Source: Megasphaera paucivorans
Lineage (GTDB): Bacteria > Bacillota > Negativicutes > Veillonellales > Megasphaeraceae
Direction of reading: 5' to 3'
Length of the DNA stretch: 41,918 nucleotides
Assembly: GCF_900103535.1 (NCBI RefSeq)
Contig: NZ_FNHQ01000023.1
Coordinates: 1-41,918 of the forward strand
In this document: one piece after another, positions 1-41,918 of the stretch
How the letters are laid out: every line of letters starts with the position of its first letter
Numbering within the stretch: position 1 is the first letter of the stretch
Position numbers and translations under genes: made by a program
The notes under the pieces: generated by a model
Seen by the model: the letters and a program-made list of their open reading frames with translations, nothing else
The model's database searches: none
Told to the model about the DNA's origin: nothing

Positions 1-222
1 AGATACGGACAACTTAGGTGGAATACTCACTAACATATGTATATGATCCCTACACGCATTAGCTTCCAGTATTTCTACATCTTTCCGGCTACATAATTCC
101 CGTAAAATTTTTCCAATATCTTTTTTTAATTTCCCGTAAATCAATTGTCTACGGTACTTGGGTGCAAACACAAGATGATATTTACATCTCCATTTTGTAT
201 GTGCTAAACTTAAAGTGTCCAT
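1..222 (-). CDS. tnpA: IS200/IS605-family transposase TnpA (N-terminal part)
   Basis: This is the first 74 codons of a Y1 HUH single-strand transposase. The start used is the MDT-type ATG at 222. An in-frame ATG three codons upstream (231) lies only 3 nt from the AAAGGAGG and is an alternative. The IS200 signature HTKWRCKYHLVFAPKYRR is present near the N-terminus, and the metal-binding HUH motif is seen as DHIHMLVSIPP around residue 63. The catalytic tyrosine lies in the missing C-terminal half, so activity cannot be judged. The family excises and inserts as single-stranded DNA circles, without target duplication. The sequence is identical to the right-hand copy. Confidence 0.93.
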   Translation of the reverse strand, partial: MDTLSLAHTKWRCKYHLVFAPKYRRQLIYGKLKKDIGKILRELCSRKDVEILEANACRDHIHMLVSIPPKLSVS

Positions 223-234
223 GGATAGCATTTT

Positions 235-288
235 CCTCCTTTGCTCTAAGTACGGTTGGCGAACCTGTGCTTAGTATAGCAAAGGAGG
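235..288 (-). promoter_or_regulatory. tnpA leader hairpin that sequesters the ribosome-binding site (left copy)
   Basis: On the minus strand CCTCCTTTGCT pairs perfectly (11 bp) with AGCAAAGGAGG, so the whole Shine-Dalgarno is in the stem. An inner CTAAG/CTTAG helix and an apical GGTT-CGCC-AACC helix continue the structure. A structure of this kind is known to repress translation of Salmonella IS200 tnpA. The same role is inferred here. Confidence 0.85.
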
Positions 289-323
289 TTTTGCTTTTTC
301 TACCTATAGCTATAAGCTTTTAG

Positions 324-346
324 AACCATACGCACAGCGTATGGTT
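324..346 (-). repeat. IS left-end subterminal hairpin (left copy)
   Basis: A perfect 10-bp stem, AACCATACGC / GCGTATGGTT, carries a 3-nt loop and starts 11 nt inside the inferred element boundary. Y1 transposases recognise subterminal hairpins of this type on one strand. The function is inferred from position. Confidence 0.8.
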
Positions 347-357
347 TTCAATACGAC

Positions 358-390
358 AAAAAAACTGGATTCTGTCATAACAGAATCCAG
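358..390 (-). terminator. Intrinsic terminator of the AroD-like gene
   Basis: On the minus strand there is a perfect 11-bp stem, CTGGATTCTGT / ACAGAATCCAG, with a 4-nt loop and then seven T. The IS begins immediately after the T run. Confidence 0.9.
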
Positions 391-412
391 TAAAATAAAA
401 GGGATATATTTT

Positions 413-1147
413 CTATTTTTTCAAAATGGATGCCAGGGTATCCGCATTGATATAGGTGTTTGCATCTTCTTCCTGACAAGAGGCATATACAATGGGAGAG
501 TGGAAGGTATTACCGGCGGCTAAGGCGTTACGGGCGATAGCACCGACTGGTTCACAAATTACCATTGTTCCGTCATGAAGGGCGGTAAAGGTATCAACAA
601 TACCTGTCAGATCGGATATATCCGTTTCTTTCTCTACGGGTCGGTATAAATGGTATATTTCTACATCTTTATTATACGCATTTTCCAGCTGGGCGGCTAT
701 TTCTTGCCGTGTGGCATCTGTGGCTGCTGCTATGAAAAGAATTGGGATTACCTCTGTATCCAGAGCTAAATCAATGGCATCGGCAATATGCTGTTCATCT
801 CGATCCATATCAATTTCCACGGCATTGGGAATGCCCGAACGAATTGCAAATGTTATGATATCACGGTAGTCTCGGTCGGTTTGAAAATAGGAATCAAGAT
901 TGGAAAAGCGGCAGGAGAAGATAATCGGGTTTTCTTGAAATTGTAAACTGATTGTCATGAGCGCATTCCAAAGTTGGGAAAGATTGGCACCACCATTGAA
1001 CGAATCTGATTTAAATTCGACGAAATCAAATGCATGTTCTTTAATTATATGACTTTGGCTGATTGCGCTGTAAATGCTTTCAGGAGTAAGGGGAACACAT
1101 ATTTTAGGATTTTCTGTGTTTAATTTGGTATAACCGATTTTTATCAT
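413..1147 (-). CDS. Type I 3-dehydroquinate dehydratase-like protein, catalytic residues apparently lost
   Basis: The 244-residue product matches the size and fold pattern of type I 3-dehydroquinate dehydratase (AroD, shikimate pathway). PKICVPL is at residues 14-20, VEFKSDSF around 43, AVEIDMD around 114, a conserved arginine occurs in GAIARNA, and the C-terminal INADTLASIL resembles the family end. In my hand alignment to E. coli AroD from memory, the catalytic histidine position is Ile (in ILFIAAATD). The Schiff-base lysine position falls on Glu or Tyr (in DVEIYHLYRP). The active-site glutamates appear kept. It may therefore be a non-catalytic paralogue, or a family member with another activity. 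An AAGGAGG lies 7 nt before the ATG. It follows the tRNA-Arg on the same strand and has its own terminator. The family call is moderate; loss of catalysis is an inference. Confidence 0.65.
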   Translation of the reverse strand: MIKIGYTKLNTENPKICVPLTPESIYSAISQSHIIKEHAFDFVEFKSDSFNGGANLSQLWNALMTISLQFQENPIIFSCRFSNLDSYFQTDRDYRDIITFAIRSGIPNAVEIDMDRDEQHIADAIDLALDTEVIPILFIAAATDATRQEIAAQLENAYNKDVEIYHLYRPVEKETDISDLTGIVDTFTALHDGTMVICEPVGAIARNALAAGNTFHSPIVYASCQEEDANTYINADTLASILKK

Positions 1148-1193
1148 TTAGATTTCCTCCTTATATATAAGAATGAAATTACATATAAATAAA

Positions 1194-1223
1194 GAGCAGC
1201 CGTTTAAACGGTTGCTCTTTTTT
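1194..1223 (-). terminator. Hairpin terminator after tRNA-Arg (T-rich on both strands)
   Basis: GAGCAGCCG and CGGTTGCTC flank TTTAAA. On the minus strand the hairpin follows the tRNA 3' end and is followed by TTTATTTAT. On the plus strand it is followed by six T, so it could also stop transcription entering from the left. Confidence 0.75.
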
Positions 1224-1297
1224 GGTGCGCCCGGTAGGAATCGAACCTACGCACCCGGTTCCGGAGACCGGTGCTCTATCCCCTGAGCTACGGGCGC
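1223..1297 (-). tRNA. tRNA-Arg(CCG), CCA encoded
   Basis: A full cloverleaf reads on the minus strand. The acceptor stem is GCGCCCG / CGGGCGC, the D-arm contains GCTCAGGGGATAGAGC, the anticodon stem is CCGGT / ACCGG around loop CTCCGGA, and the T-arm is GTAGG-TTCGATT-CCTAC. The discriminator is A and an encoded CCA ends at 1223. Anticodon CCG (1262-1264) reads the arginine codon CGG. Confidence 0.96.
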
Positions 1298-1341
1298 ATG
1301 ATAAAAGTAAAAATATAAAGTGGTTTAAAAAGCACTTTACT

Positions 1342-1370
1342 ATATTATCATGTTTTCAAGAAAATATCAA
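1342..1370 (-). promoter_or_regulatory. sigma-70/A promoter of tRNA-Arg
   Basis: On the minus strand TTGATA, a 17-bp spacer and TAATAT lie 45 bp upstream of the mature tRNA 5' end. Spacing and hexamers are close to consensus. Confidence 0.7.
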
Positions 1371-1481
1371 TACAATTATTGATGAGATTACCCAAAGTGT
1401 TGCTATTTCAAATTTTCGATGCTATTATTGGGAAAGAATATGCATATGAACATTATTCATGATATTACGAGGTGCATGAAC

Positions 1482-2999
1482 ATGGAACAAAAATATTATA
1501 TCGGATTTGATGCGGGAACGCAGAGCGTTAAAGTGGCTGTTTACGATGACACATTGCAGTGTGTGGCAATGGATACGGCGAAGACAACGTTGACTTATCC
1601 TCATCCAGGCTGGGTACAGATGGATATTGATGAATATTACCGATTAATCAAGCAATGCATGAGAACCTGTTCGGCTAAATTGAAGGAGCAGGGGATACCC
1701 GTTACTTCCGTGCGGGCTATTATGGGAGATGGTATTATTTGCGGGATTGCCGGCGTTGATGCAGACGGAAATGCCGTTACGCCTTTTATTAATTATCTCG
1801 ACAGCCGTACTATGGAAGATGTGGAGGAACTTAGACAGCAGAAACTTGATATTTGGGCACGGGAGACTGGAAATGCTGAGCCGAATTGCATGTTTCCAGC
1901 TATGTTTGCACGGTGGTTTATCAAGAACAGTGAACCATTTCGAACGCAAGGTGTAAAATTCATGCATAATTGTCCGTATGTCTTGCTGCACTTAGCAGGA
2001 CTTAAAGGAACAGACGCCTTCCTCGATTGGGGGGTAATGTCCGGGTGGGGTTTGGGATATAATGTTATGAATAAGCAATGGTCCGAAGAACAATTGAAAA
2101 TTTTAGGAATTCCCGGAAAATATATGCCGAAGATTTTAAAACCATGGGATATTATTGGAGAACTTTGTGAAAAGGATGCCAAAGAAACAGGGTTTCCTGC
2201 AGGAATCCCTATTTGTGCTGGAGCTGGGGATACGATGGAATCCATGATGGGAAGCGGTGTGTTGGATGCTGGAAGTGCTGTAGATGTGGCGGGCACTTGT
2301 GCCATGTTTTGTGCTGCAACAGAAGGAATTGTTCCAGAGTTGTCTGTTCCCGGGAGTGGTCTTATTTTTAATTCAGGTACGCTTCCCAATAGTTATTTTT
2401 ATTGGGGTTTTGTTCGGACAGGCGGGTTGGCGCTCCGTTGGTTTAAAGATAGTATCTGTCGGCATGAAGAAGATACATATTATGAAAAGCTGGATTCCTT
2501 AGCCGGCCGACATCCTGCCGGCTGTGACGGCGTTATGTTTATTCCTTATTTAACGGGAGGAAATGGAGCGTTTCAACATGTGCGGGGAACTTTTTTAGGG
2601 TTAACGCTTGATTCTGATCAAGGCGCTCTTTGGCGTTCTGTGCTGGAAGGGATTGGATACGATTATTTGGAAATAACAGATTTATACCGTCATGCCGGCA
2701 TTTGCATTGATAAACTAACAGTTACTGAAGGCGGAAGCCAAGATTCATTATGGAATCAAATTAAAGCAGATATGCTTGATACACAGGTTCTGACATTGGA
2801 AGTTGCCGGCGGAGCCGTTCCAACCAATTGTATTGTTGCGTCATATGCAGTTCATGACATCGTTGATTTGAAATCTGTGCTGCAGCGAAAATTAACGCCG
2901 AAGGAAGTCTATATGCCCCATAGTGAAAATACAGCATTATATCGGCGTAATTATGAGAAAAGAAGGAATGTGCTGAAGGCTTTGAATGAAGCTGAATAG
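1482..2999 (+). CDS. FGGY-family carbohydrate kinase (xylulokinase-like)
   Basis: This is a 505-residue sugar kinase of the FGGY family, which phosphorylates a sugar or polyol with ATP in the cytoplasm. The N-terminal phosphate loop YIGFDAGTQSVK is at residues 6-17. The catalytic-base aspartate is in GAGDTMESMMGSG (D250). The C-terminal nucleotide domain shows VTEGGSQDSLWNQIKADML. Length matches xylulokinases and related kinases (about 500). I chose the ATG at 1482 because GAGG at 1469-1472 is 9 nt upstream and the FGGY domain starts directly there. Upstream in-frame ATGs at 1419 and 1476 are less well placed. No isomerase or transporter is adjacent, so the substrate cannot be told. It ends at a strong terminator (3081-3119) and appears monocistronic. 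Confidence 0.88.
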   Translation: MEQKYYIGFDAGTQSVKVAVYDDTLQCVAMDTAKTTLTYPHPGWVQMDIDEYYRLIKQCMRTCSAKLKEQGIPVTSVRAIMGDGIICGIAGVDADGNAVTPFINYLDSRTMEDVEELRQQKLDIWARETGNAEPNCMFPAMFARWFIKNSEPFRTQGVKFMHNCPYVLLHLAGLKGTDAFLDWGVMSGWGLGYNVMNKQWSEEQLKILGIPGKYMPKILKPWDIIGELCEKDAKETGFPAGIPICAGAGDTMESMMGSGVLDAGSAVDVAGTCAMFCAATEGIVPELSVPGSGLIFNSGTLPNSYFYWGFVRTGGLALRWFKDSICRHEEDTYYEKLDSLAGRHPAGCDGVMFIPYLTGGNGAFQHVRGTFLGLTLDSDQGALWRSVLEGIGYDYLEITDLYRHAGICIDKLTVTEGGSQDSLWNQIKADMLDTQVLTLEVAGGAVPTNCIVASYAVHDIVDLKSVLQRKLTPKEVYMPHSENTALYRRNYEKRRNVLKALNEAE

Positions 3000-3080
3000 A
3001 ATCTGTGTGCGGAATAAACGGGTTTGTGAAAAAACTCAAAAAGTTCACATGATAAAAGTTCATAATATAACATAATCTAT

Positions 3081-3119
3081 TGCGTATTTTGCATATCCGT
3101 ATGTAAAGTACGCATTTTT
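3081..3119 (+). terminator. Intrinsic terminator after the FGGY kinase
   Basis: A 15-bp stem runs from 3081-3095 to 3100-3114 (outer pairs TGCGTA / TACGCA, with two G-T wobbles), has a TCCG tetraloop, and is followed by five T. The distance from the kinase stop is about 80 nt. Confidence 0.85.
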
Positions 3120-3184
3120 AAGCACTTTCCCATGGTTGAGCGTATTTTCTTTCATTTATTTTATTATAAAAGAGTATAATTCAG

Positions 3185-3212
3185 TAGATTTTTTTACTAA
3201 GTGTGGTATACT
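3185..3212 (+). promoter_or_regulatory. Extended -10 promoter upstream of hbd-crt
   Basis: TATACT (3207-3212) is preceded by TG at 3204-3205 (extended -10), with a weak -35 TAGATT at 3185-3190 and a 16-bp spacer. The predicted leader is about 90 nt. The TGTGGTAT block recurs at the secA promoter. A second TATAAT (3175-3180) lacks a good -35. Confidence 0.55.
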
Positions 3213-3307
3213 ATACATGTAAGCAAGGCAACTAAAATATCTAAATGCGTGATAGATGGGAAAAAAACAAGTGAAAAAAATCACGCGAATTGAAGGAGGA
3301 GTTAGTA

Positions 3308-4165
3308 ATGTTTTGTAAAAAAGTAATGGTTATTGGTGCCGGTACAATGGGTTCAGGTATTGCTCAGGTATTTGTAACACATGGTTGTGAAGTTGTTTTG
3401 AACGATATTAAACAAGAGTTCATTGATGGTGGGAAAGCAAAGATTGACAAGAACTTAACGAAACTTGTCGGCAAAGGCAAAATGACGCAGGAAGATAAGG
3501 ATGCTGCTATGGCCCGCATTACAGGTTTTGTTGATGTAACTAAAGAAAGCATGGCAGGGATTGATCTCGTTGTTGAAGCGGCTATTGAAAACATGAAAAT
3601 CAAAGCTCAGATCTTCAAGAATTTGGGTGAATGCTGTGAACCGCATACTATTCTTGCCAGCAATACATCTTCCTTGGCTATTACGGAAATTGCTGCTGCA
3701 ACCAATCGTCCGGATAAAGTGATCGGAATGCATTTCTTTAACCCGGCTCCTGTTATGAAACTTATTGAAATCATTGATGGTATTGCTACTTCTGAAGATA
3801 CTTTCAAAAAAGTTTTCGAAGCATCTGAAGAATTAGGAAAATCTCCTGTTAAAGTAACTGATTTCCCCGGCTTTGCAGGAAATCGTATTGTTATTCCGAT
3901 GTTAAACGAAGCTGTATTTGCTTTGATGGAAGGTGTAGCTTCCAAAGAAGATATTGATAAAGTTTGCCAATTAGGTTTTAATCATCCGATGGGACCACTG
4001 GCTCTCTGTGATTTGATCGGTAATGATGTAGTACTTCATGTAATGGAAGTTCTATATGATGGTATGGGAGATCCTAAATATCGTCCGTGCCCGCTGCTCG
4101 TTAAATACGTACAAGCTGGATATCTTGGCCGCAAGACCGGCAAAGGTTTCTATGACTATAAATAA
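3308..4165 (+). CDS. hbd: 3-hydroxybutyryl-CoA dehydrogenase
   Basis: The 285-residue enzyme reduces acetoacetyl-CoA to 3-hydroxybutyryl-CoA with NAD(P)H in butyrate and chain-elongation pathways. An N-terminal Rossmann domain with [15 protein letters not shown] lies around residues 7-21. The catalytic histidine is in [13 protein letters not shown] (about H142), with downstream FPGFAGNRI and a C-terminal 3HCDH domain ending in [15 protein letters not shown]. The start at 3308 has GGAGGAG 7-8 nt upstream. A start 18 nt upstream would lie on the RBS. It is followed by crt after 52 nt and probably forms one transcript from the 3185-3212 promoter to the terminator at 5029. Thiolase and butyryl-CoA dehydrogenase are not in this window. 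Confidence 0.95.
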
Positions 4166-4217
4166 TGGTTGTATTTGCTGATAAAGTATTCGTATAATTA
4201 CAGGAGGTTTAGTCAAT

Positions 4218-5000
4218 ATGGAGTACCAGAACATTCTTTTTAGTGTGGAAGACGGAATTGGCATGCTGACAATCAATCGTCCGAAAGCTTTAAATGCTTT
4301 GAATGCAGCGACAGTTGCGGAAATGAAAGATTGTGTTGAAAAAGTTGCTGTTAATTCTGACATCAAAGTATTGGTTATTACCGGGTCGGGGGATAAATCC
4401 TTTGTTGCCGGTGCTGATATCAAAGAAATGGCTACTAAAAATCCAGCTGAAGGACGTGCGTGGGGAATTTTTGGACAAAACGTATTTACAGAAATCGAAA
4501 AATTACCGCAGCCCGTAATTGCAGCTATTAACGGGTTTGCACTTGGCGGGGGCTGTGAATTGTCCTGTGCCTGCGATTTCCGGTATGCTTCTGAAAATGC
4601 TAAATTTGGTCAACCAGAAGTTGGCTTAGGCATTACCCCTGGTTTCGGTGGTACACAACGTTTGACTCGTGTAGTTGGGCGCGGTTATGCTAAAGAATTA
4701 ATTTATACAGGTGGTATGATTGATGCTCAGGAAGCGCATCGCATTGGTTTGGTTAACAAGGTGGTTCCTCAAGCTGAATTAATGGATGTTGTCATGAAGG
4801 TTGCTAAGAAGATTGCTAAAAATGCACCTGTAGCTGTTCAGATGTCTAAAGCTGCTATTAATAATGGTGTTAATTGCGATGTAGTAACCGGTATTTCTTA
4901 CGAAGCGGAAGTATTTGGCCTTTGCTTTGCAACGGCTGATCAAAAAGAAGGTATGGGGGCTTTTGTTGAAAAGCGTAAACCGGCCTTTACAGGTAAGTAA
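4218..5000 (+). CDS. crt: Crotonase / 3-hydroxybutyryl-CoA dehydratase
   Basis: The 260-residue enoyl-CoA hydratase superfamily enzyme dehydrates 3-hydroxybutyryl-CoA to crotonyl-CoA, the step after Hbd. The oxyanion-hole segment AGADIKEMA is near residues 64-72. The two catalytic glutamates are E114 (GGGCELSCACD) and E134 (GQPEVGLG). PGFGGTQRL follows. An AGGAGG lies about 9 nt before the ATG. Length equals the family norm (about 260). Strong synteny with hbd supports the butyrate/caproate pathway rather than general fatty-acid oxidation. Confidence 0.95.
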   Translation: MEYQNILFSVEDGIGMLTINRPKALNALNAATVAEMKDCVEKVAVNSDIKVLVITGSGDKSFVAGADIKEMATKNPAEGRAWGIFGQNVFTEIEKLPQPVIAAINGFALGGGCELSCACDFRYASENAKFGQPEVGLGITPGFGGTQRLTRVVGRGYAKELIYTGGMIDAQEAHRIGLVNKVVPQAELMDVVMKVAKKIAKNAPVAVQMSKAAINNGVNCDVVTGISYEAEVFGLCFATADQKEGMGAFVEKRKPAFTGK

Positions 5001-5028
5001 TACTATTAAGTTATTTTATTGATAAGGC

Positions 5029-5063
5029 AAAAGTGCATTCCGGAATCCGGAATGCACTTTTTT
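5029..5063 (+). terminator. Intrinsic terminator of hbd-crt
   Basis: A perfect stem, AAAGTGCATTCCGG / CCGGAATGCACTTT, has a 3-nt loop and a run of T on its 3' side. It isolates hbd-crt from the heat-shock operon. Confidence 0.92.
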
Positions 5064-5114
5064 GTATTTACATTTGACTTTTTGACTTTTATTTGATTTT
5101 TTGCCTTAAAATCA

Positions 5115-5143
5115 TTGACAAATGAGACTTAACATGCTATGTT
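5115..5143 (+). promoter_or_regulatory. Housekeeping-sigma promoter of the hrcA-dnaK operon
   Basis: TTGACA (5115-5120), an exact 17-bp spacer and TATGTT (5138-5143). The predicted start near 5150 places the CIRCE element directly at the beginning of the transcript, the usual arrangement for HrcA repression. Confidence 0.85.
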
Positions 5144-5154
5144 TTATATAGTTA

Positions 5155-5181
5155 TTAGCACTCAATTAAAACGAGTGCTAA
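5155..5181 (+). promoter_or_regulatory. CIRCE operator (HrcA binding site)
   Basis: The inverted repeat TTAGCACTC-N9-GAGTGCTAA is a perfect match to the CIRCE consensus. It sits just downstream of the promoter and 26 bp before hrcA. HrcA, made from this same operon and kept active by GroE, binds it and represses class I heat-shock genes. Only this one copy was seen in the window. Confidence 0.98.
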
Positions 5182-5207
5182 AATATAAAGAAGCAGAGGT
5201 GATAGAT

Positions 5208-6245
5208 ATGGACATGGATGAAAGAAAAAAGAAAATACTGCAAGCTATCATTCAGGACTATATCACATCTGCTGAACCTGTTGGTTCGAGGACTATTGCC
5301 CGTAAATATAATCTTGGCGTAAGTGCTGCGACGATCCGCAATGAAATGTTTGATTTAGAAATGCTGGGTTTTTTGGAACAACCCCATACATCGGCCGGCC
5401 GCGTTCCTTCCGCCAGAGGATATCGATTTTATGTTGATTGCTTGCTGCAGCCTACAGAAATCAGCAGTGAAGAGAAAAAAATTGTACAAGGCTGGTTTCA
5501 AGATAAAATGAGCGATGTTGATCAAATTTTCCAGTCAACGGCTAAAGTTTTATCTCGTATTACACATAATGTGACGTTAGTGATGGCTTCTCGGCAAATG
5601 ACGTCTAAATTAAAGTATATCCGTTTTTTGCCACTTGACGACTATCGTGCTATTATGATTGTTGTGACCGATACAGGGCAGATTGAAAATTGTATTTATT
5701 CTAAGCCGGTATCTGCAACGCTGGATGATTTAAATTTGATTGCAGAGAAATTAACGCATTATTTATCGGGAATCCCCCTGTCTGACATTTCTATGCAGAT
5801 GATTGATAAGCTTCATGAAAGTATTGTAGATGATGTAGAACTGTATCGCGTAGCGTTTCGATCGTTGACAAAATCGTTCCATAAACAGCAGTTATATAAA
5901 GGCGGCACGATGGAGCTCCTTAATAAGCCTGAATTTAAAGATGTAGATAAAGCTAAAAATTTATTTACATTATTAGAGGAACAAGATTTAGTGGCAAATC
6001 TTTTGATGGGAGATGAGGGAGCACATAATAAAAAAGTAAGTGTGCGTATTGGCGATGAAGCAAATCTTTCTTCTATCAATGACTGCAGTATTATTGAAGC
6101 TACATTTTCCGATGACAATGTGGTTCTGGGGAAAATAGCAGTTTTGGGGCCTACACGGATGGAATATGCAAAGATTATCGGGCTTTTAGATTTTATGAAA
6201 CAACACTTACAATATATACTAGAGCATTACCATGATAATCAATAG
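5208..6245 (+). CDS. hrcA: Heat-inducible transcription repressor HrcA
   Basis: This 345-residue repressor binds CIRCE. An N-terminal winged helix covers residues 1-70: KKILQAIIQDYITSAEPVGS, then ATIRNEMFDLEMLGFLEQPHTSAGRVPS, the signature segment. A GAF-like regulatory domain follows, ending with ILGPTR-type AVLGPTRMEYAKIIGLLDFM. The ATG at 5208 (MDMDERKKK) is preceded by AGAGGTGAT at about 8 nt. An in-frame ATG at 5139 lies inside the promoter and CIRCE and cannot be used. It is the first gene of the operon and therefore autoregulated. Confidence 0.97.
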   Translation: MDMDERKKKILQAIIQDYITSAEPVGSRTIARKYNLGVSAATIRNEMFDLEMLGFLEQPHTSAGRVPSARGYRFYVDCLLQPTEISSEEKKIVQGWFQDKMSDVDQIFQSTAKVLSRITHNVTLVMASRQMTSKLKYIRFLPLDDYRAIMIVVTDTGQIENCIYSKPVSATLDDLNLIAEKLTHYLSGIPLSDISMQMIDKLHESIVDDVELYRVAFRSLTKSFHKQQLYKGGTMELLNKPEFKDVDKAKNLFTLLEEQDLVANLLMGDEGAHNKKVSVRIGDEANLSSINDCSIIEATFSDDNVVLGKIAVLGPTRMEYAKIIGLLDFMKQHLQYILEHYHDNQ

Positions 6246-6260
6246 GAGGGTTTGAGACAC

Positions 6261-6875
6261 ATGGATGACGAAAACAAAAAATCAGATGTAGAAACAACTG
6301 ATACATCTAAAGAGGAAGCAAAGGACACACAAGAAACGATATCGGAGGTAAAAAAAGACACTGCACAATCAAAACAGGCAGAAGATAAGATAGATGATGC
6401 AGCAGCGGCACAGTCCGCAGCAAAAGAAACATCCGATGCGGTTCTTGATGCGGTGAAACAGCAGTATATGCGTCTGCAGGCAGATTTTGCTAATTATAAA
6501 AAACGTACTGCCAGTGAAAAACTGCAAATTTCTGAAGTTGTAAAGGTAGATATATTAACGGGTATATTGCCTATTATAGATAATTTTGAACGGGCATTAT
6601 GCGTACCGCAGGATCAAGTAACAGATGATATAAAATCCTTTTTAGATGGATATCAGATGATATATAATCAATTAATGACAGTACTTAAAAAAGAAGGTCT
6701 GCAGAAAATTGATGCAGTTGGCAAGCCTTTTGATCCTAATTATCACCAAGCTGTCATGCGCACTCCTAGTGATGAATATGAAGATGATATAGTGATTGAA
6801 GTATTACAGGAAGGATACCTGCTGGGAGAAAAAACATTACGCCCAGCAATGGTAAAAGTTGCATTTAACGGTTAA
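6261..6875 (+). CDS. grpE: Nucleotide exchange factor GrpE
   Basis: The 204-residue co-chaperone releases ADP from DnaK. The first 70 residues are acidic, low-complexity and Lys/Glu/Thr-rich. A coiled coil (about 70-100) then carries [17 protein letters not shown], and the beta domain has [13 protein letters not shown] near residue 158 and a closing LRPAMVKVA. An AGGAGGG lies about 10 nt before the ATG at 6261. An upstream TTG nearly abuts the RBS and is rejected. The gap from hrcA is 15 nt. Confidence 0.96.
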
Positions 6876-6909
6876 TTATCGTTGTAATAAAAGAATGGAG
6901 GAATTTAAA

Positions 6910-8760
6910 ATGGCTAAAGTAATTGGTATTGATTTAGGTACGACTAATTCGGTTGTCGCAGTAATGGAAGGGGGAGAACCTACTGTTATTACAAATACGG
7001 AAGGTTCTCGGTTAACACCATCCGTTGTAGGATTTTCTAAAACAGGGGAACGTCTTGTCGGGCAGCTGGCAAAACGTCAGGCTGTTTCTAACCCGGGAAA
7101 TACGGTTGCTTCTATTAAACGGCACATGGGCGAAAGTTATACGGTAGATATTAATGGGAAAAAATATACGCCGCAGGAAATTTCTGCCATGATTTTACAA
7201 AAACTGAAAGAAGATGCAGAATCCTATTTGGGTGAAAAGGTAACCCAAGCGGTTATTACTGTTCCGGCATATTTTTCTGACAGTCAGCGTCAGGCTACGA
7301 AAGATGCTGGTAAAATAGCTGGACTTGATGTACTTCGTATTGTAAATGAACCAACAGCAGCTGCTTTGGCTTATGGCCTTGATAAAGGCGGCGATGGTAA
7401 AATCCTGGTATTTGACCTTGGCGGTGGTACGTTCGATGTTTCTATCCTTGAATTAGGAGATGGCGTATTCGAAGTAAAGGCTACAAACGGCAATACAAAA
7501 CTGGGTGGCGATGATTTTGATGATGTTGTTATGAACTGGATGGTTGCAGAATTTAAGAGTCAGACCGGCATTGATCTTTCCCAGGATAAGATGGCGGAAC
7601 AGCGTTTGAAAGAAGCTGCTGAAAAGGCTAAAATAGAATTGTCTACGGTTCTTTCCACTAATATTAATTTGCCGTTCATTACAGCCGATGCAACCGGTCC
7701 GAAACATTTAGATCTTAATTTGACACGTGCGAAATTTAATGAACTTACAGCAGATCTTGTGCATGCTACGATGGAACCGACTCGTAAAGCGATTGCTGAT
7801 TCAGGTTTTTCAATCAATGAAATTGATAAAATTATTCTCGTCGGTGGTTCCAGCCGTATTCCGGCTGTACAGGAAGCAATCAAGTCTATCCTCGGCAAAG
7901 AACCTAACAAGGGAGTTAATCCGGATGAATGTGTAGCTGTGGGTGCTGCTATTCAGGCTGGCGTACTTGTTGGCGATGTCAAAGATGTATTGCTTCTCGA
8001 TGTTACCCCGTTGTCTTTGGGGATTGAAACATTGGGCGGTGTATTTACTAAAATTATTGATCGCAATACGACGATTCCTACGTCGGGAAGCCAAGTGTTC
8101 TCTACTGCTGTAGATAATCAACCTTCCGTTGATGTTCATGTACTGCAGGGTGAACGTGAAATGGCTGCTGATAATAAAACGTTAGGCCGCTTTGAACTTT
8201 CCGGAATTCCATCTGCCCCGCGTGGTGTACCTCGTATTGAAGTATCATTTAATATAGATGCGAATGGTATTGTGAATGTTTCGGCAAAAGATTTGGGAAC
8301 TGGCAAGGAACAAAAAATTACAATTACTTCCTCCAGCGGCTTGGATAAGAGCGAAATTGACCGTATGGTCAAGGAAGCAGCTGCTCATGAAGCGGAAGAT
8401 AAAAAACGCAAAGATGGAATTGAAGCCAAAAATAATGCGGATTCTATTATTTATCAGGCTGAAAAAACAATTAAAGATCTTGGGGATAAAGCAGATGCCG
8501 CTAAGGTTTCTGAAATCAAGGATAAAATTGCAAGTTTAAAAGAAGCTGTGAAAACCGATGATGTAGATAAAATTAAAGCAGCGACAGATGAATTGACAAA
8601 GCCGTTATACGAATTAACCAGTGAAATGTATAAACAAGCGGATGCACAGCAGCAAGCGGCACAGCAAAGCAGTGGTGCGCAACAAGGTTCACAAGAAGCG
8701 CCGAAGGATGAAAAAGTCGTCGATGCGGATTATAAAGTAGTCGATGATGACAAGAAGTAA
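6910..8760 (+). CDS. dnaK: Chaperone DnaK (Hsp70)
   Basis: The 616-residue Hsp70 is an ATP-driven folding chaperone. Its N-terminal phosphate loop is [11 protein letters not shown]. The second signature [12 protein letters not shown] lies near residue 170 and the third [11 protein letters not shown] near residue 315. The substrate-binding domain begins after the [11 protein letters not shown] linker, and the lid is followed by a Gln/Ala-rich tail ending [14 protein letters not shown]. The ATG at 6910 (MAKVIGID) has TGGAGGA at proper spacing. The region upstream in frame is the grpE end. It lacks the 24-residue nucleotide-domain insertion typical of proteobacterial DnaK, as in other Firmicutes. 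That last point is from reading, not alignment. Confidence 0.98.
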
Positions 8761-8783
8761 GATAGATAAGAGGGGCTGCCCAT

Positions 8784-9992
8784 ATGAGTAAAGATTATTA
8801 TGAAGTTCTAGGCGTTTCTAAAGACGCTAGTGATGACGAAATCAAAAAAGCATTTCGTAAGCTTGCCATTAAATATCATCCCGATAAAAATCGGGATGAT
8901 CCTAAGGCAGCTGAAGAAAAATTCAAAGAAATAAATGAAGCATATAGTGTTCTTTCGGATAAACAGAAACGAGCACAGTATGACCAGTTTGGACCGGAAG
9001 CCTTTCAAAATGGCGCCGCAGGTGCGGGTGGTTTTGGACAGGGTGGTTTTGGCGGTTTTGGTCAAGGAGGTTTTGGACAAGGCGGCTTTGGCGGTTTCGG
9101 AGACATTTTTGATACGTTTTTCGGCGGTCAGGGCAGCCGCCAGACCAATGGGCCTGAACGAGGTGCTGATTTGCGCTTCGATGTAGATATTTCTTTTGAA
9201 AATGCTGCTTTCGGTGTGGAAATGGAAATTCAGGTTCCTAAGAATGAAACATGCGATCATTGTCATGGATCAGGAGCGGAACCGGGGAGTAAAGTAGACA
9301 CATGTCCTATCTGTCATGGAACAGGACAGCAGCGAGTTGTTCAAAATACGCCTTTTGGGCAAATGGTCAATGTACGAACGTGTTCCCATTGCGGTGGCAC
9401 GGGTAAGATTGTTCATGAAAAATGTAAGAAATGTCACGGAGAAGGTACTCTTAAGATACGTAAAAAGTTGAAAATTAAAATTCCCGCAGGCGTTGATGAC
9501 GGGGCTCGCTTACGTGTAGCTGGTGAAGGCGAACCCGGTGTGCGTGGTGGCGGACATGGTGATTTGTATGTATATATTTATGTACGAAAACATAATCATT
9601 TTGAACGTCGGGGGAATGATGTACTGTCAGAAGAAACCATAACCTTTGCTCAGGCAGCTCTTGGAACTACGATACGAGTGGATACGCTGGATGGCAAGGT
9701 TGAGTTAAAGATTCCTGCTGGTACACAAACGGGAACGAGTTTCCGCATTAAAAACCGTGGAGTACCTTATCTTCAATCTGAAAAGCGCGGCGACCACTAT
9801 GTGCGCGTTCAAGTAGCGACACCTAAACATTTAAATGATAAGCAGCGTCAAATTTTAAAAGAATTTGCGGCTTCTTGTGGTGAAAAATGGGTGGGGGAGC
9901 CTGAAAAGAAAGATGGTTTTTGGGATAAAATAAAAAAAATGATTCGCACTTGGTTTGATCGTAAGTGCATGATATGGGGATTTAACGAATGA
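8784..9992 (+). CDS. dnaJ: Chaperone DnaJ (Hsp40)
   Basis: The 402-residue type I J-protein stimulates DnaK ATPase. The J domain is residues 1-70, with the HPD motif in [10 protein letters not shown]. The Gly/Phe region (about 75-115) is a tandem of GGFGQ-type units. Four zinc motifs follow: [24 protein letters not shown] and CKKCHGEG. Two beta-barrel client domains end the protein. The C-terminus is about 20 residues longer than usual, with a basic [13 protein letters not shown] tail. It overlaps the prmA start by 4 nt (ATGA), which implies translational coupling. Confidence 0.98.
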
Positions 9993-10867
9993 AATGGAAG
10001 CAAATAGACTTGTTCGTCCCCGAAGAGGCCACCGAATTGGTGGCCCTTCTTTTATGCGAGTACGGTAGTAACGGTTCTATTATTGATGAAGAGAAATCAC
10101 ATGGGTCCTGTGTTTGCGTTACGGCGTACTTTCCGACAGAACAAGAAAATATAATATGTATTTTAAAGGAAAAGGTAAAAGAGCTGGAAAACCGCGGCGT
10201 TTTTAAAGGGACATGGACCATTTCGGAGACGCAATCCGATGATTCTTCGTGGCTGCATACTTGGCAGGAATATTTCCATCCTAAGAAAATATCGGATCGC
10301 TTTTGGGTTGAACCAGCTTGGGAGGCTGCGAATCCCGGGAGCGATGATTTGGTTATTACTATTGAGCCGGGGGTTTCTTTTGGCAGTGGATTGCATGATA
10401 CAACGAGTCTTTGTATTTCGTATCTTGAACAAACGGTCAAAGGTGGAGATACGGTTTTTGATATCGGAACCGGCACGGGTATTCTTGCAATTGGTGCCGC
10501 AAAATTGGGAGCAGCACATGTTACTGCCGTTGACCTTGATGAAAAGGCGGTAGTACAGGCAGCTGTCAATATAGAACTTAATCATATGGCTGCATATATT
10601 AATGTGTCCTGCAGTGATTTATTGAATTCTGTAGTACATGGTCCGGATAAAGCGGATGTCATTGTAGCGAATATTGTAAGTGATGCTATTATTGCTTTAT
10701 TGCCGGCGCTTCCCAAGTATCTGCGTGAGGGCGGTATTTTTATTGCCAGCGGAATTATTGATGATCGTATTGAAGATATACGCAGGGCTGCGGATGAAAA
10801 CAATTTTATATGGATTGATGAGCAACTCCGTAATGGATGGTACGCTGTTCGTATGAGGTGGATGTGA
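9989..10867 (+). CDS. prmA: Ribosomal protein L11 methyltransferase
   Basis: This 292-residue S-adenosylmethionine methyltransferase modifies ribosomal protein L11. An N-terminal substrate-recognition domain starts [17 protein letters not shown] typical [16 protein letters not shown] segment precedes the SAM motif [33 protein letters not shown] is the post-I motif. The position after dnaJ and before rsmE is the conserved Firmicutes order. Confidence 0.96.
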
Positions 10868-11595
10868 TGAGAAAAATTTTTACATCGTTTCCTTTGACTA
10901 GTACATTTGAATTATCTTCTGATGATGCGCATCATGTGATGGTAGTATTGCGTCATAAAGTAGGTGACAGTATTGCTGTAACAGATTCTACGGGAACTAC
11001 ATATGATTGTATTATTACGCAGATAGAAAATCATGCTGTGTTTTTGACACCTGCTCATAAAATAAGTGATGCCGTTATTTCGAATGGAAAGATAATCCTT
11101 GCCGCGGGATTGCTTAAGAATGATAGATTTGAATGGATTGTTCAAAAAGCTGTTGAATTAGGTGTGGACCGCATTATTCCTGTACAAATGAATCATTGTG
11201 TAGTAAAATTAAATGAAACGCGCCAACAGGATAAAATTAAACGCTGGCAGAAAATTGCGTTAGAAGCGGCAAAACAATGTGGCCGCAATGATGTTCCTGA
11301 GATCACTGCTGTTTTTGATATCTCTAAGCTTGTGAAAGAGTATCGTGATGTGCGTTTTGTTGTTCCCTATGAACAGGAGACGGCACCTTTTCACGATATT
11401 TGCCAACAAGTGAGAACCGGTGACATAGTCATTTGCATTGGACCGGAAGGCGGATTTGACAAAAATGAAATTGCTTTGCTGCGTGAAAAAATACCTTGGT
11501 GTCGCACGGTGTCATTGGGTACACGCATTCTCCGGGCTGAAACTGCGGCGATAGCAGCTATTTCAATTATTATGTATGAAAGAGGATTTAACTAA
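10867..11595 (+). CDS. rsmE: 16S rRNA (uracil1498-N3)-methyltransferase
   Basis: This 242-residue SPOUT-class enzyme methylates U1498 of 16S rRNA. The N-terminal PUA-like domain has SSDDAHHVMVVLRHKVGD at about residues 17-34. The knotted SAM site has CIGPEGGFDKNEIALL and SLGTRILRAETAAIAA near the end. Its ATG at 10867 shares one base with the prmA stop (TGATG), and GAGGTG lies about 7 nt upstream. Translation is probably coupled. Confidence 0.96.
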   Translation: MRKIFTSFPLTSTFELSSDDAHHVMVVLRHKVGDSIAVTDSTGTTYDCIITQIENHAVFLTPAHKISDAVISNGKIILAAGLLKNDRFEWIVQKAVELGVDRIIPVQMNHCVVKLNETRQQDKIKRWQKIALEAAKQCGRNDVPEITAVFDISKLVKEYRDVRFVVPYEQETAPFHDICQQVRTGDIVICIGPEGGFDKNEIALLREKIPWCRTVSLGTRILRAETAAIAAISIIMYERGFN

Positions 11596-12911
11596 TGTCT
11601 ACAATTGCATTTGCCACTCTTGGGTGCCGTGTCAATCAATATGATACGGACAGCATGCGTGGTTTATTTTTATCTCATGGGTATCATGAGGTTAATTTTC
11701 ATGATGTAGCAGATGTATATGTCATCAATACCTGTTCTGTTACGCAAATGGGAGAGAAAAAATCACGCCAATATATTCGGCGCGCGAAAAAATTAAATTC
11801 ATCTTCCGTTGTTGTTGTGACAGGATGTTATGCACAACTTGAACCGGAACTTATTTCTGCAATGGAAGGTGTCGATGTTGTTATTGGCACAAATGAAAAG
11901 CATCGCATTGTGGATATTGTTGACATGTATATTGGAGAAGGACAAAAACATGCTATTACGGCGGTTCGTGATGTACGGGCGTATAATGAGTTTGAAGAAA
12001 TTCCTTTATATCCGTCGGCAGTAGAACATACACGAGCAGACCTGAAAATTCAAGAAGGGTGCAATAATTTTTGTACATATTGCATCATTCCCTATACAAG
12101 AGGAAGTCTTAAATCCCGGAAACCGGATGCCGTTATTGAAGAAGCAAAACATCTTATTACCTATGGATTCAAGGAAATTATACTTACAGGAATTCATTTA
12201 GGAGCCTATGGGGTGGATCTTCCTGAACAGCCAACATTAGCTTTGATTTTGCGCCGCCTTCTTGAAGAAACAGAGGTACAACGCATTCGGATGGGGTCTA
12301 TAGAATCATTGGAAGTTGATGAAGACTTGATTGCTGTCATAAATTCTTCGGACCGAATTTGCCCGCATCTTCACTTGCCGCTGCAATCGGGATCAGATGA
12401 ACTATTATCATCTATGCACCGACATTATACGAAAACCGAGTATGTTCAATTAATTGAGTATTTACGTGCAAGTATTCATGGGTTAACTGTTTCAACAGAT
12501 TTGATTCTGGGATTTCCCGGTGAAACAGAGTCCTTGTTTCAAGAAACCTTAGAGACACTGGAATATTTGAAGTTTTCACATATTCATGCATTTCCATATT
12601 CACCCAGGCCGGGAACGCCGGCAGCCAGTATGGAGAATCAGGTTCCCGAGCAAGTAAAAAAACAGCGGGTGTCGCTTGTCAATGATTTGACAAAACGGCA
12701 GCAAAAAGAAGAAATGCAGCAAATGCTGGGACATACTGTTCTGGTTTTAATAGAAAAACAAACAGGGGATAGCGGCGAAGGGTTTTCGGAAAATTATGAA
12801 CGGGTTCAAGTAAGCGGACTTCCAGGTAATTACGAAAAAACAATAGTTCGGGCCGTATTAAAAAAAGTAACGGACGATACGTTATTAGGTGAATTCAGAG
12901 AGGGTGAATAA
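11595..12911 (+). CDS. mtaB: tRNA (N6-threonylcarbamoyladenosine37-2-methylthio) transferase MtaB
   Basis: The 438-residue radical-SAM methylthiotransferase converts t6A37 to ms2t6A37 in tRNAs reading ANN codons. The N-terminal UPF0004 domain has three cluster cysteines (C11 in TLGCRVNQ, C47 in NTCSVT, C78 in TGCYAQ). The radical-SAM cluster is C156/C160/C163 (GCNNFCTYCIIPYTRG). A C-terminal TRAM-type region follows. It starts on the stop codon of rsmE (TAATG). It is part of the CIRCE operon by continuity. Confidence 0.95.
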   Translation: MSTIAFATLGCRVNQYDTDSMRGLFLSHGYHEVNFHDVADVYVINTCSVTQMGEKKSRQYIRRAKKLNSSSVVVVTGCYAQLEPELISAMEGVDVVIGTNEKHRIVDIVDMYIGEGQKHAITAVRDVRAYNEFEEIPLYPSAVEHTRADLKIQEGCNNFCTYCIIPYTRGSLKSRKPDAVIEEAKHLITYGFKEIILTGIHLGAYGVDLPEQPTLALILRRLLEETEVQRIRMGSIESLEVDEDLIAVINSSDRICPHLHLPLQSGSDELLSSMHRHYTKTEYVQLIEYLRASIHGLTVSTDLILGFPGETESLFQETLETLEYLKFSHIHAFPYSPRPGTPAASMENQVPEQVKKQRVSLVNDLTKRQQKEEMQQMLGHTVLVLIEKQTGDSGEGFSENYERVQVSGLPGNYEKTIVRAVLKKVTDDTLLGEFREGE

Positions 12912-12912
12912 A

Positions 12913-13257
12913 ATGGAAGATTGTTTATTTTGTAAAATTATTATGGGTGAAATACCTAGTGCAAAAGTGTATGAAGATGAAAATTTCTTTGCTTTTAAGG
13001 ATATTGCACCAGTGGCACCTGTACATGTTCTTGTTGTTCCCAAAAAACATATTTGCAGTATTGCTGATTTAAAACCCGAAGATGCAGAAATAGCAGGTAA
13101 AATGCTATATGCTATCCAAAAGGTAGCGGATCTGCTCGGGTTGTCTCAAGATGGCTATCGAGTTGTTTTCAATACTGGTGAAAAAGCAGGCCAGACAGTA
13201 CACCATATGCATGCACATATTCTCGGTGGTAAGGAAATGGCTTGGCCGGGAGTATAA
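12913..13257 (+). CDS. HIT-family (histidine triad) nucleotide-binding protein
   Basis: The 114-residue protein belongs to the Hint branch of the HIT family, which hydrolyses purine nucleoside phosphoramidates. An N-terminal CLFCKI half-site starts the protein. VPKKHI and the triad segment VHHMHAHILGG end it. The ATG at 12913 follows AGAGGGTGA in the mtaB tail, only 1 nt after the mtaB stop. It is the last gene before the bidirectional terminator, so it is probably the end of the dnaK operon transcript. Confidence 0.93.
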   Translation: MEDCLFCKIIMGEIPSAKVYEDENFFAFKDIAPVAPVHVLVVPKKHICSIADLKPEDAEIAGKMLYAIQKVADLLGLSQDGYRVVFNTGEKAGQTVHHMHAHILGGKEMAWPGV

Positions 13258-13260
13258 CGT

Positions 13261-13303
13261 AAAAAAAATCCTCATCAGAAATTTTTCTGATGAGGATTTT
13301 TTT
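13261..13303. terminator. Bidirectional terminator between the dnaK operon and the DEAD-box gene
   Basis: The near-perfect stem AATCCTCATCAGAAA / TTTCTGATGAGGATT is flanked by an A-run on the left and a T-run on the right. It can therefore act for both convergent transcripts. Confidence 0.92.
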
Positions 13304-14870
13304 AATCCTTAAAATAAGGCTTAAAAACAGAACGGTTTGGTTCTTTGTGTTGTTTTTTTTCAGTTGATTTGCGTGGTTCACGCGGTTTACGATCTGAGGA
13401 ACGAGAATCGCTGAACCGACGTTTTTTTTCTCGATCACCGGAACTTCGATGTGAATCTCCTTCATGTTTTCGATCTTTGTTTCCTGAATAGTCACGGCGG
13501 CGGTTTGTGTTATTGCCGGAATGAAAGCTGCGCTTTATACGAAGGGGTGCTTCCTCTGTAATTTTTACAGGAGTCGTATCTGGTTCTTTCGTCAGCAGTT
13601 TAATGGCCGCGGAAACCAAGGCAACAGAATCAAAATTAGACAATAATTCTTCGGCACTGGCACGATAGCTTTCTACACTTCCGTCTTCGGCTGCGGCGGC
13701 AAGGTTTCTGATAGCACTCTGCTGCGCGCCTTCAAGAGCTTCAGAGAAGGAAGGGGCTTTGCGGCGGGGAATAGGCCGTTTGATTAACCGTTCAATAGTA
13801 CGGAGATGTTCTATTTCACGAGGAATGACAAAGGTCATGGCTTCGCCGGTTTGTCCGGCACGGCCGGTACGGCCGACTCGATGAACATAGCTTTCCGGGT
13901 CCTGCGGCAAATCATAGTTATATACGTGTGTAACACCGCTGATATCTAATCCACGGGCAGCTACATCTGTAGCGACGAGGATATCAATCGTTTTTTCACG
14001 GAATTGACGTATGACCGTATCTCGTTTAGCCTGTGTTAAATCTCCGTGGATGCCTTCCGAAGAAAAACCGCGTTTTTTTAATGCTTCGGATACTTCATCG
14101 ACACGACGTTTCGTGCGGACAAAAATAATCGCTAAATCGGGATCCTGCAAATCGAGCAGTCGGCAAAGTATATCAAACTTTTGACGATCGGGTACTTCGA
14201 TGTACGATTGTTCAATAAGGTCAATTGTAACTTCCTTTGCTTTCATGCGTATGATCTGCGGATCGTGCAGAAATTTCTGCGCCAATTCTTGGATCGGCTT
14301 AGGCATAGTTGCTGAAAAAAGCAATGTTTGCCGAGTATCTGCTGGAGTGGCAGCCAAAATTAGGTTGATGTCATCAATAAAACCCATATTGAGCATTTCA
14401 TCGGCTTCATCAAGTACAATCGTTGAGATATGGTTGAGACGAATTGTACCTCGTTTCATGTGGTCAATCAAACGACCTGGTGTAGCTACTACAATCTGTG
14501 GATTTTTGCGCAGGCGGCGAAGTTGGCGGTCAATATCTTGACCACCGTAAATTGGTAGTGCTTGAATATTGGTAAATTGGGCAAGGTGGTTGATTTCTTC
14601 AGCAACCTGCATTGCCAGTTCACGTGTTGGTGATAAGACAACAGTTTGGATATCTTTTGTAGGTGTTGCGGCCAAAATTTTCTCCAGCACGGGAATTGCG
14701 TAAGCAGCCGTTTTCCCTGTACCAGTTTGAGCTTGGCCGATCATATCGTTACCGGACAGTGCGACCGGGATGGATTCGGCTTGAATGGGGGTTGGTTCTT
14801 CAAATCCCATTTCGTTCAGGGCTTGGATGATTACGTCATTGATGTTCAGTTCTTTAAATTTTTCTAACAT
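13302..14870 (-). CDS. DEAD-box ATP-dependent RNA helicase (CshA-like)
   Basis: The 522-residue RNA helicase has the Q motif GFEEPTPIQ and motif I AQTGTGKT near residues 47-54. Motif Ib is TPGRL, motif II is VLDEADEML and motif III is SAT. Later motifs VATDVAARGLDISGV and HRVGRTGRAG complete the core. The tail after about residue 430 is very basic and rich in Arg, Lys, Ser and Asp, typical of RNA-binding tails of cold-shock/degradosome helicases. The start has AGGAGGT 5 nt upstream. A TATACT -10 lies at 14899-14904 on the minus strand with a poor -35. It is convergent with the dnaK operon and divergent from secA. Confidence 0.95.
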   Translation of the reverse strand: MLEKFKELNINDVIIQALNEMGFEEPTPIQAESIPVALSGNDMIGQAQTGTGKTAAYAIPVLEKILAATPTKDIQTVVLSPTRELAMQVAEEINHLAQFTNIQALPIYGGQDIDRQLRRLRKNPQIVVATPGRLIDHMKRGTIRLNHISTIVLDEADEMLNMGFIDDINLILAATPADTRQTLLFSATMPKPIQELAQKFLHDPQIIRMKAKEVTIDLIEQSYIEVPDRQKFDILCRLLDLQDPDLAIIFVRTKRRVDEVSEALKKRGFSSEGIHGDLTQAKRDTVIRQFREKTIDILVATDVAARGLDISGVTHVYNYDLPQDPESYVHRVGRTGRAGQTGEAMTFVIPREIEHLRTIERLIKRPIPRRKAPSFSEALEGAQQSAIRNLAAAAEDGSVESYRASAEELLSNFDSVALVSAAIKLLTKEPDTTPVKITEEAPLRIKRSFHSGNNTNRRRDYSGNKDRKHEGDSHRSSGDREKKRRFSDSRSSDRKPREPRKSTEKKQHKEPNRSVFKPYFKD

Positions 14871-15039
14871 GTATACCTCCTATTAATGTAACTTATCTAG
14901 TATAGCATTGATTGTTATAAAAAGATAGAGAAAACAATAAAGTATTTTTATTATTTCCTATCATGCACGCATAAGATGCAAGATTGATGAATGTTAATAA
15001 ACCGACAAAAAACAAGTGTTATTCCTTTGGTATTTGTGG

Positions 15040-15113
15040 TATGATACATATCGTGACAGACGAAGTAGAAAAGATGGATATTTTTGACTAATAATATGTA
15101 TTTATGATAAAAT
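15040..15113 (+). promoter_or_regulatory. Two candidate promoters for secA in the 304-bp divergent gap
   Basis: P1 is an extended -10, TGTGG followed by TATGAT at 15040-15045, with no good -35. P2 is TTGACT (15084-15089), an 18-bp spacer and TAAAAT (15108-15113). They give leaders of about 120 and 55 nt. The rest of 14871-15174 is AT-rich, and I see no other gene or riboswitch in it. Confidence 0.5.
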
Positions 15114-15174
15114 ATATTATTGATGTTAATAGAGTAGATATCTTATTTGTGCAATTAATTGGAGGGCTGTTCAG

Positions 15175-17643
15175 GTGTTTGACAAATTAGTAAATAGATT
15201 ACTTGGAAACAATACAGAGCGCGAATTGAAAAAAATGTGGCCGATTGTTAAAGATGTCAATAGATTGGAAGCTTCATTGGCAGATTTAAGTGATGCTTCG
15301 CTGGCAGGTAAAACGTTGGAATTCAAAAAGCGCATACAGGAAGGCGAAACATTGGATGACTTGCTGCCTGAAGCATTTGCTGTTGTCCGCGAAGCGTCAA
15401 GACGAGTTACGGGAATGCGGCATTTTGACGTGCAATTGCTTGGCGGTATTGTGCTTCATCGCGGCGATATAGCGGAAATGAGAACAGGTGAAGGGAAAAC
15501 TTTGGTTGCAACCTTACCTGTCTATTTGAATGCATTGTCCGGCAAAGGAGTTCATGTTGTCACCGTCAATGATTATCTGGCTACCCGTGATAGCGAAGAA
15601 ATGGGTCAAATTTATAAATTCTTAGGGATGACTGTCGGATTGATCGTCCATGATTTAGATTATGACCAGAGACGCCGTGCGTATAATGCCGATATTACAT
15701 ATGGAACAAACAACGAATTCGGTTTTGATTATCTGCGGGATAATATGGTGATCAGCGCGGATCAGATGGTACAGCGCCCTCTTAACTATTGTATCGTCGA
15801 TGAAGTTGACAGCATCCTTATTGATGAAGCCCGTACACCATTGATTATCTCCGGGCCGGGAGAAAAATCAACAGATATGTATTATACGCTGGCTGCCATT
15901 GTAAAGCGTCTGAAAAAAGATGAAGATTATACAATGGACGAAAAGCAGAAAACTATCGCACCAACAGAAGAAGGCGCTCATAAAATTGAAAAAATGCTGG
16001 GTATCAGCAATATGTTCGATAATGAACACCTGGAATTGAACCACTTGGTTATTCAAGCCTTGCGGGCCTGTTTTATGATGCATCTGGATAAGGATTACGT
16101 CGTTAAAAATGGGGAAATCGTCATTGTTGATGAATTTACCGGCCGTCTTATGTACGGCCGTCGGTATAGTGATGGACTGCATCAGTCTATTGAAGCTAAA
16201 GAAGGCGTCAAAGTTCAAGGTGAAAGTAAAACATTGGCGACTATTACCTTCCAGAATTATTTCCGTATGTATAACAAACTGGCAGGTATGACTGGTACAG
16301 CTAAAACAGAAGAAGACGAATTTAATAAAATTTATAAGCTGGATGTATATGTTATTCCGACCAATATGCCGATGATACGTAAGGATCTGCCGGATATGAT
16401 ATACAAAACAAAAAATGCTAAATATCGTGCCGTTGTTCGGGAAATTAAGGTGCGTCATGCCAAAGGACAGCCGTTGCTGGTGGGTACGACCTCCATTAGT
16501 CAGTCGGAAATCATCAGCGGGCTTTTGAAAAAAGAAAATATTGTGCATAATGTATTAAATGCTAAATATCATGAAAAAGAAGCGGAAATCATAAAAGAAG
16601 CAGGACAGCCTAATATGGTAACTATAGCTACCAATATGGCCGGCCGTGGTACAGATATCAAATTGGGTAAAGGAGTTCCTGAATTGGGCGGACTCATGAT
16701 TATTGGGACAGAACGCCATGAAAGCAGACGAATTGATAATCAGCTTAGAGGACGTTCCGGACGGCAGGGAGATCCGGGAACTACACAATTTTTCTTGTCC
16801 TTGGAAGATGATCTTATGCGGATTTTCGGTTCTGATAACATTTCCAAGGTAATGGATAAGCTGGGAATGGATGAAGATGAACCGATTACACATTCTATGA
16901 TTACTAAATCCATAGAAAAAGCACAGAAAAAAGTAGAAGCCCATAATTTTGAAATTCGTAAGTATGTATTGGAATATGATGACGTCATGAATCAGCAGCG
17001 TGAAGTTCTCTATGGACAACGGCGCCAGGTTCTGCAGGTGGAATCACTGCGGGAAACAATTATCGGCATGGTGGATGACATTATCATGGATGGATTGGAA
17101 AAATACGCCAATGAGAAACTATATCCGGAAGAATGGGATTTTACAGGTCTCTTACAGCAAATGGAACAATACTTTGTGCCTAAGGGAGCTACAACGGTCC
17201 AGGAACTGGAAAATCTCAGCCGTATAGAAGTACAAGACAAATTGCATACGATTGCAACCGAACTGTATGATGTCCGTGAAAAAGAAATAGGCGCGCCGAC
17301 GATGCGTGAATTGGAAAAGGCAATTATGCTGCGTGTTGTTGACAGCAAGTGGATGGATCACTTGGATGCGATGGATGCATTAAAAGAAGGAATCAATCTG
17401 CGTGCTTATGGACAGAAGAATCCGCTTGTCGAATATAAATTTGAAGCTTACGAAATGTTTGAAGAAATGGTGGATTCCATTAAGCGGACTGTTGTTACCT
17501 TCTTGTACCACATTCAAATCACGTACAGCAGCACTGTACCGAAAGCGGAAAATCATTTGGAGGGAGCCACAACGGTACATCCGGAAAACAAGCCGGTCAG
17601 TAAGGAAGACATCGAAGCAGATGAACGGCAACATGAAAAATAG
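15175..17643 (+). CDS. secA: Preprotein translocase ATPase SecA
   Basis: The 822-residue motor drives proteins through SecYEG. It begins at GTG (15175) with GGAGGG 8 nt upstream, and the [13 protein letters not shown] start is typical. Walker A is MRTGEGKTL near residue 100. Walker B is [20 protein letters not shown]. The preprotein cross-linking region has [20 protein letters not shown], and nucleotide domain 2 has [13 protein letters not shown]. The protein is shorter than the roughly 900-residue E. coli form. It ends ADERQHEK without the Cys-rich SecB/lipid-binding zinc tail, so SecB docking through that tail is not expected. Confidence 0.97.
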
Positions 17644-17698
17644 AAATATCCCGTTGCTGATGATATAAATGTATATATTTTGAAAGATGGTGAAACTT

Positions 17699-18824
17699 GT
17701 GTTATTAGATGAAATTAGAAAACCTTTAGAAGATTTACAAAAAAGAATACAAGAAATCGGGGATTCACTTTAACTTAGCTCGAAAAAAAGAAAGAATAAT
17801 GGATTTCGATATACAGATGAGTGATCCGACTTTTTGGAATGATCAAGATAGAGCAAAAACAATTTCTCAAGAAGCCACGCTTTTAAAAACAGAAGTCGAA
17901 GGACATGAAGCATTGGCCAATAAAGCGGCGGATTTAATGGATTTCTTGGAAATGGCCATGGAGGAGGGAGATACCTCTTTAACAGAAGAAATAGAAAAGC
18001 AATATGAAGAACTGGAAAAAGAAATAGAAAAACGGGAAATATTACTGTTGCTTTCCGGTGAATATGATAATTGCAATGCTATTTTGACTTTTCATGCCGG
18101 TGCAGGGGGAACGGAAGCACAGGATTGGACACAAATGCTCATCCGTATGTATACGCGTTGGGCTGAGCAAAATGGATATCGTATCATCATGATGGATATG
18201 CAGCCCGGTGACGAAGCCGGCGTTAAAAGTGCGATGTTCACGATTGAAGGCGACCATGCATATGGATATTTAAAATCGGAAAAAGGTGTTCATCGTTTGG
18301 TTCGAATTTCTCCGTTTGATGCAGCGGCCCGCCGCCATACCTCCTTTACGGCGGTCGATGTTATGCCGGAACTTCCTGACGATATGGATATAGACATTAA
18401 CATGGAGGAAGTGCGGGTTGATTATTTTAGAGCCAGTGGAGCGGGGGGCCAGCATGTCAATAAAACGAGCTCGGCTGTCCGAATGACACATCTTCCAACA
18501 GGAATTGTGGCACAGTGCCAAAATGAACGTTCGCAGGTACAAAACAGAGAGATGTGCATGAAGTATCTGCGTGCTAAATTATTTGAGTTAGAACAGGAAA
18601 AACAGGCACAACTCAAAGCGGAAATTGGGGGTACCCATCAAGCTATTGAATGGGGAAGCCAAATTCGCTCATATGTGTTTCACCCGTATAATTTGGTTAA
18701 AGATCATCGTACCGGAGTGGAAACCAGCAATACCCAGGCCGTGATGGATGGAGATCTTGAGCAGTTTATTGAAGGGTATTTACAACAAGAGAAGGACAAA
18801 AAACTAGCGAAACAGGACCTATAA
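17699..18824 (+). CDS. prfB: Peptide chain release factor 2, made by +1 programmed frameshift
   Basis: RF2 terminates translation at UGA and UAA. A 24-codon first frame starts at GTG 17699 (MLLDEIRKPLEDLQKRI) and meets TAA at 17771-17773. The second frame, from 17772, continues NLARKKERIMDFDIQ, so the CDS is 17699-17770 joined to 17772-18824, about 374 residues. The anticodon-like tripeptide SPF (VRISPFDA) marks RF2. GGQ is in SGAGGQHVNKTSSAVR. An in-frame ATG at 17687 is an alternative start but lacks a Shine-Dalgarno. The stop overlaps the next gene's ATG by one base. The second-frame ATG at 17799 would give a protein lacking the N-terminal helix and is unlikely to be the start. Confidence 0.95.
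17759..17774 (+). promoter_or_regulatory. prfB +1 frameshift site with UAA stop
   Basis: GGGGA (17759-17763) acts as the internal Shine-Dalgarno-like stimulator, followed by TTCA, the slippery CTT and then TAA-C. In the familiar site the order is AGGGGG, 3 nt, CTT, TGA-C. Here the stop is TAA and the stimulator is slightly shorter and farther away. Continuity of RF2 homology across the junction supports a genuine shift. Confidence 0.85.
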
Positions 18825-19507
18825 TGAAAAAACTGATTATTTTTTTGATATGCGTCGGCAGTTTTGCTTACGGAGCCAATCAATATGCTCCGCAACTTGC
18901 CGAAGAAGGACTGTATCATTCCCTGCAAAATTCGATGCAGCTGCGGCGCTCTGATGTGAAAGTGACGGCACAGCCGGGAATAAAAATATTGACAGGGTCG
19001 ATGGATCATGTTCAGATTCATGGTCAGGATGTTCAAGTCGGCAGTATAAAGCTGACTTCCTTTGACTGTAATCTGCAGGGGGTCCATTTCAGTCCGCAAG
19101 CCTCTCTTATGGATGGAAAATTGAGTATTATGCGTGCAGAGAGTGGAGACATGACAGCATCTATACGCAGCGAAGATTTGCGTAGTTTTTTGATAGATAA
19201 GGTCGATAATCTTTCCAATGTAAAAGTTGTATTTGACGATGATACAGCATACGTAACCGGGACGATGTCCTTAGGCGGCATCATCGAAGCGAAAGCAAGC
19301 ATTCGCGGACATTTTGGAATGCAGGAAAATAAGCTTATGTTTATTCCTACGAATGTTTCCGTTGAAGGAATGGGAATGGCCTACAAAATGAAATCACCCA
19401 GCGTTGAGATATATGATTTTTCAAACTTTCCTCTGGGAATCCTGCCGGATACGGTTACCATGCAGCATGATATGTTAACCATCCATGGCAGAGTACGTAA
19501 TTATTAA
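18824..19507 (+). CDS. LmeA-like (DUF2993) envelope protein
   Basis: The 227-residue protein starts with an uncleaved or cleavable signal (MKKLIIFLICVGSFAYGA). A beta-rich, strongly amphipathic sequence follows, typical of DUF2993. Family members such as mycobacterial LmeA bind phospholipid in the periplasm. DUF2993 resemblance rests on the pattern of short beta repeats (KILTGSMDHVQIHGQDVQVGSIKL) and overall length. It is translationally coupled to prfB (TAATG) and followed 14 nt later by the DUF5693 protein. Lipid handling in the diderm envelope is an inference. Confidence 0.7.
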   Translation: MKKLIIFLICVGSFAYGANQYAPQLAEEGLYHSLQNSMQLRRSDVKVTAQPGIKILTGSMDHVQIHGQDVQVGSIKLTSFDCNLQGVHFSPQASLMDGKLSIMRAESGDMTASIRSEDLRSFLIDKVDNLSNVKVVFDDDTAYVTGTMSLGGIIEAKASIRGHFGMQENKLMFIPTNVSVEGMGMAYKMKSPSVEIYDFSNFPLGILPDTVTMQHDMLTIHGRVRNY

Positions 19508-19521
19508 TCAAGGTGGATATG

Positions 19522-21579
19522 ATGGAATATACTAATAAACGCAGTAAAACGTTGATGATAATCGCGATCTTGATAGGCCTCTTGTGTGCTGTTTACATGT
19601 GCGTTCAGCGATATCATGTCGAACAAGAAAACACAACAATAGAAATGGCGCTAGATTATGATGCGATTTTGGCCATGGCACGTAATGACGGCTATGATAC
19701 AGATGCGGCCTTGGAAAAATGCCGTGAAGCTGGGATAACCAGTTTTACTATTTACGATTCAACATTAAACAAATTGACCCAGCGGGGAGAATTATCATTG
19801 ATTACCAAGCTGGGTTTCAAGTTATATTATCCTCAATTCAATATTTCGGATTTATCCTATGATTATTATGTTATCGGGAAACCGAAGGGAACCAAGGACG
19901 CCTATTTTAATGAAGTTTGCATAGATTTAAAAAAACGTCTGGGAGATAAGAATGTAAAAGTATTGGATAACCCGCAATACCGGATTATGGGGGTACGTGG
20001 TGTTATGCCGGCGTTAGGTGAAATGAATTTGGGAATTCTGACTGCTGATGCAAATGAAATCGCTGCACATGGATTTCATGTCATTCTGCGCCCGACAAAT
20101 TATAGTAATGTAACGAAGGATAAAGTAGAAAGTTTCTTTGATCGTGCAGATACAATTCAAAATGTCAGCGGGATTATGTTTGTTGGCAAAGAGGTACTGG
20201 GATATAATCCGGATCCGGCCATGCATAAGGACATGCTGGATTATACAGCAGCATGTCTAAAGCAGCGCAATTTACCATTTTATATGATTGAATCAGTAAA
20301 TCAACTGCAGTATAATACACAAGACGGTATGTATGATTTGGCCGGCTTGCTTAATTATGATACCGGACGAGTGTATGCCATGGCTAAGGAGGAATTGGAA
20401 AAGATATCTCCGGAAGAAGCGGCGATGCGTTATTATATCAGCGATTTAGAACGAAATGTACGTATCAATCTATTCGCTTTGTATAAAAAACCGGCTCATG
20501 GACTTAGTCTGACAGATACCAATTTAAAATATATTTCTGATGTGTCAAGTAAACTTAAGGACCGTGGATATCATTTAGGCAAGGCGTCTATTTTGCCGGC
20601 GTACTATCCGAATACGATTTTATTAGCTATTGTCGCGGCAGCGGCTGTATGCGGCTTTATTCTTACTTTTAATTTGTTATTTCCTCTGGGAGACAAATAT
20701 AATTACATATTAATGGCAGTTGGTATATTAGCAGCTGTCAGTGGTGCGTTTGTTGCCAAGGGTGCATTATTTTTACAAATTATGGCTGTGGGTTGTGCTA
20801 CCGCCACTCCTGTGGCTTCTATTCTTATCTTGCTGGATTGGTGGAAGAAAAAAAATATAACGAAAAAATTAGGTTTTGTCCGTGTTTTGCGAGATGGTAC
20901 TGTTGGTTTGGCCTGTGCTGTAGCCATGTCGATGATCGGCGGGTTATTTATCGCGGCAATGTTGGGAAATATCCGTTTCTTTATGGAATTTGATTTTTAT
21001 CGCGGTGTTAAATTGACCTTCATACTGCCGATTGTTTTGGTTTGTATTGGATATATACGGCGTTTCCCATTGTTTGATCGGACGATAAATTCGCCAGAAG
21101 AGTTTATTGATTTTGTAAAACATTTCCTGAATATTCCCATTAAAATGGGTTCACTTATGCTTGTTGGGTTTTTAGCGTTTGCGGCGTTCGTTTTTGTTGG
21201 CCGCAGCGGACATACTGCCGGTGTTCCTGTACCCGGTGCAGAAGTAGCAATGCGGCGCTTTTTGGAAAATACGATGTATGCCCGGCCGAGAGAAAAGGAA
21301 TTTCTTATAGGGCATCCAGCATTCTATCTGATGGTGGCGGCAATGTATCGAAAATGGCCGCAGATTATACATTTTCTCATGGTTGTAGCTGCAGCTATCG
21401 GACAAGGATCAATGGTGGAAACATTCGCTCATATTCGTACACCTATTGAAATGTCTTTTGTAAGAGGACTTAATGGATGGGTGACGGGAATGGTTCTTGG
21501 AATCATCGTTGTTTGTGCATTGCCTATTTTTCAATATATCACGGCGTGGATGGGAAAGCAGGTGAGTCGCCGTGACTAA
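19522..21579 (+). CDS. DUF5693-type polytopic membrane protein
   Basis: The product is about 685 residues. An N-terminal membrane anchor (residues about 12-30) is followed by a large extracytoplasmic domain (about 35-360) with a TIM-barrel-like pattern (ILAMARNDGYDTDAALEKCREAG). About eight hydrophobic helices occur from residue 370 to the end. I place it in DUF5693 from memory of this architecture and the csaB neighbourhood. The ATG at 19522 fits AAGGTG at 6 nt; the ATG at 19519 or GTG at 19513 are alternatives. The 3' end overlaps csaB by 8 nt, which strongly suggests a joint role in cell-wall polymer pyruvylation or export. The biochemical function is unknown. Confidence 0.7.
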   Translation: MEYTNKRSKTLMIIAILIGLLCAVYMCVQRYHVEQENTTIEMALDYDAILAMARNDGYDTDAALEKCREAGITSFTIYDSTLNKLTQRGELSLITKLGFKLYYPQFNISDLSYDYYVIGKPKGTKDAYFNEVCIDLKKRLGDKNVKVLDNPQYRIMGVRGVMPALGEMNLGILTADANEIAAHGFHVILRPTNYSNVTKDKVESFFDRADTIQNVSGIMFVGKEVLGYNPDPAMHKDMLDYTAACLKQRNLPFYMIESVNQLQYNTQDGMYDLAGLLNYDTGRVYAMAKEELEKISPEEAAMRYYISDLERNVRINLFALYKKPAHGLSLTDTNLKYISDVSSKLKDRGYHLGKASILPAYYPNTILLAIVAAAAVCGFILTFNLLFPLGDKYNYILMAVGILAAVSGAFVAKGALFLQIMAVGCATATPVASILILLDWWKKKNITKKLGFVRVLRDGTVGLACAVAMSMIGGLFIAAMLGNIRFFMEFDFYRGVKLTFILPIVLVCIGYIRRFPLFDRTINSPEEFIDFVKHFLNIPIKMGSLMLVGFLAFAAFVFVGRSGHTAGVPVPGAEVAMRRFLENTMYARPREKEFLIGHPAFYLMVAAMYRKWPQIIHFLMVVAAAIGQGSMVETFAHIRTPIEMSFVRGLNGWVTGMVLGIIVVCALPIFQYITAWMGKQVSRRD

Positions 21580-22675
21580 AATTGTTATTTCTGGATATTA
21601 TGGTTTCGGTAATGCCGGAGATGAAGCAATGCTGGCGGCTTTATTGGACTCTATTTTGGAAATAATACCGGAGGCCGATATTACGGTCATCACAGGAAAC
21701 GAAAAGCTTACAAAAATGAATCATGGAGTGAAAACAGTACACCGATTAAATTTTTTCGGGATAACGGCAGCGATTGCCCGCAGCCATATATTGATCAGCG
21801 GCGGCGGCAGTTTATTGCAAGATGTGACTAGCTCCCGCAGTTTATACTACTATTTAGCAATTATACGAATCGCGTTATTATTGCATAAGCCGGTCATGTT
21901 GTATGCACAAGGAATCGGTCCTCTGCGGCATCGCAATGCTAGAGAGGCTGTCCGTAAGGTGTTGGAACGTGTAGACATGATAGGAGTGCGAGATGAAGAA
22001 TCGAAGAAAGAATTAATTTCGATCGGTGTTCTTACTCCGCCAATCGAGGTTACTGCGGATGCTGTATTGTCTGCCAATCCGGTTGATAAAAAACTGGGTT
22101 TTCTTCTTTTAAAGAAGTATGATATTACCGGGATACGCCCCAGAATAGGGATAGCGATACGGAATTGGAAAAACTTAAGCCATTATAAAATTGAAATAGC
22201 TAAGGCTGCCGATGTACTACAAGAGCGGTATAATGCCAATATTGTCTTTGTACCTATGCAGTTTCCCGATGATATTCAAGCTGCAGAAGATGTGTGCGGA
22301 TTTATGAAACGGCAGGCAATTATTCTTAAAGAGCGGTATACAACGGTAGAACTTATGTCGATTATAGGCTGTATGGATGTGCTTTTAGGAATACGCTTGC
22401 ATGCACTTATTTTTGCATCCATTATGCACGTTCCCGTGACGGCTATTTCCTATGACCCTAAAATCAACAATTTTATTGATTTAATTGGCGAACGCCTGTG
22501 TGGTACAATGGAGACAGTTACGGCGGATATGCTGATTAACGATTTAGATAAAAAATTAACGGTGGGTCAGCTGGCTCCGCCTGTGTTGATCCGCATCAAC
22601 GAATTGAGAGAGTTATCTCTCCGAAATGCGTATTTAGCATTAAAAGTTATTGAAAAATATTCAAATTCTCTATGA
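21572..22675 (+). CDS. csaB: Polysaccharide pyruvyl transferase CsaB
   Basis: The 367-residue enzyme transfers pyruvate from phosphoenolpyruvate to cell-wall polysaccharide, creating the ligand for SLH-domain proteins. Recognisable parts are YYGFGNAGDEAMLAALL at the N-terminus, ISGGGSLLQD near residue 72, MLYAQGIGPL near residue 108, GVRDEESKKEL, and the C-terminal LLGIRLHALIFASI. It starts at GTG 21572 inside the end of the upstream gene, with AGGTGAG about 6 nt before it. In Negativicutes the SLH domain of the main outer-membrane proteins binds the wall, so CsaB is plausibly needed for outer-membrane tethering. Confidence 0.88.
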   Translation: MTKIVISGYYGFGNAGDEAMLAALLDSILEIIPEADITVITGNEKLTKMNHGVKTVHRLNFFGITAAIARSHILISGGGSLLQDVTSSRSLYYYLAIIRIALLLHKPVMLYAQGIGPLRHRNAREAVRKVLERVDMIGVRDEESKKELISIGVLTPPIEVTADAVLSANPVDKKLGFLLLKKYDITGIRPRIGIAIRNWKNLSHYKIEIAKAADVLQERYNANIVFVPMQFPDDIQAAEDVCGFMKRQAIILKERYTTVELMSIIGCMDVLLGIRLHALIFASIMHVPVTAISYDPKINNFIDLIGERLCGTMETVTADMLINDLDKKLTVGQLAPPVLIRINELRELSLRNAYLALKVIEKYSNSL

Positions 22676-22689
22676 ATCGGAGGCACGTT

Positions 22690-23526
22690 ATGCAAACCTT
22701 AACTGATGAACAAGTACAATCTGTGAAAAACTATGCCGCGGCAATGCGCAGGGAAATCATAAAAATGATTACCGAAGCTCAATCCGGACATCCCGGTGGT
22801 TCTTTATCCATTGCGGATGTAGTGGCTTTGCTATATGATGTAGAAATGAATGCATCACCACAGGACCCGCATAATCCAGACCGAGATCGTTTGGTTTTAT
22901 CAAAAGGACATGCGGCGCCTGCAATATATGCAGCATTAGCATTAAAAGGATATTTTCCGATCGCTGAACTTGGTGGATTACGTAAAATCGGACGATTGCT
23001 GCAAGGACATCCAGATATGAAGCATATTCCCGGTATTGATATGTCTACCGGATCTTTAGGGCAGGGAGTTAGTGCTTCATGTGGAATTGCAATAGCAGGA
23101 AAACTTGACCATAAGGACTTCCGCGTATTTACGATTATGGGTGATGGTGAACAAGAAGAAGGTCAGGTTTGGGAAGCGGCAATGTTGGCAGCCCATTATA
23201 AGTTGGATAATTTGACCGCATTCCTCGATAATAACGGACTGCAAATTGATGGCAAAATCGATGAAGTTATGTGTCCTGAACCCTTACCAGATAAATGGCG
23301 GGCTTTTGGCTGGCATGTTATTGAAGTGAACGGTCACGATGTACAGGAATTGCATCAGGCTGTTTGTGAAGCAAAAACGATCAAGGGAAAACCTACCATG
23401 ATTATTATGCATACCGTAAAAGGAAAAGGTGTTCCTGAAATGGAAAATCAAGCTGGATGGCATGGCAAAGCGCCATCAGCAGAACAATGTGCAATATTCT
23501 TATCGGAATTGGAAGGTGAACAATAA
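22690..23526 (+). CDS. Transketolase, N-terminal subunit
   Basis: The 278-residue subunit is the thiamine-diphosphate-binding half of a split transketolase (pentose phosphate pathway). GHPGGSLS is near residue 35, LSKGHAAPAIYAAL near residue 72, and the diphosphate-binding GDGEQEEGQVWEAAMLAAHYKLDN near residue 150. The ATG at 22690 has CGGAGG 7 nt upstream. The C-terminal half follows with a one-base overlap. Split transketolase is common in anaerobic Firmicutes and archaea. Confidence 0.95.
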   Translation: MQTLTDEQVQSVKNYAAAMRREIIKMITEAQSGHPGGSLSIADVVALLYDVEMNASPQDPHNPDRDRLVLSKGHAAPAIYAALALKGYFPIAELGGLRKIGRLLQGHPDMKHIPGIDMSTGSLGQGVSASCGIAIAGKLDHKDFRVFTIMGDGEQEEGQVWEAAMLAAHYKLDNLTAFLDNNGLQIDGKIDEVMCPEPLPDKWRAFGWHVIEVNGHDVQELHQAVCEAKTIKGKPTMIIMHTVKGKGVPEMENQAGWHGKAPSAEQCAIFLSELEGEQ

Positions 23527-24458
23527 TGGCAAAAGCAACGCGTGATGCATACGGCGAAGCCTTGGCTGAATTAGGTGCCGTTAATAATGATATAGTTGTT
23601 TTAGATGCTGATTTATCAGCTTCTACTAAAACTAATGTTTTTAAAAAAGCATTTCCAGATCGGCATTTTAATGTAGGTATAGCAGAACAAGATTTAATTG
23701 GAGTAGCTGCTGGTTTGGCTGCGACAGGAAAAATTCCTTTCGCCTCTTCTTTTGCAGTATTTGCAACAGGCAGAGCTTTCGAACAAATCAGAAATTCTGT
23801 TTGCTATCCCCGGTTGAATGTAAAAATTGCCGCGACACATGCCGGTATCACAGTAGGAGAAGATGGAGCTACACACCAGGCAAATGAAGATGTTGCTATT
23901 ATGCGTTCGCTGCCTAATATGTCTGTTGTAGTTCCCGCTGATGCAGCTGAAACAAAAGCTATTATTAAGTGGGCAGCAGCATATGATGGACCTGTTTACA
24001 TTCGAATGGGCCGTTCCAAAGTACCGGACATTTTTGATGATTCTTATCAGTATACGTTTGGCAAGGGGATTGTATTGCAGGATGGGGTAGATGTAACGCT
24101 CATTGCTATGGGAATTATGGTCGCAAAAGCACAAGAAGCGGCTAAGCAATTGGAAAAAGAAGGTATTTCCGCTGCTGTTGTTAATATGAGCACGATAAAG
24201 CCGATTGATGCTGCGATGATTACTGCGTATGCGAAAAAAACAGGGGCTGTTGTTACGTGTGAAGAACACACGATTATGGGAGGGTTAGGCAGTGCTGTTG
24301 CTGAAGTTCTTGGCGAATGCTGCCCAGTTCCGTTAACTCGTGTAGGAATGAATGATGTTTTTGGTGAATCAGGGACACCGGATGAACTGTTGGTTAAATT
24401 TGGATTAACAGCCGAACATATTGTCCAGGCAGCTAAGGCTGTTATTGCTCGTAAATAA
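23526..24458 (+). CDS. Transketolase, C-terminal subunit
   Basis: The 310-residue subunit supplies the pyrimidine-binding and C-terminal transketolase domains. The conserved NVGIAEQDLIGVAAGLA carries the glutamate that activates thiamine. ATHAGITVGEDGATHQ and GRSKVPDIFDD follow. The C-terminal domain has VVTCEEHTIMGGLGSAVAEVL and MNDVFGESGTPDELL. TAATG overlap with the first half implies equal, coupled translation of the two subunits. The ftsE gene follows after 25 nt. Confidence 0.95.
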   Translation: MAKATRDAYGEALAELGAVNNDIVVLDADLSASTKTNVFKKAFPDRHFNVGIAEQDLIGVAAGLAATGKIPFASSFAVFATGRAFEQIRNSVCYPRLNVKIAATHAGITVGEDGATHQANEDVAIMRSLPNMSVVVPADAAETKAIIKWAAAYDGPVYIRMGRSKVPDIFDDSYQYTFGKGIVLQDGVDVTLIAMGIMVAKAQEAAKQLEKEGISAAVVNMSTIKPIDAAMITAYAKKTGAVVTCEEHTIMGGLGSAVAEVLGECCPVPLTRVGMNDVFGESGTPDELLVKFGLTAEHIVQAAKAVIARK

Positions 24459-24483
24459 GCAGCTGCTTGAAAAGAGGTAAACT

Positions 24484-25170
24484 ATGATTTATTTTAGGGA
24501 TGTATCAAAAATTTATGATAATGGCTCCGTTGCATTAGATCATGTTACGGTTCATATTGAAAAAGGCGAGTTTGTTTTTGTTGTAGGAGCCAGCGGTGCC
24601 GGTAAATCAACGTTTATCAAACTTTTGTCGCACGAAGAACTTCCCTCATCGGGAACTGTCGTTGTCAATGGTATTGAAGTTAACCGTATCGCAAAAGATC
24701 GTGTACCTTATTTACGTCGTAAAATGGGGATTGTCTTTCAGGATTTCCGGTTGCTTCCGAATAAGACTGCGGCAGAAAATGTAGCGTTTGCCATGGAAGT
24801 TATCGAAACACCGCGTAAAGTAATCAAAGAACGTGTGCATAACGTTCTTGATTTGGTTAATTTGGTGGGAAAGGCAGATGCACTGCCGCAAAATCTCAGC
24901 GGTGGTGAACAACAGCGTATTGCGATTGCCCGGGCTATTGTGAATCGACCGCTTATGTTGATTGCTGATGAACCTACAGGTAATTTGGATCCTGATACGT
25001 CACGCGGAATCATGGATTTGTTTACTAAAATCAATCATATGGGAACAACGGTATTGATGGTTACACATGATAAGCAAATGGTGGATATGATGAATAAGCG
25101 AGTGATAGAAATCGTTGATGGCAGAATTGTCCGTGACGAACAGAAAGGGGCATACGGCGATGAAGATTAG
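24484..25170 (+). CDS. ftsE: Cell-division ATP-binding protein FtsE
   Basis: The 228-residue ABC ATPase works with FtsX to control peptidoglycan hydrolases at the septum. Walker A GASGAGKST is at 35-43, the Q loop is IVFQDFRLLPN, the signature is NLSGGEQQRIAIARAI and Walker B is LMLIADEPTGNLDP. It overlaps ftsX by 11 nt. An AAGAGGT precedes the start. Confidence 0.96.
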   Translation: MIYFRDVSKIYDNGSVALDHVTVHIEKGEFVFVVGASGAGKSTFIKLLSHEELPSSGTVVVNGIEVNRIAKDRVPYLRRKMGIVFQDFRLLPNKTAAENVAFAMEVIETPRKVIKERVHNVLDLVNLVGKADALPQNLSGGEQQRIAIARAIVNRPLMLIADEPTGNLDPDTSRGIMDLFTKINHMGTTVLMVTHDKQMVDMMNKRVIEIVDGRIVRDEQKGAYGDED

Positions 25171-26047
25171 AACTATGCGTTACTATACGTCGGAAGCCTT
25201 TACCTCTTTTAGACGCAACAGCTTTATGTCATTTGCTTCTATTGCTACTGTAGCATTGTCGTTATTTATATTAGGCGTTTTTATGACGATGGTAGCTAAT
25301 CTTGATTATTTTGCCGATAATTTGGAAAATCAAGTTCAAATCAGTGTGTATTTGAAAGACGGGATTACTACTGATCAGGTAATGAAGGTAGGACGGGAAT
25401 TAAAAGAATTGCCGGATGTTAAGTCTATTGAATTTACCGATAAGGCTAAAGCAATGGATCGTTTGAAAGAAAGGATGAAAGACCAACCTGGTATTTTAGA
25501 TGCACTGGAAGGTAAAAATCCATTACCTAGTTCGTATGAAATTACGTTTACTAATCCTGAGGCGGTAAAGAAAACAGCAGCTGTAGTTGCTAAATATCCA
25601 GAGGTAGAAAGTTCACATTACGGGCAGGAAATTGTTGAACAATTATTTTCAATTACGCAGGTTATTCGTTGGGGCGGTATCGCTCTTATTATATTTTTGA
25701 CATTTGCTACGCTGTTTATTATTTCTAATACAATTCGCTTAACCGTGTTTGCACGCCGCAGAGAAATAGGAATTATGAAATATGTAGGTGCTACTAATTG
25801 GTTTATCCGCTGGCCGTTTCTTTTGGAAGGATTGTTTTTAGGTTTCATCGGCGGACTTATTGCGGATATGGCACTATTTCAATTTTATGGTTTTGTTACT
25901 ACGGAAATCCATGAATCATTGGCATTTTTACCGATGGTCAGCATGTATCCGTTTATGTATAAGACCGGGAGTGTGCTTTTAATTATCAGTATGATTATTG
26001 GTGCACTAGGTAGTACGATTTCTTTGAAACGTTATATGAAGGTGTAA
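25160..26047 (+). CDS. ftsX: Cell-division membrane protein FtsX
   Basis: The 295-residue protein has four membrane segments: one at residues 20-50, then, after an extracellular loop (about 55-165), three more in the C-terminal half. The N-terminal YTSEAFTSFRRNSFMSFASI and the FARRREIGIMKYVGATNWFIRWPF coupling segment are typical. The external loop is the expected contact for the hydrolase encoded next. AAAGGGG lies about 10 nt before the ATG at 25160. Confidence 0.96.
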   Translation: MKIRTMRYYTSEAFTSFRRNSFMSFASIATVALSLFILGVFMTMVANLDYFADNLENQVQISVYLKDGITTDQVMKVGRELKELPDVKSIEFTDKAKAMDRLKERMKDQPGILDALEGKNPLPSSYEITFTNPEAVKKTAAVVAKYPEVESSHYGQEIVEQLFSITQVIRWGGIALIIFLTFATLFIISNTIRLTVFARRREIGIMKYVGATNWFIRWPFLLEGLFLGFIGGLIADMALFQFYGFVTTEIHESLAFLPMVSMYPFMYKTGSVLLIISMIIGALGSTISLKRYMKV

Positions 26048-26050
26048 TAT

Positions 26051-27244
26051 ATGGTAAAGCAAATGTTTGGAAAAAAAGTTATTTCGGTTATGATTATTTC
26101 GGCTATGCTTACTCCTTGTTTTGCGGTGATGGCGGATGATGATGATGCAGATTTGCAAAATCAATTATCTGATGTACAATCCCAAATGGATCAGCAGGCA
26201 CAAAAAAAGAATGAAGCAGAAGCTGTTATTGGCAGTGTTTTTGAAAAATTACGAGTTACGCAGGAAAATCTTGATGCGGCATTAAAGGAATTTAAGACGG
26301 TTTCTGATCAACTTGCACAGACCGAAGAACAGATAACAAAAACACAAGCTGAATTGGAAAAAACACAGGCTAACTTAAGTCGGCGTCAGGACGTTTTGAG
26401 TACACGTATTCGAGATATTTACATGCATGGACAATTAAACTATTTGGATGTCGTTATTGGAGCCAAAGATTTCAGTGATTTTTCTAATCGTGTTGAATTG
26501 TTGAAACGTATTGTAAATTCAGATATGGAACTTATCACTTCAATCAAAGATGAACGAGATAAAATCAATGAACAAAAAGCAGTATTGGAACAAGAACGGC
26601 AAAAACAAGTTGAATTGAAGGCGGAATCAGCTAAGAAGAAAGAAGAAGTTGAAAAGCGCAAAGCAGAACAGCAGGCCATTTTGAATAAGGCTCAAAATGA
26701 TAAGGCAACAGCGGAACAGGCGTATAATGAATTGGAAGCATCTTCACAGCAAATCGGTGATATGCTCCGTTCCCGTGCGGCAGCTCGTGCCGTCGCTGCT
26801 TCTGGTTCGGATTCTTCCGGCGGAGGTTCTGATAGCAGCTATTATCAGCCGGTCAGTGGTTCTGGCAGATTTATATGGCCGGTAAACGGTGTTATTACCT
26901 CTCCGTTTGGATATAGAAACCATCCTATATTCGGCCGTCAGATCCTCCATTCTGGGATTGATATCGGGGTTGATTCAGGGACACCGGTGCATGCTGCTGA
27001 TAGTGGCGTTGTTGTGGAAGCGGGATGGCTGGGCGGATATGGCTATGCTGTCGTTATTGACCATGGCAATGGACTTTCTACTTTGTATGGACATAATTCG
27101 TCACTGAATGTATCGGCGGGGCAATCTGTTTCACAAGGTCAAGTTATTGCGTATTCCGGATCGACCGGAAATTCTACCGGTCCTCATGTTCATTTTGAGG
27201 TACGTGCCAATGGGGATCCTGTTGATCCCACTGGTTATCTATAA
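26051..27244 (+). CDS. Secreted coiled-coil M23 peptidoglycan hydrolase, likely FtsEX partner
   Basis: The 397-residue protein has a signal peptide (about 1-28, ending near CFAVMA), a long coiled coil (about 33-235) rich in Gln, Lys and Glu, a Ser/Gly linker and a C-terminal LytM/M23 domain (278-397). The zinc ligands of an active enzyme are present: H300 and D304 (HSGID) and H381 in HVHFEV, with YGH at 346-348. This differs from E. coli EnvC, which is degenerate and only activates amidases. Gene order ftsE-ftsX-this points to direct control by FtsEX, as for EnvC and PcsB. It starts 3 nt after ftsX. Confidence 0.92.
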   Translation: MVKQMFGKKVISVMIISAMLTPCFAVMADDDDADLQNQLSDVQSQMDQQAQKKNEAEAVIGSVFEKLRVTQENLDAALKEFKTVSDQLAQTEEQITKTQAELEKTQANLSRRQDVLSTRIRDIYMHGQLNYLDVVIGAKDFSDFSNRVELLKRIVNSDMELITSIKDERDKINEQKAVLEQERQKQVELKAESAKKKEEVEKRKAEQQAILNKAQNDKATAEQAYNELEASSQQIGDMLRSRAAARAVAASGSDSSGGGSDSSYYQPVSGSGRFIWPVNGVITSPFGYRNHPIFGRQILHSGIDIGVDSGTPVHAADSGVVVEAGWLGGYGYAVVIDHGNGLSTLYGHNSSLNVSAGQSVSQGQVIAYSGSTGNSTGPHVHFEVRANGDPVDPTGYL

Positions 27245-27256
27245 TAGGTGCATTAC

Positions 27257-28408
27257 ATGAAAATCAAGTATAAAAAAATTGTAAGTTTTGTATGGTATGG
27301 AGGAGCATGGATATTTTCTGCAATACTTTGTTCTATTACAGTATTTATGCTAGGGTCATACTATTATACCGGCTCGCCAACTGGTTTTTTTAAACTGGTC
27401 CGTACGTTTAGCATTGTAGAATCGCGATATGCCGGAGAAATAGATAAGGAAAAATTATTAAACGGAGCATTGGAAGGGATAGTAGCAAAACTTTCAGATA
27501 AGCACTCTATCTATCTTGACGGCGATAATTATGCATCTTTTGCTAATCAAACCTCGGCATCGTATGCCGGCGTGGGCATATACCTTGGTAAAAACGATCA
27601 AGGACCTTTTGTTGTAGAAGTTGTGGATGACAGTCCGGCTAAAGAAGCGGGTATTCAGCGCGGTGATGTTATTATTGCAATTGATGGAAAGCCCGCGAAT
27701 GAAATGGATATTGAACAAATAGCACAAGATATTCGTGGTCCTGTAGGATCTACTGTCACACTTGTACTAAGTCACAAAGGAACGGAATATACGAAGGAAC
27801 TGGTGCGGAGTCAAATACAGTTAAAAACAGTAGGCGGCCAGCTTATACCAGGAACTGATATTGGTTATATACGTGTAGCTATTTTCAGTGAAAAAACGGG
27901 TAAGGAATTTACCGACTTGTATCAGTCCTTGCGGCAGCAGGGAATGGGAAAAATGATACTTGATTTACGAAATAATCCCGGCGGACTTGTTGATCAGGCG
28001 GTTACTGTTTCGAGTAATTTTGTACCGCCGCATAGTACGATTGTTTCTTATGTCGACCGTTCTGGAAAGGAAACAGATTTCACAGCGGATGGGACTGTCG
28101 ATAGGATTCCCATGGTGGTACTCATCAATGAAAATACAGCTAGTGCGGCAGAAATCGTAGCAGGAGCCGTTCAAGATTTAAAAATTGGTACAATTGTCGG
28201 AGTTAAAAGTTATGGAAAAGGAACGGTTCAAGGAATTTATCCTATAGATGAAGGCAATGCCGTTAAATTAACTGTTGCAAAATATAAAACAGCGAATGGC
28301 AGATTTATAGATGGGGTTGGAATCGAGCCGGATGTAGTAGTTCCTTTGCAGGCCAATGATACGACAGATAAACAGTTTGAAAAAGCGTATGAAATATTGA
28401 ATCAGTAG
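27257..28408 (+). CDS. Carboxy-terminal processing protease (S41 family, CtpA-like)
   Basis: The 383-residue envelope serine protease begins with a signal anchor (about 8-36). A PDZ domain follows (about 100-180: GVGIYLGKNDQG, AGIQRGDVIIAIDGKP). The S41 catalytic domain has LRNNPGGLVDQA. The Ser-Lys dyad is S296 (NENTASAAEI) and K321 (KSYGKGTVQG), 25 residues apart as in Prc/CtpA. The ATG at 27257 follows AGGTG. It is cotranscribed with the M23 hydrolase (12-nt gap). CtpA proteases often trim or degrade wall hydrolases, so regulation of the upstream gene product is a reasonable inference. Confidence 0.94.
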   Translation: MKIKYKKIVSFVWYGGAWIFSAILCSITVFMLGSYYYTGSPTGFFKLVRTFSIVESRYAGEIDKEKLLNGALEGIVAKLSDKHSIYLDGDNYASFANQTSASYAGVGIYLGKNDQGPFVVEVVDDSPAKEAGIQRGDVIIAIDGKPANEMDIEQIAQDIRGPVGSTVTLVLSHKGTEYTKELVRSQIQLKTVGGQLIPGTDIGYIRVAIFSEKTGKEFTDLYQSLRQQGMGKMILDLRNNPGGLVDQAVTVSSNFVPPHSTIVSYVDRSGKETDFTADGTVDRIPMVVLINENTASAAEIVAGAVQDLKIGTIVGVKSYGKGTVQGIYPIDEGNAVKLTVAKYKTANGRFIDGVGIEPDVVVPLQANDTTDKQFEKAYEILNQ

Positions 28409-28419
28409 GACAGATAGAC

Positions 28420-28454
28420 AAGAGACATGGTCCTTACTGGCTGTGTCTCTTTTT
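28420..28454 (+). terminator. Intrinsic terminator after ctpA
   Basis: AAGAGACA pairs with TGTCTCTT across a 16-nt loop and runs into TTTTT. It closes the secA-to-ctpA block. A TATAAT at 28454-28459 just after it might serve obgE but has no recognisable -35. Confidence 0.75.
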
Positions 28455-28488
28455 ATAATATGATAGTGTTCTGTAAATGAGGTGTAAT

Positions 28489-29760
28489 ATGTTTATAGAT
28501 AGAGCAAGAATATTTGTGCAGTCAGGTAAAGGCGGAGATGGCATGAGCAGTTTCCGCAGAGAAAAATTTGTACCTAATGGAGGCCCGAATGGCGGCGATG
28601 GCGGACAAGGCGGAAGTGTGATACTTGTTGCCGATAAGAATGTAAATACATTAGTAGATTTTCGATATCGCCGTTTGTTTAAAGCAAAGCCGGGCGGCAA
28701 AGGTCAAGGAAGCAATAAGTTTGGACGCGATGCGGAAGACTTTTTGATTCCCGTTCCCGTGGGGACCGTTGTAAAGGATGAAGCTACAGATCACGTTATT
28801 GCCGATTTGAGTTATGATGGACAACAAGCTGTAGTTGCCAAAGGCGGCCGCGGCGGCCGTGGAAATTATCATTTTCGGACAAGTGCAAATCGTGCACCTA
28901 CCTTTGCTGAAATGGGGGAACCTGGAGAAGAATACTGGCTGCGTATGGAACTTAAAGTGTTGGCAGATGTTGGTCTTTTAGGATATCCCAGTGTTGGCAA
29001 GTCTAGTATTTTGCGTCAAGTATCGGCGGCAGAACCGGAAGTTGCAGCATATCACTTTACTACATTGAATCCTATTTTGGGGGTCGTGAATTTATCAGAT
29101 CACCGCAGTTTTGTTATGGCCGATATTCCCGGACTTATTGAAGGCGCCAGTGAAGGCGTAGGTCTGGGGCACGACTTTTTACGACATATTGAACGTACCA
29201 AGATTTTAATACATGTGCTGGATGTATCTGGGTCTGAAGGACGTGATTCGATAGAAGATTTTGAAAAAATCAATAGTGAATTAAAAAAATATAATGAACG
29301 GCTGTCTCGTAAATTGCAAATTGTAGCGGCTAATAAGATCGATCTTTTAGAAGATTCCGATAATCTGGAACGAGTCCGTGAATATATGAATGCAGAAGGG
29401 CAGGAAGTTTTTCCTATATGTGCAGCGACAGGAGAAGGAATTCCTGAACTTTTAGAACGAGTTTGGACTCTTTTGCAGGAATATGCTGCTGAACCGGAAC
29501 AAACAGAGGAAGTCGTTGTATATAAGGCAGAAAATAAACCTGATTTTGAAGTACATCGTGATGATACAGGGGCATTTGTTATCACAGGACCTCGTATTGA
29601 AAAGTTGGCAGCGATGACGAATTTCACTGATGATCAATCCTTGCGTCGATTCCAGCGGATTTGGCGATATATGGAACTTGATAAATTATTGATAAAAAAT
29701 GGTATTAAAGACGGAGATACAGTTCGTATTAATGATATGGAATTTGATTTTCAAAAATAG
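28489..29760 (+). CDS. obgE: GTPase Obg/CgtA
   Basis: The 423-residue GTPase acts in 50S subunit maturation and stress responses. The glycine-rich Obg fold covers about 1-158 (FRREKFVPNGGPNGGDGGQGG). The G domain has G1 GYPSVGKSS, G3 DIPGLIEGASEG and G4 NKID near residue 280. An OCT domain closes the protein (residues about 350-423). The ATG at 28489 follows GAGGTG at about 6 nt. Confidence 0.97.
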   Translation: MFIDRARIFVQSGKGGDGMSSFRREKFVPNGGPNGGDGGQGGSVILVADKNVNTLVDFRYRRLFKAKPGGKGQGSNKFGRDAEDFLIPVPVGTVVKDEATDHVIADLSYDGQQAVVAKGGRGGRGNYHFRTSANRAPTFAEMGEPGEEYWLRMELKVLADVGLLGYPSVGKSSILRQVSAAEPEVAAYHFTTLNPILGVVNLSDHRSFVMADIPGLIEGASEGVGLGHDFLRHIERTKILIHVLDVSGSEGRDSIEDFEKINSELKKYNERLSRKLQIVAANKIDLLEDSDNLERVREYMNAEGQEVFPICAATGEGIPELLERVWTLLQEYAAEPEQTEEVVVYKAENKPDFEVHRDDTGAFVITGPRIEKLAAMTNFTDDQSLRRFQRIWRYMELDKLLIKNGIKDGDTVRINDMEFDFQK

Positions 29761-29774
29761 GGAGGGTACAATAG

Positions 29775-30068
29775 ATGATAGGTAAAGATAAACGACAGCT
29801 GAAAGCCATGGCGAGTCTGATGACGGCAGTAGTACAAATAGGTAAAGATGGATTGACGGATGCTGTTATTGACAGTTCCCGAGCAGCTATTACAGCTAGG
29901 GAACTGATTAAGGTACATGTACTTAATAATGCCGGTCTTGATACGAAGGAAACCATGAGTGAACTTGCAGACATGCTGGGAGCGGAACTTGTTCAGGTTA
30001 TCGGCCATTATGGAATACTGTTTAAAAAGAAAAAGGAAAAGTCACATTATGATTTCATCCAAGATTAA
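29775..30068 (+). CDS. yhbY: CRM-domain ribosome-associated RNA-binding protein (YhbY)
   Basis: The 97-residue protein is a single CRM domain: KDKRQLKAMASLM at the N-terminus, the GKDG loop, then ELIKVHVLNN and VQVIGHYGILFKKKKEK. YhbY associates with pre-50S particles, which fits its place behind obgE. An AGGGAGGG lies ahead of the ATG. Confidence 0.93.
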   Translation: MIGKDKRQLKAMASLMTAVVQIGKDGLTDAVIDSSRAAITARELIKVHVLNNAGLDTKETMSELADMLGAELVQVIGHYGILFKKKKEKSHYDFIQD

Positions 30069-30079
30069 GGATGGTAGAG

Positions 30080-31210
30080 ATGACAGATATACGCGAAGGT
30101 TTTATTCATAAAAACCGCATTATAATAAAAATTGGATCAAGCACGCTGACACATGCATCCGGTAAATTAAACTATCATCGCATTGAAAAATTGGTTATGG
30201 AGATAGCTGATTTGCAGAATCAGGGAAAACAGATGATTTTAGTTACGTCTGCAGCTGTCAGCGCAGGTATGGCTCCACTGGGACTATCAGAGCGTCCGCA
30301 GAATATTCGGGAAAAGCAAGCCTTGGCCGCTGTCGGACAAGGTGTATTAATGAATATTTATGAAAAGATGTTTCGTGATTACGGCCAAACGGTAGGACAA
30401 ATATTATTGACTCGTATGGATTCATATAACCGAAAAAATTTTATGAATTTGCGTAATACATTGCTGACCCTATTAGATATGGGGGTTATTCCGGTTATCA
30501 ATGAAAATGATGCGGTGGCTATAGACGAATTGAAAATCGGGGACAATGATACCTTATCTGCTATTGTCGCATCTATCGTGGATGCAGACTTGTTGGTTAT
30601 TCTATCTGATGTGGATGGACTGTATACCGCAAACCCACTGACGCATGCAGAGGCATCCGTTATTTCTCAAGTTGATGAAATCAACAAGCATATTTATGAT
30701 ATTGCAGGGGGCGCTGGAACAAGCCGTGGAACAGGCGGTATGTATACCAAAATTCAGGCAGCAGCTATTGCTGCGGCTTCCGGTGTTGATATGGTCATTG
30801 CTTCCGGAAGCGAAGCGGATATTATTCGCCGTGTTTGTGATGGCGAAGTAACGGGAACCTTATTTAAGGCCAAAGATACCAATCTTCATACAAAAAAACG
30901 GTGGCTCGTATCGGGATTGCGGATACATGGATCTATTATTGTTGATAAAGGATGCCGTGATGCTATTGTGGAACATGGATCAAGCGTTTTGCCAGTGGGT
31001 GTAGTAGATGTTATCGGTGATTTTGGTGAAGGAGATATTATCGAGGTTTCGTACGACGGATTGGTTGTCGCTAAGGGAATTGTCAATTATGATAGTGGTG
31101 ACGTACAGCGGATCAAAGGCGTTCGAACCACTAAGCTTTCGGATATCTTAGGGCATGATGGATGTTATGAAGAAGTTATCCATCGTGACAATCTTGTTGT
31201 CATGCAATAG
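30080..31210 (+). CDS. proB: Glutamate 5-kinase
   Basis: The 376-residue enzyme phosphorylates glutamate in the first step of proline synthesis. The amino-acid kinase domain has IIIKIGSSTLTH, VTSAAVSAGM, INENDAVA and GDNDTLSA. GAGTSRGTGGMYTKIQAA is a substrate loop. A C-terminal PUA domain (about 275-376) completes it. I chose the ATG at 30080; an ATG at 30071 would sit 2 nt behind the yhbY stop. proA follows after 19 nt. Confidence 0.95.
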   Translation: MTDIREGFIHKNRIIIKIGSSTLTHASGKLNYHRIEKLVMEIADLQNQGKQMILVTSAAVSAGMAPLGLSERPQNIREKQALAAVGQGVLMNIYEKMFRDYGQTVGQILLTRMDSYNRKNFMNLRNTLLTLLDMGVIPVINENDAVAIDELKIGDNDTLSAIVASIVDADLLVILSDVDGLYTANPLTHAEASVISQVDEINKHIYDIAGGAGTSRGTGGMYTKIQAAAIAAASGVDMVIASGSEADIIRRVCDGEVTGTLFKAKDTNLHTKKRWLVSGLRIHGSIIVDKGCRDAIVEHGSSVLPVGVVDVIGDFGEGDIIEVSYDGLVVAKGIVNYDSGDVQRIKGVRTTKLSDILGHDGCYEEVIHRDNLVVMQ

Positions 31211-31229
31211 CATAAAGGAGGATAGAATA

Positions 31230-32480
31230 ATGGAATCGGAAGTTGTCATTAAAGCGAAAGCCGCCCAAGTAGCTTCGCGGGAAATAGGGATAGCCTCTAC
31301 AGAACAAAAAAATAAAGCACTAATATGCATTGCAGAATTATTAGAAAAAAACACAGAGAATATTATTGCAGCTAATATGCAGGATATAGAACATGCACGG
31401 ACACATGGCATGTCGGAAGCGATGCTTGATCGATTGAGACTGACAAAAAGCCGTATAGAGGATATGGCGGCCGGCGTACGGCAAGTAGTTGATTTACAAG
31501 ATCCCGTACATATTTCGTTAAAAGAAATATGCCGCCCGAACGGATTGAAAATTACCAAAGTGACGGTTCCTCTTGGAGTTGTTGCAATGATTTACGAATC
31601 GCGTCCGAATGTCACTGTTGATGCAGCTGCTCTTTGTATTAAATCAGGGAATGCTTGCGTTTTACGAGGCGGAAGTGAATCTATCCATTCTAATACGGTC
31701 CTTGTACGTATTTTAAAGCAAGGACTGCAGCAGGCAGGTCTTAATCCGGATAGTGCCGCACTATTGGAAAATACGGATAGAGCTTTGGTACAAGAACTGC
31801 TGACACTGCGTCAATATATTGATGTAGCGATTCCGCGCGGCGGTGCCGGGCTTATCCAAATGGTTGTGCGTACTGCCAAAGTACCGGTAATTGAAACAGG
31901 AAGCGGTGTATGTCACGTATATGTGGATAAGCAAGCAGATCTTGATATGGCGGTGCGGATTGTAGAAAATGCAAAAGTATCGCGTCCTTCCACTTGCAAT
32001 TCGATGGAAACCCTCCTTGTTCATACAGATGTAGCAGCGGATTTTTTACAAAAACTTATCCCTGTTTTACAAAAACAAAATGTAGAGATGCGCGGCGACA
32101 TACTGGCTCAAAAGGCAGGCACAGGTGTTAAAGCTGCTGATGATACCGATTGGGGACAAGAATATAATGCGTTGATCATGTCAATCAAAACAGTAGCGTC
32201 TATAGATGAAGCGATGGAACACATCAGGAGATATGGAACAAAGCATTCGGAGGCTATTGTGACAGAAGATACGGCAGCTGCCGAACGTTTTTTACAGGAA
32301 GTAGATGCAGCGGCGGTATATGTCAATGCTTCGACTCGCTATACAGACGGCTTCGAATTCGGATTTGGTGCCGAAATCGGAATTAGTACACAAAAACTTC
32401 ATGTCCGAGGTCCTATGGGATTGGAGGCTTTGGTAAGTTACAAATATATCATTCATGGACAAGGACAGATCCGTACATGA
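31230..32480 (+). CDS. proA: Gamma-glutamyl phosphate reductase
   Basis: The 416-residue NADPH-dependent reductase makes glutamate semialdehyde, the second proline step. It belongs to the aldehyde dehydrogenase fold. VPLGVVAMIYESRPNVT is near residue 112, LRGGSESIHSN near residue 145, and the catalytic cysteine is in ETGSGVCHVYVD. The end shows GFGAEIGISTQKLHVRGPMGLEAL. AAAGGAGG is 8-9 nt upstream of the ATG. Its stop overlaps the next small gene by one base. Confidence 0.96.
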   Translation: MESEVVIKAKAAQVASREIGIASTEQKNKALICIAELLEKNTENIIAANMQDIEHARTHGMSEAMLDRLRLTKSRIEDMAAGVRQVVDLQDPVHISLKEICRPNGLKITKVTVPLGVVAMIYESRPNVTVDAAALCIKSGNACVLRGGSESIHSNTVLVRILKQGLQQAGLNPDSAALLENTDRALVQELLTLRQYIDVAIPRGGAGLIQMVVRTAKVPVIETGSGVCHVYVDKQADLDMAVRIVENAKVSRPSTCNSMETLLVHTDVAADFLQKLIPVLQKQNVEMRGDILAQKAGTGVKAADDTDWGQEYNALIMSIKTVASIDEAMEHIRRYGTKHSEAIVTEDTAAAERFLQEVDAAAVYVNASTRYTDGFEFGFGAEIGISTQKLHVRGPMGLEALVSYKYIIHGQGQIRT

Positions 32481-32638
32481 TGTCGCTTATACGCGGGTAT
32501 ATACGTACATTTCGTCAGTATGCGAGTTCACCTAAAACACAGTACGAGTACAAACATTATGCCTTGTTTTTATTGTTGTTTCTGATGGTATTGATAGTAG
32601 TTTGGGGAGGAATATACCTATATCATGGATATACGTAA
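32480..32638 (+). CDS. Small single-pass membrane protein (52 residues), unrecognised
   Basis: This open frame begins on the proA stop (TGATG) and overlaps nadD by 14 nt. The product has a basic N-terminus (MSLIRGYIRTFRQYASSP), a polar KTQYEYKHY stretch, one strong hydrophobic helix (residues about 28-45, ALFLLLFLMVLIVVWGG) and a short tail ending YHGYT. The predicted topology is N-in. An upstream AGGA lies 14 nt before the ATG, so translational coupling to proA is more likely than independent initiation. I do not recognise the family. Supporting facts are a start and stop interlocked with both neighbours and a clear membrane segment. The risk is that it is chance reading. Confidence 0.6.
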   Translation: MSLIRGYIRTFRQYASSPKTQYEYKHYALFLLLFLMVLIVVWGGIYLYHGYT

Positions 32639-33251
32639 AATCGGAATCATGGGCGGTACCTTTAATCCTATACATTTGGGACACTTAATGATTGCCGAAG
32701 AAGCACGACAGCATTATGGATTGGAAAAAGTGATCTTTATTCCTTCCTATATTACACCGAATAAAGATATGACAGGAGCGGCAGCGGAACAACGCTTGGA
32801 AATGACACGGCTGGCTACTTGTGATAACCCGTATTTTATGGTAAGCGATATAGAAATCCAGCGTAAAGGATGTTCTTATACGATTGATACACTTCGTTAT
32901 CTAAAACAGCTATATGGTATATCTTGTCATCTTTTTTTTATATGCGGTACGGATACGATACAAGATCTTCCTAATTGGAATGACCCAGAACAAGTATTAG
33001 ATCTTTGCGAATTTGTAGGAGCTACACGTCCTGACGGAACGGAAACTATTGATAATATTATTGCATATTTTGGAGAATTAGGCAGACATATTCATAAACT
33101 GGAAGTACCGACGATGGAGCTTTCTTCTACGGAACTTCGATATCGTCTGCAACATGGTATGTCTGTCCGATACTTACTTCCCAGTAAAGTCCGGGATTAT
33201 ATCATTAAAAATGAGGTTTATTTATGTATGAAGAATGTAAAGCACGAATAA
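32625..33251 (+). CDS. nadD: Nicotinate-nucleotide adenylyltransferase
   Basis: The 208-residue enzyme converts nicotinate mononucleotide and ATP to deamido-NAD. The nucleotidyltransferase motif GGTFNPIHLGHLMIAEEA opens the protein, and LSSTELRYRL near residue 165 is the second motif. GGAGG is 14 nt before the ATG and lies within the small gene, so translation may depend on coupling. The gene overlaps yqeK by 28 nt. Confidence 0.95.
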   Translation: MDIRKIGIMGGTFNPIHLGHLMIAEEARQHYGLEKVIFIPSYITPNKDMTGAAAEQRLEMTRLATCDNPYFMVSDIEIQRKGCSYTIDTLRYLKQLYGISCHLFFICGTDTIQDLPNWNDPEQVLDLCEFVGATRPDGTETIDNIIAYFGELGRHIHKLEVPTMELSSTELRYRLQHGMSVRYLLPSKVRDYIIKNEVYLCMKNVKHE

Positions 33252-33823
33252 AGAATGACTTGGAAGCCATTCTTTCTAAAAATAGATATACACATGTATT
33301 AGGAGTGGCGACAGCGGCCCGAGAATTGGCGGAACGCTATGACAGCGATCCGGATAAGGCGGAATTGGCAGGATTGCTGCATGACAGTGCTAAAGAATTA
33401 AAATTGTCGGAAATGCAGCAGTTAGCTGAAAAATCTTTTGGAAACCAGCTGCCTCCTGAAATTACAGCTATTGGAAGTTTGCTTCATGGTTATGCGGCGG
33501 TAACGATTGCTAAAGAAAAATACGATGTTCATGATGCTGATATTTTAGCTGCGATAGCCCATCATACGACGGGGGCGCTGTATATGAGTACGTTGGAAAA
33601 AATTGTGTTTCTTGCCGATTACATCGAAGAAAGTCGTGATTTTAACGGCGTACAGCACTTGCGGGAAATGGCAGCAAAAAATTTGGATCAGGCGGTTTTA
33701 TGTGGATTTGATTCGACAATTTCACATTTACTGGAACAGGGAAAGCAGATTTTTGTAGGTACAGTTCGCTTTCGCAACAGTCATATCGAATATATGAAAA
33801 AATGTAATAGGGAGCGCAGATAG
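33224..33823 (+). CDS. yqeK: HD-domain phosphohydrolase YqeK (Ap4A hydrolase family)
   Basis: The 199-residue HD-superfamily protein is usually paired with nadD. Metal-binding residues are visible in order: H in YTHVLGVA, HD in LLHDSAKE, HG in LLHGYAAV, HH in AIAHHTTG and D in FLADYIEES. The family hydrolyses diadenosine tetraphosphate symmetrically. TGAGG is about 8 nt before the ATG, inside nadD. Confidence 0.93.
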   Translation: MYEECKARIKNDLEAILSKNRYTHVLGVATAARELAERYDSDPDKAELAGLLHDSAKELKLSEMQQLAEKSFGNQLPPEITAIGSLLHGYAAVTIAKEKYDVHDADILAAIAHHTTGALYMSTLEKIVFLADYIEESRDFNGVQHLREMAAKNLDQAVLCGFDSTISHLLEQGKQIFVGTVRFRNSHIEYMKKCNRERR

Positions 33824-34819
33824 ATGGAACGCAAAAAAAAGACACGGCGCCGGCGTTATAAATCAAATTTGCCAAAGAAAAAACGTAATATCAAAAGAAT
33901 ACTGATAATCGTGTTAGTCTTTGCGGCGGTTATTTGGATGATGGCGACGGCATATCAACGATATAGCCAGACTAGGAATACGCAGCTGCAAAACCGGATT
34001 GATGCTGTTCAAAATGGTTCTTCTGATTCATTTACGCAGGTTAGTCCGGATATTCCTTTATATGTACTTCTTGTCGGTGTTGATGATAAGACTCCACATC
34101 AAGCCAACTTTGTTGCTTTAGCAGCCGTCAATAAAGAGAAAAAACATATTGATTTTATCATGCTTCCCGATAATACAAAGATAGAAGGCCGTCAGGAAAA
34201 AGGAAATCAACGTTTGGCAGATATTTACAGTGAAGGTGGATTAAAACTGACGCAGGCTGTAGTAGAGGACATTTTTCATATTCCGATTCCGTATTATGTT
34301 GTACTGACGCAGGATTCATTTAAAAAATTGATCAATGATAATAATGGAATATCTATCTATGTAGAACGAGATATGTATCATGAAGATCAACAAGGTACTA
34401 CCGATATTGATCTTCAGCAAGGATATCAGCATCTGGATGGAGAGAAAGCGCTGGGATATATGCGTTATGTAGATCAAGATGGACAGCTGCCGCGGGTACA
34501 GCGTCAGGAACGTTTTGTAAAACTTTTTTATACGGCAATGGAAAAACATTTTGGTGTGACAAACATGTTCCGTATGTACAGGTACTGGAAAAATGTAGAT
34601 TCTAATATTTCAGCTAAAGAAATAGCCGGATTGGCATATACATTTAAAGATACACCTGTTTCGGATATTACTTTTTATATCTTGCCAGGTGAATATTCTA
34701 AGATAAAAGGCCAGAGGTACTGGTCATATGATCCGATTAATGTGCAAAAAATACTGGGAAATTCCAATAACGCTATCGCTACGGATCCCAATGCAGTAAA
34801 GAATATAGATAGTAAATAA
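33824..34819 (+). CDS. LytR-CpsA-Psr (LCP) family protein with atypical active site
   Basis: The 331-residue protein has a very basic cytoplasmic start (MERKKKTRRRRYKSNLPKKK), one membrane anchor (about 24-45) and an extracellular LCP domain (about 75-245). LCP enzymes attach teichoic-acid-like or capsular polymers to peptidoglycan. The fold is supported by PLYVLLVGVDD, LADIYSEGGLKLTQAVVEDIF and ALGYMRYVDQDGQLPRVQRQERF. The usual Asp in the early SDTM-type segment and the Arg-Asp of the SIPRDT motif are not seen; the equivalents read HQANFVALA and MLPDNTK. The late Arg residues are kept. It may have altered activity. It starts one base after yqeK. Confidence 0.85.
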   Translation: MERKKKTRRRRYKSNLPKKKRNIKRILIIVLVFAAVIWMMATAYQRYSQTRNTQLQNRIDAVQNGSSDSFTQVSPDIPLYVLLVGVDDKTPHQANFVALAAVNKEKKHIDFIMLPDNTKIEGRQEKGNQRLADIYSEGGLKLTQAVVEDIFHIPIPYYVVLTQDSFKKLINDNNGISIYVERDMYHEDQQGTTDIDLQQGYQHLDGEKALGYMRYVDQDGQLPRVQRQERFVKLFYTAMEKHFGVTNMFRMYRYWKNVDSNISAKEIAGLAYTFKDTPVSDITFYILPGEYSKIKGQRYWSYDPINVQKILGNSNNAIATDPNAVKNIDSK

Positions 34820-34854
34820 TTTTACACGTATGATTATTGAAAGGGAGTTAACTA

Positions 34855-35208
34855 ATGACAGAAAAACAAAAAAAATCTTATGAAATAGCGGCACAGGCAG
34901 TATATGATAAAAAAGGAATGAATATTACGATACTGGATATGAAACACACCTCTATCATGGCCGATTATTTCTTGATTTGCAGTGCTAAAAATATCCGACA
35001 AACACAAAGTATTGCTGACTATGTGGAAGAACAGCTTAAAAGCAATGAAATTGAAGTCCGGCATGTGGAAGGATACCGATCCGGCCGCTGGATACTTCTC
35101 GATACAGGAGATATGATTGTACATATATTTACGGAAGAAGACCGCAGTTTTTATGATTTAGATAATTTGTGGTGTGACGCCGGACGCATTGCGTTCGCAG
35201 GTGAATAA
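34855..35208 (+). CDS. rsfS: Ribosome silencing factor RsfS (Iojap)
   Basis: The 117-residue protein binds uL14 and blocks subunit joining when nutrients are low. Typical segments are MADYFLICSAKNIRQTQSIADYV, VEGYRSGRWILLDTGDMIVHIF and FYDLDNLWCDA. GGGAG is about 8 nt before the ATG. Placement after nadD-yqeK-LCP is a common Firmicutes order. Confidence 0.96.
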   Translation: MTEKQKKSYEIAAQAVYDKKGMNITILDMKHTSIMADYFLICSAKNIRQTQSIADYVEEQLKSNEIEVRHVEGYRSGRWILLDTGDMIVHIFTEEDRSFYDLDNLWCDAGRIAFAGE

Positions 35209-35209
35209 C

Positions 35210-36109
35210 ATGGCAGAAACATTGCAAGAAAATAGTATTGTTTCTTTAGAGGTACTTCGCTTAGGCGAAATGGGAGCTTTTTTAAACGGAGGAACCGGCA
35301 ATACGAATGATGACATTCTTTTGCATAAAAATCAGCAGACAAATCCTGTAAATGTAGGGGATAGCGTTACTGTGTTTTTATATCACGATCCGGCAGGCAG
35401 GTTGACTGCCAGTATGAATTTGCCTAAGATTAAAGTAGGACAGATTGGCTATACTCCTGTTATTAATACTACTCGATTTGGCGCTTTTGTTGATGTAGGG
35501 ACAGAACGAGGGATTTTTATGCCTTTTGCAGAAATGAAAGGACGGCCTAAAGAAGGTGAGTACGTATGGGTCAAATTGTATGAAGATAAATCTCATCGTT
35601 TGGCCGTGTCTATGGAAGTAGAAGATGAAATGCGGCGGGCTTCAAAGGCGGCGACAGATGCTAAAGTGGGTGACTGGGTAGAAGGTGCTATATATAATAT
35701 GACCGACCAAGGTGCCTATCTCATGACACGAGAACGTTGGATCGCCTTTTTGCATCGCAGTGAATTTACCCGCCCTATATTAATAGGACAAATGATCAAA
35801 GGCCGTATTACCTATTTACGGGAAGATGGCCGTATTAATATTTCATTGCGTCCTACGAAGGAAAATGCTATGCAGGATGATTGTGATAAAATTATTGCTT
35901 TTTTAGTAGAAAGAAAAGGAAAAATCCCGTATGGAGATAAAACCGCCCCTGCCGTTATTAAAACAAAATTTGGTTTAAGTAAAGCAGCTTTTAAAAGAGC
36001 AATGGGACATCTTATGAAAGAAAAAAAAGTAAGGCAGGAAGATGGCTGGACATATTTGATACCTTCGGCCGAAACGGATGAGGAAAAAGAAAATATAGAG
36101 ATGTCATAA
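35210..36109 (+). CDS. cvfB: S1-domain RNA-binding protein (CvfB family)
   Basis: The 299-residue protein has consecutive S1-like domains: a first divergent one with LRLGEMGAFLNGG, a second with IGYTPVINTTRFGAFVDVG and a third with VEGAIYNMTDQGAYLMT. A C-terminal winged helix (residues about 225-290, KTKFGLSKAAFKRAMGHLMKEKKV) ends it. CvfB of Staphylococcus binds RNA and affects virulence gene expression. The role here is not known. The ATG at 35210 is 1 nt after the rsfS stop, with AGGTGA in range. Confidence 0.9.
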   Translation: MAETLQENSIVSLEVLRLGEMGAFLNGGTGNTNDDILLHKNQQTNPVNVGDSVTVFLYHDPAGRLTASMNLPKIKVGQIGYTPVINTTRFGAFVDVGTERGIFMPFAEMKGRPKEGEYVWVKLYEDKSHRLAVSMEVEDEMRRASKAATDAKVGDWVEGAIYNMTDQGAYLMTRERWIAFLHRSEFTRPILIGQMIKGRITYLREDGRINISLRPTKENAMQDDCDKIIAFLVERKGKIPYGDKTAPAVIKTKFGLSKAAFKRAMGHLMKEKKVRQEDGWTYLIPSAETDEEKENIEMS

Positions 36110-36151
36110 CAAAGAACTGCAGTGAATTTATATTCACTGCAGTTCTTTGTT
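36108..36151. terminator. Long palindrome between convergent cvfB and dprA, covering both stop codons
   Basis: AACAAAGAACTGCAGTGAATA, a 1-2 nt centre and its complement form a stem of about 20 bp. It begins in the cvfB stop and ends in the dprA stop. It has no extended T-tract on either side, so it is an unusual bidirectional terminator or a 3'-end protecting hairpin. Confidence 0.75.
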
Positions 36152-37253
36152 ATGAGGGGGAACGAATATAACGGCCTGTACGATCTTCCCATATAAGCCC
36201 CTTTATCATAAGAGTGGTTATCGTGCGGCTGATGGTGCCAGCGTCTATTTGAGAGCATACAATAAGATCATCCTGGGATAACGCTTCGTCATATGGGATA
36301 TACTGTAAAAGAGTATTTTCCAGCAACGTGAGAGACATATCGCTATGTTTATCTGGCGGTGAATCTATCGGTATGCTGCAATTCCAGCCATATTCATTTA
36401 ACAGGTCCACTGTTTTTGTTAGTGGAATAGCTCCCATGCGCAGTAACTCATTTGTACCTTCGCTGGTTTTGGAAAATATACTGCCGGGAACAGCAAATAT
36501 ATCACGCCCTTCTTCCAGAGCGAAATCTGCGGTAATTAAGGAACCGCTTCGTTTAGCAGCCTCTATGACGATGACACAGCGGGCCAATCCACTGATGATA
36601 CGGTTGCGAGCCGGAAAATGCTGCGGCAGCGGCTCGATTCCCGGAGCATATTCAGATATAATTGCACCATCCCTATCTAATATATCCTGAAATAATCGTT
36701 TGTTTTCAGGAGGGTACCATGTATGAAGACCACAAGCCATGACCGCGATGGTTGGTTTTTCTGCCTGCAATGCCCCCGTATGTGCTGCGGTATCTATTCC
36801 CCGGGCCCCGCCGCTTACGATTGTGATATCCTGCGCGCTCAGATTTTGCGCAATATGGAGTGCCGCATTTTTACCGTAGGAAGTACAACGGCGAGAACCC
36901 ACGATGGCTGCATTTTTTATGCTACCAGATAATGTTCCACGATAAAATAATGCAGCAGGCGGATTATAGGTCTGTGATAAAAGGGGGGGATAGTTGACAT
37001 CCTGATAGCTGATTATCTGTAAATTAAGCTGGTTTATACGGGTTAAAAAACGGTCCCAGTCAAAACACTTTTTTTCCTGTGAAATTTTTAATTGTTTTTC
37101 TGTGCAGTGATGGAGTAGATTAAAAATCTCTTTGTCTGCTGCTTTCCAGGCTTTTTCCGCAGAACCGAAATAATGAACTAATTTGCGTACGCCGCTGGGG
37201 CCGATAAAAGATAACGACTGCCATGCGGCAGTATAGAGTTGTTCGTTTGTCAT
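36150..37253 (-). CDS. dprA: DNA-processing protein DprA
   Basis: The 367-residue protein protects incoming single-stranded DNA and loads RecA during natural transformation. An N-terminal helical region is followed by a Rossmann-like core with NAAIVGSRRCTSYGKNAA, SGGARGIDTAAH, GLHTWYPPENKRLF, FPARNRIISGLA and GSLITADFALEEGRDIFAVPG. A C-terminal winged-helix region (about 300-367) is present. AAAGGATG upstream overlaps the end of comM. It is the third gene of the yraN-comM-dprA operon. Confidence 0.96.
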   Translation of the reverse strand: MTNEQLYTAAWQSLSFIGPSGVRKLVHYFGSAEKAWKAADKEIFNLLHHCTEKQLKISQEKKCFDWDRFLTRINQLNLQIISYQDVNYPPLLSQTYNPPAALFYRGTLSGSIKNAAIVGSRRCTSYGKNAALHIAQNLSAQDITIVSGGARGIDTAAHTGALQAEKPTIAVMACGLHTWYPPENKRLFQDILDRDGAIISEYAPGIEPLPQHFPARNRIISGLARCVIVIEAAKRSGSLITADFALEEGRDIFAVPGSIFSKTSEGTNELLRMGAIPLTKTVDLLNEYGWNCSIPIDSPPDKHSDMSLTLLENTLLQYIPYDEALSQDDLIVCSQIDAGTISRTITTLMIKGLIWEDRTGRYIRSPS

Positions 37254-37257
37254 TGTT

Positions 37258-38775
37258 TTACATCCTTTGCAAGTTGTTGCGATAGCTTAACGCTTCAGCG
37301 ACATGGGTATCCTCAATAACAGCACTGTTGTTTAGATCGGCAATTGTGCGCGATACTTTTATGATGCGGTCATAACTGCGGGCACTCAGTTTTAATTTAT
37401 CAAATGATGTGTGAAGAAGTCTTTGCGCTTCTTTGGTCATCGGGCATGTTTCTTTAAGCGCTCGATGACTCATATGCGCATTACAGGTGATACGGTAGTC
37501 ATGCAGTCTTGTTTCTTGCAACTGGCGTGCTTTTAATACGCGTTCACGTATGCAATCGGATTTTTCTTGTGGGAGTTCTGCGGTTAGTTCGGTGTATTGA
37601 GGTCGCTGTACTTGTACGTGGAGATCAATGCGATCCAGAAGTGGACCTGATATTTTTCGAATATATCGGCGAATTTCACCAGCCGTACAAGTGCATTCTC
37701 GGTCTTTATCACCTAAATAACCACAAGGACAGGGATTCATAGCGGCGATAAGCATAAAACGAGCCGGGTAAGACAATGTTGCATTGACGCGTGCTATATT
37801 TACTATTCCATCTTCTAGTGGTTGTCGAAGGACCTCTAATACAGATCGGGGAAATTCCGGAAATTCGTCAAGAAATAAGACTCCATTATGACTTAAAGTA
37901 ACTTCACCTGGTTTAGGAATCGTACCGCCGCCAATAAGACCGGCAGTAGAAATCGTATGATGAGGGCTGCGAAAAGGTCGCTCTGTCAGCATATCAACCT
38001 GCTGAAAAAGCCCGGCTGCGCTGTATATTTTTGTAACCTCCAGCGATTCGTGTATATTCATCGGCGGAAGTATAGTGGCAATCCGCTTGGCCAACATGGT
38101 TTTTCCCGCTCCGGGGGTACCTATCATCAATACATTGTGTCCGCCGGCGGCTGCAATTTCTAATGCTCTTTTTGCTGTATATTGGCCTTGTACTTCTGAA
38201 AAATCAACATTATATTCTGGCATTGTGAGCCGTTCCTTTGTTCGGACCGCAGGAGTAAGCGGACAAAGACCCGTGAGATGATTGATTATTTCACAGAAAG
38301 TAGAAACGCTATAGATGTTCATATTTTCGCAGAGAAGCGCTTCTGTCGTGTTTTCAGGACAGACATATACATGCTTAAATCCTTCCTGCATACCCTGCAG
38401 GACCATGGAAAGAACGCCCGTAACAGGACGCAGATGTCCGTCTAATGACAGTTCTCCGATAAATAAAGAACTGGTAGTTTTATCAGAAGCAATTTGACCG
38501 CTGGATACCATAATGCCAATGGCAATAGCGGTATCTAAACCGGCACTATCTTTCTTTAAATCGGCCGGAGCCAGATTTACTGTTATTCGGCGCATAGGAA
38601 AATCGTATGCTGAGTTTTTCATAGCAGAGCGTACTCGCTCTTTCGATTCTTTAACGGAAGTAGTTGCCAGACCTACGATTTCAAAAGCAGGGAGTCCATT
38701 TGAAATATCTGTTTCGACTTTAATGATATTTCCGTGAAGTCCTAATGTTGTAGCTCCGTGTATACATGCGAACAT
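37258..38775 (-). CDS. comM: YifB/ComM-family AAA+ ATPase (Mg-chelatase-like)
   Basis: The 505-residue protein belongs to the ComM branch-migration helicase family that extends recombination joints in transformation. An N-terminal Lon-protease-like domain (about 1-170) opens it. Walker A is IGTPGAGKTMLAKR near residue 220, Walker B is GVLFLDEFPEF near residue 302, and AAMNPCPCGYLGD with Cys residues follows. A C-terminal domain has YDRIIKVSRTIADL. A GAAAGGAAT precedes the start. It lies 4 nt before dprA. Confidence 0.95.
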   Translation of the reverse strand: MFACIHGATTLGLHGNIIKVETDISNGLPAFEIVGLATTSVKESKERVRSAMKNSAYDFPMRRITVNLAPADLKKDSAGLDTAIAIGIMVSSGQIASDKTTSSLFIGELSLDGHLRPVTGVLSMVLQGMQEGFKHVYVCPENTTEALLCENMNIYSVSTFCEIINHLTGLCPLTPAVRTKERLTMPEYNVDFSEVQGQYTAKRALEIAAAGGHNVLMIGTPGAGKTMLAKRIATILPPMNIHESLEVTKIYSAAGLFQQVDMLTERPFRSPHHTISTAGLIGGGTIPKPGEVTLSHNGVLFLDEFPEFPRSVLEVLRQPLEDGIVNIARVNATLSYPARFMLIAAMNPCPCGYLGDKDRECTCTAGEIRRYIRKISGPLLDRIDLHVQVQRPQYTELTAELPQEKSDCIRERVLKARQLQETRLHDYRITCNAHMSHRALKETCPMTKEAQRLLHTSFDKLKLSARSYDRIIKVSRTIADLNNSAVIEDTHVAEALSYRNNLQRM

Positions 38776-38787
38776 AAATATTCCTTT

Positions 38788-39153
38788 CTAATAGGACACG
38801 ATGAATGCGTTTTTGATGTGATGTATGCGGTAATTTTTGTCGGCTCCTGCCATTACTTCTATTACGTCAAATCGGCAAGGGCTGTTCCAACTGTTTTTCT
38901 GGGTTAAATATCCTTCCGCAACTTTTTTTAATTTATATTGTTTGCGATATTCTACTGCTTCAGACGGGCGGCCGTAGTGAAAAGAGATCCGGGTTTTTAC
39001 TTCTATGAAAATAATCATATTGTTTTTTTGCGCGATGATATCTATTTCTCCGATACGTGTCCGAAAGTTTTTAATAAGGATAGTATATCCATGATTTCGA
39101 AGATACTTGACTGCTAATGATTCTCCGAGGTTTCCCAGTTCTTTATCTTTCAT
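38788..39153 (-). CDS. yraN: YraN-family (UPF0102) endonuclease-like protein
   Basis: The 121-residue protein has a restriction-endonuclease fold signature: LGESLAVKYLRNHGY, then RIGEIDIIAQ and IIFIEVKTR, which carries the E-x-K site. YraN proteins are widespread and usually located between rnhB and comM/dprA. The role is unsettled but probably in DNA repair or processing. AAAGGA is about 10 nt before the ATG. The upstream promoter is unclear. Confidence 0.92.
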   Translation of the reverse strand: MKDKELGNLGESLAVKYLRNHGYTILIKNFRTRIGEIDIIAQKNNMIIFIEVKTRISFHYGRPSEAVEYRKQYKLKKVAEGYLTQKNSWNSPCRFDVIEVMAGADKNYRIHHIKNAFIVSY

Positions 39154-39296
39154 TTTCTAAAAATCCTTTCTTTATTAATATAAAATATACTATATCAAGG
39201 AATCATTAAAAGAAGATAGTTTCATTGTAAGAATACCATTAGAAAAACGGATAAAAATTTATTGTCGATTAAAAATAAATTAAAATTGCAAATATA

Positions 39297-39340
39297 ACAG
39301 TTGTGTGACATTTATTTTACAGTTTTTCTACTCTTTAAGT
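39297..39340 (+). promoter_or_regulatory. Tandem 4 x 11-bp operator upstream of the DUF169 gene
   Basis: Four consecutive 11-mers share AC at positions 1-2 and TT at positions 5-6: ACAGTTGTGTG, ACATTTATTTT, ACAGTTTTTCT, ACTCTTTAAGT. Direct repeats with an 11-bp period are typical of DNA sites for dimers of OmpR/PhoB-family response regulators. The same array occurs at 40913-40956. The binding protein is not in this window. Confidence 0.7.
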
Positions 39341-39347
39341 AAGCGCG

Positions 39348-39376
39348 TAGACGTCGTAAAAAGTCTGAATTATAAT
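39348..39376 (+). promoter_or_regulatory. Promoter of the DUF169 gene
   Basis: A weak -35 TAGACG (39348-39353), a 17-bp spacer and a perfect TATAAT (39371-39376) begin 7 bp after the tandem operator. A poor -35 with a strong -10 fits an activator-dependent promoter. The leader would be about 190 nt. A second possible promoter (TTGTTT, 18 bp, TATAAC, 39504-39533) lies inside an inverted CTTGTT / AACAAG pair at 39503-39536. Confidence 0.65.
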
Positions 39377-39570
39377 ATGTTTAGCATAAAAAAAAAACGA
39401 ATAGGATTTCAAAAAATCGGTGTATAAAAGCAGAGAAAAAAGATGGAAGAACATAATTCATATTTACGGTATGATAACAATGCAAATCAGTTTCAGTGCG
39501 TTCTTGTTTTTATAATATCTTGAATAGTATAACAAGGAAAAGACAAAAATATAAAAGAGGGATTGATTAC

Positions 39571-40296
39571 ATGAACAGTAAATTAATCGAAGCATTGGCA
39601 TTGCGATATGAACCGGTGGCTGTTTTACTTAGCAATACAAAGCCAGAATATGCACTTCAAAGTAAAGAGGGTGTTAGAAGCTGTATCATTCCTTTGTTTA
39701 TTGCAGCAATGAAGGGAAACGTCTCTGTTTTTGAACGAAAAACTACTATGTGTCCCGGTGCCATAGCCGGATTAGGGTTTGGAACATTCCCTAATTATCC
39801 TGATGGAATTGAGTATTTTTTGACGACAGGAAAACCAGGACAGTTTGAAGGAGAGGGATATATAAAAACGCCGGAACTTGGTAAAAATTTTGTTGAATGC
39901 CTGCCAATTACAGACATATCCTATCAATATGTTATTTTTAAACCATTGTCACAAGTTAATATAGATGAAGAACAACCTGCATTATGTGTTTTCTGTGTTA
40001 CAAACGATCAGTTGTCGGCACTTATCGTAATGGCTAATTATTACAAACAGGGAAATGAAAATGTTGTGATTCCACAAAGTTCCGGCTGCCAATCTATTTT
40101 TTTGATACCGTATGCGGAATCACAGAAAAAGAATCCAAGAGCTGTGGTAGGATTGACCGATATTACGGTACGGCCTATGTTAGATCCGGATATTGTATCT
40201 TTTGCTGTTCCCTATGCCATGTTTGTTGAAATGGAACAAAATGTAAAAGGCAGCTTTCTTGAAAAAAAATTGTGGCAGAGAATGAAAGGAAGGTAG
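39571..40296 (+). CDS. DUF169 family protein
   Basis: The 241-residue cytoplasmic protein matches DUF169 in layout. The N-terminal LIEALALRYEPVAVLL starts it. Conserved cysteine segments are GVRSCIIPLF, TTMCPGAIAGLGFG and SSGCQSIF. The function is not established. The conserved cysteines suggest a cofactor or redox role, which is inference. The ATG at 39571 has AGAGGGAT about 8 nt upstream; an upstream in-frame ATG at 39496 lacks a good site. No terminator was seen after it, and the pilin-like gene follows after 199 nt. Confidence 0.85.
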   Translation: MNSKLIEALALRYEPVAVLLSNTKPEYALQSKEGVRSCIIPLFIAAMKGNVSVFERKTTMCPGAIAGLGFGTFPNYPDGIEYFLTTGKPGQFEGEGYIKTPELGKNFVECLPITDISYQYVIFKPLSQVNIDEEQPALCVFCVTNDQLSALIVMANYYKQGNENVVIPQSSGCQSIFLIPYAESQKKNPRAVVGLTDITVRPMLDPDIVSFAVPYAMFVEMEQNVKGSFLEKKLWQRMKGR

Positions 40297-40437
40297 GTAC
40301 TGTTAGAAAATGTAGGGAATAATGATATAAAAAAATCCTAAAGAAGAATTTATTTTGTTTTATAAAGTTATGAATAGTTTCTTTTTTTAGAATTTTTTGT
40401 TACAATAACATATATAGAAAAGGGACAGTACGGTGAG

Positions 40438-40472
40438 CCAATTATATACCCAATAAAAAGGTATATAATTGG
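40438..40472 (+). promoter_or_regulatory. Perfect hairpin in the leader of the pilin-like gene
   Basis: CCAATTATATACC and GGTATATAATTGG form a 13-bp stem with a 9-nt loop. It ends 23 nt before the ATG and just ahead of the strong AAAGGAGG. No T-tract follows, so it is not a terminator. It may stabilise the mRNA, act as an operator palindrome, or be an RNA-level control. The upstream 40297-40437 is AT-rich with a possible -10 (TACAAT at 40401-40406) and no gene. Confidence 0.7.
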
Positions 40473-40495
40473 TGTCAAGGAAAGGAGGAAGGGGT

Positions 40496-40696
40496 ATGTT
40501 AACGTATATGCAATATGTAATGAATCGTTATTTGGGTGAAAAAGGTCAAGGTCTTACGGAATATGCGATTATTTTGCTGCTTGTAGTTCTTATTGGGGTT
40601 ATGGTATGGTTTGGTTTTAATATCAGAGGGTCGTTATCGACAATTTACAGTAAAATTGGCACTAATATTTCTAGTATTGCAAACACTTCAACGTAA
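40496..40696 (+). CDS. Flp/type IVb-like prepilin, orphan
   Basis: The 66-residue protein has a short leader (MLTYMQYVMNRYLGEKG), a likely prepilin peptidase site after G17 (KG|QGLTEY) with the canonical Glu at +5, a hydrophobic helix (YAIILLLVVLIGVMVWFGF) and a short Ser/Thr/Ile-rich tail. This is the class of small Flp pilins assembled by Tad machinery. No Tad ATPase, peptidase or platform genes are nearby. The start has AAAGGAGGAAGGGG directly upstream, one of the strongest ribosome-binding sites in the window, consistent with an abundant subunit. Confidence 0.8.
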   Translation: MLTYMQYVMNRYLGEKGQGLTEYAIILLLVVLIGVMVWFGFNIRGSLSTIYSKIGTNISSIANTST

Positions 40697-40799
40697 AGTA
40701 TTGTCTTGATAAGAGTGTTTAACGTATATTTGCTATATACCGTTGCGTGGTCCCTTGTTTGATGAAAGGCAGATATAATATTTATTTGCTAATGACGGA

Positions 40800-40832
40800 A
40801 AAATTGCCCGTGCATTTTGTACGGGCAATTTT
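40800..40832 (+). terminator. Intrinsic terminator after the pilin-like gene
   Basis: AAAATTGCCCGT and ACGGGCAATTTT form a 12-bp stem with a 9-nt loop, ending in four T. It lies about 100 nt after the stop. The stretch 40697-40799 shows no gene. Confidence 0.8.
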
Positions 40833-40912
40833 GATATAGCTAAGTCGAAACGTGATGATAAAATTGTATGTGGAATTATATATGGATTGTAAAATTGTTA
40901 ATAATGAATATA

Positions 40913-40956
40913 ACAGTTGTGTGACACTTTTTTCACAGTTTCCTTACTCTTTGACT
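40913..40956 (+). promoter_or_regulatory. Tandem 4 x 11-bp operator upstream of the His-rich protein gene
   Basis: The four 11-mers are ACAGTTGTGTG, ACACTTTTTTC, ACAGTTTCCTT and ACTCTTTGACT. Repeats 1 and 3 and the start of repeat 4 are nearly identical to those at 39297-39340. This region is also an open frame of 61 codons (40852-41037), but the operator and promoter explain the conservation better. Confidence 0.7.
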
Positions 40957-40963
40957 CATCTGC

Positions 40964-40992
40964 TAGATTATATTCAAAATGTGTTTTATAAT
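40964..40992 (+). promoter_or_regulatory. Promoter of the His-rich protein gene
   Basis: TAGATT (40964-40969), a 17-bp spacer and TATAAT (40987-40992) begin 7 bp after the operator. This is the same geometry as at the DUF169 promoter. The leader is about 45 nt. Confidence 0.7.
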
Positions 40993-41043
40993 GATTTTAT
41001 CAAACAGATACTAATTGTCAGCACTATAGCGGGGTGAGTTAAT

Positions 41044-41505
41044 ATGAAAAAAATAGTACATGCATTAATATTAGGAACTTTTTTATTTTCGTTGAGCGGG
41101 ATAGGAATAACAAATACATATGCAATGTCGCCACAAGATGGGCCACAGTGGCAAAATAGCAATAATCATCAAGGACCTAATAATCATGATAGACATGGGC
41201 AAGAAAATCATCAACAGGGATATGATAATCATGACAGACACTGGCAGGACAATCATCAACCAGGCCCGGACCATCACGACAGACAATGGCGAGACGACCA
41301 TGATAGGCAATGGCGGGAACATTCACGGGAATGGAGTGACCATGATCGCGAATGGCGGGAACATGAAGGTGATAGACATTGGCGAGAAGTTCATGCACGC
41401 GAATGGCATGATTGGTATCAGTGGCACCATGATAATGGGGATAACGGATTTAGTGAATTTTTATTAGGTACGATATTTGGAGTTGTTTTAGCGTCAGCTC
41501 AATAA
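41044..41505 (+). CDS. Secreted His/Asp/Trp/Arg-rich repeat protein, unrecognised
   Basis: The 153-residue protein has a signal peptide (about 1-27, cleavage likely after TYA). A low-complexity centre follows (about 28-128), built from degenerate units such as NHDRHWQDNHQ, HDRQWREH and SDHDREWREHE. There are about 18 histidines and 10 tryptophans. The last 18 residues are hydrophobic (FSEFLLGTIFGVVLASAQ). The spacing of His and Asp suggests metal binding, and the hydrophobic end suggests membrane association. Both are inferences. GGGGTGAG is about 8 nt before the ATG. It has its own operator-promoter and terminator. I do not recognise a family. Confidence 0.8.
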   Translation: MKKIVHALILGTFLFSLSGIGITNTYAMSPQDGPQWQNSNNHQGPNNHDRHGQENHQQGYDNHDRHWQDNHQPGPDHHDRQWRDDHDRQWREHSREWSDHDREWREHEGDRHWREVHAREWHDWYQWHHDNGDNGFSEFLLGTIFGVVLASAQ

Positions 41506-41520
41506 CATATGGAAGTGATA

Positions 41521-41561
41521 AAGTCCCATTTCTCAGTTTTTACGAGAGATGGGACTTTTTT
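41521..41561 (+). terminator. Intrinsic terminator of the His-rich protein gene
   Basis: AAGTCCCAT pairs with ATGGGACTT, extended inside by TCTC / GAGA, and is followed by a run of six T that includes the last two bases of the stem (41556-41561). The IS begins directly after the T run. Confidence 0.9.
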
Positions 41562-41572
41562 GTCGTATTGAA

Positions 41573-41595
41573 AACCATACGCTGTGCGTATGGTT
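41573..41595 (+). repeat. IS left-end subterminal hairpin (right copy)
   Basis: AACCATACGC, TGT loop, GCGTATGGTT. It mirrors 324-346 and is the expected TnpA recognition structure. Confidence 0.8.
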
Positions 41596-41630
41596 CTAAA
41601 AGCTTATAGCTATAGGTAGAAAAAGCAAAA

Positions 41631-41684
41631 CCTCCTTTGCTATACTAAGCACAGGTTCGCCAACCGTACTTAGAGCAAAGGAGG
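41631..41684 (+). promoter_or_regulatory. tnpA leader hairpin that sequesters the ribosome-binding site (right copy)
   Basis: CCTCCTTTGCT (41631-41641) pairs with AGCAAAGGAGG (41674-41684). An inner CTAAG / CTTAG helix and the GGTT / AACC tip complete it. The only Shine-Dalgarno of tnpA is entirely base-paired. Confidence 0.85.
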
Positions 41685-41696
41685 AAAATGCTATCC

Positions 41697-41918
41697 ATGG
41701 ACACTTTAAGTTTAGCACATACAAAATGGAGATGTAAATATCATCTTGTGTTTGCACCCAAGTACCGTAGACAATTGATTTACGGGAAATTAAAAAAAGA
41801 TATTGGAAAAATTTTACGGGAATTATGTAGCCGGAAAGATGTAGAAATACTGGAAGCTAATGCGTGTAGGGATCATATACATATGTTAGTGAGTATTCCA
41901 CCTAAGTTGTCCGTATCT
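41697..41918 (+). CDS. tnpA: IS200/IS605-family transposase TnpA (N-terminal part)
   Basis: The first 74 codons are identical to the left copy. The HTKWRCKYHLVFAPKYRR motif and the HUH motif in DHIHMLVSIPPK are present. The gene runs off the window before the catalytic tyrosine. The start at 41697 is chosen by family habit (MDT start); ATG 41688, 3 nt from GGAGG, is the alternative. Confidence 0.93.
   Translation, partial: MDTLSLAHTKWRCKYHLVFAPKYRRQLIYGKLKKDIGKILRELCSRKDVEILEANACRDHIHMLVSIPPKLSVS

Follow-up and report, generated by a model that had tools for sequence, protein, structure and literature searches.

Two promoters of Megasphaera paucivorans share a conserved array of four 11-bp repeats, a candidate operator of an OmpR/PhoB-type regulator

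The window analysed here (the whole stretch of 41,918 nucleotides of Megasphaera paucivorans contig NZ_FNHQ01000023.1) contains the following genes and promoter elements between 39297 and 41505:

39297..39340, + strand: P1 operator, four 11-bp direct repeats (39297, 39308, 39319, 39330) with the sequence ACAGTTGTGTG ACATTTATTTT ACAGTTTTTCT ACTCTTTAAGT, from pattern scans of window and genome
39348..39353, + strand: P1 -35 element TAGACG, 7 bp after the P1 array
39371..39376, + strand: P1 -10 element TATAAT, 17 bp after the P1 -35
39571..40296, + strand: gene of a DUF169 (COG2043) protein, 241 aa (Pfam PF02596, E=1.4e-43)
40496..40696, + strand: gene of a pilin-like protein with a Flp/class-III signal, 66 aa (weak assignment, under the Pfam cut-offs)
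40913..40956, + strand: P2 operator, four 11-bp direct repeats (40913, 40924, 40935, 40946) with the sequence ACAGTTGTGTG ACACTTTTTTC ACAGTTTCCTT ACTCTTTGACT, from pattern scans of window and genome
40964..40969, + strand: P2 -35 element TAGATT, 7 bp after the P2 array
40987..40992, + strand: P2 -10 element TATAAT, 17 bp after the P2 -35
41044..41505, + strand: gene of a His/Trp/Asp-rich protein (hereafter His-rich protein), 153 aa, with homologues in two relatives that have the same promoter geometry

The DUF169 protein has an orthologue, 84-85% identical and behind the same promoter, in a sister genome (G016, a Megasphaera sp. MAG, 87% complete; JALCNL010000077.1 carries the identical promoter sequence). 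No relative of it was found in the PDB, and the literature gave two weak leads: a fitness effect under nitrate in Desulfovibrio (PMC4001038) and the co-occurrence table of a selenium study (PMC5322559). The N-terminus of the His-rich protein resembles a signal peptide, as read from the sequence, and no Pfam family was found for this protein. An envelope or metal-stress role had been suggested for the enclosed genes in the preliminary description of this DNA; it is not supported, evidence having been found neither for nor against it. Likewise, the pilin had been counted in the regulon, which was not borne out. No array precedes its gene (40496), so the direct members are only the DUF169 and His-rich genes, and in the sister genome the pilin does not adjoin DUF169. 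Just 3' of the His-rich gene, an IS200-type (Y1) transposase gene starts (window 41688-41918) and runs past the contig end.

P1 (39297-39376) serves the DUF169 ATG at 39571, and P2 (40913-40992) the His-rich ATG at 41044. In both, the four 11-bp repeats are followed after 7 bp by a TAGA-type -35 and, after a further 17 bp, by TATAAT. When the window was scored with the template (ACnnTTn5)x4 on both strands (about 83,700 positions), P1 and P2 alone reached 16/16 and the runner-up 13, which confirms the identical tandem-operator architecture previously described for the two promoters. Exact copies of the three-unit motif are confined to P1 and P2 in the 2.9-Mb genome and, with up to two mismatches, the remaining matches are no more numerous than those of the reversed control. 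Used as a DNA query, the P1 region retrieved P2 as its sole match. The P1 leader (39377-39570), which spans ~190 nt from the -10 to the DUF169 start, is largely kept in the sister genome except for indels; no Rfam element was found at the locus, this leader included.

Rather than being absent at orthologues, which would speak against an operator, the array was found upstream of both the DUF169 and the His-rich orthologues. The DUF169 array of G016 is identical to P1 at 35/44 positions, and the layout 7 / TAGACG / 17 / TATAAT is kept. At the His-rich promoter of the same genome, TAGACG, 17 bp and TATAAT are present with ACAGTT in register, and the array is weaker and shifted. In a second genus (G001), the His-rich promoter comprises ACAGTTGTGTG, ACAATT 22 bp further on, then TAGACA and, 17 bp later, TATACT, with spacings equal to those in the window; its clear repeats are 1 and 3 only. 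Altogether, the geometry of 7 bp, TAGAC-type -35, 17 bp and -10 is seen at five promoters from three genomes and two genera, which are not fully independent samples. The -35 is TAGAC in 4/5 of them and TAGAT in 1/5, and all five share the same mismatched base relative to TTGACA. A search for ACARTT + 23 + TAGAC + 18 + TATAAT with 0-1 mismatch returned all known loci, together with a few ordinary TTGAC-type promoters. Judged from sequence, the array is real, conserved and highly specific, and as an operator it is of a known type. On the minus strand, a second pair, ACAGTTTATTC-ACATTACC, lies ~100 bp upstream of the G001 His-rich array (L045:1085-1180).

P1 and P2 could also be copies of one segment, that is, a functionless promoter duplication, and ~46 bp of them, 1.6 kb apart, do show 87% identity. 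However, this identity ends at the array, and the -35 and -10 positions are kept while the spacers between them diverge (arrays 36/44 identical vs spacers 8/17, small margins). Moreover, orthologues in other genomes, in which the two genes are not adjacent, retain the geometry, which leaves a functionless duplication almost no likelihood. The P2 array is in fact closest to the G016 DUF169 array (38/44, spacer 6/17). Since the arrays are alike, the spacers have diverged and P2 is nearest to the G016 array, a recent copy is unlikely, as had been argued before. The comparison suggests that the array is maintained by selection rather than freshly duplicated, gene conversion being also conceivable.

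The arrays are most similar to themselves at a lag of 11 (z=7.2 over P1-P3 and 6.8 over the five promoters together), followed by a lag of 22. Direct repeats in a 10-11-bp phase, and a position adjoining a sigma-70 promoter that is kept at orthologues, are both features of OmpR/PhoB operators that the arrays show. Known PhoB/PhoP sites are tandem 11-bp direct repeats (PMC4832192, PMC4415409), and the arrays share with such operators the head-to-tail reading and the presence of several units per promoter. The 11-bp phase, which the preliminary description had linked to the OmpR/PhoB family, thus stands and favours this class, without proving it. We lean towards reading the arrays as activator operators of one OmpR/PhoB-family response regulator, which would most likely be C52, C55 or C20 (regulators are named here by their contig). 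A sensor kinase would phosphorylate this regulator, two cooperative dimers of which would then occupy the four 11-bp half-sites head-to-tail on one helix face. The bound protein would end 7 bp upstream of the weak -35 (TAGAC, not TTGACA) and would recruit sigma-70 polymerase, so that DUF169 and the His-rich secreted protein would be switched on together. Three elements of this scheme are inferred: the class of the protein, its phosphorylation and its role as an activator, not a repressor.

A more specific possibility is that the PhoPR system of contig C29 uses the arrays as PhoP boxes in a response to phosphate limitation. PhoP/PhoB boxes are 11-bp direct repeats, and the TTTACAG/TTCACAG units are superficially Pho-box-like. 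However, the phoP and pstS promoters of the family use TTTTAC(A/C) or TTTACAAAAC-TTTACAT, without ACAGTT. The pst boxes extend to within ~10 bp of the -10, whereas the arrays end 7 bp before an intact -35, and neither phoP nor pstS was found in the site-bearing G016 (87% complete). With both unit and placement differing from the organism's own boxes at pstS and phoP, assignment to the Pho regulon was rejected as improbable. The family-wide Pho box is itself readable (L024, L165-L175, L026), as TTTTACAAAAC-TTTACAT at pstS and TTTTAC...TTTTTACA at phoP. Alternatively, a LytTR regulator, e.g. that of the LytS/LytTR pair on contig C56, could read repeats 1 and 3 as ACAGTTnnn-N13-ACAGTTnnn, two half-sites spaced by two helical turns. 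In favour of this, LytS/LytTR systems often have tiny regulons, the genome encodes exactly one LytTR protein, which adjoins a 5TMR-LYT/His_kinase sensor, and the G001 promoter retains just repeats 1 and 3. LytTR sites consist of two 9-11-nt repeats with 11-13 nt between them (PMC4847170). The ACAGTT pair fits this spacing, and 9-11-bp repeats with an 11-13-bp gap, i.e. ACAGTT-like half-sites 22 bp apart, occur at 4/5 promoters, the G016 His-rich promoter being without the 22-bp pair. In the LRS operons surveyed, the distance from LytTR repeats to the -35 is most commonly ~10 bp (PMC6193735), whereas here repeat 3 ends 20 bp before the -35. Furthermore, there are four units here, not two, in an 11-bp phase; repeats 2 and 4 are kept in P1-P3, and lag 11 exceeds lag 22. 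No LytTR orthologue is shared either: the C56 regulator, disfavoured for this reason, lacks one in the site-bearing genome of the second genus, G001 (best 28%). Control by a LytTR protein is hence unlikely.

Lastly, a repressor or another regulator family might use the array as a cooperative operator, the weak -35 being incidental. This would agree with the different regulation of DUF169 homologues in Pelosinus, Propionispora and Sporomusa (L035, L036, L037 upstream of 5001), where a MarR-type gene, not the array, lies directly upstream, indicating that DUF169 control differs between lineages. Nevertheless, the whole array precedes the -35, where activators typically bind, and repeats in head-to-tail order are ill-suited to dimeric MarR-type proteins, which use palindromes; we therefore hold this explanation to be improbable. 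Two other systems bear a partial likeness to the arrays. The cre/blr tag of CreB is TTCACnnnnnnTTCAC (PMC3660660); the 11-bp phase is shared, the P2 units being ATAAC-N6-GTGAC-N6-TTCAC-N6-CTTAC, but a single one of these four is exact (TTCAC) and the conserved AGTT lies outside the tag. The PhoP sites of M. tuberculosis, TCACAGC-N4-TCACAGC, have a similar core (TTCACAG) and the strict 11-bp phase, but the organism is unrelated and the likeness is one of a short motif only.

The genome has eight clear OmpR-type regulator genes. An OmpR-type gene with the same site upstream had been anticipated; none was found among this genome's OmpR-type or LytTR genes, which leaves no autoregulatory link. For C49, C51, C52, C55 and C20, each of the other two genomes with the site contains a reciprocal best hit. 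Shared OmpR-type regulators are also present in genomes without the site, and no dedicated OmpR-type regulator co-occurring with it was found. The response regulator C43 was rejected: its output domain is SARP-like, and the second genus yielded no orthologue of it. The C51 promoter has 11-bp-spaced GATTAAA repeats, kept across several genomes, and the promoter of the C49 sensor gene has an 11-bp-spaced TTTAAW repeat. Read by eye, the promoters of the CovR-like C51 and of C49 thus appear to carry other motifs, which suggests that these two regulators read other motifs. With C49 and C51 so assigned and PhoP disfavoured, the remaining shared candidates are C52, C55 and C20. The helix sequences of C52 (RTIDTHIRNLRKKL) and C55 (RTVDTHINRLRIKL) look PhoB/CreB-like, which we take as a lead only. 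Conserved GATTAAAATTA-GATTAAA repeats precede the gene of a CovR-like response regulator (L029 upstream of 3530; orthologues L118, L125, L149) and are probably its autoregulatory site.

Beyond the known loci, the composite pattern found four unrelated one-mismatch matches in 61 genomes of the order, about the control level. Across 380 genomes of the class, the matches with 0-1 mismatch were the four known loci only; there were none with two mismatches and six with three, equal to the control. This stricter class-wide pattern overlooks the weak G016 His-rich site, so that distant or degenerate sites might escape it too. As the organism's own genome, the 61 genomes of the order and the 380 of the class yielded no other convincing site, the detectable regulon amounts to two genes, DUF169 and His-rich, in keeping with the small regulon put forward in the preliminary description. 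As a tentative extension, a so far undescribed two-component system, belonging to Megasphaera and its close relatives, may use a strictly kept promoter with four sites to control just DUF169 and the His-rich secreted protein; this would be the first link of the two families within a single response. No regulon paper for this bacterial group was found in the open-access literature searched. Under the OmpR/PhoB reading, two uncharacterised families would gain a shared, testable control, with the regulator narrowed to a few candidates in this gut/rumen group. Its signal, if found, would be the first clue to the function of DUF169 (COG2043) and of the His-rich protein. In G016, the His-rich orthologue (L106:3779-5045) adjoins genes for an encapsulin shell protein (PF04454) and a ferritin-like cargo protein, neighbours that hint at a possible connection with iron or oxidative stress.
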